Of a DNA stretch of 64,000 nucleotides, positions 1-64,000 are shown piece by piece; the stretch's first letter is position 1, and the number at the start of each line of letters is the position of its first letter. The DNA is from Leptolyngbya sp. SIO1E4 (GTDB lineage Bacteria > Cyanobacteriota > Cyanobacteriia > Phormidesmidales > Phormidesmidaceae). The notes beneath the pieces are model-generated. The model had not been told where the DNA came from and searched no databases. It saw only the letters and a program-made list of their open reading frames with translations. The translations under genes and the position numbers were made by a program. The stretch is from NCBI GenBank assembly GCA_010672825.2, contig JAAHFU020000002.1, positions 322,001-386,000 of the forward strand, written 5' to 3'.

Positions 1-922
1 GGTTGCGACCAATAAAGACTAGCTCATTCTTACGAGATTCATTCGATTTCCAGGGGCGATCAGCGCGGCCATCAAACAGCATGTGTACGCCCTGAAACAC
101 AAATCGCTGGTCTTCCCCGTCAATGTTGAGAATGCCTTTCATCCGAAAGATGTCTGGTCCTTGGGTTTGCAGCAGCTCACTTAACCAAGCATTAAGCTTT
201 TGTCCATCTAGCGCACCGGCTTCTACCAAGGCAATGGAGCCTACAGTTTCGTCATGTTCGTGGGCATCTTCGGCTAAAAAGTTAGGGTCAACTTTCAGGG
301 CACGGTTCAGGTCAAAAGCGCTGACTCCGAGAATGGCCTCCATTTCAATCGCGGCATCGCGGGTGCGGTATACCTTTGCCATCGCGTTCATGGCGTGAAT
401 TCGGGCTTCTAGCGCTTCTAGGTCGGCCTCACTCACTAAATCGGTCTTGTTCAGCAGAATCACATCGGCAAAGGCAATCTGCTCTTGGGCTTCATCGGCA
501 TCCCAATGGTCATGGATGTGCTTAACATCCACCACTGTTACGACCGCATCCAGGTCAAGTCGGCCTTGCATGTCTTCATCCACGAAGAAAGTTTGGATGA
601 CGGGGGCTGGGTCGGCCAGTCCCGTGGTTTCAATCACCAGATGGTCAAACTTGTCGCGCCGCTTCATCAGGTTGCCGATGATGCGAATCAGGTCGCCTCG
701 CACCGTACAGCAGATGCAGCCGTTATTCATTTCAAAGATTTCTTCATCGGCATCAATCACCAGCTGATTATCGATGCCGACTTCCCCAAACTCATTGACA
801 ATTACTGCCACTTTCTTACCGTGCTCATGGGTAAGGATGCGGTTCAGTAGAGTCGTTTTGCCTGCCCCCAGATAACCTGTAAGGACGGTTACTGGTACTG
901 TATTGATCGCTGTGTTGACCAT
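1..922 (-). CDS. CobW/COG0523 metallochaperone GTPase (3' end beyond window)
   Basis: A G3E-family GTPase expected to deliver a metal, most likely zinc, to client proteins in the cytoplasm. The ATG at 922 opens a frame that stays open to the left edge (307 codons seen). The Walker A motif GYLGAGKTT is at residues 16-24, the CobW metal motif GCICC at 68-72, an ETTGLADP switch follows, and NKTD lies near residue 160. There is no long His tract, unlike the cobW at 52122. The start lies 21 bp from a Zur palindrome, so expression should rise in zinc starvation. The natural stop is not visible. Family assignment is secure; the client protein is unknown. Confidence 0.93.
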   Translation of the reverse strand, partial: MVNTAINTVPVTVLTGYLGAGKTTLLNRILTHEHGKKVAVIVNEFGEVGIDNQLVIDADEEIFEMNNGCICCTVRGDLIRIIGNLMKRRDKFDHLVIETTGLADPAPVIQTFFVDEDMQGRLDLDAVVTVVDVKHIHDHWDADEAQEQIAFADVILLNKTDLVSEADLEALEARIHAMNAMAKVYRTRDAAIEMEAILGVSAFDLNRALKVDPNFLAEDAHEHDETVGSIALVEAGALDGQKLNAWLSELLQTQGPDIFRMKGILNIDGEDQRFVFQGVHMLFDGRADRPWKSNESRKNELVFIGRN

Positions 923-942
923 GACCGGATTGTGAATAAAAA

Positions 943-955
943 AATGATAATCATT
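943..955. promoter_or_regulatory. Zur box upstream of cobW
   Basis: AATGATAATCATT palindrome 21 bp upstream of the cobW ATG on the minus strand. It is the same word found at seven other promoters here. Assignment to Zur rests on the linked zur gene and the zinc-related targets. Confidence 0.85.
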
Positions 956-1129
956 CCCAGTCTAATGCAAACAAGACCGGCCAAGGCGAAGCGACTTAGC
1001 CTGGGTTTGATCAGGTTAAGTATCTCGATGCTGTAAAGGATTGCGTTTGCAGGCCCTAAGCGCTGTATGGATGCTATGGACTGAGATTTAGGTTGAAAAG
1101 AGTTGGCAGGTCGCTGGTGATTTTTGGCT

Positions 1130-1255
1130 GTTGAGATAATATGCGGAAACCTGCTTGCGATCAGACAAATCAGGATGGATATGCAGATACTTTCGGCGTA
1201 TCTACCCTATTCAGGACAATATACGGAAACTATCTGTCTAACAACATTGTTAGAC
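1130..1255 (+). other. attI-like module at the head of the GrpB/VapBC cassette array
   Basis: The module ends in GTCTAACAA-CA-TTGTTAGAC (1236-1255), a perfect 9-bp inverted repeat containing an RYYYAAC and a GTTRRRY core. The upstream part (ACTTTCGGCGTATCTACCC, then GGAAACTATCTGTCTAAC) matches in layout the minus-strand module at 15693-15768. The first cassette (GrpB) starts just after the GTTAGAC core. Calling it an integration platform is inference; no integrase gene is present in the window. Confidence 0.5.
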
Positions 1256-1312
1256 CGCTTAAGGTTATCTGTAAGGTAGTAGTTTATACGCTATCAGTGA
1301 GACGCTCAAGTC

Positions 1313-1861
1313 ATGAGGAAAGTAGAAGTTGTCCCGCATGACCCAAAATGGCAGGAAGCGTTCGAGTTTGAATCGAAACAAGTCACTGCTGCTCTGGGCA
1401 AGAATGTTGTTGCTGCACACCACATTGGCAGCACAGCCATTCTCCGCATACACGCTAAGCCAATTATCGATCTGTTAGTTGAGGTTAAAGACGTTCTTAA
1501 AATTGATGAACAGAATACATTAATGGAGCTATTGGGTTACGAAGTAATGGGTGAGTTTGGAATCTCTGGTCGCCGATTCTTCCGTAAGGACAATAAAGAA
1601 GGCATTAGAACGCATCACATCCACATCTTCACCGTTGGTTCGGATCAAGTAAAACGTCACCTAGCATTTCGAGATTACATGATTGCTCATCCTGAAGATG
1701 CACAGAGCTACAGCGAGTTGAAGCAAAGATTAGCAAGAGAATATCCCACAAATATTGATGGATATATGGATGGAAAAGATGAATTCATTAGAGAAATAGA
1801 TAAGAAGGCGGCACAATGGAAAGCATTACAAACATCTGCAGCCAGCGATCTAACAAGTTGA
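1313..1861 (+). CDS. GrpB family protein (nucleotidyltransferase fold)
   Basis: A 182-aa GrpB/UPF0157 protein with the family's HIGSTA...KPIIDLLV core near residues 37-54, which corresponds to a nucleotidyltransferase-like fold; the physiological substrate is not established. The C-terminal codons run into the attC site at 1848, as is typical of a gene cassette. The left cassette core is GTTAGAC (1249) and the right one ATCTAAC (1848), close to complementary. The N-terminal VEVVPHDPKW-like opening agrees with the ATG at 1313. It is probably expressed from outside the cassette or from a weak own promoter. Confidence 0.85.
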   Translation: MRKVEVVPHDPKWQEAFEFESKQVTAALGKNVVAAHHIGSTAILRIHAKPIIDLLVEVKDVLKIDEQNTLMELLGYEVMGEFGISGRRFFRKDNKEGIRTHHIHIFTVGSDQVKRHLAFRDYMIAHPEDAQSYSELKQRLAREYPTNIDGYMDGKDEFIREIDKKAAQWKALQTSAASDLTS

Positions 1862-1933
1862 TGAAGCGGACAGTTGAGAGATATAGGTTAGGTTGCCAAA
1901 GTTATCTACTGCCGCTTATCTTGGTCGTTAGCT
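1848..1933 (+). other. attC recombination site after GrpB
   Basis: R'' core ATCTAAC (1848-1854) and R' core GTTAGCT (1927-1933) enclose imperfectly complementary arms: AAGCGGACAG against CTGCCGCTT, with one unpaired A. Unpaired bases in the arm are the hallmark of single-stranded attC hairpins. It overlaps the GrpB stop codon. Confidence 0.8.
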
Positions 1934-1973
1934 GGCTTACTCCACAGAGTTGCCATGCAGACTGATCGCCCCT

Positions 1974-2028
1974 GCTAAAAAGTAGCTTGCTGAGCAACGA
2001 CTGCTGGGTCAGCAAGCTACTTTTTAGC
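1974..2028. terminator. Perfect 20-bp inverted repeat (possible terminator or cassette promoter element)
   Basis: GCTAAAAAGTAGCTTGCTGA at 1974-1993 is exactly repeated in inverse orientation at 2009-2028, with a 15-nt loop. No T-run follows on the plus strand, so termination is uncertain. It lies inside the VapBC cassette, before the antitoxin. Confidence 0.5.
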
Positions 2029-2156
2029 ATAGAGTCAGGTTTGTTTGATATTTAAGATTTCCTGAAACAGGATTCTAAAGCCAGTAAGACCTGATGCAAA
2101 GCCCAAACAACTAGCGAGAATAAAATAGAAATGATTCCCCTTCAGTCTTTTTAGCC

Positions 2157-2402
2157 ATGTTCAGCACCACCTTAACTGATACCGGACAAATCACGCTACC
2201 AGAAGAAATTCGGCAGCATCTGAAGCTGACCAGCGGTAGCCGGATCGAGTTCATCATTGACGAAAATGGGCAGGTAAAAATCTTTCCCCTCAATGTGGCT
2301 GTAGAAACTCTATCTGGCATCCTGCAGCAGTCTGGTACCCACCCAACCAGTATCGAAGATATGGATGCCGCCATTGCCGAGGGCGCGAATGATTGGGCTT
2401 GA
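2157..2402 (+). CDS. AbrB/MazE-type antitoxin
   Basis: An 81-aa protein with a swapped-hairpin AbrB N-terminus (TLTDTGQITLPEEIRQHL near residues 5-22) for DNA binding and a C-terminal tail that should mask the partner toxin. It overlaps the PIN toxin by 14 nt, so the two are translationally coupled. Such pairs usually repress their own promoter. It belongs to a cassette bounded by cores at 1927 (GTTAGCT) and 2786 (AGCTAAC), which are exact complements. Confidence 0.85.
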   Translation: MFSTTLTDTGQITLPEEIRQHLKLTSGSRIEFIIDENGQVKIFPLNVAVETLSGILQQSGTHPTSIEDMDAAIAEGANDWA

Positions 2403-2778
2403 TACCAACATTCTGGTGCGCTACCTCACTCGCGACGATGAGCAGCAATGGCGACAAGCTGCCGATTTGATTCAGCAAAACCAGGCTTGTTTTATTGCAA
2501 ACATCGTCCTTTGTGAACTAGTTTGGGTGCTTAGAGGGATAAACTACCGTTTCCAGAAAGAAGAAATTGTCAGCGTTCTGGAGGCGATGCTTCACAGTGC
2601 TGCATTTGAATTTGAAAACCGTTCAACTTTGGATCAAGCCCTTCAGCGATACAAACAGGGAAAAGCAGACTTTTCTGATTATCTAATTGGGACGGTATCT
2701 CGACAGGCAGGTTGCACTGCAACTGCAAGCTTCGATGGCAAATTGAAAGGTGAGAAAGGATTTCGCTGTCTGGAATAG
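2389..2778 (+). CDS. VapC-type PIN-domain ribonuclease toxin
   Basis: 129 aa from ATG 2389 (MIGLDTNILVRYL). PIN acidic residues are visible: LDTN near residue 4, a central E in LCELVW, and D in DYLIG and ASFDGK near the end. It presumably cleaves RNA when free of its antitoxin. The internal ATG was preferred to the upstream in-frame ATG at 2365 because PIN domains begin with the hydrophobic strand leading to DTN. The gene ends 8 nt before attC 2786-2872. Confidence 0.85.
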   Translation: MIGLDTNILVRYLTRDDEQQWRQAADLIQQNQACFIANIVLCELVWVLRGINYRFQKEEIVSVLEAMLHSAAFEFENRSTLDQALQRYKQGKADFSDYLIGTVSRQAGCTATASFDGKLKGEKGFRCLE

Positions 2779-2785
2779 TGCTACC

Positions 2786-2872
2786 AGCTAACACTGCGTG
2801 GCAGCGGACGGAGAAGAGGTTATCAATAGGTGTTCAAGGTTATTTGCCCGCTGCTGCACTTCACCGTTAGAG
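2786..2872 (+). other. attC recombination site after VapBC
   Basis: R'' AGCTAAC (2786-2792) and R' GTTAGAG (2866-2872). The arms GGCAGCGGAC and GCCCGCTGCTGC pair imperfectly. The R'' core is the exact complement of the cassette's own first core, GTTAGCT, at 1927. Confidence 0.8.
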
Positions 2873-2890
2873 GCCCTTTCTCGTTCCCTT

Positions 2891-3868
2891 CTACAGGGCC
2901 ACGGAGGCTAAAAACGGTCTGATGGTCTCTGCCACAGTGTCCCCATATTCCTCTGCCTGGCCTAAGGTGCCGGGTAAACGGGTGGATTGCACCTCAGGAA
3001 GCGCCACCATTGCTTCCATTTCCGCTTTAGAGGCGGGGGGAGCTTGCTCTGCTACAACGGCCATCACCGGACAGGCAAGCGACTCAAGGCACTGCAGAAA
3101 CGCCTCGCGGCTCGGCACTGGATCGAGCCCTCCCGTCACAAAAGCGGCAGGGGCATAGCGGGCTCCGGGCTGCTGGGTGCTCTTGTGGCGCTGCTGGATG
3201 TAGTCTGGCGTCAGGCGCTGCTCATCCACAAAAACATGGCGACGATACATCCACTTGAGAAAGGCAGGGTGGGTATTGAGGCCGTAAAGGAACTGACCCA
3301 AAACCGGGGTTCTCACCAATTCCTTGATGCCCGATCGCACGGTTGGGGGGACTCCCATGACCGCCAGTGGCCCCCGCCAGGTGGGAGCAACCAGCACGAG
3401 TTTGGAACAGGTTGTGGGCTGATGAGCGGCTAAGTTCAGCGCATAGCCTGCGGCATGGCCCGCCGCCACCACGGCTACTGGCGTCTCAAAAATTGCGGCC
3501 ACAAAATCCTGCAAAAACTGGGTATATAGCGCTGGACCGTAATTGAGCGGGCGGCGGTCAGATTCCCCAAAGCCGGGCCAGTCAAGAGCTGTGACTTGAA
3601 ACTGAGGCACTAAACCCGCTGCCAGATCTTTCAGTTCTGCTCGGTTCGAGACCGTGCTGAAGGCCGGTAGCAGCAGCACCGGTTCTCCCTCACCCACCGT
3701 TTCGTAGGTCACCGTCAGGCATTGCCCCTGCCATTGCCAGTCAAAGGTTTGGGCGGTGCCGTCGAGCTGAGACTGTGGAGGGGATAGGGTGCGATGGTCG
3801 TTGACGTAGTCTCCCCAAAGGGGATAGATCGGCCCCAAAGGGCCATCGCGCTCTACTGTTCTGGTCAT
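2891..3868 (-). CDS. Alpha/beta-hydrolase-fold protein lacking the nucleophile serine
   Basis: 325 aa with the alpha/beta hydrolase plan: VLLLPAFSTVSNR oxyanion-loop region near residue 65, DWPGFGESDR near 95, and a nucleophile elbow reading AGHAAG instead of G-x-S-x-G near 137. The usual C-terminal catalytic His position reads GTLGQAEEY. With Ser and His both absent, catalysis by the standard triad is not expected. It is the last gene of the Zur-controlled hemB unit, 12 bp after the orphan at 3881. Possible roles are a binding protein or a non-canonical enzyme; no substrate can be inferred. Confidence 0.8.
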   Translation of the reverse strand: MTRTVERDGPLGPIYPLWGDYVNDHRTLSPPQSQLDGTAQTFDWQWQGQCLTVTYETVGEGEPVLLLPAFSTVSNRAELKDLAAGLVPQFQVTALDWPGFGESDRRPLNYGPALYTQFLQDFVAAIFETPVAVVAAGHAAGYALNLAAHQPTTCSKLVLVAPTWRGPLAVMGVPPTVRSGIKELVRTPVLGQFLYGLNTHPAFLKWMYRRHVFVDEQRLTPDYIQQRHKSTQQPGARYAPAAFVTGGLDPVPSREAFLQCLESLACPVMAVVAEQAPPASKAEMEAMVALPEVQSTRLPGTLGQAEEYGDTVAETIRPFLASVAL

Positions 3869-3880
3869 AGGAATCCCTCT

Positions 3881-4261
3881 TTACCTAGTAGCATTATCCA
3901 TTGCTTCTAAGAGTAGAAAATCCTTGTCGCTGATTAAGACTTTCTGGAAATGACACTCACCCCAAAAACCCTGGAGTGCAGATTGTTTACCGATGCGTTG
4001 ATAAATCTGACCGGGCAGTAGCCCCCAACAGCAATAAGGCCAGTTGGTCGCCATGGCAGCTCGATTGCTTAAAACCCATCCTCCCGGCTGAATCACTACC
4101 GCTGGATGGGGGCGACTCATGATCCAGGCTTTGGTGGCGGCCTTTAAGCAAGACTGCAAATCACTGGTTTGCCACATGGCTCCACTCAAATGTCGGAGTT
4201 GGTAAGTGCCATCCGACAGGGGCAGAATGCAACATTCCAGAAAGTTCATCGCATCGTTCAT
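3881..4261 (-). CDS. Conserved-looking orphan protein in the hemB unit
   Basis: 126 aa from ATG 4261, 4 bp after the hemB stop; a longer start at 4300 would overlap hemB. No family was recognised. It has several cysteines (ECCILP near residue 8, a Cys after SDLQ, YCCWGLL near 75, GECHFQK near 100) that could bind a metal, and no signal peptide or membrane helix. Tight spacing on both sides makes it part of a hemB-orphan-hydrolase operon under the Zur box at 5330. Confidence 0.75.
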   Translation of the reverse strand: MNDAMNFLECCILPLSDGTYQLRHLSGAMWQTSDLQSCLKAATKAWIMSRPHPAVVIQPGGWVLSNRAAMATNWPYCCWGLLPGQIYQRIGKQSALQGFWGECHFQKVLISDKDFLLLEAMDNATR

Positions 4262-4265
4262 CCCC

Positions 4266-5759
<1,494 letters not shown>

Positions 5760-5889
5760 TGGAACCTCATCGGTTCATTGGCCCTCCCAATAGTGATGAG
5801 GAGAGCCTTTGAACTCGCTCGCGTAAGTCCTTACCTCGTGCATTAGATAAAGAACGCAATTCTCCTGACTTCTAATGGTATTTCTGTCG

Positions 5890-5917
5890 GTAGGAGCATT
5901 ACATTCAATGCCCCTAC
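5890..5917. terminator. Hairpin between convergent zur and the 5940 gene
   Basis: GTAGGAGCATT and AATGCCCCTAC pair with one mismatch around a 6-nt loop between two convergent genes. It may terminate either; it also resembles the short GTAGGGGC palindromes scattered in cyanobacterial intergenic DNA. Confidence 0.45.
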
Positions 5918-5939
5918 TACAAGACTTTATAGGTCAGCA

Positions 5940-6716
5940 CTAATCGCTGTAGACCAATCGGGTAGCTGCCCGCTGTTCAAACAACAGATATTCTTCCATG
6001 ATGCTCCAGAAAAAGGCCCGCAGAGTTTTGCGACGGGTGGCGGCGGGGAGCTGATAGTCAAAGGGGGAGTCGCAGGGTTTGAGTTTAGCCAGGTGATTTT
6101 CGCAGGCGCAGCCATGTTCAATAAAGTAGCCGTGGCGACTGGAAACGCTGTCGATCAATCGACGTAGCATGGACACATAACCGCCATGCAAAATGGCATC
6201 AAACTGTCGGGCCACTCCGAGATCTTGCTCACTAAATCGGAAAGAGCGAAGTTCAAACACATCATCTCGCTGCAGCGGATGTAAAAATGTCCAATAAAAT
6301 GTGGCGGGCACGTCATAACCTAGCTCATCAAACAGGTCACTGACGGTATCGATTAGGGCCATGCGCTCCGGAGTTTGGCGACCACTTACCTGTTGACGAA
6401 TGTCTTCAAAATTAGGGTAGTGCTCAGGCAGAAATGCATTACCGTAGTGCTCCACTGCTTCATAGGCAAGTTGGCCATTGCCTTCACAGTAGGCAGCTTT
6501 TAGATGGGCTGCTTGAGGGCGATCGCAAAATAATACCTGGCCCTGCTGGTGCTTGGCCAAAAACACCTGAGCCATGGCGGTGTACATCTTTGGCTCACTC
6601 ATCCAGTCTCCAGTCGCGATACGTTGCCAACTGGCAGGCATAGCCGCAAGGGGGACGGCGGGTTCACCTTCAATTGTGGTCAACGTTTGCCCTGAGGCAG
6701 TTGGGGCGAAAACCAT
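5940..6716 (-). CDS. Uncharacterised 258-aa protein
   Basis: The family was not recognised. Predicted soluble, without signal peptide or membrane helix, rich in aromatic and acidic residues. A helical middle part contains repeated His/Glu (YEAVEHYGNAFLPEHYPNFE near residue 88; FIEHGCACENHLAKLKPC near 205), reminiscent of the spacing in heme-oxygenase-like all-helical proteins but without a firm match. It is a single gene with its own promoter region (palindrome at 6756) and no Zur box, so membership in the zinc regulon is not supported. Confidence 0.7.
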   Translation of the reverse strand: MVFAPTASGQTLTTIEGEPAVPLAAMPASWQRIATGDWMSEPKMYTAMAQVFLAKHQQGQVLFCDRPQAAHLKAAYCEGNGQLAYEAVEHYGNAFLPEHYPNFEDIRQQVSGRQTPERMALIDTVSDLFDELGYDVPATFYWTFLHPLQRDDVFELRSFRFSEQDLGVARQFDAILHGGYVSMLRRLIDSVSSRHGYFIEHGCACENHLAKLKPCDSPFDYQLPAATRRKTLRAFFWSIMEEYLLFEQRAATRLVYSD

Positions 6717-6755
6717 AGAATTTGTTCTCCTGGGATGTAGATGTCGTTGCTTCCC

Positions 6756-6779
6756 AATAAGGTAAAAAAATACCCTATT
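6756..6779. promoter_or_regulatory. Palindrome in front of the 258-aa gene
   Basis: AATAAGGTA-A6-TACCCTATT is a near-symmetric AT-rich repeat 40 bp upstream of the start at 6716. The position suits an operator, but the regulator is unknown. Confidence 0.35.
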
Positions 6780-6883
6780 AGTGGCCGAAGATATAACAAA
6801 CCCTATATAGACTGAGCTAACAATTTGCCTGTTGATTTGGGAGTGAAACCTTCCTCGTAAGCTTATTGTCAGCAGGCTGAATT

Positions 6884-6921
6884 AGTGCCTGCCCAGCGCT
6901 TATGACCGCTGGGCAGGCACT
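6884..6921 (-). terminator. Terminator hairpin after the PEP-CTERM pair
   Basis: A perfect 15-bp stem, AGTGCCTGCCCAGCG (6884-6898) with CGCTGGGCAGGCACT (6907-6921) and an 8-nt loop, 34 bp beyond the stop at 6955. Confidence 0.75.
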
Positions 6922-6954
6922 TTATAGGCGTACGATCACGCCTCAAGGAAGCGG

Positions 6955-7926
6955 TCAATGTGACCGTCTACGCAAACCTAGTAGCCCACCAATCAGGAGT
7001 AACCCGCCTAATGTGGCAGGTTCAGGCACGGCAGCGGGAGATGCCCCAAATCCAAAGAAAATAACGCCAGGGTTAGTTCCCACTAGATCCCAGGAGCCAT
7101 CACTCAGGTCGTAGCGAGCGATCCCACCTAAACGCTGAACGGGCGTTTCGGGATCGTTGTCATCATCGACAAAGTTGACATTGCCAAAGAGGGCATCAAA
7201 CTGGCCATCGGCGTCGCTGTCAACCCCTGTTAGCGCAGCAAACCCGCTAAATACAGCCCGATCCTCTGCCGTTACAGCGCCCACCTCACCGATGACAGCA
7301 GCGTCTCCTGTCTCTGGATCAAACTGAATTAAGGACTCGGTATCGAGGTCGATGCCATAGAGGCTATTCTCGACTGACCCCAGACTAATCACAAAAGGGG
7401 CGGCTGTGCCCAATTCTGTGCCTCGGGCCTGATCAATCGCATCACCAACCGCCTGCGATGAGCCTAGAGGAATGGCTGACCCCGTTGTTACATCAATTTG
7501 ATGGAGTTGTTGGGTGTTGAAGCTCTCGTCAAACGGCACCACAAATCCTCTACCATTCTCCAGGATGTCAAAACTGGTGGCACCTAGGTCCGTAGGCTCA
7601 GCGATGGGGGTTTGGGTCGCAGAGTCTCGATCAATCTCCACCAGTTGGCCACTAAACTGATAACCCAATAGTTGCTGATCAGGGGTCCCCGCCAAGGCTG
7701 CCGGTAATCCACTGGTCTCGGGTGAAACGGGGGTGGCAATACCTGTGGTTGAATCCACCGCGAACAAGAAATTTTCGCGAATGTCATCATGGACATCTGG
7801 TACAGCCGGAGTCAGGCGTTGCCCCGTTGCATAGAAGATAGCCGCTTCAGCTGAGGGGGCTAGCAGCAATATCCCCACCAAGGGAGCGTACGTCCAGCTA
7901 GCAATTCGGAAAAAAGATTTAAGCAT
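6955..7926 (-). CDS. PEP-CTERM sorted secreted protein (beta-propeller-like)
   Basis: 323 aa. Signal peptide at residues 1-28 ending LAPSAEA; the mature part consists of repeated strands with TGxATPV, LLGYQFSGQLVEIDRDS and SLYGIDLDTESLIQFDPETG blocks, resembling DUF4394-type propellers; the C-terminus is VPEPATLGGLLLIGGLLG followed by RRRS, the PEP-CTERM sorting signal. It should be exported and processed by an exosortase. It lies 36 bp after the 7963 gene and shares its Zur box at 8711, so it is probably made in zinc shortage. A direct role in zinc handling is only inferred; acidic D/E clusters (DSDADGQFD, DDDNDPE) could bind cations. Confidence 0.85.
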   Translation of the reverse strand: MLKSFFRIASWTYAPLVGILLLAPSAEAAIFYATGQRLTPAVPDVHDDIRENFLFAVDSTTGIATPVSPETSGLPAALAGTPDQQLLGYQFSGQLVEIDRDSATQTPIAEPTDLGATSFDILENGRGFVVPFDESFNTQQLHQIDVTTGSAIPLGSSQAVGDAIDQARGTELGTAAPFVISLGSVENSLYGIDLDTESLIQFDPETGDAAVIGEVGAVTAEDRAVFSGFAALTGVDSDADGQFDALFGNVNFVDDDNDPETPVQRLGGIARYDLSDGSWDLVGTNPGVIFFGFGASPAAVPEPATLGGLLLIGGLLGLRRRSH

Positions 7927-7962
7927 GGAAGTCTCGAATAGTGTTTTCGCTGTTATCGGGTC

Positions 7963-8685
7963 TTAGCGAGTGACTTGTGAGGTTCGGCGTAAACGGTGAG
8001 CCAACAGCGCGATCGCCCCAAGCCCTACTAACGCCCCCGGTTCAGGCACCTGGATAGCAACCATCCGTTGGCCCAGCTGATCGCCTGCACCTGGGTCATC
8101 CAAAAGCTGTGCCCGCGTGCGGGTGAAGAAAGCGACATCGAGATGAGAGCCAAAGCCTATCGGCAGGTCAGGATATTCATTGCCAAAATCGGTTAGGTGA
8201 ACGTGGGGGATGGGTTCTCCCTCAGGAGCGGGAGCCGCCGACCAGAAATTTAGCCCGGTTGCACCAGTGGGTTCTCCTGCTTCATCGAACAGAACCGTGT
8301 ATTCTCCAATGTCGATGCCATTGGGCTCATTGAAAAAGCCATCTTGCAGAATTTCACCCGTTTGGGTGTCGAAATTGAAGTTGAACCCTGAATAGGTGAG
8401 GTGGTTATCCTCAAATTCTTCTATTAAATTGCCTTGCGGATCATAAAAGGCAATGTCAAAAGCGTCTAAATCGTCACCTCGAACAATTCCGTCTTCAAAG
8501 GCTTGGGTGTCGTCGTAGCTGAAACGACCCTCAGCACTGTAGCCCAGAATTTGCCCCGTCCATTCAATCCGAAAAGTAGCCGCCTGGGCCGGATTGATGA
8601 TGAGTAGACTCAGGGTTGCTCCAACGGCGATCACAAAGCCTCTCTTGTGGACTGGAGAAATGACTGACTTACTAAGACTCAACAT
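7963..8685 (-). CDS. PEP-CTERM sorted secreted protein, Zur-controlled
   Basis: 240 aa with an N-terminal signal sequence (ALLxLLIINPAQA-like, cleavage near residue 36) and the C-terminal sorting signal VPEPGALVGLGAIALLAHRLRR. The central part is a beta-rich domain without a recognised family and contains two His in PIPHVHLTDFGNEYP near residue 152. Its start is 26 bp from a Zur palindrome, making it first gene of a two-gene zinc-responsive unit. The role may lie in the cell surface or extracellular matrix. Confidence 0.85.
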   Translation of the reverse strand: MLSLSKSVISPVHKRGFVIAVGATLSLLIINPAQAATFRIEWTGQILGYSAEGRFSYDDTQAFEDGIVRGDDLDAFDIAFYDPQGNLIEEFEDNHLTYSGFNFNFDTQTGEILQDGFFNEPNGIDIGEYTVLFDEAGEPTGATGLNFWSAAPAPEGEPIPHVHLTDFGNEYPDLPIGFGSHLDVAFFTRTRAQLLDDPGAGDQLGQRMVAIQVPEPGALVGLGAIALLAHRLRRTSQVTR

Positions 8686-8710
8686 GAATAAGCCTCAATC
8701 GTTTGATTGG

Positions 8711-8723
8711 AATGATAATCATT
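8711..8723. promoter_or_regulatory. Zur box upstream of the PEP-CTERM pair
   Basis: AATGATAATCATT flanked by G and C (GAATGATAATCATTC) 26 bp before the minus-strand ATG at 8685. It is identical over 15 bp to the site before thrS at 15874. Confidence 0.85.
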
Positions 8724-8830
8724 CTCATAATATGGGACATGTTGAGTGATTGATTATGAACTCCTTGTAAAGATGGTGTTGGCAACTCCATATGGCCTTC
8801 CCTAGTCAGTCCTGGGCCATCAGGAGTTAC

Positions 8831-9330
8831 TCAATCAGGGTCTACCCCTGACTGGATGCAGTAGTTCAGCGTGGTTATGGGTTGATGCTTTATGAAATCC
8901 CACATCTTGTCCTGCAATTTGGGGAGGCTATCGGTCTTTGAGCGCGGCTCAGCCACAAAATCAGGGCATAAAGGAGCAAAGCTTTCTTGTTCCTCAAGGG
9001 TTAGGGCATCCCAGCGCTCACGATTCACCTAGGATGCATTGGCAGCGCGAGTAGCTCCGTTGGGCAGCAGCGTAAAGCCTCCAGACGACTCGAAAGCAAC
9101 ACCCAGCTCTGAATTGGCCTCAGCCCATAGCCAGAGCTGGGCTGTAATACTGATATTACGTCTACTTGACTCACTCCCAGTGGGGGGATTCACAATTAAC
9201 TCTCCATCAGCAGTCCGCTCCAAGCGTAAGTCGCGATTGGCTGCCGCGATCGCTGCGAATTCCTCTTGGGAGACGTAGAGACTAATATCGCGAGGTAGCT
9301 CGAAAGTAGGGGTGCATGATAAAGGTTCTC
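8831..9330 (-). pseudogene. Uma2-family (DUF820) endonuclease, broken by a nonsense codon
   Basis: The frame reads ELPRDISLYVSQEEF..., then GELIVNPPTGSESSRRN, then LPNGATRAANAS, typical of Uma2. A TAG stop follows at 9029-9031, where the family has Trp of the (D/N)ASW motif, and the reading then resumes VNRERWDALTLEEQE. One TGG-to-TAG change explains it. The C-terminal third also departs from the family, and no convincing start codon is seen upstream of 9330. Confidence 0.75.
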
Positions 9331-9350
9331 ACCCTGGGTGGTGGCCGCTA

Positions 9351-9421
9351 TTCTAACGCTGCGACCTGACTTCCATTTTCCCCGCGCCCCGTAGGCAGTT
9401 TGCTCCAACTACTCGTTAGGC
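9351..9421 (-). other. Probable attC site after the VOC gene
   Basis: On the minus strand R'' GCCTAAC (9421-9415) and R' GTTAGAA (9357-9351). R'' exactly complements the cassette's own first core at 9921-9915 (GTTAGGC). The pairing of the internal arms is weak, so the right half may be decayed. Confidence 0.55.
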
Positions 9422-9447
9422 GGCGACAGAATAAGGTTCTCATACGC

Positions 9448-9810
9448 CTATGCTTCGTGATACACGACTTCAATGTTATGACCATCGGGTCCAATAACGA
9501 AAGCGGCGTAGTACGTTCCACTATATTCCGGGCGTATGCCCGGCGCGCCATTGTCTTTTGCTCCGGCTTCGAGAGACGCACGATAAAAGTCATCAACCTG
9601 CTCGCGGTTTTGCGCAACGAATGCCAAATGAAGGTGTGCAGGTGTTTCCTCGACTCGACGGATACACAGTGACGACTTGCCATCAGAGCTAAGCTCAATC
9701 CCGAGCGGCCCCTCTGAAACGACCTCTATGCCGATTGGTTTCAAGGCTTTGAGAAAGAACGCTTTGCTAGCCTCATAGTCGCTGGTGCCAAAGACTACGT
9801 GATCAAACAC
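9448..9810 (-). CDS. VOC (glyoxalase/bleomycin-resistance) family protein
   Basis: 120 aa from GTG 9810, preceded by AGGAG at good spacing, which decides the start over a longer frame from 9933 that would run into the attC site. The two beta-alpha-beta-beta-beta modules of a VOC fold are visible: FDHVVFGTSDYEASKAFF at the start, HLHLAFVAQNREQVDDFY mid-way, and YYAAFVIGPDGHNIEVVYHE at the end, with possible metal ligands H3, H59 and E118. The substrate is unknown. It is a single-gene cassette between the sites at 9915 and 9351. Confidence 0.82.
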   Translation of the reverse strand: MFDHVVFGTSDYEASKAFFLKALKPIGIEVVSEGPLGIELSSDGKSSLCIRRVEETPAHLHLAFVAQNREQVDDFYRASLEAGAKDNGAPGIRPEYSGTYYAAFVIGPDGHNIEVVYHEA

Positions 9811-9914
9811 TTTTACTCCTAGAACGGGTGATAGCTGCAAGTTTAGGCGGCTGATCCACGCGCGTACGGTAGCTGGGTTCCTCTCCGATGGCTCTCGGCA
9901 AACGTGGTTAAGCC

Positions 9915-10000
9915 GCCTAACGGTGAAGCTCAACGGCGGTCAATGTTTTCGCGTCAATACCCAGATTTTGTAATCCGTCCGCTCCGGCGTAGTGTTAGGC
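9915..10000 (-). other. attC recombination site after the MDR gene
   Basis: Minus-strand reading: R'' GCCTAAC (10000-9994), arm GCGGACGG, spacer, arm GACCGCC, R' GTTAGGC (9921-9915). Both cores match the consensus exactly and the arms pair with unpaired bases. It lies 20 bp after the stop of the dehydrogenase at 10021. Confidence 0.85.
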
Positions 10001-10020
10001 AGCTAGAGAGAATTCGCGCC

Positions 10021-11001
10021 TTACGAGCTGTTATCATCAGGTCTCATAGTGATGATAACTTTTCCTTTGGCATGCCCTGCCCCAAGATATTGAAGGGCAT
10101 ATGATGTTGCTCTTAACGGATAACATCTATCAATCACGGGTACGACTTTGCCAGATTCAAGCAGCTCTCCAATAATAGACAGGTTCTTTTGCTTTACTTG
10201 CGCTATCCCCATAAATGAGAGTTGCTGACGTCCAATTTTCGATAGTATGGGTCCCACAAGCGCTGCCTGAATAATTTGAGCCAGTTTCCCTCCAGCTGAG
10301 ACATAGATGCCCGTGGGATTCAATACCCTACGATAATCAAAAATCGAGTGATAGCCATTGACAGCAAAAACCAAGTCATATTGCCGACCATTTGTTGTGA
10401 AATCTTCTTGCGTATAATCGATAACGTAGTCTGCACCAATTGAGCATGCGATATCCAGGTTTTGGGTGCTACAGACGGCCGTTACTATGGTCTCGAAGGA
10501 TTTGGCTATCTGCACAGCGAAAGTCCCTACGCCACCAGAGGCTCCATTGATGAGAACCTTTTGACCTGGCTGGATTCGACCTTTATCGTGAAGTCCTTGT
10601 AGCGCTGTCAGGGCCGCTACAGGGGTAGCAGCCGCAGATTCAAATGACACGTTGGCTGGTTTTCGTACCAACTCATGTTCATCAGCACACACATAGTCTG
10701 CAAATGAACCTTTGGCTATTCCGAAGACTTCATCCCCTGGCTGAAACTGGGTTACGCGATCGCCTACAGCTTCAACCCGACCAGCCACGTCTAATCCAAG
10801 TGAAGTCTCTTTGGGTTTAGAAAGTGTACCGTTTGTTAAACGGATCACCGGAGGACCTGTTAGATGATACCAATCCAAGATGTTGACAGATGCCGCATGA
10901 ACCTTGAGTAGAACTTGATTATCTCTGGGTAACGGTTTCTCGGTCTCTATGAGTTCAATGACATCTGGGGAACCATATTTTGTGTATACAATTTTTTTCA
11001 T
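10021..11001 (-). CDS. MDR-family NAD(P)H oxidoreductase (quinone-reductase-like)
   Basis: 326 aa. GroES-like N-terminal domain, LGLDVAGRVEAVGDRV near residue 70, and a nucleotide-binding motif GASGGVGTFAVQIAK near 155, as in zeta-crystallin/quinone oxidoreductases that lack catalytic zinc. It would reduce enones, quinones or aldehydes with NADPH; the substrate is unknown. Its ATG directly abuts the stop of the DUF4386 gene, so the two form one unit, likely under the LuxR-type protein encoded upstream. Confidence 0.88.
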   Translation of the reverse strand: MKKIVYTKYGSPDVIELIETEKPLPRDNQVLLKVHAASVNILDWYHLTGPPVIRLTNGTLSKPKETSLGLDVAGRVEAVGDRVTQFQPGDEVFGIAKGSFADYVCADEHELVRKPANVSFESAAATPVAALTALQGLHDKGRIQPGQKVLINGASGGVGTFAVQIAKSFETIVTAVCSTQNLDIACSIGADYVIDYTQEDFTTNGRQYDLVFAVNGYHSIFDYRRVLNPTGIYVSAGGKLAQIIQAALVGPILSKIGRQQLSFMGIAQVKQKNLSIIGELLESGKVVPVIDRCYPLRATSYALQYLGAGHAKGKVIITMRPDDNSS

Positions 11002-11700
11002 TTAGATGACCTTCTGTTCAAGATTTACACCTTTGATCAACAACGATAAACAGAGTGTTGCTTCCCCAAAAAAACATGGAATAAAGATGTAAGGGAGCAA
11101 ACCAACAGCGAATTCAGGGACTAGAAAGTTGGCGAAACTATTAATCAGGTAACACGCTCCCCCTATCGCCAAAAGCAGACCTATTATTCGAGGAAGGACA
11201 CCTAATCTGAAAATCAAATAACCAGCCAGAAGGCAATAGCAGCCAAAAAATGCAAGACTGAGATTAAACCCAATCTCATGTAGCAAGAAGTGCATATAAG
11301 CCGTAGTCTGAAGCTGCTCTACGGTCATTATGGCAGCACTCTGTAAAAGGATTAGAGGAACAAATTTATTGAGTAAACTGACACCTTCAATAGTCGCTGA
11401 TACCAATATAAAAAGCATTACCAGTCGGGCGAGACTCTTGTTTGCAAATTCGAACAGGTCGTAAAAGATGGCTGCTAGAGGGATATTACAAAGAACTACG
11501 ATGATATGAACTCCGAGTCCGAATCTATAGAGCGATTCGTTTGTCAGGATGTTATTTACCGTAGCTGCTGCATCACCATGTACGACAATCGTGGAAGGAA
11601 CATAGCCCGCACCGAAGAGTCCTCCAATGATAATAATTAAGTATAAGACGCCACCCATTCTCGCTTTGAATGGCAACGAAGTTTCAATCTGTTCTTTCAT
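11002..11700 (-). CDS. DUF4386-type integral membrane protein
   Basis: 232 aa from ATG 11700 (MKEQIETSLPFKARMGG), with about six hydrophobic segments: LYLIIIIGGLFGAGYV, IIVVLCNIPLAAIFYDL, LVMLFILVSATIEGV, FNLSLAFFGCYCLLAGYLIF, IIGLLLAIGGACYLI and the C-terminal FIPCFFGEATLCLSLLI. Topology matches the DUF4386 family, of unknown function. An upstream ATG at 11736 is possible. It sits between a MalT-like regulator and an MDR enzyme inside one large cassette. Confidence 0.78.
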   Translation of the reverse strand: MKEQIETSLPFKARMGGVLYLIIIIGGLFGAGYVPSTIVVHGDAAATVNNILTNESLYRFGLGVHIIVVLCNIPLAAIFYDLFEFANKSLARLVMLFILVSATIEGVSLLNKFVPLILLQSAAIMTVEQLQTTAYMHFLLHEIGFNLSLAFFGCYCLLAGYLIFRLGVLPRIIGLLLAIGGACYLINSFANFLVPEFAVGLLPYIFIPCFFGEATLCLSLLIKGVNLEQKVI

Positions 11701-11841
11701 TACTCCATTCCTGTTGTGAGTGTTTATCACCGACACAAGAAGCTTACGGGCAAGACGATATGAGGGTCATACCACTCAGGTATTATTCAAGGAGTAATTA
11801 CCCATCGCTAAAGGGGAGTTAGGTGATGGGAAAGCTGATGA

Positions 11842-14601
11842 TTACGTTGAGGACAAAATACCCAAAACACGGGCTTTCGCGACGGCATCTGCCCGGTGAT
11901 GGGCACTAAGTTTGCCGTAAATATTTCGAGTATGCACTTTCACTGTATTCACCGAAAGGAAGAGTGTCGTTGCAATTTCCTGATTGGTTCGACCCTCTGC
12001 TATTAGATGGAGTACTTCGATTTCTCGCTTGCTCAATGGTTCGAGCAACCCGGCTGCTTGAGATTGCGTTTTTAATGATTTTTTTGGCTCTAATTCGTTA
12101 AAGGGAAACGCTGTTAACACGCGCTGTACATAATTAGGTGTTATTTCGCGAGCAAGGGCCTCATAGAGTAAACGCGCCATGGGCTGGCCTTCATTTACAA
12201 AGATACGGAGGTAACCCTCAGTTTCTGCTCGTGTGAGGGCGCGTTCCAAAAACTGGAGGGCAGCAGAAATATTGCCTTGTGCTTCATTGATGATTGCTTG
12301 CAAAATGAGGATTTCAATTATGCTGCCTGACCTGCCACCTGCTTCTGCTGCTGAAAAGAGTTGTGCCAGAAGTTTTATTGCTTTTTGAAAGGTCTCGTCT
12401 GTTTGGTCACGTCTATACTGAACGATGAGTACCCTAGCGAATGTGATGTACTCGAATTCTTGCAAATAGTTGAGTTTATCATCAATAGACAGGCCTTGCT
12501 CACGCACCCAACTAAGGGCTTCTGCCAGCCTGACTTGTCGGAGCCATACCCGCGTTTTCAAGGCGGCTACAGGGCAAAGATTGGGAACAGGACTTCTACG
12601 GTAGAGTTGTCCCGCTTCTTCGAGTAACTTGAGGGCATCATCCAGTTCTCCCTGCTCGACCTTTAATTGAGCCTGAAAAAGATACAAGCCATAGGGCCAT
12701 TCCGGTAATGCTGCTCGTTTGTCGAGTGTCTCGCATTTCTGCAGGTGCTGTTTAGCAGCTTCCTCGTTGCCTTGTTCATGATAAAGCTTGCTCAACCCGA
12801 GATGTAAGTCGGTTGTGCCCGGCAATACTGGCTCGCCTTGTGCTGTTGCAAAGAGTAAGGTCTCTTTATAGAGATTGACTGCGTCAAAAAGACGACCCTG
12901 GGCAATCTTAATACCAGCCAGTGTATAGGCCCCACTGATTGCAAAAAGGAGATGTCCTGTCGTCCGCAAGCGTGCGATCGCATCCGACATATACTGAACG
13001 GCCATCTCCAAATCCCCATTCCTCCAATAAGCCAGACCTAGCAGAGAGCTTGCGAGGCCAGCGATATAATGGTTTGTCTCAGATAGGAGGTTGAGTGTTT
13101 GCCGGGCATGTTTGATAGTACTAGCATTATCGCTGAGTGCCTGAGCGTGAAAAGCCCAAGCAACGCCTAATAATCCTTGTTGCGAACGGAATATTTTCTC
13201 ATCCTGACTGCTTGGCGAAGCCTCCAGAGAATCACTTGTCAGTTCCAATAAACGATCGGCATCCTTCAGTCGGTTCTCTGCAGCCTGCAACTGACCTGAG
13301 AAAAGCAACTCCCAGGCAAGGCCAATACTGAGTGTAGTCCGGGTTCGGACTAACTCGTCTGGCAGTGTCTGTACCCATTCTATCCAGGTTGCATTCTGAT
13401 AATAAGATCCACTATTAGCTGACCATTCCAGTTCAATTAGATCTGCCGCACGCTCGAAATGTCTCGCAGCGAGGGCGTGGTGGATCGCATTGGGCCGAAA
13501 ATTATTCTGCTCGTACCATGCACATGCTCTTAGATGTAGCTCAGCTACACGATCGGGTTGCCCCTGAGTTAAGCGTACTTGCAGAGCATCTGTAAAAAGA
13601 TGATGGTAGCGATACCACTCGCGTTTGTCATCGAGCGGAACCAGCAGCAAATTTGTGCGTTCTAGATGCTCTAAGATTTCTTGGCCTGGGGTAGAAGCTT
13701 GGGGCAAAACAGCATCACAAAGAGAGCCACATAGGCGATCAAGAATGGACGTGGATAATAGGAAGTTCTGGATACTTTTGGGCTGTTGTTCTAGAACTTC
13801 TTCAACCAGATAATCCAGCACAAAATAATGACTACCGGAGAAAGACTTGATAAAGGTGGCCGTGTCTTGGTGTCTTTGTAAGGATATTGCTGCCAATTGC
13901 AGTCCGGTAATCCAACCTTCAGTGCGATTTTCAAGTGCGATAATCTCTTCTACTGAGAGATTGAGATTCATCACCTGGTTCAGAAATTCAGCCGTTTCGA
14001 CTTGGGTAAAGCGCAAATCGGGGGCACGCAGTTCGGTCAACTGACCCCGTGCGCGCAGCCGTGCTAGGGGCAGCGGTGGGTCTTCGCGGGTGGCAATAAC
14101 AAGGTGCATAGAAGGTGGCGGCAGGTGCTGGACCAAAAACTCCAGTGCCTGATCCACTGGTTCGGATTCAATGCGGTGGTAGTCATCAAGGACGAGGATG
14201 ACGTTTTCGGAAACGGCCGTAATTTCATTGATCAATGTCGTTAGAAGCGAATTGAGTGGGGGCGGTTGGGGTGATTTTAATGCGCTTAAAACCCCCTCAC
14301 CGAGTTGAGTTTCCCCCTCAACCTTGCTTAAGGTGAGCGTTTGCAAGGCAGACACAACGTAAACCAGAAAGCGAGTTGGATCATTATGCTCCTCATCTAG
14401 TGACAGCCATGCCACCGGCTGTTCACAGACGGCAATCCATTCGCTGAGTAAAGTTGTTTTGCCAAAACCAGCAGCAGCAGAAATGAGGGTTAGCTTGCGG
14501 TGTAACCTTGCATTTAGCCGTTCAATAAGGCGCGGACGCACCACAGCGTTGGGTCGTGGTGGAGGGACATACAGTTTGCTGGTTAAGATTGGCCTGTACA
14601 T
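11842..14601 (-). CDS. MalT-like LuxR-family ATP-dependent transcription activator
   Basis: 919 aa. N-terminal STAND NTPase with Walker A AAGFGKTTLLSEW near residue 45 and Walker B NVILVLDDYH near 140, then a winged-helix/linker region (LLSTSILDRLC near 290), a long helical-repeat sensor, and a C-terminal LuxR helix-turn-helix LSKREIEVLHLIAEGRTNQEIA with VNTVKVHTRNIYGKL. MalT proteins oligomerise on ligand plus ATP and activate nearby genes, so DUF4386 and MDR are the likely targets. The inducer is unknown. It belongs to a cassette bounded by complementary cores at 14799 (GTTAGGC) and 10000 (GCCTAAC). Confidence 0.9.
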   Translation of the reverse strand: MYRPILTSKLYVPPPRPNAVVRPRLIERLNARLHRKLTLISAAAGFGKTTLLSEWIAVCEQPVAWLSLDEEHNDPTRFLVYVVSALQTLTLSKVEGETQLGEGVLSALKSPQPPPLNSLLTTLINEITAVSENVILVLDDYHRIESEPVDQALEFLVQHLPPPSMHLVIATREDPPLPLARLRARGQLTELRAPDLRFTQVETAEFLNQVMNLNLSVEEIIALENRTEGWITGLQLAAISLQRHQDTATFIKSFSGSHYFVLDYLVEEVLEQQPKSIQNFLLSTSILDRLCGSLCDAVLPQASTPGQEILEHLERTNLLLVPLDDKREWYRYHHLFTDALQVRLTQGQPDRVAELHLRACAWYEQNNFRPNAIHHALAARHFERAADLIELEWSANSGSYYQNATWIEWVQTLPDELVRTRTTLSIGLAWELLFSGQLQAAENRLKDADRLLELTSDSLEASPSSQDEKIFRSQQGLLGVAWAFHAQALSDNASTIKHARQTLNLLSETNHYIAGLASSLLGLAYWRNGDLEMAVQYMSDAIARLRTTGHLLFAISGAYTLAGIKIAQGRLFDAVNLYKETLLFATAQGEPVLPGTTDLHLGLSKLYHEQGNEEAAKQHLQKCETLDKRAALPEWPYGLYLFQAQLKVEQGELDDALKLLEEAGQLYRRSPVPNLCPVAALKTRVWLRQVRLAEALSWVREQGLSIDDKLNYLQEFEYITFARVLIVQYRRDQTDETFQKAIKLLAQLFSAAEAGGRSGSIIEILILQAIINEAQGNISAALQFLERALTRAETEGYLRIFVNEGQPMARLLYEALAREITPNYVQRVLTAFPFNELEPKKSLKTQSQAAGLLEPLSKREIEVLHLIAEGRTNQEIATTLFLSVNTVKVHTRNIYGKLSAHHRADAVAKARVLGILSST

Positions 14602-14798
14602 TCCTTAAATCATAAAACACTTAAAACAGCTTCCAGCTTTGCTTCATTTTGGAGGCTTGGGATTATCCCACTGAAGTAGTCAGCAAAATCAAAATTAAGT
14701 GCTTCAATAAAAATTTCAGATAATCATATTCATGTTAGCTGCAAGACTTTTCTCGTCATTGCTATGTCAAAAAGAGTGTATAGCTTAGGGGAAAGTCT

Positions 14799-14881
14799 GC
14801 CTAACGCTCCCAATCACCTGCCGCAGATAGCCTTTAACTCTAACCAAGAACCTTTTGACGGTCAGGTGCATAGGGTTATGC
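14799..14881 (-). other. attC recombination site after MntA-HepT
   Basis: Minus strand: R'' GCATAAC (14881-14875) and R' GTTAGGC (14805-14799), with arms CACCTGACCG and GCGGCAGGTGA. R'' is the exact complement of the cassette's first core GTTATGC at 15699-15693, as expected if both derive from one circular cassette. The rest of the 14602-14925 gap shows no gene. Confidence 0.82.
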
Positions 14882-14925
14882 TGTCGTTGCTTCTGCAATT
14901 ACACATGCTCCTCTACACATGCTTC

Positions 14926-15264
14926 TCAAGAGTTGATCAATTGGCGAAGCGAGGCTTCTAATGAAACAAGATCTTCCTGAATCGTTTGCCAGATGATAGA
15001 CAAATTCACTTGAAAATACTCGTGAATCACTATATTTCGCATTCCACGCACATCATCCCAGGGAATTTCAGGATGTGCAGACTCCAATTCTGGTGGAATG
15101 CCACGAACAGCTTCACCAATAATTGCAATGTCATACAAAACTGCCCTGATTGTCTTTTGGTCGCCTTGAAACTCATCAAACGTGATGCCGTTGGTGAACT
15201 CTCGGATTTCTGCAATCGCGGCTAGCACGTCTCTTACTCTATTTTGCCAATCTCTAGAAGGCAC
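14926..15264 (-). CDS. HepT-like HEPN ribonuclease toxin (DUF86)
   Basis: 112 aa from GTG 15264, overlapping mntA by 11 nt. The HEPN catalytic motif R-x4-H-x-Y is visible as RNIVIHEYF near residue 82. HepT cleaves RNA and is neutralised when the partner MntA adds AMP to its active-site tyrosine. A frame with an ATG at 15330 also exists but lies entirely within mntA. The gene ends 45 bp before its attC site. Confidence 0.85.
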   Translation of the reverse strand: MPSRDWQNRVRDVLAAIAEIREFTNGITFDEFQGDQKTIRAVLYDIAIIGEAVRGIPPELESAHPEIPWDDVRGMRNIVIHEYFQVNLSIIWQTIQEDLVSLEASLRQLINS

Positions 15265-15628
15265 GAATCGCCTCTCGGAAAACGGGTTCGCGGAGATGAG
15301 GTTTGAGAGAGTCGGGCGTACCCAAATCAACCGAACTCTCTAAAATCTCCTCCAGATAGCGTTTCAGTCGTACAAAGGTAAACAACCCAACCGGACGATC
15401 AAACTCTACTAACAGATCGACATCGCTGTCTGTTCGTGCCTCATCCCGTGCCACCGAACCAAAGAGTATCAAAGACTTTACGCCAAAATCCTTCAGGGTG
15501 TTCTGATGATTTGCCAGTAATGTAAGGGCTTCCTGCTTTTGCAATCCCCAACCTGCAGTAAAAAGAAAATCTACTGAAAATTGTAGCTCACTGATTACCT
15601 CCCAATTACGCCTCAACCCAAGATTCAT
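15254..15628 (-). CDS. MntA-like minimal nucleotidyltransferase antitoxin
   Basis: About 124 aa from ATG 15628. The nucleotidyltransferase signature GSVARDEARTDSDVDLLVEF (G-S-x10-D-x-D) is intact and should catalyse AMPylation of HepT. The start is uncertain: a TTG at 15544 would give the more usual short form, while an ATG at 15724 lies inside the attI-like module and is unlikely. First cassette after that module. Confidence 0.83.
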   Translation of the reverse strand: MNLGLRRNWEVISELQFSVDFLFTAGWGLQKQEALTLLANHQNTLKDFGVKSLILFGSVARDEARTDSDVDLLVEFDRPVGLFTFVRLKRYLEEILESSVDLGTPDSLKPHLREPVFREAIRAF

Positions 15629-15692
15629 GCCTACTTGGGCATCGCGCTCTACAGATGACTTTCTGCTTGCACCCCACCGATAACTTGAGGTG

Positions 15693-15768
15693 GCATAACT
15701 ATTTGTTAGAGAGAAACTTTCCACCTAGAGATCCCTATACGGGTAAATAGGCGGAAATATTTCAGCGA
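15693..15768 (-). other. attI-like module heading the MntA-HepT array
   Basis: On the minus strand one repeat unit with a CCCGTATAGGG palindrome leads into TCTCTCTAACAAATA and then the core GTTATGC (15699-15693). Homology with the modules at 49298 and 32410 stops at this core. This position is where the first cassette begins. Confidence 0.55.
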
Positions 15769-15771
15769 ACC

Positions 15772-15815
15772 AAGGCACTCTTCACTATGCAGAACAGTTC
15801 TGGCGGCAGGTAAAA
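15772..15815 (-). pseudogene. Tiny cobW remnant
   Basis: The segment reading TGCAGAACAGTTCTGGCGGC and about 20 more bases aligns with the cobW gene near 52314-52345 (TGCGAAACAGTTCCGGCGGC). It is too short to be a gene but marks a past cobW copy next to the attI-like module. Confidence 0.5.
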
Positions 15816-15873
15816 GTCGAGGAGCCCACCCTCTGAGAAAGCACCCATATTCTCTATCGCATGATAAATTGAG

Positions 15874-15886
15874 AATGATAATCATT
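15874..15886. promoter_or_regulatory. Zur box upstream of thrS
   Basis: AATGATAATCATT, 17 bp before the thrS ATG. Close enough to overlap the transcription or translation start region, compatible with strong repression. Confidence 0.87.
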
Positions 15887-15903
15887 CTGATTTTTAGTTT
15901 GTC

Positions 15904-17781
15904 ATGGTTAGTCAAGTCTCCCGTCCGCAGTCTGCCACAGCCAGCTCAACGGCTAGGGATTTGGAACAGCTAGCGAGGCTTCGCCATACCTGTGCTCACG
16001 TGTTAGCCATGGCCGTGCAAACCCTGTTCCCAGAAGCCAAAGTCACCATTGGCCCCTGCACCGATACGGGCTTTTACTACGACTTTGACCGAGCAGCCCC
16101 ATTTACGCCTGAAGATCTGCAGCGCATCGAAGTCGAAATGCGGCGCATCATTCGGGCTAATCTGCCGATCATTCGCGAAACCGTGGAACGGGACAACATC
16201 CGGGCAGAAATTGAGCAACTGAATGAACCCTATAAGCTGGAGATTCTCGACAGCATTCCCGCCGATGAGCCCATTACCCGCTACTACATCGGTTGTCCCG
16301 ACCCGCTGCCAGCTACCGCAGAACCGTCTCTGTTCAATCAGCCACCCGCCACCACCCCTAACTCCGATGCTGCGACTCGCTGCTGGTGGGATTTGTGCGC
16401 CGGTCCTCATCTGAACCGAACTGGCGACCTGCACCCTCAAGCCTTGGCGCTAGAAAGTGTGGCTGGAGCCTACTGGCGAGGCGACGAAAGCCAACCACAG
16501 CTCCAGCGCATCTACGGCACCGCCTGGGAAACCCCGGAGCAACTGCAGGCTTACCTGACGCAGAAAGAGGAAGCCAAACGCCGCGACCATCGCAAATTGG
16601 GGCAGGCGTTGGATCTGTTCAGCATTCAAGAGGCCGCTGGGGGTGGGCTGGTGTTCTGGCATCCCAAGGGAGCCCGCATGCGCCTGTTGATCGAAGACTA
16701 CTGGCGTCAGGCCCACCTGCAGGGGGGATATGAGCTGCTCTACACCCCCCACATTGCCAATCGCGCTCTCTGGCAAACATCAGGACACCTCGACTTTTAC
16801 CAAGAGAATATGTTTGAGCAGATGGCGGTGGAAGCGCAAGCGTATCAGCTCAAACCCATGAACTGTCCCTTCCATGTGCTGACCTATCAGCATCGGCTCC
16901 ATTCGCACCGGGAACTGCCGATTCGCTGGGCCGAGCTGGGCACGGTCTATCGCTATGAGCGATCAGGGGTACTCCACGGGCTGATGCGCGTCCGCGGCTT
17001 TACCCAGGATGATGCTCATATTTTCTGCTTGCCGGATCAGGTGGCAGAGGAGATTTTGGGGGTGCTGAACCTGACGGAACAGATTCTGTCGGACTTTGGC
17101 TTTACCGACTATGAGGTGAATCTTTCGACTCGCCCAGCGAAATCGGTGGGTAGTGACGCCATTTGGGAGCTGGCGACCTTGGCTTTGCAGAAAGCGCTCG
17201 ATATCAAAGAGTGGGCGTATGTGATTGATGAGGGGGGTGGTGCTTTCTATGGTCCCAAAATCGATATTAAGATTCAGGATGCCATCGGTCGCCTGTGGCA
17301 ATGTTCTACCATCCAGGTAGACTTTAACCTGCCGGAGCGGTTTGATCTGCACTACGTTGCGGCGGATAGCTCCCGGCAGCGTCCGATTATGATTCACCGG
17401 GCCATTTTTGGCTCCCTGGAGCGATTCTTCGGCATCCTAGTGGAAAACTATGCGGGTGATTTCCCGCTGTGGCTGGCTCCGGTACAGCTACGACTGCTGC
17501 CCGTGAGTGATGGCCAGCGGGACTATGCGAATCAGATGGCCCAGGCGCTGCAACAACAAGACTTGCGAGTGGAGGTGGATGCCAGCGGCGATCGCTTGGG
17601 TAAGCAAATTCGCACCGCCGAGCTGGAGAAAATTCCGGTTGTTGCGGTGATTGGCCCGCGAGAAGTAGACTCGCAGACGTTGAGTATTCGCACCCGTCAG
17701 AGTGGTGATTTGGGGGCGCTGACGGTGCCAGAGGTCGTCGAGAAATTGAAAGGGGCGATCGCTCAAAAGACTCTCTGTTAG
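15904..17781 (+). CDS. thrS: Threonyl-tRNA synthetase paralogue lacking the TGS domain
   Basis: 625 aa; charges tRNA-Thr. The protein begins almost directly with the editing domain (RHTCAHVLAMAV at about 26-37; CAGPHLNRTGDL near 170), so the N-terminal TGS domain is missing. Class II core motifs are present (LGTVYRYERSGVLHGLMRVRGF). The catalytic-zinc ligands appear retained: Cys in MNCPFH, His in VLHGLM, His in MIHRAIFG, so it is not an obvious zinc-free enzyme. The Zur box fits the known pattern of zinc-stress ThrRS copies in cyanobacteria. First gene of a plus-strand cluster to 20385. Confidence 0.95.
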   Translation: MVSQVSRPQSATASSTARDLEQLARLRHTCAHVLAMAVQTLFPEAKVTIGPCTDTGFYYDFDRAAPFTPEDLQRIEVEMRRIIRANLPIIRETVERDNIRAEIEQLNEPYKLEILDSIPADEPITRYYIGCPDPLPATAEPSLFNQPPATTPNSDAATRCWWDLCAGPHLNRTGDLHPQALALESVAGAYWRGDESQPQLQRIYGTAWETPEQLQAYLTQKEEAKRRDHRKLGQALDLFSIQEAAGGGLVFWHPKGARMRLLIEDYWRQAHLQGGYELLYTPHIANRALWQTSGHLDFYQENMFEQMAVEAQAYQLKPMNCPFHVLTYQHRLHSHRELPIRWAELGTVYRYERSGVLHGLMRVRGFTQDDAHIFCLPDQVAEEILGVLNLTEQILSDFGFTDYEVNLSTRPAKSVGSDAIWELATLALQKALDIKEWAYVIDEGGGAFYGPKIDIKIQDAIGRLWQCSTIQVDFNLPERFDLHYVAADSSRQRPIMIHRAIFGSLERFFGILVENYAGDFPLWLAPVQLRLLPVSDGQRDYANQMAQALQQQDLRVEVDASGDRLGKQIRTAELEKIPVVAVIGPREVDSQTLSIRTRQSGDLGALTVPEVVEKLKGAIAQKTLC

Positions 17782-17860
17782 TCGTTATTTCCGGTTTCTA
17801 AAAAGTCAAAGTGAACGGGTGAGGTTTCACAAAGCTGTTCAAGCAATGAGGTAAACGTCC

Positions 17861-18049
17861 ATGCCTACCGTCCAGCACTACGCAACCAATTATCTGGAAA
17901 ACGTCAAGGTGACGCTGATTTCTCCGAGCCAAACGCTAGCGTCATCAGCGGTGGAATATTGCATTGCCAGCGGATACGTCAAAATCATGCCCGCTGATGG
18001 TCGCACACTGATTACCCACATCAGCAACGTCGTCATTGAAGTGATCTGA
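17861..18049 (+). CDS. Small 62-aa orphan
   Basis: Family not recognised. ATG 17861 has GAGG 9-10 nt upstream. The product opens MPTVQHYATNYLENVKVTLI and ends in a valine/isoleucine strand, consistent with a small beta-rich protein; one cysteine, no metal motif. It lies 79 bp after thrS and 1 bp before the FGE-like gene, so co-transcription is likely. Moderate doubt because of its size. Confidence 0.5.
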   Translation: MPTVQHYATNYLENVKVTLISPSQTLASSAVEYCIASGYVKIMPADGRTLITHISNVVIEVI

Positions 18050-18050
18050 T

Positions 18051-18911
18051 GTGACAAGTGTAATGTCTTTTGAGTTTGAGACAGTTTATCTCAACGGATT
18101 GGGTCAAGTCAGTGAATCTTCTCGCCATACTGGAAGCTGTTTCACGGAAGAACTGGCACGTGGAGTCAATATAGAGTTGATTTGGATTCCAGGCGGATCG
18201 TTTTTAATGGGTGCCGCTTCTGATGAAATAGGGCATTCCTCAGATGAGATACCTCAACATCCTGTGACAGTTAACGCTTTTTGGATGGGTAAGTTTTTGG
18301 TGACACAGGCTCAGTGGAGCGCGATCGCTGATCTTCCTTTAATTCGTGATGAACTAGAGCTAATTCCCGCCTGCTACCGGGGGGCTGATCACCCAGTTGA
18401 GCAAGTCTCCTGGTTTGAAGCGATCGAGTTTTGTGAAAGACTAGCAACCAAAACAGGTCGCTCTTATCGATTGCCCAGCGAAGCAGAATGGGAATATGCC
18501 TGTCGTGCTGAAACGTCTACCCCATTTTATTTTGGAGATGTCCTCACTCGATCGGTGGCGAATTACAACAGTCAAGCCAGAATCAGTAAAACCCAGAAAC
18601 GCGGAAAGCAGACAACCCCCGTCGGCAGCTTTGGGATTGCCAATGCGTTTGGTTTGTACGATATGCACGGCAATGTTTACGAATGGTGTGCAGATCATTG
18701 GCATGTTAACTATTATGGCGCTCCAACCGATGGTACAGCCTGGATTTGGGATGGGGATTCAACTCGACGAGTCATTCGTGGCGGCTCCTGGAATGATTTT
18801 GCGGCAAACTGCCGGTCAGCGTTTCGTGCTCCGGATGATGCAGAAGATGGGCATGATGATTTGGGATTTCGAGTTGTTTGTCAAGATGTCGGCATTCTGG
18901 AGCGACATTGA
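18051..18911 (+). CDS. Formylglycine-generating-enzyme (SUMF1/EgtB-fold) protein
   Basis: 286 aa with the FGE-sulfatase domain throughout: IWIPGGSFLMGAASDE near residue 45, QHPVTVNAFWMGKFLVTQAQW near 70, RLPSEAEWEYACRA near 145, NAFGLYDMHGNVYEWCADHW near 200, RVIRGGSWNDFAANCRSAFR near 245. These are calcium-binding C-lectin-like folds; members include enzymes and non-catalytic effectors. The catalytic copper Cys pair of true FGE is not evident, so the activity is unassigned. An in-frame ATG at 18063 is an alternative start. Confidence 0.85.
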   Translation: MTSVMSFEFETVYLNGLGQVSESSRHTGSCFTEELARGVNIELIWIPGGSFLMGAASDEIGHSSDEIPQHPVTVNAFWMGKFLVTQAQWSAIADLPLIRDELELIPACYRGADHPVEQVSWFEAIEFCERLATKTGRSYRLPSEAEWEYACRAETSTPFYFGDVLTRSVANYNSQARISKTQKRGKQTTPVGSFGIANAFGLYDMHGNVYEWCADHWHVNYYGAPTDGTAWIWDGDSTRRVIRGGSWNDFAANCRSAFRAPDDAEDGHDDLGFRVVCQDVGILERH

Positions 18912-19012
18912 GCGGTAATCTTCCTGATCAGGTCATTACCTTATAAAGAAGATCACACTGAGGTCTACTCTCTAAGCAATTCTCTAAGCAATATAGCCAG
19001 TGAGGTACTGTT

Positions 19013-19270
19013 ATGAACCTCTTTTCTCAATCTAAGCCCCAGCACAATCCAGCCGCTTTGCAACAGCTCAAGAGCTGGATTTATGACCTCCTAAAACTCG
19101 ACCCAGAGGTCTCTATCTCGGTTAGCCAGCTTCAGTGCAAAGAACCCGGTTGTCCTCCGATTGAGACGGTCATCACAATTTTGAGCCAGCCAGCCCAGCA
19201 ATACAAAATCCATAAAGCATTGGATGACATTGTGCTGGCCGATGTCATCCGCCTGTTTCAAACTGAGTAA
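19013..19270 (+). CDS. Small conserved protein with a Cys-x5-CPP motif
   Basis: 85 aa from ATG 19013. The motif QLQCKEPGCPPIETVITIL near residues 41-59 gives a possible metal- or thiol-binding pair, and the rest is helical. It ends 5 bp before the DUF1636 gene, so the two are an operon. Small proteins of this form occur beside CobW/DUF1636 genes, but I cannot name the family. Probably cytoplasmic. Confidence 0.7.
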   Translation: MNLFSQSKPQHNPAALQQLKSWIYDLLKLDPEVSISVSQLQCKEPGCPPIETVITILSQPAQQYKIHKALDDIVLADVIRLFQTE

Positions 19271-19275
19271 ATCCC

Positions 19276-19662
19276 ATGTCTCAGCACACGTTATTTATTT
19301 GCACTTCCTGCGCCTTTACCGCTGGTCAACGGGAGTACTGGAGCCAGCGGGGAGGATATCACTTGTGGCAGAGTTTGTTGAAATGTCAGCAACAAGGGCA
19401 GCTACCGCCGACTGTTAGGGTTCAACCGGTGGAGTGCCTCAGTGCCTGCAATCGTTTCTGCGCGATTGCGATCGCCTCTCCTGAGAAGACGACCCTCATG
19501 TTTGGTGATTTACCTGCCCTCGATAGCGCGACTGCCATTGTTCAATTGGCGACTCAGTATGCGGCCAGCGGCGATGGGGTGATCCCCCGTAGAGACCGTC
19601 CTGCCCTGTTGCAGAAAGGGATTCTAGCTCGCATTCCGCCCGTGCTACCTCCCCAACCCTGA
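19276..19662 (+). CDS. DUF1636 (CobW-associated, ferredoxin-like) protein
   Basis: 128 aa. CTSCAF near residue 9 and VECLSACNRFCAIAI near 54 give four to five cysteines arranged as in thioredoxin-fold [2Fe-2S] or metal-binding proteins. DUF1636 members are repeatedly found next to CobW GTPases, which suggests a metal-delivery role here. It lies in the plus-strand cluster behind thrS. Whether the cysteines hold an Fe-S cluster or zinc cannot be read from sequence. Confidence 0.83.
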   Translation: MSQHTLFICTSCAFTAGQREYWSQRGGYHLWQSLLKCQQQGQLPPTVRVQPVECLSACNRFCAIAIASPEKTTLMFGDLPALDSATAIVQLATQYAASGDGVIPRRDRPALLQKGILARIPPVLPPQP

Positions 19663-19800
19663 GCAATGTGCTAGAGTCTCAACACTATTGGGAATAAGTA
19701 TCATTTGGTAGACAGTTTGGAATTATGGTGACACCGCTCAATGTCCCAAGCTGCATCGGTCATCTCACGGTGATGAAGTGGATTCCCACTTCTAAGTTTT

Positions 19801-20385
19801 ATGCACGATTTTGCTTCTCCTACTGCGGTTCCCAATCACCCGATGATTCATCAATTCAAACGTCGGGAGATCATTCCCCTGCGGAAAAACATCCTCTGGC
19901 ATTTCAAGACCGGAGCCGCCCGTTTGCTGACCCTGTCTGAAGAGGGCACCGCCATTACCCTGGGGTTTTGGGGCGCAGGCGATTTGACCGGACAGCCGCT
20001 CATCGGCATTCAACCCTGCGAGTTGGAATGCCTGATGGATGTCGAAGCCGTTCGCCTACATCTTGAGCAGTGTCGGGAATTACAGTCAGTGACGATGGCC
20101 CATCTGCATCAGATGCAAGCGCTGATTCGCATGCGACAGGGCAACATTCCGCAGCGGTTACAACGGCTGCTCACCTGGCTGGGGCAGGAGTTTGGTTGCC
20201 CCACCGAGGGCGGGCAGTTGATTCAACTACGGTTAACCCATCAGGAACTGGCTGACACCATCGGCACCACCCGCGTGACGGTCACTCGACTCATGCAAAA
20301 TCTGGAACAGCAAGGCAGCCTTTATTATTCCCGACGACAACAGATTGTTTTACGGCAACCCTGGTTGTGCGATCGCACGGCCTGA
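19801..20385 (+). CDS. Crp/Fnr-family transcription regulator
   Basis: 194 aa. A shortened N-terminal effector-like domain (IIPLRKNILWHFKTGAARLLTLSEEGTAITLGFWGAGDL) precedes a long dimer helix and a winged helix-turn-helix with LTHQELADTIGTTRVTVTRLMQNLEQQG. The cNMP pocket motifs are not intact, so the ligand may be something other than cAMP. No Zur box of its own; 138 bp separate it from DUF1636. Cysteines in IQPCELECLMD near residue 73 could sense metal or redox. Confidence 0.85.
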   Translation: MHDFASPTAVPNHPMIHQFKRREIIPLRKNILWHFKTGAARLLTLSEEGTAITLGFWGAGDLTGQPLIGIQPCELECLMDVEAVRLHLEQCRELQSVTMAHLHQMQALIRMRQGNIPQRLQRLLTWLGQEFGCPTEGGQLIQLRLTHQELADTIGTTRVTVTRLMQNLEQQGSLYYSRRQQIVLRQPWLCDRTA

Positions 20386-20505
20386 TCGGATGCGTTGGGC
20401 TACCAGACCATTTACAGCTTCCGGCTCGATGAGATTCAACGTTGGGGTGATCATTCGTGGAAATCGTTCCCTACCCAACAGCTTGACGGCTGACTTGAAT
20501 TAGAA

Positions 20506-20520
20506 TGATAATCATTATCA
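20506..20520. promoter_or_regulatory. Perfect 7-1-7 Zur box upstream of the WD40 gene
   Basis: TGATAATCATTATCA, a perfect inverted repeat, 69 bp before the ATG at 20590. It likely controls WD40, zinc-ribbon and NicO genes together. Confidence 0.88.
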
Positions 20521-20589
20521 TTTTATTCTGGTGTGCGGGTCAGATTTTCTGGCGGCAGGTCAGTTCATTCCATCGGTTCATGCTGTCCT

Positions 20590-21699
20590 ATGTTCTCTCT
20601 CAAACCCCTGGTAGAACTAAAGGCTGATCGATTGCTGTCGGAGTACATTACCGCCCTGGTCTGGGCGCCGGTCGGAAATCGATTGGCGATCGCGTCTGGG
20701 GCCGGGGAGGTGGTTCTGTGGCAAGACTTTCAAGAAACCATATTGCAGGCCGCCAATGGCGCTTCCATTGATGCCCTAGGGTTTTCCGGAGAGGGTCAGT
20801 GGTTGGCGGCAGCCGGGCAAGCCGGGGTGGTGACGCTCTGGCGGTTGTCTGCTGACTCACCTGAGCGGGTAGAGACGCTGACCTGGGGTTCAGCCTGGAT
20901 CGATCGCCTGCAGTGGCACCCCCATCAACCCTGGCTCGCCTGTAACTGTGGCAAGACAGTTCATATTTGGGATGCTGACCAGGGGGAAACCCTAGCTACC
21001 CTGGAATTGCCCGCCAATGTGCAGGATCTAGGGTGGTCTCCCGATGGCACGCACTTGGCAGTTTCGGCTCAGCAACGGGTTCAAATTTGGGAAACGTCTC
21101 GCTGGATTTCCCCCCAATATGAATGGGAACTGATGGCGGCCAGTCGAATCTTGAAATGGTCCCCTGAGGGAGCCTATTTGGCGTCAGCCAATCAGGATAA
21201 CAGCGTTGGCGTCCTCACCTGGGAAAACGTCCGTGCCCTAAAGCAATCTTCGGATCATCAAGCCGATTTGCCCGCTCTGCTGGCAGGGCTGCCCGGCAAG
21301 GTTCGGCAACTCGCCTGGGCCGATATTCCCGATGCTGATCGCTCCCCCATTTTGGCAACTGCCACGCGGCATCTGGTTGCCATGTGGATACTGATTCCCG
21401 ATGAGGGGTGGCAGAGTTGGTTGCTGGATTTGCATCAAGACACCGTTCTGGATGTGGCCTTTCAGCCCCAAACCGGGTTGCTGGCCTCCCTATCGGAAGA
21501 TGGCTGCATTCTACTGTGGCAGGCGGCTGTAGAACCGGCTCAAGTGCTGAAAGGGGCAGAGGATGGGTTCTCCTGTTTGACCTGGCACCCGACCGGAGAG
21601 TACCTGGCGGCTGGCGGTCAGCAGGGTGAGGTACTGGTGTGGGCCCTCTGCCCCGATGCCAGACAGCGTCTTTTTCAGCAACCGGAGGCGCTATCGTGA
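20590..21699 (+). CDS. WD40-repeat protein, Zur-controlled
   Basis: 369 aa from ATG 20590. Around seven WD-like blades: ITALVWAPVGNRLAIASGAGEVVLW, LGFSGEGQWLAAAGQAGVVTLW, LQWHPHQPWLACNCGKTVHIWD, LGWSPDGTHLAVSAQ, LKWSPEGAYLASANQ, DVAFQPQTGLLASLSEDGCILLW, LTWHPTGEYLAAGGQQGEVLVWA. This forms one closed propeller and so probably a protein-interaction platform. The downstream gene overlaps by 4 nt (GTGA), so it may bind that zinc-ribbon partner. A start at 20533 is also in frame but lies only 12 bp after the operator. Confidence 0.85.
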   Translation: MFSLKPLVELKADRLLSEYITALVWAPVGNRLAIASGAGEVVLWQDFQETILQAANGASIDALGFSGEGQWLAAAGQAGVVTLWRLSADSPERVETLTWGSAWIDRLQWHPHQPWLACNCGKTVHIWDADQGETLATLELPANVQDLGWSPDGTHLAVSAQQRVQIWETSRWISPQYEWELMAASRILKWSPEGAYLASANQDNSVGVLTWENVRALKQSSDHQADLPALLAGLPGKVRQLAWADIPDADRSPILATATRHLVAMWILIPDEGWQSWLLDLHQDTVLDVAFQPQTGLLASLSEDGCILLWQAAVEPAQVLKGAEDGFSCLTWHPTGEYLAAGGQQGEVLVWALCPDARQRLFQQPEALS

Positions 21700-22223
21700 G
21701 CCTGGGTTCTCTCTTACCCGCATTAGGCGAAACCATTCGTTGCCCCTGCTGCGATCGCTCTATTCCAGCGCTGGTGTTGACGAATGCCTATCTCTGCCCT
21801 CGCCACGGTTTGTTTGAAGTCAGTGCTGCTGAGGATGGCATCATCCATCTCGACTCAGGACGGCACTGGCGAGCCTGGCAGGGCCAATGGTATCGCCAAC
21901 ACCAACAAGTCGAGAGTCTACGGGTCGAAATTTTTGCGGCGCTAGATCATCTTCACCATCAGGGATTTTACACGACCGGGATAACCCTGGCCCAGCGATA
22001 TCGAGACTTGGTAACCCCTTATGTAGAGTCCCGGTCTGATTGGTTTCGCCAGATCTATTACGGCAAGCTGCGTTTATTTGGTTTGCCGGTAACCTTTCAG
22101 CCTGATACCCAGACGGGGTCTCGATGGCAGGTTATCGCCTTTGAACTTGATAAGAATCTTGGATCGCCCAAAGTCTACAGCTATTTCACCTGCACTCGCA
22201 CGAATGGGGGCTGGGGGAAATGA
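21696..22223 (+). CDS. Cyanobacterial zinc-ribbon-like protein (TIGR02652-like)
   Basis: 175 aa from GTG 21696, which overlaps the WD40 stop as GTGA and has GGAGG 7 nt upstream; this decides the start. The N-terminus carries IRCPCCDRSIPALVLTNAYLCPRHGLFEVS, a CxxC...CxxH knuckle. The remainder (YRQHQQVESLRVEIFAALDHLHHQGFYTTG; RYRDLVTPYVESRSDWF) resembles a family found only in cyanobacteria; that match is from memory. Function unknown; translational coupling suggests a complex with the WD40 protein. Confidence 0.8.
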   Translation: MSLGSLLPALGETIRCPCCDRSIPALVLTNAYLCPRHGLFEVSAAEDGIIHLDSGRHWRAWQGQWYRQHQQVESLRVEIFAALDHLHHQGFYTTGITLAQRYRDLVTPYVESRSDWFRQIYYGKLRLFGLPVTFQPDTQTGSRWQVIAFELDKNLGSPKVYSYFTCTRTNGGWGK

Positions 22224-22309
22224 GGCATGAAAAAGTAGCCAGAATCATGCTCATCCTCGCTGGTTCATCTCGCTCACAGCTTATGACTTTCCGATAGGAG
22301 GACAACACC

Positions 22310-23065
22310 ATGGCTCCACTGCTCATTCTGGCTCATGTTGAGGCGGCTGGTCGGTTAACGACGTTGCTCAACGGGCAGCTTACTCCGGCGGCGATCGCAG
22401 CGGGACTGGCGATCGCCTACAGCTTTGGTGCGGTGCATGCTCTTTCCCCCGGTCATGGCAAAACCCTGGTGGGAGCTTACCTGGTGGGCAGTCGGGGCAC
22501 ACCCCAGGCCGCTCTCTGGCTGGGGCTAACCACCACGGTGACTCATACTCTAGCTGTTTTCATCCTGGGAGTGACCACCCTGCTGGCTTCCCATTACATC
22601 GATCTCGACCAGGTGTATCCGATTTTGGGAGCTGCCAGCGGAGTGGCAATTTGCCTGGTGGGGTTGCGCTTGCTGTCCACGCGCTTGAGGGATGGACATC
22701 ACCATCACCACCACCCCGATCATCACCATCACGCTCATCATCACCATGGCGACCCACCAAGGGCAGACTGGTCATCCATTTTGGCCATTGGCATTTCGGG
22801 TGGGTTGGTGCCCTGCCCATCAGCCCTGGTCTTGCTGCTGAGCGCGATTGCCCTACACCAAATCGCCTACGGGTTAGTGCTCATAGGCGGATTTAGTCTG
22901 GGGCTGGCATCGGTACTTACAATTCTGGGATTAGCCGCCGTTTATGGACGACAGTGGATTGAAAGTTTCCCTATCGGTAATGGGGTTATGCAGCGGCTGT
23001 CAGTAGTCAGCGCTTTGGCCACAATAGGTATTGGCCTCGGTCTAACAACCATGGCGTTGACATGA
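22310..23065 (+). CDS. NicO/RcnA-type metal permease with His-rich loop
   Basis: 251 aa with a good GGAGG ribosome-binding site. Six predicted helices. HALSPGHGKTLVGAYLVG near residue 44 and TTTVTHTLAVF near 73 are the conserved NicO metal motifs; a cytoplasmic loop at about 128-150 holds roughly 18 histidines; GISGGLVPCPSALVLLLSA follows. The family moves Ni/Co, usually outward. Its place in a Zur unit suggests zinc or cobalt balance during zinc stress, either import or removal of mis-imported metals; direction is not readable. Its 3' half recurs as fragments at 23914, 25068 and 26234. Confidence 0.87.
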   Translation: MAPLLILAHVEAAGRLTTLLNGQLTPAAIAAGLAIAYSFGAVHALSPGHGKTLVGAYLVGSRGTPQAALWLGLTTTVTHTLAVFILGVTTLLASHYIDLDQVYPILGAASGVAICLVGLRLLSTRLRDGHHHHHHPDHHHHAHHHHGDPPRADWSSILAIGISGGLVPCPSALVLLLSAIALHQIAYGLVLIGGFSLGLASVLTILGLAAVYGRQWIESFPIGNGVMQRLSVVSALATIGIGLGLTTMALT

Positions 23066-23111
23066 GCTTACGCCGACAGCCCTCACAAAAAGATGTTTTG
23101 CCCCACTCTCT

Positions 23112-23867
23112 ATGTCTCTACCGACCTGTCGTATCAAAATCATTAATGGCAATACATGCCAACCCATGACGGCCAATATCAATACCTCGGCCCAAAGCAT
23201 TAAATTTCCGAGTACTGAGATTGTGACGGTGCAGCCTCAAAGTGGCCCTGAATCCATTGAGAGTTTTTATGATGAATATTTGGCAATTCCCGGCATCTTA
23301 GAACAGATTATTCTTGACCGTGACTCTGATGCCTTTATTTTGGCCTGTTGGGGCGATCCAGGAATTGAGGCAGCCCGCGAGATTACGGCTAAACCCGTTA
23401 TTGGGATTGCCGAGGCCAGCCTATATGTTGCCAATATGGTAGCGGCTAAGTGGAGTGTCGTTACGACTCTCCACCGAGTACGGGACATGGTAGAAAAAAC
23501 AATTGTTAAAACTGGTCTAACAGAACGTTGTGCCTCTGTCAGAACAACAAAACTATCGGTGCTTGATACGGAACAGGATCGGTTAGCTACTCTGGACGTA
23601 TTGATTGAAGCCAGTCAGTTGGCGATTCAAGCGGATGGTGCTGAGGCTATTTGTTTGGGGTGCGCTGGCATGAGTGGCTTAGAACAGCAATTGGAAACCC
23701 ATTTGGGTGTACCAGTTATTGATGCTGTCGCAGCCGCGGTCAAAATGGCAGAATCCTTGGTGAGCCTGAGAAAAACCACCAGCAAGAAATTAACCTACGG
23801 ATCACCAGAAAGGAAAGAAATTAAAGGATATCCTTCCCATTACCAGGCTAAAAATTTCTCCTGCTAG
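23112..23867 (+). CDS. Asp/Glu/hydantoin racemase family protein (intact copy)
   Basis: 251 aa. The N-terminal strand RIKIINGNT matches the NPNT-like active-site loop; the two catalytic cysteines are in FILACWGDPG near residue 75 and EAICLGCAGM near 180. Cofactor-independent racemases of this type act on amino acids or hydantoins. The gene and flanks are duplicated at 45594-46390. It lies 47 bp after NicO without its own visible operator, so it could be read from the same Zur promoter; the other copy lies directly upstream of the Zur-controlled hisI. Confidence 0.87.
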   Translation: MSLPTCRIKIINGNTCQPMTANINTSAQSIKFPSTEIVTVQPQSGPESIESFYDEYLAIPGILEQIILDRDSDAFILACWGDPGIEAAREITAKPVIGIAEASLYVANMVAAKWSVVTTLHRVRDMVEKTIVKTGLTERCASVRTTKLSVLDTEQDRLATLDVLIEASQLAIQADGAEAICLGCAGMSGLEQQLETHLGVPVIDAVAAAVKMAESLVSLRKTTSKKLTYGSPERKEIKGYPSHYQAKNFSC

Positions 23868-23913
23868 TGCAGCGTCAAAGCTTAATTCTGGGATAAACAG
23901 AAGCTGTTGAGGT

Positions 23914-24073
23914 AAGACTGGTCATCGATTTTAGCGATTGGCATTTCGGGTGGGTTGTTACCCTGTCCATCGGCCCTGATTTTGCCGCTGAGCGCGATGG
24001 CCGAAGGCCGGTCTCTGACCATCGCACTACACCAAGTCGTCTATGGGTTAGTGCTCATAGGCGGTTTTGGTCT
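23914..24073 (+). pseudogene. NicO fragment A
   Basis: Corresponds to NicO residues around DWSSILAIGISGGLVPCPSAL to LVLIGGF, with an in-frame insertion (EGRSLT) shared with fragment B. There is no start or end of its own. Confidence 0.75.
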
Positions 24074-24097
24074 TTGCCCGTCCGCTGCCACGCAGTG

Positions 24098-24178
24098 TTA
24101 TAGCCCTATTCAGGTCAATCCAGTACGTTTTGGTGAAGGCAGGGTCTAGGGTTTGGGGTCTAGGGTGTGCTTGATCCG
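24098..24178 (+). repeat. Dispersed ~80-bp repeat, copy 1
   Basis: It contains GGGTCTAGGGTTTGGGGTC and matches, in inverse orientation, 58741-58818 over nearly its full length. It ends with a GTGTGC/GCACAC hairpin. Intergenic element of unknown type. Confidence 0.65.
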
Positions 24179-24231
24179 AATGCACACCGATATAGGTGTT
24201 AGCATGGCAGAATATATCAGATATGATATAA

Positions 24232-24738
24232 ATGAGTAAAAACGATAAACCTCTTGTTTGGCTTCATGGTGAGGTCAAAACGCCTCCTTTTAGTCAAGTT
24301 GCCAGACTTGAGGCAGGATTTCTATTAAGGCGACTTCAACAGGGTGAAAGCTGATTGACTGACAAAAGTTTGCTCAAATAAAGCCTAAAGCCTTTCACCA
24401 CAAGGGTTTCAGTGGCGTACTATAGGGTTTGCCTTTTGGAGCGTTCGAAATGCTTGCTAGCCAAGGGTTTCGAGGGTTTGCCGATCATGTTTTGTCAGTC
24501 AACTAGGGGTGAAAGTTTAGGTATGCCTCAGTCAAGGCCAATGCCAAGTATAGGAGTAAGCTGTCATGAACTTCGAATCAAAGATGCAGAACAAAATTGG
24601 CGAATCATATATCGCATTGACAACGATGCCATCTTGATTTTGGAAATCTTTAGCAAAAAGACTCAGACGACACCCCAGAAGGTCATTGATATTTGTAAGA
24701 AGCGATTAAGCAAGTACGATCAAGACAAGCAAGGTTAA
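24232..24738 (+). pseudogene. Gp49/HigB-like RelE-superfamily toxin split by a MITE
   Basis: The 5' part (MSKNDKPLVWLHGEVKTPPF..., 24232-24350) and 3' part (LGMPQSRPMPSIGVSCHELRI...RIIYRID, 24514-24738) rejoin in frame when the 156-bp insertion and one copy of its 9-bp target duplication are removed, giving a full toxin of about 117 aa. As it stands translation ends at a TGA created by the insertion (24352). The antitoxin downstream is intact. Confidence 0.85.
24351..24506. mobile_element. 156-bp MITE with 9-bp target duplication
   Basis: The left end CTGATTGACTGACAAAA and right end TTTTGTCAGTCAACTAG are 17-bp inverted repeats with two mismatches. GGGTGAAAG is duplicated on both sides (24342-24350, 24507-24515). 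It codes for nothing. A 9-bp duplication and CTGA-type end recall IS4-family mobilisation (inference). Confidence 0.88.
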
Positions 24739-24742
24739 TAGG

Positions 24743-25057
24743 ATGGATCAAAAAACTAGCAAAAAACTGGAAGATAAAGGCTGGAAAGTGGGTACGGTTT
24801 CAGATTTCTTAGAGTTAAGTCCAGAAGAAGCAATTCTTGTCGAAATAAAGCTGGCACTTAGCCGCAGTCTCAAAGAGCGAAGACAGTCATTAATGACGCA
24901 ATCGGACTTAGCCGAAAAAATACATTCCAGTCAACCGCGTGTTGCGAATGCTGAAAATGGTGATGCTTCTGTATCCATCGAGTTGCTAATCCGAGCAATT
25001 TTAGCAACAGGAGCCTCAACTGAGGATATTGGACAAGTCATTGCTAGTGTCAGATAA
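24743..25057 (+). CDS. HigA-type XRE helix-turn-helix antitoxin
   Basis: 104 aa, 4 bp after the broken toxin frame. The helix-turn-helix TQSDLAEKIHSSQPRVANAENGDASVSIELLIRAIL lies at about residues 51-86; the N-terminal half is helical and acidic (DFLELSPEEAILVEIKLAL). It would bind the toxin and repress the operon. With the toxin inactivated it is an orphan antitoxin that could still block related toxins. Confidence 0.83.
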   Translation: MDQKTSKKLEDKGWKVGTVSDFLELSPEEAILVEIKLALSRSLKERRQSLMTQSDLAEKIHSSQPRVANAENGDASVSIELLIRAILATGASTEDIGQVIASVR

Positions 25058-25067
25058 CGTCTTAACT

Positions 25068-25425
25068 ATTACAATTTTGGTCTTGCTGCTGAGTGCGATC
25101 GCCGTTGGCGTAGCCGCCCCAAAAGGGCTAGGCCGGTCTCTGACTATCGCGCTACACCAAATTGCCTACGGATTAGTACTCATCGGCGGCTTTAGCCTGG
25201 GGCTGGCATCCGTGCTGACTAGCCTGGGGCTAGCTGCCGTTTATGGACAACAGTGGCTGGAAAAATCCCCCTTGGGAGCTGGAGTGATGCAGCGACTGTC
25301 AGTGGTCAGTGCTCTGGCAACAGTCTGCATTGGCCTCGGTTTGACAACAGTGGTGTTGATGGGATGAGGTATAGGGATAAAACAGGCGCTAGCATCCTAA
25401 ATCTTGCACCTGTCATCTGGCGAGA
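25068..25425 (+). pseudogene. NicO fragment B
   Basis: Frame from LLLSAIAVGVAAPKGLGRSL through LHQIAYGLVLIGGFSLGLAS to the NicO end LTTVVLMG and about 55 bp of 3' flank. An inserted palindrome-like stretch (GGCGTAGCCGCCCCAAAAGG) distinguishes it from the intact gene and resembles the small dispersed repeats that enter cyanobacterial genes in frame. The frame begins with the end of the antitoxin region, so it is not an independent gene. Confidence 0.75.
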
Positions 25426-25499
25426 AGCACCAAATCTTGTTTTAGGACAGCACGGTTGATGACGTTTAGAGGCTTTCATGGGAACGGTATTGGCCTGAG

Positions 25500-25919
25500 C
25501 TAATCATGAAATGGATTGAGTAAACGAACGCCTGTCATATCAAAGTCTTGAACGTTGCGAGTAACCAGTGTGAGATCGTAGGTGAGAGCAATTGCAGCGA
25601 TCTGTTTGTCAATGGCATTCTGAGCTTGGGGCACTCGAAGACGTCCCCAAACCTGTGCTTCTGTGGCGGTAAAGCTGAGAATAAAGTCGCGGTAGTCCGT
25701 CAGAATTCTCTTTAGCCAAGCTTCCAGCAAATCGGCTTGGCTCTGATCACCGCGATGACGAATGAGGTCCACCCCACGGCGCAGTTCGCCAATGGTGATC
25801 ACGCTCAGGTACAGTCTGGTGTTTTGGTCTATGGCCTTGCTAAAAAACTGTTGCACGCCAGGGTTTGCTTTCTCCTGCTTGCGCAGCTCACTAATGACGT
25901 TGGTATCAAGCAAATACAT
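25500..25919 (-). CDS. VapC/FitB-type PIN-domain toxin
   Basis: 139 aa from ATG 25919 (MYLLDTNVISELRK). The acidic PIN residues are in LLDTN, ITIGELRRG and the C-terminal NAIDKQIAAIA and LVTRNVQDFD segments. Ribonuclease toxin paired with the ribbon-helix-helix antitoxin that overlaps its start by 14 nt. An ATG at 25934 is an alternative. Inserted between NicO fragments B and C. Confidence 0.87.
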   Translation of the reverse strand: MYLLDTNVISELRKQEKANPGVQQFFSKAIDQNTRLYLSVITIGELRRGVDLIRHRGDQSQADLLEAWLKRILTDYRDFILSFTATEAQVWGRLRVPQAQNAIDKQIAAIALTYDLTLVTRNVQDFDMTGVRLLNPFHD

Positions 25920-26139
25920 CGGCAGAGGTGTCATCTTGAATGCGTTGAAAGTCGCTATCGTTGCCTACGTTGGGAATCAGGCACAGGACTTCAGCGAAGG
26001 ACTTTTGGGGCGGATGCAGCAATACCTGCTCCAAAATTTTGCGGTGCTCAGCTTCGGCACTAACGCCGTTGCGGCTGGCCCGCTGTTTTAGAGCTTTGAC
26101 AATGGCGTCATCAATGTTGCGGACAATTAAGTTGGCCAT
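25906..26139 (-). CDS. FitA/VapB-type ribbon-helix-helix antitoxin
   Basis: 77 aa: MANLIVRNIDDAIVKALKQRASRNGVSAE is a classic FitA N-terminus with Arc-type DNA-binding strand, followed by EAEHRKILEQVL and an acidic C-terminal tail for toxin binding. It is transcribed first and overlaps vapC. An AT-rich GATAGCATTGCTATC palindrome at about 26175-26189 just upstream is a plausible self-operator. Confidence 0.85.
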   Translation of the reverse strand: MANLIVRNIDDAIVKALKQRASRNGVSAEAEHRKILEQVLLHPPQKSFAEVLCLIPNVGNDSDFQRIQDDTSADVFA

Positions 26140-26233
26140 GGTGCGGTCTTGAGAAGGAATGATTTTGCTCGAATGATAGCATTGCTATCAAAAAGGATGC
26201 CATTATATTCTTACCGGGGCATTATGTGTCCAT

Positions 26234-26505
26234 AAATCGCCTATGGGTTAGTGCTCATAGGCGGCTTTAGTCTGGGGCTGGCATCGGTGCTTACTAGCCT
26301 GGGGTTAGCCGCGGTTTATGGACAACAGTGGCTGGAAAAATCTGCTGGAGTGATGCAGCGACTGTCAGTAGTCAGCGCTTTCGCTACGGTCTGCATTGGC
26401 CTCGGTCTGACAACAGTGGCGTTGATGGGATAAGACGCAGGCATAGCTAGCAAAGAGGAGCGACTAGGCACTAGCATCCTTAATCTTGGCACCTATCATC
26501 TGAAC
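26234..26505 (+). pseudogene. NicO fragment C
   Basis: It opens at IAYGLVLIGGFSLGLASVLTS and runs to LTTVALMG and the same 3' flank as fragment B (CTAGCATCCTTAATCTTGG). It lacks any N-terminal half. Closer to fragment B than to the intact gene in the YGQQWLEKS segment. Confidence 0.75.
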
Positions 26506-26510
26506 GTTGC

Positions 26511-26587
26511 CCATAACCCGCTGCAGATAACCTTTGCATCAATACCGAGTCACTTTCGGCGGTCGATGTGCATGGGCGTTGTTAGCT
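26511..26587. other. Probable attC-type site
   Basis: Cores CCATAAC (26511-26517) and GTTAGCT (26581-26587) enclose arms with partial complementarity (TGCAGATAACC against GGTCGATGTGCA). Orientation cannot be fixed because no neighbouring cassette has a matching core. The remaining 26588-26719 stretch holds only two AAAAAGACTCAATAGGA repeats before the next start. Confidence 0.5.
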
Positions 26588-26719
26588 TGTGGCTGGAGGT
26601 ATAAAACTATGCTTTAGTAGATTTGATCGATAAGCCTGATTTTGACGAATAACCTGGGGTTGATCGGTTACGACTATAAAAAGACTCAATAGGAAAAAAG
26701 ACTCAATAGGAGCATTGTT

Positions 26720-27157
26720 ATGGTAGAAGCACTGACATTGGCAGCGGCACAGGCGATCGCTAAAATCGCCCTAGACAAATTTGTAGAGGGAGGAGCCGGA
26801 GAATTGGGTAAAACCTTAACCACAGCTCTTACCCAGAAGGTCATGCAGCTTGGTACCGTCGTCTGGAATAAAATTCACGGCCTTACACCAGCAGTAGCAG
26901 CATTGGAGGGAGCCGTCCAGGACAAGCCAGAAGAAGCGCAAAAGCTAAAGAAATATTTGTTTAGGCTTTGGGAAGATGAGCAGTCGGAGTTTACCCAAGA
27001 GATAAAAAAGCTGGCAGATGAACTGCATTTTGAGTTGGCCCAGATTGAAGATAATAGCTCGATGACCCAAATTAACCAAGACAATGCCAGAGGCTGGCAG
27101 GTGAAGGTGACAGGAGGTAAGGATACACAGATCGGGGAGATCCACAATCATGGCTGA
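26720..27157 (+). CDS. Small helical protein with C-terminal amyloid-type motif (putative NLR effector)
   Basis: 145 aa with AGGAG before ATG 26720. Residues 1-110 are predicted all-helical with amphipathic, alanine-rich stretches (LAAAQAIAKIALDKFVEGG; LTTALTQKVMQLGTVVWN), like membrane-acting Bell/HeLo-type domains. The last 30 residues read TQINQDNARGWQVKV-TGG-KDTQIGEIHNH, closely matching residues 51-75 of the adjacent NLR. This is the arrangement of bacterial amyloid signalling: the NLR oligomerises and templates the effector's motif. It overlaps the NLR start by 8 nt. Effector function is inference. Confidence 0.7.
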   Translation: MVEALTLAAAQAIAKIALDKFVEGGAGELGKTLTTALTQKVMQLGTVVWNKIHGLTPAVAALEGAVQDKPEEAQKLKKYLFRLWEDEQSEFTQEIKKLADELHFELAQIEDNSSMTQINQDNARGWQVKVTGGKDTQIGEIHNHG

Positions 27158-30100
27158 TGGGCTGATTGAGCACCTGTGCCAGCGATTGGGGGAAAAGCTG
27201 CAAATGGCTCCCACCAGTGGCTTGAGTGACCTGATTACTTATTTGCAAGGGGTGATTGAGGCGGATGCCAACCTGAAAGAGGCACTGACAGATAAGGCAG
27301 TGCAAATCAATCAGGGGGATGCGACGGGCTATCAGGTATTGGTGGAGGGGGGACAAGCCTACATTGGCACCCACTTGCGGGTCACAGATCCCAGCTTGGT
27401 GGAAGCAGCCCTGAATACGATTTTGGCAGCTTACCTCTCCCGTCCTGTGGGCACCCCCAGTAATCTGCCCTTGAGCGGGGTGGTGAAGTTTGTGGGGCGA
27501 GAGGAGTCACTGGCGCAGGTGCATGAGAAGTTACAAGCTGGCTCGACGGTTGCCGTCACCTCGGTGTCGGGGATGGGAGGTGTGGGTAAGACGGAATTGA
27601 CGTTGCAGTATGCCTACCAACACTTGAAGGCGAATACCTATCCCGGCGGTCTGTGCTGGATTAATGTCAGAGCACAGGATGTGGGTTTGGGCTTGTTGGA
27701 GTTTGCCCGCACCCAGTTGGAGCTACCGGAACCACCCGATACTTTGGAAACATTGCTGGAGAAGGTGCAGTGGGTATGCCGCCGCTGGCAGGGGAAAGCG
27801 ATTCTGGTGATGCTGGATGATGTGACGGATTACGAGGCGGTGCAACCCTATTTGAATCTGCTGGATCCCCGCTTTCGGGTGTTGATGACCACCCGGTTGA
27901 AGTTGAGAGCCAAGGCTGAGCTGTTGGAGTTAGGGGTATTGACGGAGACAGCATCCCTAGAACTGTTACGGGTCTTGGTGGATGATCCTCACCGGATTGA
28001 TAGTCAACTTGCTGATGCCCAACGATTGTGTGAGTGGTTAGGATATTTGCCCTTAGGACTGGAACTGGTGGGGCGCTATCTGGCCCGGAGGGAGGACTTG
28101 AGCTTGGTGGAAATGTTGGAGCGGTTGGAAGCAAAAAAGTTGGCGGCTCAGGCGTTGGTGCAAGCACAGCAAATGACGACTCAACTGGGCGTAGCAGCGG
28201 CTTTCCAATTAACTTGGGATGATGAGCAATTCCCAAATGAAGCCAAGATGCTTTGCGGGCTGTTGAGTATGTTTTCTCTAGCACCCATTCCCTGGAATTT
28301 GGTGGAACAATGCTTGCCGGATTGGGATAAAGAAGTCTTAGAGGATTTCCGGGTTGAATATCTGCTTGGACGCAGTTTGCTATCCAGGGTTGGCAAAGGA
28401 TTCTATCAATTGCATCAACTATTGCGGGAGTTTTTTACTACCAAGCGATCGCAGATGGCGAATGATGTTGCGCTGAAGCAAACGGTGTGCCGAGTCATGG
28501 CAGCCGAGGCAGAACAGATGCCAAAAATAGAAACCCAAGCACAGATTGAGCAGTTTATCCCTGTCATTCCCCATCTCAAGGAAGTTGCGACAACGCTTTG
28601 CCCTTGGCTTACCGACGCCGATTTGATATTTCCGTCCACTCGCGTTGCTCAATTCTATGAGGGACAGGCAGATTATGAGTCTGCCCTACTCTGGTATCAG
28701 CATTGTCTAGAAACAGCAGAAGCCCGATTGGGTTGTAATTGTCACGAGGTCGCTCTATGTCTTAATAATCTGGCACTCCTCTACCAAGCTCAAGGTCACT
28801 ATGATGAAGCAGAACCGCTCCATCGACGAGCTCTTGCCATTGGGGAACAACAGCTAGATGCTGACCACCGCGACATTGCCCTGTTCCTCAACAACCTGGC
28901 ACAACTTTACTATCGGCAGGGATGCTACCACCAGGCAGAACCGCTCTATCGGAAATCTCTTATCATCTTTGAGCAGCAATTAGGCAAAGACCATCCCAAT
29001 GGTGCTAAGATCCTGAATAATTTGGCACTCCTCTACCAAACTCAGGGACGCTACTCTGAGGCAGAGCCACTCTACCAGCGATCGCTCATCATCAAAGAAC
29101 AACAATCGGGTGCCGGCCATCCTGATGTCTCCCTAAGTCTCATCAATTTGGCAGCACTCTACCAAGAGCAAAGTCGCTACGCTGAAGCAGAAAATCTATT
29201 AAAGCGATCACTTGCTATCTGCGAACAGCAGTTAAGCAAAGACCATCCTAACTTTGCTTTAAACCTCAATAATCTAGCGGTACTTTACCAATTGCAAGGG
29301 CGCTACAACGAAGCTGAATCGCTCTGTCAGCAATCCCTGAACATCCGAGAGCAAAAATTGGGTAAAGACCATCCCGATGTCGCTCAAAGCCTGAATAATC
29401 TAGCATTCCTCTATAAAACACAAAGACACTACGACAAGGCAGAACCACTCTTACAAAGATCTCTCTCCATCCAAGAACGGCTGTTGGGCACCAAACACCC
29501 TGATGTCGCTCTAAGCCTCAACAACTTAGCAGAGTTTTACCGAGAACAAAGTCGCTACGCTGAAGCAGAACCGCTCTATTACCGCTCTCTTTCTATCTGG
29601 CAACAGCGGTTTGGTGAAAACCATCCTAATGTTGCCACTAGCCTTAACAATCTGGCACTCCTCTACGATTCCCAGGGACGCAACACTGAGGCAGAAGAAC
29701 TTTACCAGCGATCACTCTCCATTCGAGAGCAACAGTTGGGATACGACCATCCCAAGGTTGCCATGAACTTGAACAATCTGGCTGCACTATACCAAAAGCA
29801 GAAGCGCTACTCTGAAGCAGAACCAATTTACCGGCGATCACTCCAGATTGGGGAAACACAACTAGGAGATCACCCTGATACTGTTATTGCTTCGGCTAAT
29901 TTAGCATACCTTTATCGTATTCAAGGGCGTTACGAAGAGGCAGAACCCCTCTATCTAAAGGCGTTAAAGATCAATGAGCAATGTTACGGTAAAGAGCATC
30001 CGGAAGTTGCTACAAGTTTGAGCGATTTGGCATATCTGTACCGTATCCAAGAGCGTTATGAAGAGGCAGAATCACTATATCTACGAGTAATTTGGATTCG

Positions 30101-31778
30101 TGAAACACAGTTAGGGATGGATCACCTTGATACGGCTAGTAGTCTCAACAATCTAGCCTTTTTATACGATTCTCAAAGGTGCTATGAAGAGGCAGAACCG
30201 CTCTACCGACGAGTGCTTCAGATTCGAGAAGCACAATTAGGGGCCGATCACCTTGATACTGCCATTAGCTTGAATAATCTGGCATTGTTGTATCACTATC
30301 AGGGACGCTACGCTGAGGCAGAGCCGCTCTTTCAGGGCTCCCTTACCATTCGTGAACAGCAGTTGGAAGCTGATCATCCCGATGTTGCTACCAGCCTGAA
30401 TAATCTGGCACTATGCTATCGAGCCCAAGGACGCTACGCTGAGGCAGAGCCGCTCTTTCAGGGCTCCCTTACCATTCGTGAACAGCAGTTGGGCAATGAT
30501 CACCCCGACTTTGCCAATAGCTTGAACAATTTGGCACTACTCTACCAAGACCAAGGACACTACAGCGAGGCAGAATCGCTTTATCAAAAGGCACTCTCCA
30601 TCCAAGAGGAACAATTGGGTCAAGACCATCCTAATGTTGCTCAAAGCCTCAACAATTTGGGAGTATTGTACCAATTTCAGGGACGTTATGGCGAGTCAGA
30701 ACCGCTCTTTCAGTACTCCCTCGCCATTCGAGAACGGCAATTGGGCAAAGACCATCCCGATGTTGCCCAAAGCCTCAGTAATTTAGCATTCCTCTGCCAA
30801 ATGCAAGGACGCTACGACGAGGCAGAGCCACTTTTACAGCGATCGCTCTTGATCCAAGAACAGCAGTTGGATACCAATCATCCTGATGTTGCCCGATGCC
30901 TCAACAATCTGGCAGATCTTTACCGAGTACAAGGACGTTACCCTGAGGCGGAACCTTTGTATGAGCGATCGCTGGTAATTTGGGAACAGCAATTAGGCAA
31001 AGATCATCCTGATGTCGCTATCAGCCTCAACAATCTGGCATTACTCTATCAAGCACAGGGACGTTACGCCGAAGCAGAACCGCTCCATCATCGGTCACTC
31101 TACATTCGAGAACGGCAGTTGGGTCAAGACCATCCCAATGTCGCCCGAAGTCTCAATAATCTGGCGGCACTCTACAGTTCCCAAGGACGCTACAGCGAGG
31201 CAGAAACCCTTTATCAGAAAGCACTCTCCATCCAAGAAGAACAGTTGGGTCAAGACCATCCTGATGTGGCCCTGAGCCTAAACAATCTTGCAGTACTCTA
31301 TTGCGAGCAAGAGCACTACAGTAAGGCAGAACCTCTCTACATACGATCACTCTCTATCCAAGAACAAAAGTTAGGCAGTGATCATCCTGATGTTACCCAA
31401 AGCCTTGACGTTTTGGCGGGTTTCTACTGTGACCAAGGACGCTATGCCGAAGCAGAACCACTCTGTACACGATTACTCTCCATCCGAGAACGACAGTTAG
31501 GGAGTGACCATCCAGATATTGTTATGAACCTTTACGCTTTGGCATTTCTTTACGATTACCAAGGGCTCTACACCAAAGCAGAACCCTTTTATATTAGGGC
31601 AATCAACATTCTGATAAACAACTTGGGAGAAAGCCATCCTGATACTCAAACGTGCAAGCAAAACTTTCTAACCTCCCTAAAACAGGCGACTGAGGCAGGG
31701 CAAACCGCATCATTCTCCGATCATCCCCTGACGCAAGCTCTGCTACAACAACTACAGACTGGAAATAGCAATGTCTGA
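27150..31778 (+). CDS. NB-ARC/TPR STAND NTPase (NLR-like)
   Basis: 1542 aa. Residues 1-50 helical; 51-75 QINQGDATGYQVLVEGG-QAYIGTH, shared with the upstream protein; NB-ARC ATPase with FVGREESLAQV near 114, Walker A GMGGVGKT 141-148, Walker B AILVMLDDV near 215, MTTRLK sensor and LPLGLELVGRYL near 300; winged-helix region to about 450; then 24 tandem 42-residue kinesin-light-chain-type TPRs (LNNLALLYxxQGRYxEAEPLY) to about 1510. The TPR array should sense a ligand, the NB-ARC assemble, and the N-terminal motif signal. Likely a conflict or cell-death system. Confidence 0.9.
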   Translation: MADGLIEHLCQRLGEKLQMAPTSGLSDLITYLQGVIEADANLKEALTDKAVQINQGDATGYQVLVEGGQAYIGTHLRVTDPSLVEAALNTILAAYLSRPVGTPSNLPLSGVVKFVGREESLAQVHEKLQAGSTVAVTSVSGMGGVGKTELTLQYAYQHLKANTYPGGLCWINVRAQDVGLGLLEFARTQLELPEPPDTLETLLEKVQWVCRRWQGKAILVMLDDVTDYEAVQPYLNLLDPRFRVLMTTRLKLRAKAELLELGVLTETASLELLRVLVDDPHRIDSQLADAQRLCEWLGYLPLGLELVGRYLARREDLSLVEMLERLEAKKLAAQALVQAQQMTTQLGVAAAFQLTWDDEQFPNEAKMLCGLLSMFSLAPIPWNLVEQCLPDWDKEVLEDFRVEYLLGRSLLSRVGKGFYQLHQLLREFFTTKRSQMANDVALKQTVCRVMAAEAEQMPKIETQAQIEQFIPVIPHLKEVATTLCPWLTDADLIFPSTRVAQFYEGQADYESALLWYQHCLETAEARLGCNCHEVALCLNNLALLYQAQGHYDEAEPLHRRALAIGEQQLDADHRDIALFLNNLAQLYYRQGCYHQAEPLYRKSLIIFEQQLGKDHPNGAKILNNLALLYQTQGRYSEAEPLYQRSLIIKEQQSGAGHPDVSLSLINLAALYQEQSRYAEAENLLKRSLAICEQQLSKDHPNFALNLNNLAVLYQLQGRYNEAESLCQQSLNIREQKLGKDHPDVAQSLNNLAFLYKTQRHYDKAEPLLQRSLSIQERLLGTKHPDVALSLNNLAEFYREQSRYAEAEPLYYRSLSIWQQRFGENHPNVATSLNNLALLYDSQGRNTEAEELYQRSLSIREQQLGYDHPKVAMNLNNLAALYQKQKRYSEAEPIYRRSLQIGETQLGDHPDTVIASANLAYLYRIQGRYEEAEPLYLKALKINEQCYGKEHPEVATSLSDLAYLYRIQERYEEAESLYLRVIWIRETQLGMDHLDTASSLNNLAFLYDSQRCYEEAEPLYRRVLQIREAQLGADHLDTAISLNNLALLYHYQGRYAEAEPLFQGSLTIREQQLEADHPDVATSLNNLALCYRAQGRYAEAEPLFQGSLTIREQQLGNDHPDFANSLNNLALLYQDQGHYSEAESLYQKALSIQEEQLGQDHPNVAQSLNNLGVLYQFQGRYGESEPLFQYSLAIRERQLGKDHPDVAQSLSNLAFLCQMQGRYDEAEPLLQRSLLIQEQQLDTNHPDVARCLNNLADLYRVQGRYPEAEPLYERSLVIWEQQLGKDHPDVAISLNNLALLYQAQGRYAEAEPLHHRSLYIRERQLGQDHPNVARSLNNLAALYSSQGRYSEAETLYQKALSIQEEQLGQDHPDVALSLNNLAVLYCEQEHYSKAEPLYIRSLSIQEQKLGSDHPDVTQSLDVLAGFYCDQGRYAEAEPLCTRLLSIRERQLGSDHPDIVMNLYALAFLYDYQGLYTKAEPFYIRAINILINNLGESHPDTQTCKQNFLTSLKQATEAGQTASFSDHPLTQALLQQLQTGNSNV

Positions 31779-31833
31779 AATGAGCCATGTCTATGGATGG
31801 GATGATACGGCAGTTTTCTGAAGCCTTACACAG

Positions 31834-32131
31834 AATGGCCTTGCCAAAAGCCTCCATCCCGTATTTCAGCAACGCCAGCAAACCTTTGAAAAAATGAACT
31901 GATTCAAACCTGGTTTACTCAAAACCGGCAAGTCATTGGTAAGGCTTCCCGTTCGCTTTCTTCAGCTATCAGAGACCAACACCCAGAATTAACCTGGTCG
32001 AAAATAATTGGAATGCGAAACATTTTGACTCACAACTACTTTGGGATTGACCTTGATGTTGTTTGTTTGGCTGTCGAGCAAGAGTTACCAAGTCTGAAGC
32101 GAGAGATCGCAGCTATTTTACAATCGTTGTA
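31834..32131 (+). pseudogene. HepT (DUF86) remnant beside a dispersed sequence
   Basis: The readable part runs NELIQTWFTQNRQVIGKAS to GMRNILTHNYFGIDLDVV and stops at 32131, keeping the HEPN motif RNILTHNYF. One A missing from the A-run near 31890 shifts the frame, and no N-terminal half or start exists. Bases 31834-31878 (ATGGCCTTGCCAAAAGCC...) match the dispersed sequence at 41020 and 45460. Confidence 0.7.
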
Positions 32132-32409
32132 GGCACAAGCAAGGATATCCGCCCTGATTATAGTTTAGAAGATGGTATTGAATCCGCCTCACAAACAATT
32201 TGCCTGAAAACTGAATAGGTGGCTGATATCAAAATCTTCAGAGCTACTTCATCAGGCAATAGTAAGTTAACGTCAATATGGGTTAAGAGCTTTTTTGAAG
32301 CTTCTGAACAAAAGAATGCGGCTTTCAGGCTACGAGAGAATCAGGATTTTCGCTTATCCCGTACTCGCGTAAGTTAACTTTCTGTACGCCCCAGCCCAGA
32401 AACGAAGCA

Positions 32410-32576
32410 AGCTAACTATTTATTTAGAGAGAAGCATTTCACATAACTCCCTTAAATGGGTATTTAGGTAGAAACTTTTCAGCCTAATTCCCTGATTTGG
32501 GCATTTAGGCGGAAATACGTCAGCCTAATCTCCCCATATGGGTGATTAAGTGGACAAGTTCAGTATAATTACCCCT
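32410..32576 (-). repeat. attI-like module with three ~41-bp repeats
   Basis: Three units, each with a CCC-N6-GGG palindrome (CCCTTAAATGGG, CCCTGATTTGGG, CCCCATATGGG) and an AGGTAGAAA- or AGGCGGAAA-type tail, match the module at 49298. Homology stops at the core GTTAGCT (minus strand, 32416-32410). No intact cassette follows. The stretch 32132-32409 contains no recognisable gene. Confidence 0.6.
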
Positions 32577-32661
32577 CCATTACAAGCCTGGAACTGCATA
32601 GGGTTTGTTTATCATTCTGGCTGGTGGTCTACTCAATGCAATCTGCCCCCCAAACTGCAAC

Positions 32662-32825
32662 CTACTTCCCCTCAGCTATACAGTTCATTAGCTTTTCTGC
32701 CATCACCTTGAGGTCTAGCTTGCGACCAATGCAGACCAATTGGGTGCTGGGTGTTCCTGGCTATTCAGAGCCTTCGAGCTGAAACCGCTTACCTGTGAAT
32801 GGGCAAAAGTGACGGCTGAGCTTTC
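32662..32825 (-). pseudogene. cobW 3' fragment
   Basis: Minus-strand frame [18 protein letters not shown][20 protein letters not shown] then VMAEKLMNCIAEGK aligns with the end of the cobW at 52122 ([26 protein letters not shown]). An amber codon replaces Trp and the rest of the gene is missing. Bases 32826-33022 show no further cobW or other gene. Confidence 0.8.
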
Positions 32826-33022
32826 TGATAACTCACCCATCTGCTTCCCTAGTGATGCTTGCCATAAAGCACTGTCCTCAGGAGAAACTCGATATGGGTA
32901 GTACAGGGAGCGTCAGTTCATGGTCAGAATCTCTGTTAGCCGCCATGACTCAGTATCCGGTTCCAGTCATCACTGGCCCAGAAGATATGGGACATGGGTA
33001 GTTGCCATTTGACTAAAATCAC

Positions 33023-34417
33023 TTAGCTGGCGGCTGGCATAGGCTTCACAGTCTCCTCAGCAAAAATGCCCTTAGGAATGATGCCATGCACGCCCCAGTT
33101 GCCATCGACCACCTGAGTAATTGCAAAGTCAGTACCGACCGTAATCAGCGAAAAGGCTTCATCTTCGGTCAGGTTCATACCATTCATCAAAAAGTCGCGG
33201 GCCTTGGCGGAGCTATCCTTGAGCGCCGGATCAAGAGAAGACACCGTATAAATTTCCTCCTGGGCGTCTTCTCCCAAAGCTTCTAGGTAGTTAGGGTAGG
33301 TAAAGCCGTGAACAATCCAGGAATCAGGGGTTTCCAGCAAGGGATAGTTGACGCCCTCCAAAATGGTTCCTGCTAGATCGGTTTGCTTATGCAGAACAAA
33401 TTGGAATACTCCAGTAATCGAGGTTTCAATGGCGGTGCCATCCAGTTCTGAGTCGCCTTGAGAAGCGTGGGCATCACCCCCGGAGAACAGAGCACCGGGC
33501 ACAGCGACCGGCAGGTACAGAGAGGTACCAACACCAATGTTGCGGTTATCGATGTTGCCGCCAAAGTAACCCGGCGGAATGGAATCGACTACATCGGCTT
33601 CACTAGGAACGACCCCCATAGAGCCAAGGTGTAGACGCAGGGGAATTTTGACCCCTGCCAGGGTGTCTTCAATCTCGGTAACGGTATCGTGATCAACAAG
33701 GATGCCAGGATAGTCAATCGTTTCATGGGCTTGCCCATCGGGGGTCGTTTGGGGCGTCCACTGGTAGCGGTAGACGGCCTCGGCCCACGGTTTCTCACCC
33801 GTAGCATCCATTTCATATAGCGTAATCACCTCGCGCGGTTTGGGGTCTTCTTTGTAGTTGTCGTACTGAAAGCCCCACCAAGCCGAAGCGTTAGAGCCAT
33901 AGGTTTTGGTCGGATCCATGCCGCTGGGACGCAACTTCAGATCGACAACGCGCACCTCTAGCAGATCGCCGGGTTCCGCACCGCAGACATAGACGGGACC
34001 CGTGAGAATGTGTACGCCAGGACCGCGATCGCTGACGATTTTGCCCTCAGCCGTCCAGCTGTAAATGTCTTCGACGGCGGGGTCGCCGGCAATCATGCGA
34101 TCGTAGTCATCCCCCGCGTGGTGAGTAATGGTTTCAAGGGTGACGTAGTCTTGGGAATTAATGGCAATCACCGGCGCCAGATTTTTGCTGTAGTAGCCCC
34201 AGTGCACCGTTTCAGGGCTGGCAGCCACTTCGTAGTGGCGAGGACTGGTGGCGCGACTGCCACAGCTAGTTGGCATCGTATTTTCAATAGGAGGCACTGC
34301 CGCACTCACCGGGGGCATGCCAACGGAAAGAAAACTCGCCATCAAACAGAGAACAAGCGTGGCAATAAACAAAGACGGCCAAGTCTTCAGCCCACGCATT
34401 TTACGATTTTCAGCCAT
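33023..34417 (-). CDS. Secreted acetamidase/formamidase-family protein
   Basis: 464 aa from ATG 34417, supported by AGGAAAG upstream. Signal peptide in the first ~40 residues (WPSLFIATLVLCLMASFLSVGMPPVSA). The FmdA/AmdA fold is evident in GDDYDRMIAGDPAVEDIYSW, RGPGVHILTGPVYVCGAEPGDLLEVRVVDL, GYFGGNIDNRNIGVGTSLYLPV and ALFSGGDAHASQGDSELDGTAIE. These enzymes hydrolyse small amides to release ammonia; periplasmic location is inferred. No Zur box. Confidence 0.9.
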   Translation of the reverse strand: MAENRKMRGLKTWPSLFIATLVLCLMASFLSVGMPPVSAAVPPIENTMPTSCGSRATSPRHYEVAASPETVHWGYYSKNLAPVIAINSQDYVTLETITHHAGDDYDRMIAGDPAVEDIYSWTAEGKIVSDRGPGVHILTGPVYVCGAEPGDLLEVRVVDLKLRPSGMDPTKTYGSNASAWWGFQYDNYKEDPKPREVITLYEMDATGEKPWAEAVYRYQWTPQTTPDGQAHETIDYPGILVDHDTVTEIEDTLAGVKIPLRLHLGSMGVVPSEADVVDSIPPGYFGGNIDNRNIGVGTSLYLPVAVPGALFSGGDAHASQGDSELDGTAIETSITGVFQFVLHKQTDLAGTILEGVNYPLLETPDSWIVHGFTYPNYLEALGEDAQEEIYTVSSLDPALKDSSAKARDFLMNGMNLTEDEAFSLITVGTDFAITQVVDGNWGVHGIIPKGIFAEETVKPMPAAS

Positions 34418-34857
34418 TTTGTCTTTCCTGAAGGGGGTTTGGCCTAAGAATTTCAATCATGTTTCTACAGAATGCCAATAGCGTTTGTTATCTAGATGAC
34501 ACTCCTTCACCGATGGAGGCACTTACATTTTTTGCTTGCCAGGGTCATCGGAGGCTTGCCGCACCAGCTGGGATGCCCTGATCAACGATCAGCTGGATGA
34601 TCGCCATCGGCCCTGCAACCTGGTGAAATTGATGCCTCGCCTGCTGGAGCGGTAGGCGGATTAATCCATCCCTCATCTAAACTCCGATGGGTTTGACCGG
34701 TTCAGTCGGGTACTGAATCTCCACCCCGATGAGCACTAAGGGCGTTTGCTGAATCGGTACTGGATACGGTTTGAGTTTTGGAGCGTTACACATTAATACA
34801 GCTGTGAATCCCGTGCGGTACAGGAAGTTGAGTCTTAAAGACTTTGCCATTCTCTCT

Positions 34858-34909
34858 AACGAAGCTTTCAAGCTGCAACGCGCAGCTTTGTCTGCTTGAA
34901 AGCTTCGTT
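34858..34909 (-). terminator. Strong hairpin 3' of the EamA gene
   Basis: AACGAAGCTTTCAAGC (34858-34873) pairs perfectly with GCTTGAAAGCTTCGTT (34894-34909). On the minus strand the ends read TGATAAC and GTTAGAG, so it superficially resembles an attC site, but the arms lack unpaired bases. The remaining 34457-34959 stretch holds only short unassigned frames. Confidence 0.6.
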
Positions 34910-34959
34910 ATCAAATTTAGTGAAATGCCTTGTTATACAGCTGTTACTCAGTTATGGAG

Positions 34960-35823
34960 CTAAACCTTCCATAGCGCATTGACCAATGCCCCAGAGATGA
35001 TCAACGTACCGCCTATTAACGTCCACAGAGTCGGCAATTCACCAAAAAAGACAACGCCAAGGGTGGCGGAAAAAATAACCTGTATATAGGAATAGGATGT
35101 TACTTTACCAGCTTTTTCTGCTGCCATCGCTTTGGTTAGTCCAACTTGCCCTACCTGGGTAAACACACCAACCAACAGCAATAATAAAAGCGCGTTGAAG
35201 TCTGGAAAAACAAAGTTTTTGCCAAGTAAAAGCAGTGAAACTGGAAGTGCAATAAGTGGAAAATAAAAAATAATAACTGAGCTGTCTTCCGTCTGACTTA
35301 GACGTCGCACAAGCACATATGCCACTGCGCTACCAAATGCACCTATCAGCGCGGCCATTACGCTTAATGGTGGCAGCCCCAACATAGCGCCACTGGCTCC
35401 AGGTCGCACCATGACTATCAAGCCAATAAAACTTAGGATGATACAGATCACCGTTGAGCGCTTCACTGACTCACCCAGAAAAAACAGCGCCAGAATAGCG
35501 GTAAAGGCAGGATGCGTATACTGGAGTACCGTCGCATCCGCTAATGGTAGCGTGGAGACGGCATAGTAAATACAGACCAACGCCAGCGTCCCCACAGTCC
35601 CCCTGGCAACTAGCAGCAGATGATTATGCCCCCACACAGAGAGATGCTTACGCTTTACATCTAAATAACTCAGCAACAAAGATACTGATGCCCGTGCAGC
35701 AATAATCTCTAATACGGGAATGCCATAACCTGCCACAGTTTTTACACAGGTCGACATCATCGCAAAACCTAATGCCGACAGTAATATGTAACGGGTAGCA
35801 ACAGGAACTGTGCTCAGAGTCAT
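34960..35823 (-). CDS. EamA/RhaT-family drug/metabolite transporter
   Basis: 287 aa with ten predicted transmembrane helices in two EamA repeats (GTVGTLALVCIYYAVSTLPLADATVLQYTHPAFTAILALFFLGE in the first; VTSYSYIQVIFSATLGVVFFGELPTLWTLIGGTLIISGAL in the second). It exports small metabolites; substrate unknown. Its GC content is lower than the Zur units and it sits with SelO in an accessory block downstream of a decayed attI-like repeat. Confidence 0.9.
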   Translation of the reverse strand: MTLSTVPVATRYILLSALGFAMMSTCVKTVAGYGIPVLEIIAARASVSLLLSYLDVKRKHLSVWGHNHLLLVARGTVGTLALVCIYYAVSTLPLADATVLQYTHPAFTAILALFFLGESVKRSTVICIILSFIGLIVMVRPGASGAMLGLPPLSVMAALIGAFGSAVAYVLVRRLSQTEDSSVIIFYFPLIALPVSLLLLGKNFVFPDFNALLLLLLVGVFTQVGQVGLTKAMAAEKAGKVTSYSYIQVIFSATLGVVFFGELPTLWTLIGGTLIISGALVNALWKV

Positions 35824-35984
35824 TTTGTTAGCCGTGGCCAGCTCGACAAGCCTAATTCCAATTTTTCAGGTTTTGCAGCAACCGCCACAACCGTCTGTGC
35901 GTGGTTATGGGCCACTTGGCTCGAATACTTGACACTTGTACGCCAAAGATGCCCTAAGCAAAGTGGCAAGCGCTATATCGAAAA

Positions 35985-37700
35985 TCAAGATGAGCAACTA
36001 TAGTGCGTCACGCCACCCACGTCAGAAAACGCGCTAGGTCTTAGACGATAGTATTTATCTTCTACGTCTTGTGATTGCTCATCATAGGGATAGCTAAATA
36101 CTGCTTGCAACTCTTTCACTAACGTGTAGTCACCCTGCATTGCTTGTTGATAGGCAGGGACGACCAACCACTCTCGCCATGTGTATTTTGGGTTAGTCTG
36201 TTTCATTTTTGTTGATATCTCAGCCAGTGATATCTCAACTGGGCCGTCGTTAATAACGAGGTCGCGCCAGCTTTTTAGCCAAGTTTGCCATTGGTCATCA
36301 AATTGTTGTGACGTTTTACCATAGAAGCTCTTTTTTAATGCTGAGACATCGTCTGGTATGTGGGATAACTCGCGGAAGAAAATGGTGTAATCCACATCTG
36401 AGTGGGTCACTAGCTGCATTAACTTCCTAAAAAGCTCTGGATTAAATTCAGTTAAGCCAAGTTTGGCCGCCCACATTTTTTGGACTTGTTGTTGCATGGC
36501 TTCTGAAAAACCACGGCCTACTTGGTCAAACTGTTCTAAAGCGTCAGCATCTTCTGCCAGTAACAGTCTCACCGCTTTCCAAAACATATAGTAATTCGCT
36601 TCTGCTGCCCTTGGCTGATTGATGAATGCAAAGTGGTCGCCGCCGCCAGTCCAAGGTTGAAACCAAGGGTCAAAAATTTCACAAAACCCAAAGGGTCCAT
36701 AGTCGAGGGTAAAGCCACCCGCGGCGCAGTTGTCACTATTAAAATTACCCTGGCAATAACCAACCCGTAGCCAATTGGCCACCAGTGAAGTCAGACGCTG
36801 GCGAAATAGCTTAGCCAACTCAACCAATTGATCTGCAAAACCAAGGGTTTGATTAATGTCGCTTTTGTATTCTCGCTCAATTAAATGCGACACTATCATG
36901 CGCAGCTCTTCTGATGCGTTTGGATGGGCATTGCTGCGATCGCGGCGGGCAAATAACTCTAGCTGACCAACGCGCAAAAAGGAGGGTGCAACGCGAGTTG
37001 AAATGGCGACAGGATCGTCCATTAAAACATCAGGCTCAGTGGAGCAGGTGTCTTGAGAATACCAAGGCCGGGTAACGGTCTCCGATCTAGAAACATACAG
37101 GGTTAAAGAGCGCGATGTGGGCACACCTAACGCCTGCATATAGTCTTGCGCTAGAAACTCACGCACACTTGAACGGAGGACGGCGCGCCCGTCAGCACCC
37201 CGGCAATAGGGCGTTGGGCCACCCCCTTTCAATTGCATTTCCCAGCGCTGGCCATTGATGATTCCCTCAAATACAGATATCGCCCGACCATCGCCATAAC
37301 CATTACCTGTACCGAATGGACAATTTTGGATATATTCGGTGCCATAAATCGACAGGGCATAACCCGTCGCCCAGCCAACCGGTCGCATCGGTTCATGGGC
37401 AGCAGAGAGATCACCAGAAAATACCTGGCGAAATTGTTTATTAAACGCCAGCTCGTCGCTCAACCCAAGTTCCTTAAAAAAAGTGCTGCTATGGGTTACA
37501 TATTCGGGATCTGCAAGCGGCGTGGGGGTCACCGGTACGAAATGACCCGAAAAAACCTGGCGGGCACGGTGATCATCACCCTCGACCGTGGCGTCAGGAT
37601 CGGCATTTAAGGTATCCATCAGCGAATAATCCGCCAATCGCACAAACTCATCGAATGTGGTGACGCAGGGCTCAGCAGATGGTTGAGATGGATATGACAT
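35985..37700 (-). CDS. selO: SelO/YdiU protein adenylyltransferase
   Basis: 571 aa pseudokinase-fold enzyme that transfers AMP to protein Ser/Thr/Tyr, linked in other bacteria to redox stress. Signature stretches: [39 protein letters not shown]-type glycine loop near residue 155, [10 protein letters not shown] near 310 with catalytic/metal-binding N and [16 protein letters not shown]. It ends GVTHYSCSS: ordinary cysteine, no TGA, so no selenocysteine. Lower GC than neighbours; probably acquired. Confidence 0.93.
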
Positions 37701-37734
37701 TGTTGCTAGCGCCCGTATTGTCGGGAGAGATTCA

Positions 37735-37820
37735 TGTTTAGTGGAAATTAAGTCAGCCTAATATCCCTATGTGGGTCATTGGTAGACTTATTTCACTATA
37801 AATCAGCCCTTTGTTGCACG
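37735..37820 (-). repeat. Decayed attI-like repeat upstream of selO
   Basis: TCAGCCTAATATCCCTATGTGGGTCATTGG and the following TATAAATCAGCCC align with the outer units of the modules at 32410 and 49298, ending in the same TTGCACG. The inner units and the GTTA core are not clear (GCTAGC near 37710). The gap 37821-38018 has no gene. Confidence 0.55.
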
Positions 37821-38018
37821 ACAGCGCCATAGATCCATTAGCCCACTCTGGTCATGTTGAGGCCACACGTTTGATGGCGTTTCAAGCGGCCAGCTGACGC
37901 CGATAGCGATCGCAGAGTCCCCAAAGTATGGACTCGCGCTGAGTGCCCTGGCTAGAGAGGGCTGACGCCATTGGTCTACCCGTGTAACCGTAATCCAACA
38001 GCTCCTAGACTGAAGCTG

Positions 38019-38033
38019 TGATAATGATTATCA
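38019..38033. promoter_or_regulatory. Perfect 7-1-7 Zur box upstream of the flavoprotein
   Basis: TGATAATGATTATCA, a perfect inverted repeat 32 bp before the GTG start at 38066. Confidence 0.88.
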
Positions 38034-38065
38034 TTCTAATAGTCTCGTCACTTGGATAAATCAGC

Positions 38066-39190
38066 GTGAGCCAACCCCAAACGAATCAGTCCTGTGACGT
38101 TGTGATTGTGGGTGCCGGAGCGGCAGGCATCGGCTGTGGCGTCGTGCTCAAAGAACTGGGGCTAGAGCGCTTCACCATCTTAGAAAGACACCAGGTTGGA
38201 GCCTCCTTTAGCCGCTGGCCTGAGGAGATGAACTTTATTACCCCGTCATTTCCCAGCCATGGTTTTGGCCTGCTCGACCTGAATGCCGTGACCTTGAAGA
38301 CCTCACCTGCGATCGCCTTTCGGCGCGAGCACATCAGCGGCAAGCAGTACGCACTCTACTTGCAGACCGTTGCCGATCACTTTGAGCTGCCGATTCAGAC
38401 AGAAGTAGAGGTACAAACCGTTGAGCCCTTGCCCCAGGGAGGTTTTACCCTACACACTAGTGTCGGTGAAATCCATACCCAGTTTGTGATTTGGGCTGCC
38501 GGGGAATATCAATATCCCCATCTCAATCCCTTCCCAGGGGCAGAGCACTGCATCCACAACGCTCAAATTCGGTCGTGGACGGATCTAGAAGGCGACGAAT
38601 TCCTCATCATCGGTGGTTACGAAAGCGGCATGGATGCCGCGGCTAATTTAGTGGCCCTGGGAAAGAAAGTCGGTGTGCTCGATCGCACTGGAGCCTGGGC
38701 CGATCCGGACACGGATCCCAGCGTATCCCTATCGCCCTACACTCTACAGCGTCTGGAATTTGTCTATCGCACTGGTCGCCTAGACATGGTAAGTGACGCG
38801 CCTATCGAAGCGGTCAAACCTATCCCCGGCGGCTACGCGGTCTACAGCGAATACCAGAAGTGGGTCACGGCCCATCCCCCGATTCTCTGCACCGGTTTCG
38901 ACACCAGCTTGAAACAAATTGCGCCCCTGTTCGACTGGTCTGAGGGCTATGCCGCACTGACGCCAGACGACGAATCTACCCTCACCCCAGGTCTCTTTGT
39001 GAGCGGTCCCTCCGTACGCCATGGCGACCTGATTTTTTGCTTCATCTATAAATTTCGTCAGCGCTTTGCCGTCATCGCCAATGCGATCGCAAACCGCCTT
39101 CAAATCGATCCCGCCCCATTGGAAGAATACCGCCAGGCCGGACTCTTCCTCGATGACCTCTCCTGCTGCAGCAACGACTGCATTTGCTAG
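38066..39190 (+). CDS. FAD-dependent oxidoreductase with cysteine-rich C-terminus, Zur-controlled
   Basis: 374 aa from GTG 38066. FAD Rossmann motif VVIVGAGAAGIGCG near residues 12-25, a second nucleotide-binding site EFLIIGGYESGMDAA near 185, and SGPSVRHGDLIFCFIYKFRQRF near 315; layout as in YpdA/CzcO-like flavoproteins. The protein ends DDLSCCSNDCIC, four cysteines in the last eight residues, absent from ordinary members and suited to bind zinc. It is 103 bp upstream of a FeoB-like gene. A redox step in metal acquisition is inferred, not shown. Confidence 0.87.
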   Translation: MSQPQTNQSCDVVIVGAGAAGIGCGVVLKELGLERFTILERHQVGASFSRWPEEMNFITPSFPSHGFGLLDLNAVTLKTSPAIAFRREHISGKQYALYLQTVADHFELPIQTEVEVQTVEPLPQGGFTLHTSVGEIHTQFVIWAAGEYQYPHLNPFPGAEHCIHNAQIRSWTDLEGDEFLIIGGYESGMDAAANLVALGKKVGVLDRTGAWADPDTDPSVSLSPYTLQRLEFVYRTGRLDMVSDAPIEAVKPIPGGYAVYSEYQKWVTAHPPILCTGFDTSLKQIAPLFDWSEGYAALTPDDESTLTPGLFVSGPSVRHGDLIFCFIYKFRQRFAVIANAIANRLQIDPAPLEEYRQAGLFLDDLSCCSNDCIC

Positions 39191-39194
39191 CAAG

Positions 39195-39222
39195 TTTTGA
39201 ATTTTGAATTTTGAATTTTGAA
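39195..39222. repeat. Four tandem TTTTGAA heptamers
   Basis: Four exact 7-bp units between the flavoprotein and the FeoB-like gene, a short tandem repeat of the kind common in cyanobacterial spacers. Confidence 0.85.
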
Positions 39223-39293
39223 TTCTTCTACTCAGCCGCCAACTCAAAACTAAGAACTTGCACCTTTTTCCTCCCCCACCCATCCCCCTCCCC

Positions 39294-40937
39294 ATGCCCA
39301 CTGCCCTGCCTGCCCAACGCACTACCGTAATTGTCGGCAAAGAAAGTACCGGCAAATCCGAACTGGCCGCAGCGCTCACGGGGCGATCTCCTACCAGTAC
39401 TAACATTCAGGGCTCGACGATCGCCTGCGAGACCTATCAGACCCGAGACGATGCCTTTATCGACACCCCAGGCATTCTCTTTCGCTCCGACACCACCACC
39501 ACCCGAACGGCTCTAGCGCAACTCCAGGCCCATGACAGGATTTTGTTAGTCGTTAAAGCGACCCACATGGATGATGACCTCGCGGATTTGCTACCGCTAG
39601 TGGCCGGGAAACAAGGGCTGGTGGTTGTCACCTTCTGGGATAAAGTATTGCCGTCTGAGTTCACCCAGCAGGTCGTAGAGCGTTGGCAACACACCGCCCA
39701 GGTGAGGTTTATTCCCGTGGATGCCCGCCGTTTAAGCCCAGATCAGCGCCAGCAGATTCTAGCGGCACTCCAAACGCCGGCCCCCTTCCCCCAGCAGTGG
39801 CACCCGATTCCGGTGGGCTGGCGGATCGAGCCCGCGCCTACCTGGCTGGAGCATCCCCGCTGGGGCGGGGTGCTGGCCATCCTATTGTTGCTGTTGCCTG
39901 CGGTCATTGCCGTTGGGGTCGCCAATGGGGTGGCGGGTGTGCTGGATCCCCTCGTCCAAGCCGGATTGGCGCCTCTGGTCAATGTCTTATCTCAGACCCC
40001 CTCACTGCTGCGAGAGATTTTGATTGGCCGCTATGGCTTAGTCACCATGGGGCCGCTGCTATTTGTCTGGGCCGTGCCTACGGTGATTCTGTATGCCCTG
40101 TTCTTAGGTGCTTACAAGGCCAGCGGGTTGGTGGAACGCATTACCGTGGCGCTGCACCCACTCCTGAGACCTTTTGGCCTATCCGGGCGAGACTTGGTGC
40201 GGGTGATTATGGGGTTTGGCTGCAATGTGCCCGCCGTGATCAGCACTCGCGCCTGTTCCAGTTGTTCCCGGCAGACCTGTGTGAGTGCGATCTCCTTTGG
40301 TTCGGCCTGTTCCTACCAGTTTGGGGCCACTCTGGGGGTCTTCAGCGCCGCCAATTTGCCCGGTTTGGTGGTGCCCTACCTGGGCTACTTAACCCTGACC
40401 ACCCTGATCTACACCCGCCTGATTGCGCCCAAAGCCGCCCGTTCAGCCCACAATACGCTGATGATCGAACGGCGCACGTTTTTGGAAATGCCCCGCTGGT
40501 CGGCCATCTGGCGCGAAACCCAAGGCACCCTCAAGCAGTTTTTCACCAATGCGATTCCCATCTTTTTAGTGATTACGGTGATCGCCTCAGTGTTGGATTG
40601 GTTTGGTCTGATCACCCTTCTGGCAGGCTGGATTAATCCCCTGATGGAGCTGTTTGACTTGCCTCCAGAAGCCGCTCTACCTGTTATTTTGGCCTCAATT
40701 CGCAAAGACGGACTGCTGCTCTTTGCCGAACCAGGCACCCTGGCGGTACTCACACCCCTGCAAATTTTGACGGGTGTGTACCTGGCCGGGGTGTTGTTGC
40801 CCTGCCTGGTCACCGCACTCACCATTGCCCGTGAACAGTCAGTGCGGTTTGCGGTGGGGCTGATGGCTCGCCAGGCGATCGCCGCGATCTCGTTTTCAAT
40901 GTTGTTGGCCTGGGGAGGCGGCTGGCTAGTCAGATGA
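39294..40937 (+). CDS. FeoB-like GTPase/permease in the zinc regulon
   Basis: 547 aa from ATG 39294; FeoB itself is usually about 750. A small G domain has P-loop GKESTGKS (15-22) and switch DTPG near 65, but the NKxD motif is replaced by FWDK. The membrane half has two Gate (nucleoside-recognition) domains with GFGCNVPAV near residue 307 and a cysteine cluster TRACSSCSRQTCVSAISF near 320, both typical of FeoB. The Zur box two genes upstream suggests zinc rather than iron as cargo; that is inference. It ends at the hairpin at 40966. Confidence 0.85.
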   Translation: MPTALPAQRTTVIVGKESTGKSELAAALTGRSPTSTNIQGSTIACETYQTRDDAFIDTPGILFRSDTTTTRTALAQLQAHDRILLVVKATHMDDDLADLLPLVAGKQGLVVVTFWDKVLPSEFTQQVVERWQHTAQVRFIPVDARRLSPDQRQQILAALQTPAPFPQQWHPIPVGWRIEPAPTWLEHPRWGGVLAILLLLLPAVIAVGVANGVAGVLDPLVQAGLAPLVNVLSQTPSLLREILIGRYGLVTMGPLLFVWAVPTVILYALFLGAYKASGLVERITVALHPLLRPFGLSGRDLVRVIMGFGCNVPAVISTRACSSCSRQTCVSAISFGSACSYQFGATLGVFSAANLPGLVVPYLGYLTLTTLIYTRLIAPKAARSAHNTLMIERRTFLEMPRWSAIWRETQGTLKQFFTNAIPIFLVITVIASVLDWFGLITLLAGWINPLMELFDLPPEAALPVILASIRKDGLLLFAEPGTLAVLTPLQILTGVYLAGVLLPCLVTALTIAREQSVRFAVGLMARQAIAAISFSMLLAWGGGWLVR

Positions 40938-40965
40938 GAAGTATGCTTACTGGCTATTAACTTTA

Positions 40966-41010
40966 CTGGCGCTGCTGAAATGAGGGATGAACGAATTTCA
41001 GCAGCGCCAG
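40966..41010 (+). terminator. Terminator hairpin after the FeoB-like gene
   Basis: Perfect 16-bp stem CTGGCGCTGCTGAAAT / ATTTCAGCAGCGCCAG with a 13-nt loop, 29 bp after the stop. The region to 41458 otherwise holds repeats only. Confidence 0.75.
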
Positions 41011-41072
41011 ACTAACTATGGCCTTCTCCAAAAGCTTCATCCCGGAAATCATCCCGGAAATCAGCAATACCG
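40978..41072 (+). repeat. Left copy of a ~80-bp inverted repeat flanking the CHAT block
   Basis: The stretch with GAGGGATGAACGAATTTCAG and ACTAACTATGGCCTTCTCC recurs inverted at 45451-45532. ATCCCGGAAATC is doubled in this copy. Confidence 0.8.
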
Positions 41073-41252
41073 GCGATGCGTTTCGAGTAGCGACGAGTTC
41101 AGGAACGTATGGCTTAGAAGAGGTGCCAGGGTGTCAGGTACGTTACTTATGGCAGCCGTTTGATCGAGAGCCCGCTTGGACGGAGGAAAGCGTGGGCAAA
41201 AGTTGTGGCCGCAGGGCCAAGAACCTAATGAACGCTGACAGCTGACAGATTC

Positions 41253-41312
41253 CCAAAAGAGTCAGCTATCAGATAAAGAAATCCAAAAGAGTCAGCTATC
41301 AGATAAAGAAAT
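41253..41312. repeat. 30-bp direct tandem duplication
   Basis: Two exact copies of a 30-bp unit starting CCAAAAGAGTCAGCTATCAG, in the spacer before the trypco2 gene. Confidence 0.9.
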
Positions 41313-41458
41313 ACAAGAATAAAAGATCTAATGTACTGCTTCTAAGTGCTATTACGTAATCGATATCACAGCGATTTATCAAATAGGTCACTGTTTGACT
41401 TGAAATAGTTGATGTATGCTGCGTGACGAGTAGTCGCAACAGTGATGAAGAGGGTGTC

Positions 41459-41848
41459 ATGGTTGCTGATAATCGCGGAAGTTCGATTGGTTTATCTGAA
41501 CTGATCGAGCAGGTGAAGCAAGAATTACTATCTACAACTCCTAGCAAAGACAATGTGCCAATCTTGTGCGTTGATTCCGTGGAATTGCAGTTACAGGTGA
41601 CGGTTCGACGAGAAGACAGAGGCGGTCTAAAAGTCAATGTGGTCTCTGTTTTAAGCGGAGAAATGAGCGATGGAGTGAGCCGAGACGATGTGCATCAAGT
41701 CAAGGTAACATTATCTCCGCTATTCGATAAAGCTCAGCTAGTGGAGTGGTACAAAACCCTCTACCCGAATGAGGTATTGCCAGCAGTGAAGTCAAGTCTC
41801 GATAGCTTGATGAAGGGTGAGGAAGGCAACCTGGCAGCGAGGTTCTAG
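41459..41848 (+). CDS. Trypco2-domain protein
   Basis: 129 aa from ATG 41459. IGLSELIEQVKQELL near residue 10, then VDSVELQLQVTVRREDRGGLKVNVVSVLSG and HQVKVTLSPLF follow the trypsin-co-occurring domain 2 plan, a small beta-sandwich found beside proteases and caspases in bacterial conflict systems. It ends 4 bp before the CHAT-caspase gene, so the pair is an operon. It may act as an adaptor or regulatory subunit for that protease. Confidence 0.8.
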   Translation: MVADNRGSSIGLSELIEQVKQELLSTTPSKDNVPILCVDSVELQLQVTVRREDRGGLKVNVVSVLSGEMSDGVSRDDVHQVKVTLSPLFDKAQLVEWYKTLYPNEVLPAVKSSLDSLMKGEEGNLAARF

Positions 41849-41852
41849 TGCT

Positions 41853-44258
41853 ATGCTAGACCCGCATCTCTTAGAGCTTCACCTGACGCCATTAGAGTCA
41901 GGAAACTTCCGGATCATCGTGAGCCAGGCCATTCCTTCCATTGATGGCGATGCTGATTCAAGGCTACCGTTTTGGGAAGATGGCAAAGATTGGCGCACGA
42001 CCATTATTAAAACACTGGAAAGCACGCAGTTTTTTCCTAAAAATTTTCCTGAGCTGGGCGAGCAGGATTGGATGATCCGAAATGAAATCCTAACCTCTGA
42101 TCGCCAAAGCTTTCATCCCAGCTATTTAGAGACCATTGGCAGATCCTTATACGAGTCTTTATTGCCACCTGGTAGCTCACTGAGGGATGCCTTTAAGACA
42201 GCACTACGTTCCGCAGAAAGAGAGAACAAAGATCTCCACCTCCGGCTTAAATTTCCGGGTGATTCCGTCAGTCGTTCTCAATTGGCTGATTATCCGTGGG
42301 AGTTAATCCACAACAAAACTCACTTTTTGCAGCATCGGTCAGTGCAGATCTCACGCTACATTGCCCATGAGATTGCCTGCCCTATTTTGCCCACCCATGA
42401 GCAAATCCAAGTTTTCCTCATCTCTTCGCGGGCTGCAGACATTGCCAGAGGGTTGCAGCCTCTGCCTGATGATGAGGAGCGATCAATTCTGACGGGAATT
42501 GCCAAGGCCCAGGAGGAGGGATTGGTGACATTCGAGCAACTGCGCAATCCCACTCGAAAACGCCTAAGCCGACACCTCACTGAATGTACTTCTGTGCCTC
42601 AAATCCTGCATTTTGATGGCCATGGTCTGTTTGGCCGGAAGTGTAACAACCCTGAATGTCGGCATATGAATCCCGGCATCAAGCGCGAAAAATGCGAAGA
42701 ATGCGGCCACCAGCTCCCTGAGCCCAAAGGATACTTACTCTTTGAAGACGAGGGTGGTGGCGTTGACTATGTTAGTGCGTCGTCTTTTGCCGCTTTGCTC
42801 CCCAGAGGGGTTAAGCTAGTGGTTTTGAGTGCATGCCAATCGGGCATGGCGCTGGGCGGGGAATCGATTTTTAATGGCACAGCGCAACAGCTTATTGATG
42901 CTCGCATACCGGCTGTAGTGGCGATGCAGTATTCGGTACTGGCGAATGCAGCTAGCAATTTTGAGGAACAGTTTTATCGAGTTTTGGGCCAGAAGAAAAC
43001 GCTATTGGAGGCGATCAGCGCTGGACGCAAGTGGATGGAGGTGGATAGCAACCAGTGGTATCGTCCCGTTTTGTATTTGCGCTGGCAAGATAATCATGGC
43101 GGTTCTCTATTTACGCGAGAAAGATCGAGACACAGTCCTGAATTAGATAAAAGTAAGCCTGGCCAGACTCAAGATGACATACAAGAATGTCCCTCCAGTC
43201 CTCAAGCTTCCAAAACCGGTCGTAAAATAGCTCTTTTAATTAGCGTAAGTCGTTATGGATATGGTTTCTCAGACCTTCCTGGCTCGGAAAAAGATGTTCA
43301 TTTGATTGAGCAAGTACTCTCATCCAAGGATCTAGGAAACTTTGATGAAGTAGTGCCATTGTTCAATCCAGACACAAAAAAAATACATCATGCGATAGAA
43401 AGACTGCTAACTGGTCGAAACGAGGATGACCTAATCCTTTTATATTTCTCAGGTCATGGAGTGAAAAGCAACAAAAATCGGCTCTATCTAACCACTTGCG
43501 AGACAGCAAAGAAACGAGATGGCTCCTTAGATGAGTTATCTGCAATTCCAGCTCAGTTTATACATGACGCAATGGACAGATGCCAATCGAGGCAACAAAT
43601 AGTTGTGCTCGATTGTTGCTTCAGCGGTGCATTTTCAGACGATTTAGTAGCTAAAGATGATGGTTCACTAGACGTTGGCTTTCAGCTCAATGGAGAGGGT
43701 AGAGTGATATTATCCTCCTCCACTTCACTTGAGTCCTCTTTTGCTTCTAGAAATGAAGGCTCATCAATTTATACAAAATATTTTGTCAAAGGCATTTGTA
43801 CTGGCAAAGCTGATATTAATCGCGACAGGAGAGTTTCAGCGAATGAACTTCACAGATATATTCAAGAGCAATTAAGAGAAGAAAAATTCTCAATGACACC
43901 AGGTATTTTTTTTAGAGGGGAAGGTACTGATATCCCAATAGCAGATGTCCCTAAGAAGCCAGTAGACTATGATGCTCTTAGAGCAGAGATAGATAAATCT
44001 ATTTCATCCAAGCGTATTTGGGCTCAGATTCCTAACAAAGCCATCTTCGCCTTCATACTTATCGTCACACTTACAGCTTTCGCTGTCTCTTTGTTTCAAA
44101 TAATGAGAATTCGTTGTAATACGATCAAGGATTCGATAACTTATAGTGAAGATTCCGATCGCTCTGACGAAAAATTGTTCGAGAAATACAGAGGCGAAAA
44201 AAAGAGTCTTCAAAAGCGTGTGTGTAACTGGGTTGGGGTTCCCTTACCTCGATACTAG
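41853..44258 (+). CDS. CHAT plus caspase (C14) double-protease protein with C-terminal membrane helix
   Basis: 801 aa from ATG 41853. The first half is a CHAT domain with catalytic His in HFDGHG (His253) and Cys in SACQSG (Cys328); between them is a four-cysteine zinc ribbon (CNNPEC...CEEC). The second half, from RKIALLISVSRYGYGF near 453, is a metacaspase-like domain with YFSGHG (His535) and LDCCFSG (Cys588/589). A single transmembrane helix (IFAFILIVTLTAFAVSLF) lies near 730, followed by a basic tail. Both dyads look intact. Likely a membrane-tethered cell-death or defence protease triggered with the trypco2 partner. Confidence 0.9.
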   Translation: MLDPHLLELHLTPLESGNFRIIVSQAIPSIDGDADSRLPFWEDGKDWRTTIIKTLESTQFFPKNFPELGEQDWMIRNEILTSDRQSFHPSYLETIGRSLYESLLPPGSSLRDAFKTALRSAERENKDLHLRLKFPGDSVSRSQLADYPWELIHNKTHFLQHRSVQISRYIAHEIACPILPTHEQIQVFLISSRAADIARGLQPLPDDEERSILTGIAKAQEEGLVTFEQLRNPTRKRLSRHLTECTSVPQILHFDGHGLFGRKCNNPECRHMNPGIKREKCEECGHQLPEPKGYLLFEDEGGGVDYVSASSFAALLPRGVKLVVLSACQSGMALGGESIFNGTAQQLIDARIPAVVAMQYSVLANAASNFEEQFYRVLGQKKTLLEAISAGRKWMEVDSNQWYRPVLYLRWQDNHGGSLFTRERSRHSPELDKSKPGQTQDDIQECPSSPQASKTGRKIALLISVSRYGYGFSDLPGSEKDVHLIEQVLSSKDLGNFDEVVPLFNPDTKKIHHAIERLLTGRNEDDLILLYFSGHGVKSNKNRLYLTTCETAKKRDGSLDELSAIPAQFIHDAMDRCQSRQQIVVLDCCFSGAFSDDLVAKDDGSLDVGFQLNGEGRVILSSSTSLESSFASRNEGSSIYTKYFVKGICTGKADINRDRRVSANELHRYIQEQLREEKFSMTPGIFFRGEGTDIPIADVPKKPVDYDALRAEIDKSISSKRIWAQIPNKAIFAFILIVTLTAFAVSLFQIMRIRCNTIKDSITYSEDSDRSDEKLFEKYRGEKKSLQKRVCNWVGVPLPRY

Positions 44259-44332
44259 ATATCAAGGACTGAATCACATCAGACATCGAAATACCATCCC
44301 AAGATAAAAAGAAAGCAAATCATGTGTCTTTT

Positions 44333-44668
44333 TTAGTCATCAACGTTAACTGAACAGATCACAGGGCTAGAAAAGTTGCGAGGACAACCTAAATAATCGT
44401 CAGTGATCCACGCTTCTCTTCCTTCATATCTAATCTTGTACCATCCACTTTCATTTGAATATTCCGGAGGGTGATGTTCGAATACCCTCACAGAGGTATT
44501 TTCAGGAATAGTGCCTACAGTTCTGCTAAAGCCAGCGTTCTCGTATATGTCGACACCATTTAATTGGGCACTCGCATCTCCTCCGACAGCAGAGCAAGCC
44601 GTAATACTCATTAAGCACATTAATATGAAGCAGAAGCCAGCAAAAGATTTTGCATAAGAAACATTCAT
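44333..44668 (-). CDS. SH3-domain lipoprotein
   Basis: 111 aa. Type II signal peptide with lipobox LMSITAC (Cys near residue 25), so membrane-anchored outside the cytoplasm. A bacterial SH3 domain follows: NVxIYENAGFSRTVGTIPENTSVRVFEHH and WYKIRYEGREAWITDDYL. Two cysteines near the end (LGCPRN...VICSV) may pair. It converges on the CHAT-caspase gene; a functional link is not evident. Confidence 0.82.
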   Translation of the reverse strand: MNVSYAKSFAGFCFILMCLMSITACSAVGGDASAQLNGVDIYENAGFSRTVGTIPENTSVRVFEHHPPEYSNESGWYKIRYEGREAWITDDYLGCPRNFSSPVICSVNVDD

Positions 44669-44862
44669 ATTCTCGAATCATAAAATCTTCGTTTACTGAT
44701 TCGAGGTAGAAGTGAAAAGAACAGGACGATAAATATAAAGAAATTTGAAATTACTGTCGATTCTCTTGCACTAGGATGATGGATCCCTCTTGCTCAACAT
44801 AATGGAGATACTGTGTTAAGACGAATTTGATTGGTTCTGGATGTCACTGAAAGTCGCCCCCT

Positions 44863-45440
44863 TATGACCTATCGCAAAAAGCTCATCGAAGTGGCCCTAC
44901 TGCTGGAGGCCATCAACATGGAATCGGTGCGGGAGAGAGTCGATTCGGCATGGGTACCCGAGGGCGCGGCGACCGTTGGCGGCGTGTCGGGTAGTGTTGT
45001 GGTCGTCGCTGGTGGATGATCCGTCGAGCTGGCTAGAGCGGTTTCCGACGGAGGAGGCACAGAAACGGGAACGGCAGCAGCTGTTTGACAGCCTGGGACG
45101 GATCACCATCGAGACGGATCGCAAAGGCAAGGAAAAGCAGGAGGTGCGGGAGTTGGTGTCGTGGGATGACATCAAAGACCCGGCCATCATTGAGGAGGCT
45201 CAGCGGGAGATTGCGAGCTCCCTGGCCTGCGGCTGGGGAGAGAAACCGCCGACCAAACCGGAAGTGGTGCGGGAGTACAGCGCCCAGCACGCGCCCCCGA
45301 TTTATGCCCCCTTTGCAGGAGGGCGGCTCGATACCACTGAAGGCGCAGCGGTTGATGCTAGAGGCCCACGCTAGCTCCTGAACCCGGTGGCGGTGTTGAT
45401 TAACAAGGCGTTGATTGAGATTCCGCCGAAGCTTATTTAG
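44863..45440 (+). pseudogene. DUF1156 (methyltransferase-associated) gene, multiply frameshifted
   Basis: The start MTYRKKLIEVALLLEAINMES is family-typical. The frame then shifts near 44935 with loss of about six residues, continues RARRPLAACRVVLWSSLVDDPSSW and REYSAQHAPPIYAPFAGG, shifts again to GGSIPLKAQRLMLEAHAS, and once more to LLNPVAVLINKALIEIPPK before ending at 45440, just before the inverted repeat. The bulk of the normal protein is gone. Confidence 0.8.
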
Positions 45441-45450
45441 CTTATTTAAG

Positions 45451-45532
45451 GGTGTTGCCGATTTCCGGGATAAAACTTTTGGAGAAGGCCATAGTTAGTC
45501 TGGTTAACTGAAATTCGTTCATCCCTCATTTC
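45451..45532 (-). repeat. Right copy of the ~80-bp inverted repeat
   Basis: Inverted match to 40978-41072. The two copies enclose trypco2, CHAT-caspase, the SH3 lipoprotein and the DUF1156 remnant. A related 45-bp piece is at 31834. Confidence 0.8.
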
Positions 45533-45607
45533 GTCAACGCTACTTTACTTTTAACCATCTCGGAGCCACGATTTATGGGTGATTTCGATGTCTTGCCCCG
45601 CTCTGTG

Positions 45608-46364
45608 ATGTCTCTCTCCACCTGTCGTATCAAAATCATCAATGGCAATACATGCCAACCTAATGATGGCCAATATCAATGCCTCGGCTCAAAGCATTAA
45701 GTTTCCAGGTACTGAGATTGTGACGGTGCAGCCCGCAAGTGGCCCTGAATCCATCGAGAGTTTTTACGATGAATATTTGGCAATTCCCGGCATTTTAGAA
45801 CAGATTATTCTTGACCGCGACTCTGATGCCTTTATTTTGGCCTGTTGGGGAGGTCCCGGGATTGAGGCGGCCCGCGAGATCACGGCCAAACCCGTGATCG
45901 GTATTGCCGAGGCCAGCCTGTATGTTGCCAATATGGTGGCGGCCAAATGGAGTGTTGCTACTACATTCCACCGAGTACGAGACATGGTGGAAAAAACGAT
46001 TGTTAAAACAGGTCTAACCGAACGGTGCGCCTCTGTCAGAACCACAAAACTATCGGTGCTTGAGACAGAACAAGATCGATTAACCACCCTGGGCGTATTG
46101 ATTGAAGCGAGTCAGTTAGCGATTCAAGCGGATGGTGCTGAGGCTATTTGTTTGGGGTGTGCTGGCATGAGTGGCTTAGAACAACAGTTGGAAACCCGTT
46201 TGGGTGTGCCCGTTATTGATGCTGTCGCAGCCGCAGTCAAAATGGCAGAATCCTTAGTGAGCCTGGGAAAAACCACCAGCAAACAATTGACCTACCGGTC
46301 ACCGGAACGGAAAGAAATTAAAGGATATCCGCCCCATTATCAGGCTGAGAATTTTTCTCGCTAG
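45608..46364 (+). pseudogene. Asp/Glu racemase, second copy with a 5' frameshift
   Basis: Nearly identical to 23112-23867. It begins ATG TCT CTC TCC ACC TGT CGT as the intact copy does, but one extra base near 45660 throws the frame. Translation could only start at ATG 45642, replacing about 21 residues, including the active-site NGNT loop, by seven unrelated ones. Both catalytic cysteines (ACWGGPG, CLGCAGM) remain. Probably inactive, unless the extra base is a sequencing error. Confidence 0.75.
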
Positions 46365-46445
46365 TGCAGTGCCAAAGCTTAATTTCGGGACTTAATTTTG
46401 GGAGAGAGTGGCACTTCACAGGGTCAAAATCTGCCGTTCATTATG

Positions 46446-46460
46446 TGATAATGATTATTA
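46446..46460. promoter_or_regulatory. Zur box upstream of hisI
   Basis: TGATAATGATTATTA, one mismatch from the perfect 7-1-7 palindrome, 18 bp before the hisI ATG at 46479. Confidence 0.84.
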
Positions 46461-46478
46461 TTCTCATTCTTGTTCTAT

Positions 46479-46964
46479 ATGTCATCACCCTTTGCTACTC
46501 GCACCTCGGTTGAAGCCGTCGAAGAAGGGATGCTCTTGGCTCCTAAGTTTGATGCCCATGGGCTTATCCCGGTTATCACTACAGACGCTGCCACGGGCGA
46601 GGTGCTGATGCATGCCTACATGAATGAAGCCGCATTACTGAAAACCCTTGAAACAGGTGAAGCCCACTACTACAGCCGCAGTCGCCAACAGCTCTGGCAC
46701 AAAGGTGCAACTAGTGGGCTGGTGCAGACCGTGCAGCAATTGCTGATTGATGATGACCAAGATTGCCTGTGGATGAAGGTCAAGGTGGCTGGGTCAGGAG
46801 CCAGTTGCCATGTGGGCTATCGCTCTTGCTTTTACCGTCAGATTTCCCCTGGTGAGGGCGATGTTCAGGCGAGTCGGCCCATTGCGCTCGTGCTTACGGA
46901 AACCACCAAGACTTTTGACCCCATCGCCGTCTATGGGGATGCTCCCAATCCGACTCAACTTTGA
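46479..46964 (+). CDS. hisI: Phosphoribosyl-AMP cyclohydrolase, stand-alone, with altered zinc ligand
   Basis: 161 aa; opens the purine ring of phosphoribosyl-AMP in histidine synthesis. Motifs: [33 protein letters not shown] and [11 protein letters not shown]. The usual DCDxD stretch, whose Cys is a zinc ligand, reads DDDQD here; the other two ligand cysteines in [10 protein letters not shown] are kept. This points to weakened or replaced zinc dependence. Start ATG 46479 was preferred over 46470 by alignment to the Zur box and family length. Forms an operon with the CcmM-like gene 15 bp downstream. Confidence 0.93.
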
Positions 46965-46979
46965 ACTAAGGAAGGTACC

Positions 46980-47915
46980 ATGCCGCTCCGTCATCAACCC
47001 GCCCCACCCACACCCTGGGATCACGACCAGTATAAGCCTACAATTGCAGCTTCTGCCTATGTTCATCCCCAATGCAGTCTGATTGGGGATGTGCATCTGG
47101 GCGAAAACGTGATTATCGCTCCCAATACCTCCATTCGAGCGGATGAAGGGACCCCCTTCTACATTGGGGCGAATACCAACATTCAGGATGGGGTGGTCAT
47201 TCATGGATTAGAGCAGGGACGAGTCTTAGGGGATAACCAGCAAGCCTACTCGGTTTGGATTGGCGAAGGCACCTGCATTACCCACATGGCATTGATTCAT
47301 GGCCCCGCTTACGTTGGGAATGAGTGTTTTATTGGTTTTCGTTCGACGGTGTTTAATGCCCAGGTAGGTCACGGCTGCATTGTGATGATGCATGCCCTGA
47401 TTCAGGATGTGGAGATTCCTCCCGGTAAGTATGTGCCATCGGGGATGGTGATTACGACTCAGCAGGCGGCTGATCGGCTACCGGATGCCAATGAGAGCGA
47501 TCGCACCTTTTCTCACCACGTGGTCGAAATCAACCAGGCCCTGCGAGCTGGGTATCGCTGTGCGAACGATATCGAATGCGCTACCGCTTTGCAGAATCCG
47601 GCCTCCAGTAACGGCTTCCACTCCGCGCCTCATAATGGCCAAGCGGCCCATCCTTTGCAGGCAGACATCGTAGATGTGATCCGGCAACAACTTCGTCTGG
47701 GTCACCACATTGGCCTGGAATTTGCCGATGTGCGGCGATTTAAAGTGGGTTCTTGGCAGAGTGGCCCGACGATTGCCAGCAGCCACGAGGCTCAGGTGCT
47801 GACCCAGGTAGAGCAGTTCTTGGCAGATCATCCCAGCAACTATGTGCGTTTGCTGAGCATCGATTCCAAAGCGAAACAGCGTCAGTTAGAGCAAGTGATT
47901 CAAAAGCCGGAGTGA
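46980..47915 (+). CDS. Short CcmM-like protein: gamma-carbonic-anhydrase domain plus one RuBisCO small-subunit-like domain
   Basis: 311 aa; AAGGAAGG precedes ATG 46980. Residues 20-175 form a left-handed beta-helix ([88 protein letters not shown]) with the three zinc histidines kept. After a linker, one SSUL domain follows ([33 protein letters not shown]). Carboxysome CcmM normally carries three to five SSUL units and no Zur box. It may be a zinc-stress carbonic anhydrase or carboxysome scaffold. Confidence 0.88.
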
Positions 47916-47994
47916 GCTTTAACAATCAGATCCTGTGCCGCATTTTGCGTCGTAGAATTTTCGAATTTTGTTAACACCATCTACCGTCTGCTGC

Positions 47995-48109
47995 CGCTAA
48001 CAACCACTTGAGCGGCGAGCCGTCAATTGTCATGGAGTTTGCCCGCCGCCAGGCGGATCAAGCAAACTCCATGACAATAGGCGAGTCCGTCTCGAAGTGC
48101 TTGTTATGA
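47995..48109 (-). other. attC recombination site after the uridine-kinase pair
   Basis: Minus strand: R'' TCATAAC (48109-48103), arms CACTTCGAGACGGACTCGCC and GGCTCGCCGCTCAAGTGG pairing with three unpaired bases, R' GTTAGCG (48001-47995). An extra central hairpin (TTGTCATGGAGTTTGC both ways) lengthens it to 115 bp. It begins 10 bp after the stop at 48120. Confidence 0.85.
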
Positions 48110-48119
48110 CGCTCGCAAT

Positions 48120-48677
48120 TCACATTAAATCCTTATAATCTATAATGATATCAGCAACTTCCATAGGATGATACTTTTCAAAAGATTCCAGATCGTTCTG
48201 TTTCCAAACTCCTTCCCATAGTACATCATTATCAACTCCGTATTGCGATTTATCTCGTTCTTTCCCCCGAGCTATCGCAATTTCTATAGGACAATCAATC
48301 CAAATAGATTTTGTAATACTTGATTGAATCAAAGAGCCAAACAAACCAACTCCTTCGATTATGATCAGTCCTTTATGAGAAATCTCATTGGGCTTCCCTA
48401 CGGAATTGTTCTCCCAATCAAATTCTCGGAATTTAATTAGAGAAATCCCGTTTCGAAACGGTGTAATAATCTCTGTTTTTAGTCGTAAGAAGTCGACACA
48501 ATCCCAGTTGTTGCAATTTCCAAAATTCGTGTGTTTGAAAAATGAATCAATCCCTATAACTGGTGCATCAGTAAATTCTGCAATTTTGTGCGCTAAAGTC
48601 GATTTACCTGAGCCTCCAAACCCAGAAATGCCTAATATGCCTTTAAAATTGCTATTTATTATTTCGATCAAGTTCAT
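48120..48677 (-). CDS. Uridine kinase-like P-loop kinase (second of pair)
   Basis: 185 aa. Walker A GFGGSGKSTLA near residue 18, IGIDSFFKHTNF near 41 matching the Asp of the nucleoside-kinase active site, IIIEGVGLFGS near 100 and RGKERDKSQYG near 136 (lid arginines). It should phosphorylate uridine or a related nucleoside or vitamin; the substrate is uncertain. Its start is 3 bp from the stop of its paralogue. AT-rich, unlike the surrounding Zur units, which fits a mobile cassette. Confidence 0.83.
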   Translation of the reverse strand: MNLIEIINSNFKGILGISGFGGSGKSTLAHKIAEFTDAPVIGIDSFFKHTNFGNCNNWDCVDFLRLKTEIITPFRNGISLIKFREFDWENNSVGKPNEISHKGLIIIEGVGLFGSLIQSSITKSIWIDCPIEIAIARGKERDKSQYGVDNDVLWEGVWKQNDLESFEKYHPMEVADIIIDYKDLM

Positions 48678-48680
48678 ATT

Positions 48681-49274
48681 TTACCCAAAAGTTGTCAGTA
48701 CTAAATCAGCCGAATTTCCTGGATTTTGTAGCTTGACGTATTGTTCCTCAGCCGGTCGATAGTCATTCTTCCAATTATGATAGTTTCCGATACCTACTCG
48801 ATCTCGTTCTAAAACCCTTTCTTCACATGGTTTTTTAGGTACTTCCAGCCGAATTTTGAAATCATAGTAATTTTGCAAATCTTGTCGCAACGAATAGATG
48901 CCCTCAACTATTATAAGACCAACGGGTTGTATGATTCGAATGTCAGTTAAACGATCAACAGTCCAATTATATGTTTGATAATTTGCTGATTTCTTGAGTG
49001 CGATTGGATTTAATGCTTGCTGTTTGAGTCGTTCCAAATCAAACGCCATTCCATGCAGATTGTTATTGGTTATTTGATTTTTTCTTTGAGTACTTGTTTT
49101 ATAAAAATCATCCACATGAACAATGGAGGATTTCTTTATTGATTTTGATGTTAGTCTGGCCAAAGTACTTTTCCCTGACGCACTCGGGCCATCTATCGCG
49201 AGAGTAAACATCCAATTATCGTTATTGCTAAATATTTTCCCTTGAATCAGATTAATGATTTTTTCTATGTTCAA
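48681..49274 (-). CDS. Uridine kinase-like P-loop kinase (first of pair)
   Basis: 197 aa. Walker A GPSASGKSTLA near residue 29, VHVDDFYKTSTQRKN near 54, MAFDLERLKQQALNPI, GLIIVEGIYSLRQDL near 123, and lid RVLERDRVGIGNY. Same fold as the downstream gene but only distantly related in sequence, so two different phosphorylation steps or two substrates are possible. The AT-rich cassette starts at core GTTATGC (49304-49298), near-complement of the R'' at 48109. Confidence 0.83.
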   Translation of the reverse strand: MNIEKIINLIQGKIFSNNDNWMFTLAIDGPSASGKSTLARLTSKSIKKSSIVHVDDFYKTSTQRKNQITNNNLHGMAFDLERLKQQALNPIALKKSANYQTYNWTVDRLTDIRIIQPVGLIIVEGIYSLRQDLQNYYDFKIRLEVPKKPCEERVLERDRVGIGNYHNWKNDYRPAEEQYVKLQNPGNSADLVLTTFG

Positions 49275-49297
49275 TATCTACTTCCATAAAAATGTCG

Positions 49298-49465
49298 GCA
49301 TAACTATTTATTAGAGAGAAGCATTCCACATAACTCCCTTAAATGGGTGTTTAGGCTGAAAAGTTTCTGCCTAATACCCCGATTTGGGCATTTAGGTAGA
49401 AATACGTCAGCCTAATACCCCGATTTAGGTGATTGGGTAGACGAGTTCAGTATAATCATCCCTCC
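49298..49465 (-). repeat. attI-like module with three ~41-bp repeats heading the uridine-kinase cassette
   Basis: Plus strand: GCATAAC core, TATTTATTAGAGAGAAGC, then three ~41-bp units with palindromes CCCTTAAATGGG, CCCCGATTTGGG and CCCCGATTTAGG, followed by AGTATAATCATCCCTCCG. It matches 32410-32576 up to the core and nothing beyond. Genes read away from the core on the minus strand. Confidence 0.65.
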
Positions 49466-49500
49466 GTTGCACGCCTAGAGCCGTTGGCGCTATCGCTGAT

Positions 49501-49750
49501 TTACTGCCGATGCCAGCGGACTTCGCCATTGAGTTGGTCAACCAATGAGATCTCCACCACTGCCAGCCGATCGCGAATATCATCCGCCGCTGCAAAGTCA
49601 CGCTGTTGTCGAGCAGTTTGGCGCTGCTGGATTAGATTGGCGACGCAGCCTCATCCAAGTCAACAGTCCCGACCTTAGCGTTACCGTCCTTAGTGATCTC
49701 TAACCCCAATACCTGGGTCAGGTACATCAGGGTTTGCCGCCAACTGACGA
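49501..49750 (-). pseudogene. cysS 3' fragment
   Basis: Minus-strand reading LTQVLGLEI...VDLDEAA, a one-base shift, then ANLIQQRQTARQQRDFAAADDIRDR and GEVRWHRQ-stop matches the end of cysS at 50535. About 80 codons remain. The methyltransferase 3' end overlaps its left boundary. Confidence 0.85.
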
Positions 49751-50446
49751 TGTCCGCTGGGTATACCAAGCATGGATAAAAAGAGTCTGCATGAACAATA
49801 CAGGGGGATCAAAATCGCTCGATGCGATGATGGATGCGACTTCATGGGGGGGTAATACCGCAGCCTCGCGACCATGAGCGGTCAGAAATTTTTCAATATC
49901 CGCATCGGGATATTCGGCATACCTCAACATGCGAGTCCAAATTTCACAAAGCTTTTGATAGGCTGGGGTGGACATATCAGAAGCCAAATCTGCACTCACT
50001 AAATACCCCTGGGGGCGAAGTCGTGAAGCAATTTGGCTGAAGAATTTTCGTCTCTCCTCCTGCTGCATAAAGAAGTGAGAAACCAGAAGGCAAGTCGCCG
50101 CATCGAAAGGGGCTGATGCAGGTAATGAATCAAGATAGCCTTCATGCCAGGTACAACGCGATACAATCCCGTACTCTTCAGCTTTCTGGTGACAAATATC
50201 AAGCATCGCACTCGCAGGCTCTACCGCCGTGAATTGCCATTGTGGAAATTCTTGAGCAAGATAAATCAACTCCAAGCCCGTTCCGACGCCAACACAAAGA
50301 ATTCGGGCGTCAGTCGGGAGATCAGAGAGTGTCAGACGAGTCAGCAGATGAAGCGTGTCACGCAATGGCGCTAACTTAGCGGCTCTTTTGTCGTAAGTAG
50401 AAGCGCGTTCTTCGTCGAAGACAATCGCTGATTCTTGATTGTGCAT
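49727..50446 (-). CDS. SAM-dependent methyltransferase
   Basis: 239 aa class I methyltransferase. Motif I ARILCVGVGTGLELIYLA near residue 47, acidic VEPASAML near 75, motif for the third strand FDAATCLLVSHFF near 114, and LRPQGYLVSADLA near 142. Substrate unknown. Its last residues (TSSVGGKP) are read from the adjoining cysS fragment, so the original C-terminus was lost or replaced when the two were joined. It lies 89 bp behind cysS and could be co-transcribed with the znu operon. Confidence 0.85.
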   Translation of the reverse strand: MHNQESAIVFDEERASTYDKRAAKLAPLRDTLHLLTRLTLSDLPTDARILCVGVGTGLELIYLAQEFPQWQFTAVEPASAMLDICHQKAEEYGIVSRCTWHEGYLDSLPASAPFDAATCLLVSHFFMQQEERRKFFSQIASRLRPQGYLVSADLASDMSTPAYQKLCEIWTRMLRYAEYPDADIEKFLTAHGREAAVLPPHEVASIIASSDFDPPVLFMQTLFIHAWYTQRTSSVGGKP

Positions 50447-50534
50447 GGGTAATGTGAATAGTTACGTCGTCTTACTTTTCACAATTGGAATCTGTGCAGC
50501 TATCTAAACCGCATCAACAGTTCCATCCATTGAT

Positions 50535-52016
50535 TCACTGTCGATGCCAGCGGACTTCTCCATCTGGTTGGTCAACCACCGTAATCCCCACCGCCGCCAG
50601 TTGATCGCGAATATCATCTGCTGTTGCAAAGTCGCGATGTTGCCGAGCCACCTGGCGCTGCTGGATCAGGTCAGCGATCGCAGCCTCATCCAAGTCACCT
50701 GCCGCAGCATCAGTATCACTGTCGGCTTGGACCTCTAACCCCAAGACCTGGGCTAGGTGCGACAACGTTTGCCACTGCTGCAAGAGCCGATCAGGACTGG
50801 ATTGGGGCTTCCCTTTGTGAACCAGACGGTTTCCCTCCCGCTGCAGCCCTTTAGCAAGCTCAAACAGCACCGCTAGAGCACCGGGTGTGTTCAGGTCATC
50901 ATCCATGGCGGTTTGGAACCGTGCGACCCATGGGTTATTCGGGCTGGGTGCCTGAGAGGAAGTCTGGAGGTTGGCGACTGACCATCCCAGCGCGCCTCCG
51001 TGGTGGTCGCTAAAGAGGAGTCCGGCTTTCAGCGTTTGCCAACTGTTGATTGCGGCGGCGATCGCATCCTGGGTGAAATCCAGCGGTTTCCGATAATGCC
51101 CCTGCAGCACAAACAGCCGCACTACCATCGGGTCTACCGGCTGCGGATACCCTGGCCAACGCCCCTCCAACAGGTCACGGATCGTGGTGAAATTGCCCAG
51201 AGATTTCGACATCTTTTCCCCATTCACCGTCACCATGCCGTTATGCAGCCAGTAGTTGGCCAGGGGCTTGCCATTGGCCGCCTGGGACTGGGCAATCTCA
51301 TTTTCGTGGTGGGGAAACACCAGGTCACCGCCGCCACCGTGGATATCGATGGTCGCTCCTAGCCGGGCTCGAATCATCGCGGAACATTCGATATGCCAGC
51401 CCGGTCGTCCCGGCCCCCAAGGAGAATCCCAGGCGGGTTCATCGGGTTTTGCGCCCTTCCAGAGGGCAAAGTCCGCCGGGTTGGCCTTGGCGGTAGCAAC
51501 CAGATCGCGGCCACTCGCTCCGGCCTGCATGGTTGCCAGCGATCGCCCTGAAAGCTGGCCATAGTCGGCAAACTGCTCTACCCGATAATACACATCGCCC
51601 CCAGCAGCATAGGCATAGCCCTTCGCCTCTAGCTGGCCAATCAACGCGTGAATCGCCTCAATGTGCTCCGTCACTCTGGGATACTCATCAGCATCCATCA
51701 CATTCAGGCGGTGCATGTCCTCAAAGTAGCGCTGGATGTAGCGCTCTGAAATGGCCGCCATGGTGGTACCGTTGGCTCTGGCCCGATTGAGAATTTTGTC
51801 GTCAATATCGGTGAAGTTTTGCACATAATGAACCGCGTACCCCCGCCAGCGCAGATAGCGCCGCAGCACATCCCACCCCAGGTATGACCGGGCATGACCC
51901 AAGTGGCAGTCATCATAGACCGTCACCCCGCAGCAATACATCGTCACCCGTCCCGGATGGATGGGGGTAAAGGGTTGCTTGCGGTTGGTAAGGGTGTTGG
52001 TGAGGGTGAGGGACAT
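50535..52016 (-). CDS. cysS: Cysteinyl-tRNA synthetase
   Basis: 493 aa, complete. Class I motifs HLGH (in CHLGHARSYLGWDVLRRYL near residue 37) and KMSKSLGNF near 267 are intact. The zinc-site ligands are kept: Cys in MYCCGVTVY, Cys in GWHIECSAM, His and Glu in FPHHENEIA. So it remains a zinc enzyme, and its place at the end of the znu operon probably ensures Cys-tRNA supply when zinc is low or replaces a main copy elsewhere. The start at 52016 (MSLTLTNTL) matches the family. Confidence 0.95.
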   Translation of the reverse strand: MSLTLTNTLTNRKQPFTPIHPGRVTMYCCGVTVYDDCHLGHARSYLGWDVLRRYLRWRGYAVHYVQNFTDIDDKILNRARANGTTMAAISERYIQRYFEDMHRLNVMDADEYPRVTEHIEAIHALIGQLEAKGYAYAAGGDVYYRVEQFADYGQLSGRSLATMQAGASGRDLVATAKANPADFALWKGAKPDEPAWDSPWGPGRPGWHIECSAMIRARLGATIDIHGGGGDLVFPHHENEIAQSQAANGKPLANYWLHNGMVTVNGEKMSKSLGNFTTIRDLLEGRWPGYPQPVDPMVVRLFVLQGHYRKPLDFTQDAIAAAINSWQTLKAGLLFSDHHGGALGWSVANLQTSSQAPSPNNPWVARFQTAMDDDLNTPGALAVLFELAKGLQREGNRLVHKGKPQSSPDRLLQQWQTLSHLAQVLGLEVQADSDTDAAAGDLDEAAIADLIQQRQVARQHRDFATADDIRDQLAAVGITVVDQPDGEVRWHRQ

Positions 52017-52121
52017 GGAGGGTGGATGGGTAGGAGGGTGGATGGGTATCGAGTATCGGGTGCTGGGTGCCGTGATGGATTTCTTGGTACAAGCTAAAAC
52101 CTGAAACCCAGAACCTAAAAC

Positions 52122-53252
52122 CTAATCCTTATCTGCAACACAGTTCATCAACTTCTCTTCCATCGCCTTGATATCTAGTTTGCGGCCAATGCAGACGAGT
52201 TGAGTGCCCGGTGACCCTGGCCATTCGGAGTCTTCAAGCTGAAACCGCTTACCCGTGAGCTGGAAAAAGTGGCGGGCCGGGCTTTCTTTGAACCAGAGGA
52301 TCCCCTTCATGCGAAACAGTTCCGGCGGCAGATGAAAGTCAAGGAACTGCTGAAACTTCTTGAGGCCGAAGGGCTGGTCGGAGCGAAACGCCATCGAGAC
52401 AAAGCCATCGTTATCCAGGTGGTCAGAGTGGTGATGATGGTGTTCGTGGGGATGGTCGTGGTCATGGTGATGATCGTGGTGGTCATGGGCCTCGTGATGG
52501 TGGTGACCATGATCGTGAGCCCCGTGCTCGGAGTGATGATCGTGAGCCTCATGATCATGCTGATGATCGTGTTCATGGTCATGGGCGGCTTTTTCGGCAT
52601 CGGCTTGGGCGACGGCTTGATACAGACCGCGATCGCCCACCTTCACATCAATAATCAGCGGCAGGGGGACCTTGCCATGCTGAGCGTGGAGAATTTTGAC
52701 ATCTTCTCGATACGCGTGAAGTCCCGCTTCTACGGTGTCAAGGCGTTCTGGTGAAACTAAATCGGTTTTATTGAGCAGCAGGATATCGCCATAGGCCACC
52801 TGGCTCATCGCCGCTTGGCTGCTGAACAAGTCGGGTTCAAAGGTTTCGGCATCAATCACGGTCAGGATGGAATCCAGACGGGTTAGCTCGCGCAGTTCAG
52901 TCCCGAGAAAAGTGAGGGTGATGGGCAGAGGGTCGGCGACGCCGGTGGTTTCGATTACGAGGTAATCGATGCGATCGCGCTTCTCTAGCACCCGGTACAC
53001 TGCCTGCATTAAATCATCGTTAATGGTGCAGCAGATACAGCCATTGGTCAGCTCTACCATGTCTTGTTCAACGGTGACCAGAAATTGACTGTCAATATTG
53101 ATGTCACCAAATTCATTCACCAGCACCGCAACGCGGAAAGCATCGAAGTTTTGCAGGATATGGTTGAGCAGCGTCGTCTTACCGCTTCCCAGAAATCCCG
53201 TAATGATGGTGACGGGTAAGCGATTGTCCAGGGTGTCGGAAGTTTTTAGCAT
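52122..53252 (-). CDS. CobW/COG0523 metallochaperone GTPase with long His tract
   Basis: 376 aa from ATG 53252. Walker [16 protein letters not shown] near residue 19, GCICC metal motif near 72, ETTGVADP near 100, NKTD near 160. Residues about 230-290 are a metal-buffer tract of alternating His, Asp and Glu (over 25 His). CobW C-terminal domain ends [18 protein letters not shown]. An upstream ATG at 53348 is less likely because that segment is low-complexity spacer sequence. Probably delivers zinc to FolE, CysRS or other operon products. Confidence 0.93.
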
Positions 53253-53339
53253 GGGAGGAGGAGGGGCGTAGATGGGTGTGTTGACGCAGCCTGCCCGGAG
53301 GGCTTGGGTGAATGGGTAGGGAGTGGGGAGTAAGGATTC

Positions 53340-53422
53340 AAGGTTCAAGGTTTATAGGGTCTGGGTTTCACCTAACACCTAAGACCTGGCACCTAACACC
53401 CTTCACCCCCTACCCCTTACCC
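53340..53422. repeat. Low-complexity degenerate heptamer spacer
   Basis: CACCTAACACCTAAGACCTG and related CCTAACACC words repeat between folE and cobW; a similar stretch with GGATGGGTAGGAGGGTGG is at 52017-52121. Typical cyanobacterial short tandem repeats, no gene. Confidence 0.6.
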
Positions 53423-54061
53423 TTAATGGAAGCTCGGGCTATGGCGAATCAAGCTCATGAACTCTTGGCGGGTTTTGGAGTCTTCGGCAAAGACGCCGCG
53501 CATGGCGCTGGTGGTTGTCCAGGAGCCGGGCTTTTGGACGCCACGCATAACCATGCACATGTGAGTGGCTTCGACGACGACGGCAACACCCTGGGGTTTC
53601 AATAAGCCTTCTAAGGCATCGGCAATTTGGGCGGTAAGCCGTTCTTGAACTTGCAGGCGACGGGCATACATTTCACAGATGCGGGCGATTTTGGATAGGC
53701 CAATCACCTTGCCACTAGGGATATAGGCGACATGGGCGCGACCCAGAATGGGCAGGATGTGGTGTTCGCAGGAGCTGAACAGGTCAATATCCCGCACGAG
53801 CACCATTTCGTCGGTGTTTTCGTGGAAGACGGCCCCATTGAGCAACTCATCCAGGGATTGGTGATAGCCGGAGGTGAGAAACTTCAGCGCTTTGACGACG
53901 CGCTTGGGGGTGTCAATGAGGCCTTCGCGGTCAGGATCTTCGCCCAGACCCAGCAGCAGCGTGCGGACAGCTTGCTCCATCTCCTGATCAGAGACGGGAG
54001 GCTCGGCTTTAGTTTTGGGCAGACCCGAGCGGATATCGTCACGAGAAATCGATAAGGTCAT
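53423..54061 (-). CDS. folE: GTP cyclohydrolase I (FolE type)
   Basis: 212 aa; converts GTP to dihydroneopterin triphosphate for folate and pterins. Zinc ligands are visible in SSCEHHILP (Cys, His) and [10 protein letters not shown] (Cys). [22 protein letters not shown] is the family core. Since all ligands are kept this is a zinc-type enzyme, not the FolE2 form that tolerates other metals. Known zinc-responsive FolE copies are served by CobW-type GTPases, and this gene sits between two of them, a strong hint at a chaperone-client pair. Confidence 0.95.
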
Positions 54062-54195
54062 AGATAATTCCTAACTACGGTGGAAAGGGGGGAAACGGAA
54101 GCTTCCCCCAAGGTGGAACGCGCCTTTAGGGCACAGACATTGGGCAACCCCGGCCTAGCCGAGCGATCACCCAAACAGAGTTTGGCCATTTCTCG

Positions 54196-55212
54196 CTACG
54201 ACAGTAGGGAAACTCGGCTACCGGCCAAACAATTGGTGAGATGCTGGTGCAGTTGTAGCGGGTTTAACTGGCGACCAATGAAAACAAGTTGATTTTGAGG
54301 GGTCGTTTTCCAGGGCTCGGAGGTGATACTACATCGCTTGCCGCTGAGCTGAAAGATGTGACTTTCCTCATCTTCTTCGAACCAAAGAATCCCTTTGGCC
54401 CGAAATACGGTAGCGGGCAACTGGGTCACCAAGAAATGCTCAAATTTGGTCAAACTGAAGGGGCGATCGCTCTTGAAGGGCACCGAGACAAATCCATCCT
54501 GGGGCAGGTGGGTCGATACCTTCGGCCCGTTCTTCTCCCGGACATTTTCTGTAGGCGGCAAAACGGGGGGAGTCGCTAAACCCACATCCAGCAAGGCTGA
54601 AAGCGGCAAATGACTAGACTCTGTCGTCAGCGAACACCGCAGGAATCGGGCTTGCTCTTTAATGCTTTGAATATAGGCTTCTAACTGGGTCAGTTTTGAC
54701 GCTGGCACTAAATCGGCCTTGTTCAGCAAGATGATGTCGCCGTAGAGCAACTGGCTAAGCGCCGCATCACTGCCAAAGTGGTCTTCGGTAAAGGCTTCTG
54801 AATCGACCACGGTAATGACGGAATCTAGATGAGTAAATACCTTCAACTCCGTACTCAAAAAGGTCACCATGATCGGTAGTGGGTCGGCCAGCCCTGTGGT
54901 TTCCACCACCAGATAGTCCATCCGCTCTTCCCGCTCCAGCACGGCATACACGGCATCCACCAGACTGTCATTGATGGTGCAGCAGATGCAGCCATTGCTC
55001 AGCTCCACCATATTTTCTTCCACCGACACCAATAGCTGGCTGTCGATGTTGATGTCGCCAAATTCATTCACCAGCACCGCCACCTTTAATTCCTGGCGAT
55101 TGGTCAAAATGTGGTTCAGCAACGTGGTTTTGCCGCTCCCCAAAAATCCGGTAATCAGGGTGACCGGCATTCCTCGTTTGGGAATCGACAACGCATCCAA
55201 GGTTTGGGTCAT
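54196..55212 (-). CDS. CobW/COG0523 metallochaperone GTPase without His tract
   Basis: 338 aa. Walker [16 protein letters not shown] near residue 22, GCICC near 75, ETTGLADP near 103, NKAD near 163; the C-terminal domain opens QDGFVSVPFKSDRPFSLTKFEHFL and ends NQLVFIGRQLNPLQLHQHL. The linker that is His-rich in the 52122 paralogue is short and His-poor here, suggesting different metal buffering or client. Its ATG is 2 bp from the znuB stop, so translation is coupled to the transporter genes. Confidence 0.93.
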   Translation of the reverse strand: MTQTLDALSIPKRGMPVTLITGFLGSGKTTLLNHILTNRQELKVAVLVNEFGDINIDSQLLVSVEENMVELSNGCICCTINDSLVDAVYAVLEREERMDYLVVETTGLADPLPIMVTFLSTELKVFTHLDSVITVVDSEAFTEDHFGSDAALSQLLYGDIILLNKADLVPASKLTQLEAYIQSIKEQARFLRCSLTTESSHLPLSALLDVGLATPPVLPPTENVREKNGPKVSTHLPQDGFVSVPFKSDRPFSLTKFEHFLVTQLPATVFRAKGILWFEEDEESHIFQLSGKRCSITSEPWKTTPQNQLVFIGRQLNPLQLHQHLTNCLAGSRVSLLS

Positions 55213-55214
55213 GG

Positions 55215-56054
55215 TTAGGAAATCAGAACACGGGCCGTTGGAATGAGCGCGGTCAGCAGAAACATCCCCATTTGCACGGTGACGATGCTAGGGCCGGAGG
55301 GTAAATCAAACAGGGCGGAAAGGAGCATACCGATGACCGCACTCACTGCGCCCAAGCCAGCGGAGATGAGGATGTAGTGGGTGAATTTACGGCTGAGCAG
55401 ACGAGCAGTACAGGCCGGAATGACGACAAAGGCACTGATCAGCAAGACGCCGATCGCTTTGATGGAAATGCCCACCACCAGGGAGAGCAGCACAATGAAG
55501 GTTGTGCGCTGGGCCGAGACGGAAACGCCCCGAGCAATCGCCATCGGTTCATGCAAGGTGAGGAGAATTTGCGATCGCAGCGTTAAGCCGATGAACCCCG
55601 CGCATACCCCCAACAGCATAGCGCTGAAGATCAGATCAGCGGTTTGCACGGCCAGAATATCGCCAAACAACAAATGAGTAATGCCCCCCTGATACTCGTC
55701 CCGAAAGCTCAGCAGAATAATACCCACGGCCAGGGACGACGAATAAATGATGTTCAACAGGGCATCAGTCCAGAGGTGAGTTCGCTCCAGAAAATAGGTC
55801 ACCACCAGGGCAAACACCACCGCAAAGGGCAGCAGCACCCAGGATGGATTGAAGCCGAGTAGCAGCCCAATACTGATGCCCAGCAGGGCGGAATGTCCGA
55901 GCGCATCGCTGAAAAAGGAAAGTTGCCGGAGGATGGTAAAGCTCCCGAGTAAGCCCCCCATTAGCCCAGTCAACACGCCCCCCATCAGCGCCCGCTGCAT
56001 GAAGGGCAGTTGAAACAGTCCGATAACGCGGGTGAATTCAGCCTCAATGGTCAT
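55215..56054 (-). CDS. znuB: Zinc ABC transporter permease ZnuB
   Basis: 279 aa from ATG 56054, overlapping znuC by 11 nt. ABC-3 family permease with eight to nine helices: ALMGGVLTGLMGGLLGSFTILRQLSFFSDALGHSALLGISIGLLLG near the N-terminus carries the conserved LSxFSDALGHSAL coupling region; VVGISIKAIGVLLISAFVVIPACTARLL near 190. Forms the membrane channel with ZnuC and receives zinc from ZnuA. A start at 56105 would overlap znuC much further. Confidence 0.93.
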   Translation of the reverse strand: MTIEAEFTRVIGLFQLPFMQRALMGGVLTGLMGGLLGSFTILRQLSFFSDALGHSALLGISIGLLLGFNPSWVLLPFAVVFALVVTYFLERTHLWTDALLNIIYSSSLAVGIILLSFRDEYQGGITHLLFGDILAVQTADLIFSAMLLGVCAGFIGLTLRSQILLTLHEPMAIARGVSVSAQRTTFIVLLSLVVGISIKAIGVLLISAFVVIPACTARLLSRKFTHYILISAGLGAVSAVIGMLLSALFDLPSGPSIVTVQMGMFLLTALIPTARVLIS

Positions 56055-56832
56055 GATGGTGAGGAAGTTGACAGGTGTGATGATAGCGAACGAAATCCGA
56101 CCCATAGGCTAGGGATAGTTGCTCTGGAGCAAGGGCATGGTCGGGGGTGCCCTGGCACAGCAGTTTCCGATTGATGCAGAGGACGCGATCGCAACTCCGG
56201 CGCACCATATCCAGGTCGTGGGAAATCTGCAAAATGGCCCAGCCCTGTTCCTTTTTGAGCTGATGGAGCAATTGGTAAAACTCTGACTCGCCTAGGACAT
56301 CTAAGCCTGCTGGGGCTTCATCCAGAATTAGCAGGGAGCGAGGCCGTGCGAGGCAATAGGCCAGCAGCACCCGCTTGGTTTCCCCACCGGACAAACTGCT
56401 CACGAGCTGATCGCGCAGGTGCCAGGCCTCCACCTGAGCCAGCGCGGCTCGCACCGCGTGACGACGCGCCCGTCCACCCACCCAGGGCAGTTGCGGCCCG
56501 ATGCGATCCCAACCTAAGCCCACCAGCTCAGACGCGGTGATTGGAATGCGGCGATCAAACAAAAAGTTCTGGGGCAAATAAGCAATCTGCTGTCGCACTG
56601 CTGGGGACAGAACCCCCTTCGCAGACAGAGAATGACCCAGCACCGAAACCTGTCCCGCTTGCCGCGGCAAAATGCCTAGCAACGCCTGGATCAGGGTGCT
56701 TTTTCCGGCTCCATTGGGACCAATAATCGCGGTGTCGGTGCCCGCAGGTACCGTAAAGGACACATCCTGTACCGCCAGATGCGTCCCGCGATACACCGTT
56801 AACCCCTGCACCACTAAAACCGGATCGTTCAA
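56044..56832 (-). CDS. znuC: Zinc ABC transporter ATPase ZnuC
   Basis: 262 aa. Walker A GPNGAGKSTLIQ near residue 38, Q-loop AYLPQNFLFDR near 88, signature SSLSGGETKRVLLA near 145, Walker B LLILDEAPAGLD near 165 and switch ISHDLDMV near 205. It drives zinc import through ZnuB. The C-terminus ends in a His-rich tail (HHTCQLPHHHDH) that may sense zinc. Separated from znuA by a 107-bp palindromic element. Confidence 0.94.
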   Translation of the reverse strand: MNDPVLVVQGLTVYRGTHLAVQDVSFTVPAGTDTAIIGPNGAGKSTLIQALLGILPRQAGQVSVLGHSLSAKGVLSPAVRQQIAYLPQNFLFDRRIPITASELVGLGWDRIGPQLPWVGGRARRHAVRAALAQVEAWHLRDQLVSSLSGGETKRVLLAYCLARPRSLLILDEAPAGLDVLGESEFYQLLHQLKKEQGWAILQISHDLDMVRRSCDRVLCINRKLLCQGTPDHALAPEQLSLAYGSDFVRYHHTCQLPHHHDH

Positions 56833-56872
56833 GTGCTGACTCCTGACTGCATTGAGAAAATGTATCGCTTAT

Positions 56873-56979
56873 GACTTACGCAAAAGCCCCCTCAGTCCCC
56901 CAAAATTTTGGGGAGGTTGAATCCGATTTCCCCAAATTTGGGGATTCAGGGGCCAAAATCGGATTCAACTGCGTAAGTC
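56873..56979. mobile_element. 107-bp palindromic MITE-like element between znuA and znuC
   Basis: Terminal GACTTACGCA (56873-56882) and TGCGTAAGTC (56970-56979) are perfect inverted repeats; inside are further nested palindromes (CCCCAAAATTTTGGGG, CCCCAAATTTGGGG, GAATCCGATTT/AAATCGGATTC). Non-coding. It may form a transcript hairpin that lowers znuCB relative to znuA. Confidence 0.75.
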
Positions 56980-56986
56980 CGATCGC

Positions 56987-58216
56987 TTAAAACCGTAGGC
57001 CGACGCGCTGCGGTGCCATGGCCACGGGTTGGGGTACCCAGAGAGGCAGCCATGTCTGGGTGGACGACTCAAAGCCCGTCACGAGATTGTCGGTATTTTG
57101 GCGCATGATGGTGAGGTAGTAGTCGGGCTGCACGGCGTCGGCATCCCCTGTTTCGAGGGGGTCAAAAACACTCACGCCGATATCCAGGTCGCCCGCGATC
57201 GCATCAAAGGATTCCTGACCCGCCTGGGGTTCCGTCAGGATCGTTTTCAGCCCTTCTGTCTGCACCGTTTCCATCACCCGCTTCACATCTTCAGGCGAAG
57301 GATTTTCTTCGGGAATGCCCACCAGCGTTTCAGATTGCAGTCCATAGCTCTCGGCAAAGTAAGCGGCGAAGTTGTGAAAAACCACAAAGGTCTGTCCTTC
57401 AAAGGGAGCCAACTTTTCGCTAATATCTGCATCCAAGACTTGCAGTTCGGCAATGAATGCCTCGGCATTGGCGGTGTATTCTGCTTCGCCGTCTGGATCA
57501 GCGGCAATCAGTCCATCCCGAATATTCTCCACCTGCTCGATCGCCCGTTTGGGATCCAGCCAGATGTGAGGATCGAATTCACCATGCACGTGACCATGGT
57601 CATGCGCTTCACCTTCCGCATGGTCATGCGCTTCACCTTCGGCATGATCATGCGCCTCACCTTCGGCATGGTCATGGGCTTCCCCTTCTTCGTGGGCATG
57701 GTCATGGGCTTCACCTTCGGCATGGTCATGCCCTTCTTCCTTGGCGTGGTCGTGATCATCGCCTTCACCATGGCCGTGACCGTGGTCATCAGCACTGGCG
57801 AGGGTCGCAATGCCTTCGCTGGAATCGATAATGGCCAGCTCAGCATTGCCTGCGTTCTCGACCATATCATCCAGGAAGAATTCCATCTCCAGGCCATTTT
57901 TCACCAACACATCAGCGTTAGCGATCGCCTGCGCATCGCCCGGTGTGGCCTGATACTCGTGGGGGCCGACGTTGGTTGGCAGCAGTTGCACCACCTCGGC
58001 GCGATCGCCGGCCACGGCATTGGTAAACTGAGTGACTGGCAAAAACGTCGTCACCACCTGTAACGGATCTTCTGGGGCGGCAGCCACTTCCGATTCTGGA
58101 GATTCCGCCTCACTGGTGGTCGAGGGCGCGGCACAACTGCCCAGGCCGAACGCGATCGCCCCTACCGCCACCCATGCGGTTCGTTGGATTGCTGCTTGTA
58201 AAAACTGTCTAGACAT
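56987..58216 (-). CDS. znuA: Zinc ABC transporter substrate-binding lipoprotein ZnuA
   Basis: 409 aa from ATG 58216. Lipobox FGLGSC near residue 29; cluster A-1 fold with NVGPHEYQATPGDAQAIANADVLVKNGLEMEFFL (first His ligand) near 82-115, a long His/Asp/Glu loop at about 145-220 built of an AHDHAEGE-type repeat, then FDPHIWLDPKRA (second His), VVFHNFAAYFAESYGL (third His) and LTEPQAGQESFD. Captures periplasmic zinc for ZnuBC. The His loop is unusually long. Its promoter carries a Zur box at 58269. Confidence 0.94.
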   Translation of the reverse strand: MSRQFLQAAIQRTAWVAVGAIAFGLGSCAAPSTTSEAESPESEVAAAPEDPLQVVTTFLPVTQFTNAVAGDRAEVVQLLPTNVGPHEYQATPGDAQAIANADVLVKNGLEMEFFLDDMVENAGNAELAIIDSSEGIATLASADDHGHGHGEGDDHDHAKEEGHDHAEGEAHDHAHEEGEAHDHAEGEAHDHAEGEAHDHAEGEAHDHGHVHGEFDPHIWLDPKRAIEQVENIRDGLIAADPDGEAEYTANAEAFIAELQVLDADISEKLAPFEGQTFVVFHNFAAYFAESYGLQSETLVGIPEENPSPEDVKRVMETVQTEGLKTILTEPQAGQESFDAIAGDLDIGVSVFDPLETGDADAVQPDYYLTIMRQNTDNLVTGFESSTQTWLPLWVPQPVAMAPQRVGLRF

Positions 58217-58268
58217 GGCTATCGTCCTTGGGGCCAACATAGACAACATGAATGCAATGAAAATCGAG

Positions 58269-58281
58269 AATGATTATCGTT
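58269..58281. promoter_or_regulatory. Zur box upstream of znuA
   Basis: AATGATTATCGTT, one mismatch from the palindrome, 53 bp before the znuA ATG (minus strand). Expected to control znuA through cysS. Bases 58282-58470 carry no clear gene. Confidence 0.82.
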
Positions 58282-58470
58282 TCCAATAAATTTACACTAT
58301 ATCGCTATGAGTCGTTGCGATTCAATCCAAAGAAAGTTTGAAGCCTGCCCTGTCTAACGTCTGCTCGACTCAATACACACCAGCTCAGAATGGGGGGTTG
58401 GCAGCTTCGCGACATCATCACCACGACCTGTTTACAGTACGGTCAGTCATTTTTGAGCAATACTTGCTAA

Positions 58471-58700
58471 GTGAAGGAAGCAATGATGCTGGCTCGCTTT
58501 GCCGAGCTAAAGGCTCAGGATAAGACGTTGTTGGTATGCAGCCATGAATGGGGCGATGCTCTACTTCGTTGCGATCGCCGACTGCTATTATCCCCTTGCC
58601 TGATCGCCAACGACACCCCGCAGGCGGCGATGACGATGGAGAATATTCAGCAAGCCTATGGCGAAAATATTCAGACTTCTTCGGATGGCAACGCAGAGAC
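58471..58700 (+). pseudogene. Metal ABC-transporter ATPase C-terminal remnant
   Basis: The frame MLARFAELKAQDKTLLVCSHEWGDALLRCDRRLLLSPCLIANDTPQAAMTMENIQQAYGEN matches the part after Walker B of ZnuC/MntA-type ATPases, with the switch His in CSHEW. The whole N-terminal ATPase core is absent. Probably the scar of an older metal transporter. Confidence 0.75.
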
Positions 58701-58740
58701 TTGTTACATGCGTTCATCGTTATAGAGCGGTATGCAGGCT

Positions 58741-58818
58741 AATCAAGCACACCCTAGACCCCAAACCCTAGACCCTGTCTTAACCCAGATGTACTGGACT
58801 CAACTGAACAAGGCTATA
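58741..58818 (-). repeat. Dispersed ~80-bp repeat, copy 2
   Basis: Inverse of 24098-24178, including CACCCTAGACCCCAAACCC. Lies in the spacer between the ABC remnant and the GNAT gene. Confidence 0.65.
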
Positions 58819-58824
58819 GGTGAA

Positions 58825-59361
58825 TCACCAGTATTTTGGGTTACTCAAGGCTTCAACACATGCACACTTGTCAGATAATGTCTCGATAGGGTTACCCGAT
58901 AGAGATTGGCCAAGCCATCCTTCTGGTTGGGAAAGCGCGAAGGGGGCTCTTATTGTCTCGTGCGAAATGATGCGGAAGCCGACCTTTTGGTAGAACCCTG
59001 GGTCTCCGTAGGTAAGCACAACACTCACCCCCCTATTCTTCAGTTCACTCAGGCCATGATTGATCAAAGCCTGGCCTATGCCTATGCCTTGGTGGTCACT
59101 GTGCACAGCCACAGGCGCTAGAATAAACGACTCTATACCATCCTCAAGATCTAGCCGACTGAAGAAGATAGATCCAACTAGCTGGCCATCGTCTACAGCG
59201 ACAAAGCAATAGAGATCATGCTCATCTGTCTTCTCAAGCAGATCCTTTGCCAACTGGCCAATCAACGTCCCTTCGGCTTCTCCCTCAGACTCTCCGAATA
59301 CGGATGTAAAAAGCGACACAACAGCCTGTGAGTCATCGTGTGTATGATTCCTGAAATCCAT
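58825..59361 (-). CDS. GNAT-family N-acetyltransferase (YhbS-like)
   Basis: 178 aa from ATG 59361 (MDFRNHTHDDSQAV). Acetyl-CoA motif LAPVAVHSDHQGIGIGQALINHGL near residues 82-105 and GDPGFYQKVGFR near 122 mark the YhbS branch. It acetylates an unknown amine. The C-terminal part (GWLGQSLSGNPIETLSDKCACVEALSNPKYW) follows the same branch. Single gene, no operon partner or Zur box. Confidence 0.87.
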   Translation of the reverse strand: MDFRNHTHDDSQAVVSLFTSVFGESEGEAEGTLIGQLAKDLLEKTDEHDLYCFVAVDDGQLVGSIFFSRLDLEDGIESFILAPVAVHSDHQGIGIGQALINHGLSELKNRGVSVVLTYGDPGFYQKVGFRIISHETIRAPFALSQPEGWLGQSLSGNPIETLSDKCACVEALSNPKYW

Positions 59362-59613
59362 GGCGATCCTCGATTCTGTTGGAAGCGTGCATTCTAGGGT
59401 TACACGTAACGCCTCCAATCGCCGAATACAATAACGCTTTGCAAATCACTGATTGCTTAACCTTGTTCCGATGCATTGGGATTTTTAGGCATCTTAGAAG
59501 TGGTGATGCGTGAAGCAGTAGAGCAACGCCTCAACCAGCCATGACATTTCCAATAACGGCATATACCAAGGAGAGGTACCGCATCTGTTCAGTGCCGAAG
59601 GCGTCGATATTGG

Positions 59614-60423
59614 CTAGTCCCATTGATGTTGTCGAGCTTCATCGACTATCCCTTGCGCCTCTTCGAGTGAAATATCATAGCGGGAACTCAATAGCTGAGG
59701 AATGCGATCACAGTCGCGATTGGGGTTTACAGCTGGTTGTTGGGAATAAGCAGGAAGGGCAACATTACATAAGAAAGGTGAAGGTTTCGCCTTTAGTTGA
59801 AGCGGTTCAAGATTTAGAACTTTTCGTGAATTGATGAAAAATAGCAAGGCACCGCTGAGATTGGCATCGCTCAGGTTGGCATCGCTCAATAGGGTACAGT
59901 TGAGGTCGGCACCGCTGAGGTTGGCATATCTGAGATCAGCCCTGCTGAGGTTGGCATATCTAAGATCGACACCGCTGAGGTTGGCGTACCTGAGCGCCGC
60001 GCCGCTGAGGTCGGCACCGTTGAGGTCAGCACCGCTGAGGTTGGCACCGTTGAGGTTAGCACCGCTGAGGTTGGCACCGCTGAGGTTAGCGCTACTCAGA
60101 TCGGCACCGCAGAAGTCAAACCCATTGAGGTCAGCACCGCAGAAGTTGGCACCGCTGAGGTCTGCAGTCTCTGTATTTCTTTTGGCAATGCGGCAATTGA
60201 GTAACAGGAAGACTCCACCGGCAACCGCTGCTATCTTTCCAAAATTGCTGATGAGGGTTTCACGATGTGGGTAAGCAAGGGGTGCTCTTTCGCTGTGGGA
60301 TAGGTGACCGTCATCTGTTTGAAGTCTGCGATCAGGGAGTACCCAAAGCCACCACAGTATCCAGAGAAAGACCGGAGTGGTGATCGCTCCAATTACCCAC
60401 CACTTTTTGAATCGCTCCCGCAT
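59614..60423 (-). CDS. Membrane-anchored pentapeptide-repeat protein
   Basis: 269 aa. Transmembrane helices near residues 9-29 (VIGAITTPVFLWILWWLWVL) and 60-77 (FGKIAAVAGGVFLLLNC), then about 20 pentapeptides A(D/N)LSG (residues 87-185) forming a right-handed quadrilateral beta-helix, and a C-terminal extension ending RYDISLEEAQGIVDEARQHQWD. The overlapping opposite-strand frames are by-products of the repeat. Function unknown; cyanobacteria carry many such proteins. Confidence 0.85.
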   Translation of the reverse strand: MRERFKKWWVIGAITTPVFLWILWWLWVLPDRRLQTDDGHLSHSERAPLAYPHRETLISNFGKIAAVAGGVFLLLNCRIAKRNTETADLSGANFCGADLNGFDFCGADLSSANLSGANLSGANLNGANLSGADLNGADLSGAALRYANLSGVDLRYANLSRADLRYANLSGADLNCTLLSDANLSDANLSGALLFFINSRKVLNLEPLQLKAKPSPFLCNVALPAYSQQPAVNPNRDCDRIPQLLSSRYDISLEEAQGIVDEARQHQWD

Positions 60424-60879
60424 GCTTGGGACTACCTCAACACTGAGTCCATTGTTGCTCCCCTGATTCGAGAACGCTCTAATCTTTATGCATGCTTAAA
60501 AACCCCATTCACTCCAAAGTGAACGGGCCTCTCTCGACATGTGCCAGGCGGCGACTCTGATGTGATCACGGCAGCATCGAATGCCGTTTCAGCTTTGTTG
60601 AACGGGAATTATCAACTCTCGTAAGTAGGACAGTTGGTGACGTCAGTTCATTACATTATTCCAACAGGCAAAGAGCGCCAGAAACCTTCCAACACTTTTC
60701 AACCCAGCTCTCAATCTCACTCCCCAGAGTCAAACCGCCCCAAACCCCTTCCCTTGGGTACCGTAGCGCACCGTTCTAAAACTCACGGCATGGGTGTAGG
60801 GGCTGTATAGCGTGTAAGTGGCTTTCCCAGGTTCTCTGCCAACATTGCCGACACCGACAATTTGGCGATCGCGGCCCGT
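60424..60879. other. Intergenic stretch with a possible 3' gene remnant
   Basis: Mostly featureless. At about 60736-60885 the minus strand reads GRDRQIVGVGNVGREPGKAT, YTLYSPYTHAVSFRTVRYGT and GKGFGAV-stop, which looks like the end of a secreted or structural protein whose start is gone; the family was not recognised. A small ACGGCA/TGCCGT hairpin is near 60570. Confidence 0.35.
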
Positions 60880-61284
60880 CTAGCTTTGCCGCCAATTCTC
60901 GATCTGTAAATTGGCAACTCGCTCGAACTCTCGCTGGTTTGCTGTAACCATAATCAAATCATGCTGCAGGGCAGTAGCCGCAATCAAGACATCGTAAGCG
61001 CCGATGGGTTGTCCTTGAGATTTAAGCACAGCTCGAATTTGAGCAGCCTGCTCGGCTTCGGTCTTGGTGAAAGGCAGGATGGTTACCGAAGAGAGAATAC
61101 TCGCGATCGCGGGTTCAATTTTCTTAACCCGTTGTGGGTTAAGGGCTAAGCCGTAGCGCAATTCCATGACGGTGATCGCTGAGATGGCGACGTCAACAGG
61201 TGGCGTTTCCTTGAGTCCTGCCAGTGTTCCAGCTTCGCCTTTAATGAAGTCGCTGATGACGCAGGTATCGAGAAGATAGCGCAT
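60880..61284 (-). CDS. VapC-type PIN-domain toxin
   Basis: 134 aa from ATG 61284, which overlaps the antitoxin stop as TGATG. PIN residues: YLLDTCVISDFIKG at the N-terminus, ITVMELRYGL near 40, PIGAYDVLIAATAL near 95, and VTANQREFERV near 115. Expected site-specific ribonuclease. Complete. Confidence 0.88.
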   Translation of the reverse strand: MRYLLDTCVISDFIKGEAGTLAGLKETPPVDVAISAITVMELRYGLALNPQRVKKIEPAIASILSSVTILPFTKTEAEQAAQIRAVLKSQGQPIGAYDVLIAATALQHDLIMVTANQREFERVANLQIENWRQS

Positions 61285-61526
61285 CAAAACAGTTCCGGTT
61301 CACGGGGTGGCAGGAGTTCGTCGCGGTAGGATTCGAATGCGGGGAAGTCGGGGGTGCCTTCGTAAGATAAGACAATCTCTGACCATTGTGAAGTTGCCGA
61401 AGCTGTTGATTGAGTCACCTGACGTAAGGCTTGCAAAATTAGGGTTTGAAGCGGAACGTTAGATTGGGATGCTTGATGCCTCAAGTCTTGCTCTAAGTCT
61501 GGTGGGAGGTTAATCGTGATTTGCAT
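61284..61526 (-). CDS. VapB-like antitoxin
   Basis: 80 aa. N-terminal ribbon-helix-helix (MQITINLPPDLEQDLRHQASQSNVPLQTLILQALRQ) and a C-terminal toxin-binding tail with SYEGTPDFPAFESYRDELLPPREPEL. First gene of the pair; 17 bp after the large nuclease gene on the same strand, so it may be read through from it. Confidence 0.85.
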   Translation of the reverse strand: MQITINLPPDLEQDLRHQASQSNVPLQTLILQALRQVTQSTASATSQWSEIVLSYEGTPDFPAFESYRDELLPPREPELF

Positions 61527-61542
61527 GGTACGTTTCTTTCCA

Positions 61543-64000
61543 CTATCGCAAAGCTGCGTTTAGCACATATGTATGAACTGTAAGCCTGGATGAGGTGAAC
61601 TCTTCTGCTTGACGATCAAAGTACGCTCTAGCTTCCTCAAGTGTCATTTTGGGTGTTTTAGTTTTCCTTGAATCTGCCCTATCCCACTGCTGACAGTTAA
61701 ACCATCCGACTAAGTACAAACCATGTAGACAAGCATTATCTGTCAAATAACGGTCAACCAGTTGGGTTTTCATCGCAGATTGAATTTCGCCATGCCAACA
61801 ACCTTTCACTTCAACAATGGCTGTAATGACGTCGTAGGCATCGTCATTTGGCTGCTTGAGCACCGCATCAATATGGATATCTGTTCTTTCTCCTGGATTG
61901 CTGCCGTAAGGACGCCTTAGCTCGACTTCGCGATTGGCAATAATCCCCCTTGACTTGAGATCTCTGTCAAGAAAACGTTTTACGTAGTCCGAAAATGCAT
62001 TTTCGTCTAATGGACGGAAAGAATTTCCACTTACTTTGTCCCATAAGTCTCTAACTGCAGGCGTCTCTCCCTGTAGCTCTAGTTCAAGACGCGCTAAAGA
62101 CTCAGATAGTACCTCTAACAGCTGATTGCCAGTTTGAACAAGCCGCCTATCTCGCTCAAAAATGATCTGCACAACATCACTGGGTTTTGGAGGTTGCCAT
62201 GTTATTCGTCTAGTTAAGGCTTCGGCCTCTAACAATCTCCATTGAAGTTTATCTTTCAACTCTGGAAGCTCATCAATTATTCTTCGCAGAGCATCACAAG
62301 CCTCTCGCGTACCACGAGCTTGCAGACGTTGGGGTATATAGTCTTTCCAAATATTTATACTGTCTTCTTCGTCAATCCTATAGTCATCTGGGTTTATCTC
62401 AGCAGAATTCTTATGGCTACTGCTATTAATGTTTGACTCTTTCTCAATTTCAGGAAATTCCTTTGCAAGGAAAATGAAAAGGTTCGCAATGTATTCCTCT
62501 CGAAGCTTCACTTCAAGATTGCCATCCCATTTCGCTAAATAGGAAATCCTCTTAAATAATTCTCTGCCAAAATCAGAATCCTGCTGAATCGTTTGCCATA
62601 TCATTGGCCATCCTGCATCTCTTGTGTGAAACATGAGAGAAACTGCCGCAAAAATTGCTCTTAAGCGTTTTTGAGATCCAGAGGGCAATGGTTGTGTAAT
62701 ATGTGATCTTGCAATCTCTAATGCTTTCTCGCATTCGTGATTCAGAAGAACTCCAAGCAAGCGACCAAAAGATTCAGGAGAGAGAGCGTTGTCTAAAATT
62801 TTGTCCGACAAAGCAGATAATGAATAGTCATCCCAACATTCTTGAAAGGCACTGAGAATATGAATATCATTGTGTTTTCTGTTGTCTTCATCTATTGAAG
62901 CCATCAAAATTCTAGTGGCTTCTTGAGGTGCATGTTGATAGGCAATTTTCATTATCTCATGATGATCATCTACGTATCTACTATCACTTGTGTAGGGATA
63001 AACTAGCAAAAGTATTCTTGCAAACTGCCTCCAAGTTTCGTTGGAAAGAATTGAAAGACTAATAGGATTCTCAGTTAAAAGTAAGCGTATGGCTTTGTAA
63101 GCGGCAACATCAATTTCATGAAGATTCAAATCAATACTTTCTGATTCCCATCTTTCCAAAAAAAACTCCGCCGCCTCAACTATCCTCAGTCTAGTTGAAT
63201 CATCGGAATTTTCCCAGCCTGGAAGCTTCTTGATATCGAGCTGCCTACAAATATCGTCATAGTATTGACTCGTAGGCAACAAGGTTAATTGTAGATTTAG
63301 ATTCCACCATTCACCAATATCACCTGCCTCAAAGCTGTTTAAGCAATTGACAATCCGCTCATTCGGAGGAGGAGCAACAAGATTAGGATTTTGATCTTCA
63401 TTTTCCCAGGCTTTTTGCTCTAAATAAGCGGTATACAATTTGACTGACTTTGCTGAATTCAAATCTATCGTTTTCAACCAGAATGAGAACTCATCATGCA
63501 AATGTTTGCTTCTTTGGCTAACATCTAAAATTGCTATGGCCTCTTCAGACATTTTCTCTGGATACCGAAAAGTTCTGCGGATTAAATGAGCCCATACAAG
63601 CGTTTCTTGCTCATTTCCAGATTGTTTAATGCGCTCAAGCATCCATATGATATCCTTCTGAAGGATAACTCCTGCCCTAGAGCCTAAAATCCAATTTGAC
63701 CTCTGATTTAATGACGATATTACAGAAACGATTGTCTCTAATAGCTTATGACGTTTCTCATCGTTTCGAATTAAATTTTCCTCAAAAGATGGATCATTTC
63801 TATGGCTAAATAATGGTTCATGATTTTGCCACCTACTTACTACGACTTTTGAAAATCTTTCCAAAACCTCTAAGTTTTCGAGATTCTCCCACGTCTTGAG
63901 CAGGATGGCATCAAAAAGTTGTTGAAAGGGATATTTTAAACCTCGGCGCGATTTTCCTTCAATCCATTTTAAAGCTATTAGTATGTCTGACGGCTGAAAA
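61543..64000 (-). CDS. Large protein with C-terminal PD-(D/E)XK-like nuclease domain (5' end beyond window)
   Basis: At least 818 aa; the frame is open to the right edge, so the N-terminus is missing. Most of it is helical, HEAT-like or NLR-sensor-like (AEFFLERWESESIDL, IWQTIQQDSDFGRELFKRISYL). Near the end GERTDIHIDAVL, then AIVEVKGCWHGEIQSAMKTQLVDRYL, gives the Asp...Glu-x-Lys arrangement of restriction-type nucleases. This suggests a defence effector, perhaps with an NTPase domain outside the window; that is inference. AT-rich compared with the Zur units. Confidence 0.75.
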   Translation of the reverse strand, partial: FQPSDILIALKWIEGKSRRGLKYPFQQLFDAILLKTWENLENLEVLERFSKVVVSRWQNHEPLFSHRNDPSFEENLIRNDEKRHKLLETIVSVISSLNQRSNWILGSRAGVILQKDIIWMLERIKQSGNEQETLVWAHLIRRTFRYPEKMSEEAIAILDVSQRSKHLHDEFSFWLKTIDLNSAKSVKLYTAYLEQKAWENEDQNPNLVAPPPNERIVNCLNSFEAGDIGEWWNLNLQLTLLPTSQYYDDICRQLDIKKLPGWENSDDSTRLRIVEAAEFFLERWESESIDLNLHEIDVAAYKAIRLLLTENPISLSILSNETWRQFARILLLVYPYTSDSRYVDDHHEIMKIAYQHAPQEATRILMASIDEDNRKHNDIHILSAFQECWDDYSLSALSDKILDNALSPESFGRLLGVLLNHECEKALEIARSHITQPLPSGSQKRLRAIFAAVSLMFHTRDAGWPMIWQTIQQDSDFGRELFKRISYLAKWDGNLEVKLREEYIANLFIFLAKEFPEIEKESNINSSSHKNSAEINPDDYRIDEEDSINIWKDYIPQRLQARGTREACDALRRIIDELPELKDKLQWRLLEAEALTRRITWQPPKPSDVVQIIFERDRRLVQTGNQLLEVLSESLARLELELQGETPAVRDLWDKVSGNSFRPLDENAFSDYVKRFLDRDLKSRGIIANREVELRRPYGSNPGERTDIHIDAVLKQPNDDAYDVITAIVEVKGCWHGEIQSAMKTQLVDRYLTDNACLHGLYLVGWFNCQQWDRADSRKTKTPKMTLEEARAYFDRQAEEFTSSRLTVHTYVLNAALR

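Follow-up and report, generated by a model that had tools for sequence, protein, structure and literature searches.

Why would a cyanobacterium join two proteases in one chain, anchor that chain in a membrane and place it within a defence operon? The question is raised by an intact gene in the window, by which we mean the whole 64,000-nucleotide stretch of the Leptolyngbya sp. SIO1E4 genome that was analysed. We read the locus as a membrane-anchored protease suicide module in an Hma operon, working by a relay from CHAT to caspase, and for this reading as a whole we see the chances as evenly balanced. The module, of the abortive-infection or addiction type, would have entered an Hma operon (DUF499, BREX-related) between its helicase and methylase genes; its Trypco2 protein would silence or dock the CHAT protease; a signal, which the C-terminal tail and an SH3-like lipoprotein most likely sense at the membrane, would free CHAT; CHAT would then cut and activate the caspase, in the same or a neighbouring chain, probably in that order; and the caspase, with an expected preference for Arg or Lys before the cut, would cleave cell proteins and stop growth, presumably killing the cell. 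The computed basis comprises intact genes, both catalytic dyads, the linkage of the cassette, the co-occurrence of the lipoprotein and the position in a defence operon (Table 1). Position and partners are the strongest points, and the CHAT-to-caspase relay is the weakest. We found no description of this combination in the open-licence literature: the kinds of conflict module are known, and what appears to be new is the CHAT-caspase-TM form with Trypco2 and a lipoprotein. The locus would thereby bring together three subjects so far described apart: regulators of the Trypco2 type, proteolysis passing from CHAT to caspase, and suicide modules housed within defence operons.

Table 1. Features of the locus, in positions of the window; aa, amino acid residues.
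Feature	Position	Strand	Evidence
HmaA (helicase) C-terminus stub, aa 1134-1176 of 1192	41069..41197	+	tblastn with Nodosilinea HmaA
Trypco2 protein, 129 aa	41459..41848	+	Pfam PF19631, E 1.7e-18
CHAT-caspase-TM-tail protein, 801 aa	41853 (ATG)..44258 (stop)	+	Pfam, NCBIfam, intact ORF
CHAT domain, aa 140-400 (H257 at 42621-42623, C328 at 42834-42836)	42270..43052	+	Pfam, E 2.7e-25; fold match
Four-cysteine knuckle within CHAT (C264, C269, C281, C284)	42642..42704	+	row conservation
Linker between the proteases, aa 423-454	43119..43214	+	pLDDT <50
Caspase domain, aa 457-685 (H535 at 43455-43457, C589 at 43617-43619)	43221..43907	+	PF00656 (Peptidase_C14), E 1.9e-19; NF047832
Transmembrane helix, aa 730-748	44040..44096	+	hydropathy 2.61
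C-terminal tail, aa 749-801 (cysteines 755 and 791)	44097..44255	+	alignments
Small SH3_3-like protein, 111 aa, lipobox ITAC (by eye), two C-terminal cysteines	44333..44668	-	Pfam, E 3.8e-7
Broken HmaB (DNA methylase) N-terminus, aa 1-196 of 985	44864..45434	+	tblastn with Nodosilinea HmaB

The initial annotation had proposed a CHAT protease fused to a caspase, a C-terminal membrane helix and a Trypco2 gene 4 nt upstream, and all three were borne out, the helix as a hydrophobic 19-mer (the hydropathy in Table 1 is its mean) followed by a 53-residue tail. That annotation did not include the lipoprotein gene, the flanking Hma stubs or the cassette nature of the Trypco2-CHAT pair. The closest full-length relative of the 801-residue protein, at 51% identity, is encoded by Nodosilinea LEGE 07088 (L053/L126), and a search for the same architecture found the CHAT-caspase fusion only in these two proteins. 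A structure model from 45 sequences, only two of which cover the caspase, has a mean pLDDT of 72, with both protease halves mostly above 70 and the linker and a loop at residues 592-634 below 50. Searching solved structures by sequence gave nothing useful for this protein or for the Trypco2 protein, and a fold assignment for the latter was dropped after a poor model (mean pLDDT 55) and an empty fold search (best E 0.31).

Proteolytic activity is predicted for both halves. The CHAT half has the Pfam domain, its nearest solved structure is SAVED-CHAT (8tl0; Z 18.9 over 187 residues, 2.7 Å), and H257 and C328 are conserved in all 48 rows of the CHAT-half alignment, as is H253. The initial annotation had paired His253 with Cys328; the cysteine stood, and the histidine is best read instead as H257, which occupies what we take to be the G-H-G position of the CHAT motif HFDGHG, like the SGHG of the caspase half. 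Since H253 is as invariant as H257, sequence alone leaves room for it, and the choice rests on this motif; one of the two patterns used to scan for relatives required HFDGHG, so the conservation of both histidines is partly built in, and C328 and the knuckle cysteines were in neither pattern. What had been called a zinc ribbon was recovered as an inserted knuckle of four cysteines (C264, C269, C281 and C284, kept in 48, 48, 47 and 48 of the 48 rows), a probable zinc site.

The caspase half scores 152 bits against the NCBIfam model caspase_w_EACC1 (NF047832; cut-off 140), and its nearest solved folds are the paracaspase MALT1 (Z 21.6 over 199 residues, 2.3 Å) and metacaspase 4 (Z 19.7). Non-conservation of either dyad among homologues, which the annotation had named as evidence against its claim, was looked for and not found: besides the invariant CHAT dyad, H535 and C589 are present in 40 of 42 caspase rows and the other two rows have gaps there (two pairs of rows are the same gene fetched twice). 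The nucleophile had been given as Cys588-589; C588 is kept in 35 of the rows (2 gaps, 5 other letters), and C589 is best read as the nucleophile, adjoined by D587, which is conserved in 40 of 42 rows with 2 gaps. MALT1 and metacaspase 4 prefer a basic P1 residue, and by analogy this caspase is expected to cleave after Arg or Lys.

Do the two proteases act in series? An in-chain cascade from CHAT to caspase is plausible by analogy, favoured by the two intact dyads, by the likeness to SAVED-CHAT and by the proteolytic cascade described for that family, which, as far as the source extract goes, provides immunity through a cascade of proteolytic activity. SAVED-CHAT reportedly works with PCaspase in type III-B CRISPR (Steens et al. 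2024 are said to be the source), placing a CHAT protein and a caspase in one pathway, as here. There, in the portion of the description at hand, the two are separate proteins and SAVED reads a nucleotide signal, whereas here they form one chain with a membrane anchor; neither Pfam nor NCBIfam returned a SAVED domain in our protein, and the PADLOC SAVED_CHAT match spans only residues 322-410 (E 0.004). If the relay is real, it would offer a compact system: single mutations within one gene could tell the initiator protease apart from the executioner.

Against the relay stand the usual occurrence of either half by itself, the unconserved linker and the lack of a sister relation between the two fused proteins' CHAT halves. 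The caspase begins at most 43 residues from the start of the open reading frame, and thus lacks CHAT, in 38 of 41 relatives of the caspase half, the other three being the fused Nodosilinea protein and two partial frames; conversely, a caspase is found in only 1 of 47 CHAT relatives (3 of the 47 frames run off their locus). These observations, together with a linker unlike in sequence between the two fused proteins and a stand-alone caspase bearing the same tail in two genomes where the lipoprotein is present as well, fit a tentative alternative that we consider possible, if clearly the less probable: parallel proteases, brought to the membrane under one sensor by the fusion and each acting on its own targets. 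The CHAT fold argues the other way, being nearest to SAVED-CHAT with its cascade, at least as the consulted extract presents that family.

The history of the fusion bears on the relay as well. In a 40-row caspase tree the four tail-bearing caspases form one clade (97/94), within which the caspase halves of the two fused proteins are sisters (100/99). Their CHAT halves, both on long branches, are not sisters (AU p 0.0186, in a test on 17 of the 48 CHAT rows, picked after the first tree was seen), and a single origin of the fusion is therefore not supported on the CHAT side. The disagreement suggests either an exchange of the CHAT half in one of the two lines or two separate origins of the fusion, and the pairing may thus not be one old, adapted unit. 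If the fusion was re-formed, the CHAT-caspase pairing itself may be favoured, which is speculation on our part.

What would the membrane-anchored end of the module sense? The full-length tail occurs in 4 of 63 family genomes, namely that of the window, Nodosilinea LEGE 07088 and the two with stand-alone caspases (L123 and L124), and C755 and C791 are common to all four proteins. A similar transmembrane stretch lies above threshold in the Nodosilinea protein and L123, and L124 has no stretch above the hydropathy threshold. A search for the tail in 386 genomes of the phylum with a single-sequence query gave five weak matches outside the window's own genome, some with stops, which we did not use. 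Convergent with the end of the caspase gene lies a lipoprotein-like gene, at 74 nt in the window, 34 nt in L126 and 58 nt in L124. A profile built from these three copies matched 5 of the 63 family genomes, that is, all four with caspase-TM-tail and one of the 59 others, weakly (E 5e-5); the fourth tail genome (G397), which was outside the profile, gave a match at E 1.6e-12. There the gene lies on another contig than the caspase and adjoins an ArsR-type gene, as in L124, and it is therefore probably the same locus, parted from the caspase; a neighbouring frame considered as a transposase was rejected, as Pfam gives it only DUF6399, a domain of unknown function. The copies are diverged: that of L124 is 16% identical to the window's, the L124 and G397 copies have no Pfam match, and the SH3_3 match of the L126 copy stays below the cut-off. 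To judge from these genomes, the lipoprotein gene goes with caspase-TM-tail. Its lipobox would put the protein outside the cytoplasmic membrane, together with the tail, which would then be periplasmic, if the proteases are cytoplasmic.

At the other end of the module, the Trypco2 protein (67.1 bits against a PF19631 cut-off of 24.2) is likely to be a regulator or adaptor of the CHAT protease. Scanning 84,980 species with patterns from the CHAT-half alignment yielded 53 loci. Close relatives, with 38-57% identity in the best segment, make up 47 of them; the six distant loci (L077-L082) are left out of all counts on 47. All 47 are cyanobacterial by record title, and 40 have a Trypco2 frame directly upstream of CHAT; among the seven misses, four have at most 116 nt of upstream sequence (L039, L062, L069, L075), and three give no match despite 3.5-6 kb (L057, L061, L068). 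As judged from these loci, Trypco2-CHAT is a recurring cyanobacterial cassette, and one such pair sits on a mobilizable Nostoc plasmid. When all 47 are clustered, the region C-terminal to CHAT splits into many classes, and Pfam assigned to 20 of these C-termini NB-ARC, NACHT or nSTAND ATPases, DUF4062, TPR, CHASE2 and FGE as well as EAD1, EAD2, EAD9, bDLD3, TIR with EAD9, and VMAP-M1 with VMAP-C; the C-terminus of L046 has no Pfam match. A relative of the MoxR ATPase is present in 17 of the 47 loci. With its Trypco2 linkage, varied C-termini and MoxR neighbours, the CHAT of the cassette looks like an effector protease in general use within the conflict network of Kaur et al., and Trypco2 like its companion.

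Such a network might also switch the protein on in trans, leaving it as an outlying effector of a MoxR-vWA-VMAP or STAND system encoded elsewhere; its CHAT half does group with the CHATs of MoxR-linked loci (L030, L031, L033, L036). We regard this as very unlikely, with no MoxR relative within the window, a chain in which Pfam found neither an EAD nor a death-like domain, and a tail and lipoprotein that may supply an input of their own. One MoxR and two VMAP queries gave no match in the window at E 1e-6, so a VMAP ternary system is not seen there, and a vWA-protein query matched only a frame at 18045-18908, probably through its FGE part.

The distribution of the fusion is patchy. Relatives of the CHAT half at E 1e-60 occur, besides the window's own genome, in at least 3 of the 386 phylum genomes (two candidates scored per genome) and in 6 of the 63 family genomes, and the fused form in only 2 of 63. 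A pattern scan of viral contigs gave 19 matches, none of them a relative; phage records held one CHAT-only match (26% identity, E 2e-17), and four plasmid records matched, none covering 80% of the query. Against this pattern and the position in a defence operon, a housekeeping membrane protease for division or differentiation is scarcely credible, even with the precedent of the cyanobacterial CHAT-domain protein HetF, a divisome component according to the part of the source seen, which uses the term CHAT domain.

Is Trypco2 tied to CHAT? In the available portion of Kaur et al. (2020, PMC7159879), Trypco1/2 are tied to trypsin-like peptidases and caspases to an alpha/beta-hydrolase, and the word CHAT is absent from the text. 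The Trypco2/trypsin and VMAP ternary systems of that extract resemble our loci in having Trypco2 beside a peptidase gene, variable partner domains and, at 17 of the 47 CHAT loci, a MoxR ATPase relative, and differ in that Trypco2 here pairs with CHAT. We found PF19631 at 14 places in 13 of the 386 phylum genomes. Six of them precede a CHAT gene: the window; L009-L011, which look identical to L047, L071 and L070 of the scan and are counted once; L118, a CHAT with VMAP-C; and L119, a CHAT-SIR2_2 followed by an nSTAND1-WD40 gene. At L117 Trypco2 precedes a frame cut by the contig end, CHAT-like at its N-terminus by eye and without a Pfam match. The remaining seven precede large proteins with a common N-terminus, in which Trypsin scores above the Pfam cut-off of 20.6 in the two that are readable (L112, 21.6 bits; L114, 25.2 bits); in L113 the best 25 of 69 Pfam families are mostly WD40 and other propeller models. 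By these counts CHAT genes and trypsin-type genes have roughly equal shares of Trypco2 in this sample, and a cassette with a swappable C-terminus would widen its description beyond trypsin-like peptidases (Kaur et al. 2020, PMC7159879).

The defence-operon position emerges from the Nodosilinea locus, where HmaA, Trypco2, CHAT-caspase, the lipoprotein and HmaB follow one another on one strand, except for the lipoprotein gene. HmaA (1676 bits), HmaB (1220 bits) and HmaC (1114 residues, 1104 bits, same contig and strand) are all long intact frames on one contig there, a complete set. In the window the cassette is intact between two broken ends: 43 residues of HmaA (47% identity, E 2e-6, or E 4.8e-5 in a whole-genome search) and an HmaB remnant with a frame change and an internal stop (69-88% identity, E 5e-69). 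An Hma system with intact HmaA, HmaB and HmaC is thus not what the window holds, and searches of its genome gave neither an HmaB match at E 1e-100 nor a DUF499 match. HmaB occurs in 1 of the 63 family genomes and 18 of the 386 phylum genomes, and at 16 of these 18 the HmaA-HmaB junction was examined; none has the Trypco2-CHAT-caspase cassette. The stretch is below 400 bp in four (L168, L170, L174, L177; L170 with a partial PIN match), holds PIN, HicA, Phd-like, XRE or HEPN/MNT genes in six (L171, L175, L178, L179, L181, L182), a PDDEXK_3 frame in two (L172 by Pfam, L180 by similarity) and a methyltransferase frame in one (L169), and is disturbed or cut in three (L173, L176, L183). In a control with eight query genes taken from the junctions, circular in that choice, and with their own places excluded, the junctions, 14.5 kb in all, gave 6 matches, including 2 of PDDEXK_3 type, a name that does not denote a toxin; elsewhere the same loci gave 1 in 181 kb (upstream of HmaB, at a contig end), and the CHAT loci gave none in 534 kb. 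The Hma association rests on two loci and may go back to one ancestral insertion common to both.

The slot thus holds toxin-antitoxin genes in some relatives, and the cassette is therefore probably a cell-suicide or antiviral device; the conflict system proposed in the initial annotation is well supported by the operon position, the Trypco2 linkage and the swapped C-terminal modules. Might it instead be chiefly an addiction or toxin-antitoxin-like unit that stabilizes the locus, in which Trypco2 or the lipoprotein acts as the antitoxin and phage defence comes second? The HicA, PIN and HEPN/MNT genes in the same slot, the survival of the cassette while both Hma neighbours are broken and the pair on the mobilizable plasmid would all suit such a unit, which we nonetheless judge distinctly unlikely: with MoxR relatives in 17 of 47, many Trypco2-CHAT loci look sensor-driven, unlike simple toxin-antitoxin pairs. 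The likeness to toxin-antitoxin modules is one of slot position only, and neutralization is predicted at most.

Returning to the suicide module in its operon, Hma was named as a candidate system (PMC8565338, in the part seen), phage defence by the Hma helicase was confirmed by a later study according to an extract of PMC12839542, and that extract describes backup suicidal effectors inside Hma or BREX-related operons. These, like our module, are embedded between core operon genes, and unlike it they are nucleases as far as the extracts go; the main text of PMC12839542 does not contain the word caspase. A more specific and rather unlikely version has the chain, as an initiator-executioner relay gated across the membrane by the lipoprotein, guard the restriction-like Hma operon and fire when a phage disables the operon or the envelope is injured, so that the cell dies. 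Its strict form, in which loss of Hma sets off the cassette, is weakened because the cassette is found intact next to Hma genes that are broken. Were the guard version true, the protein would be a proteolytic member of the BREX-nested backup suicidal effectors, described so far as nucleases in the text at hand, and a bacterial caspase cascade within a single polypeptide.

Two further groups of loci share parts of this design. The two-gene EACC1- and EACC2-caspase systems, as presented in extracts of PMC7159879 and PMC8195603, likewise combine a constant gene with a protease of variable C-terminus and membrane association, and our caspase half scores above the NF047832 cut-off; they differ in that the first gene here is Trypco2 without a transmembrane stretch, where a transmembrane EACC1 gene would be expected, and in that a CHAT protease here precedes the caspase. 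The DGR2 locus of Thiohalocapsa PB-PSB1 (PMC10907252, in the portion available) also has Trypco2 together with a CHAT protein, with CHAT there in a DGR target with TIR and here in a CHAT-caspase-TM chain.

Among the loci of relatives, CHAT is also found fused to other domains. At L032, a CHAT locus, the CHAT match is followed C-terminally in the same protein by DUF4062, with a weak AAA match; PMC13174449 reportedly assigns DUF4062 to an antiphage system, in which it acts as a TIR-like NADase. At L119, the gene after Trypco2 encodes CHAT-SIR2_2 and the next one nSTAND1-WD40, and a Trypco2-CHAT pair lies on plasmid p057_M of Nostoc sp. C057, which was typed as mobilizable. The genome from which the window derives carries a second Trypco2 on contig C4, where the adjoining gene matches trypsin, NB-ARC and TPR.

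At L123 and L124, where caspases with the same tail as the window protein stand alone, the overlapping upstream ORF encodes a protein of ~243 aa, coiled-coil-like by eye, that is perhaps the caspase-tail protein's own partner, replacing CHAT.

Elsewhere in the window, the ORF listed below likely encodes an FGE-type protein. Toxin-antitoxin-type genes (PIN, HicA, HEPN/MNT) lie between HmaA and HmaB at 6 of the 16 cyanobacterial loci fetched for HmaB (L168-L183).

Coordinates of features in the window and at loci of relatives
Record	Position	Feature	Detail
Window	18045-18908	ORF	Match to L070 query with vWA part and probably FGE part
Window	41253-41316	Tandem repeat, 30 bp, 2.1 copies	Between HmaA stub and Trypco2
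L119	4989-10272	Trypco2, CHAT-SIR2_2 and nSTAND1-WD40 genes	
L149 (p057_M)	1125-4755	Trypco2-CHAT pair	
L123	1278-2003	ORF upstream of caspase-tail ORF	Overlapping
L124	9002-9736	ORF upstream of caspase-tail ORF	Overlapping
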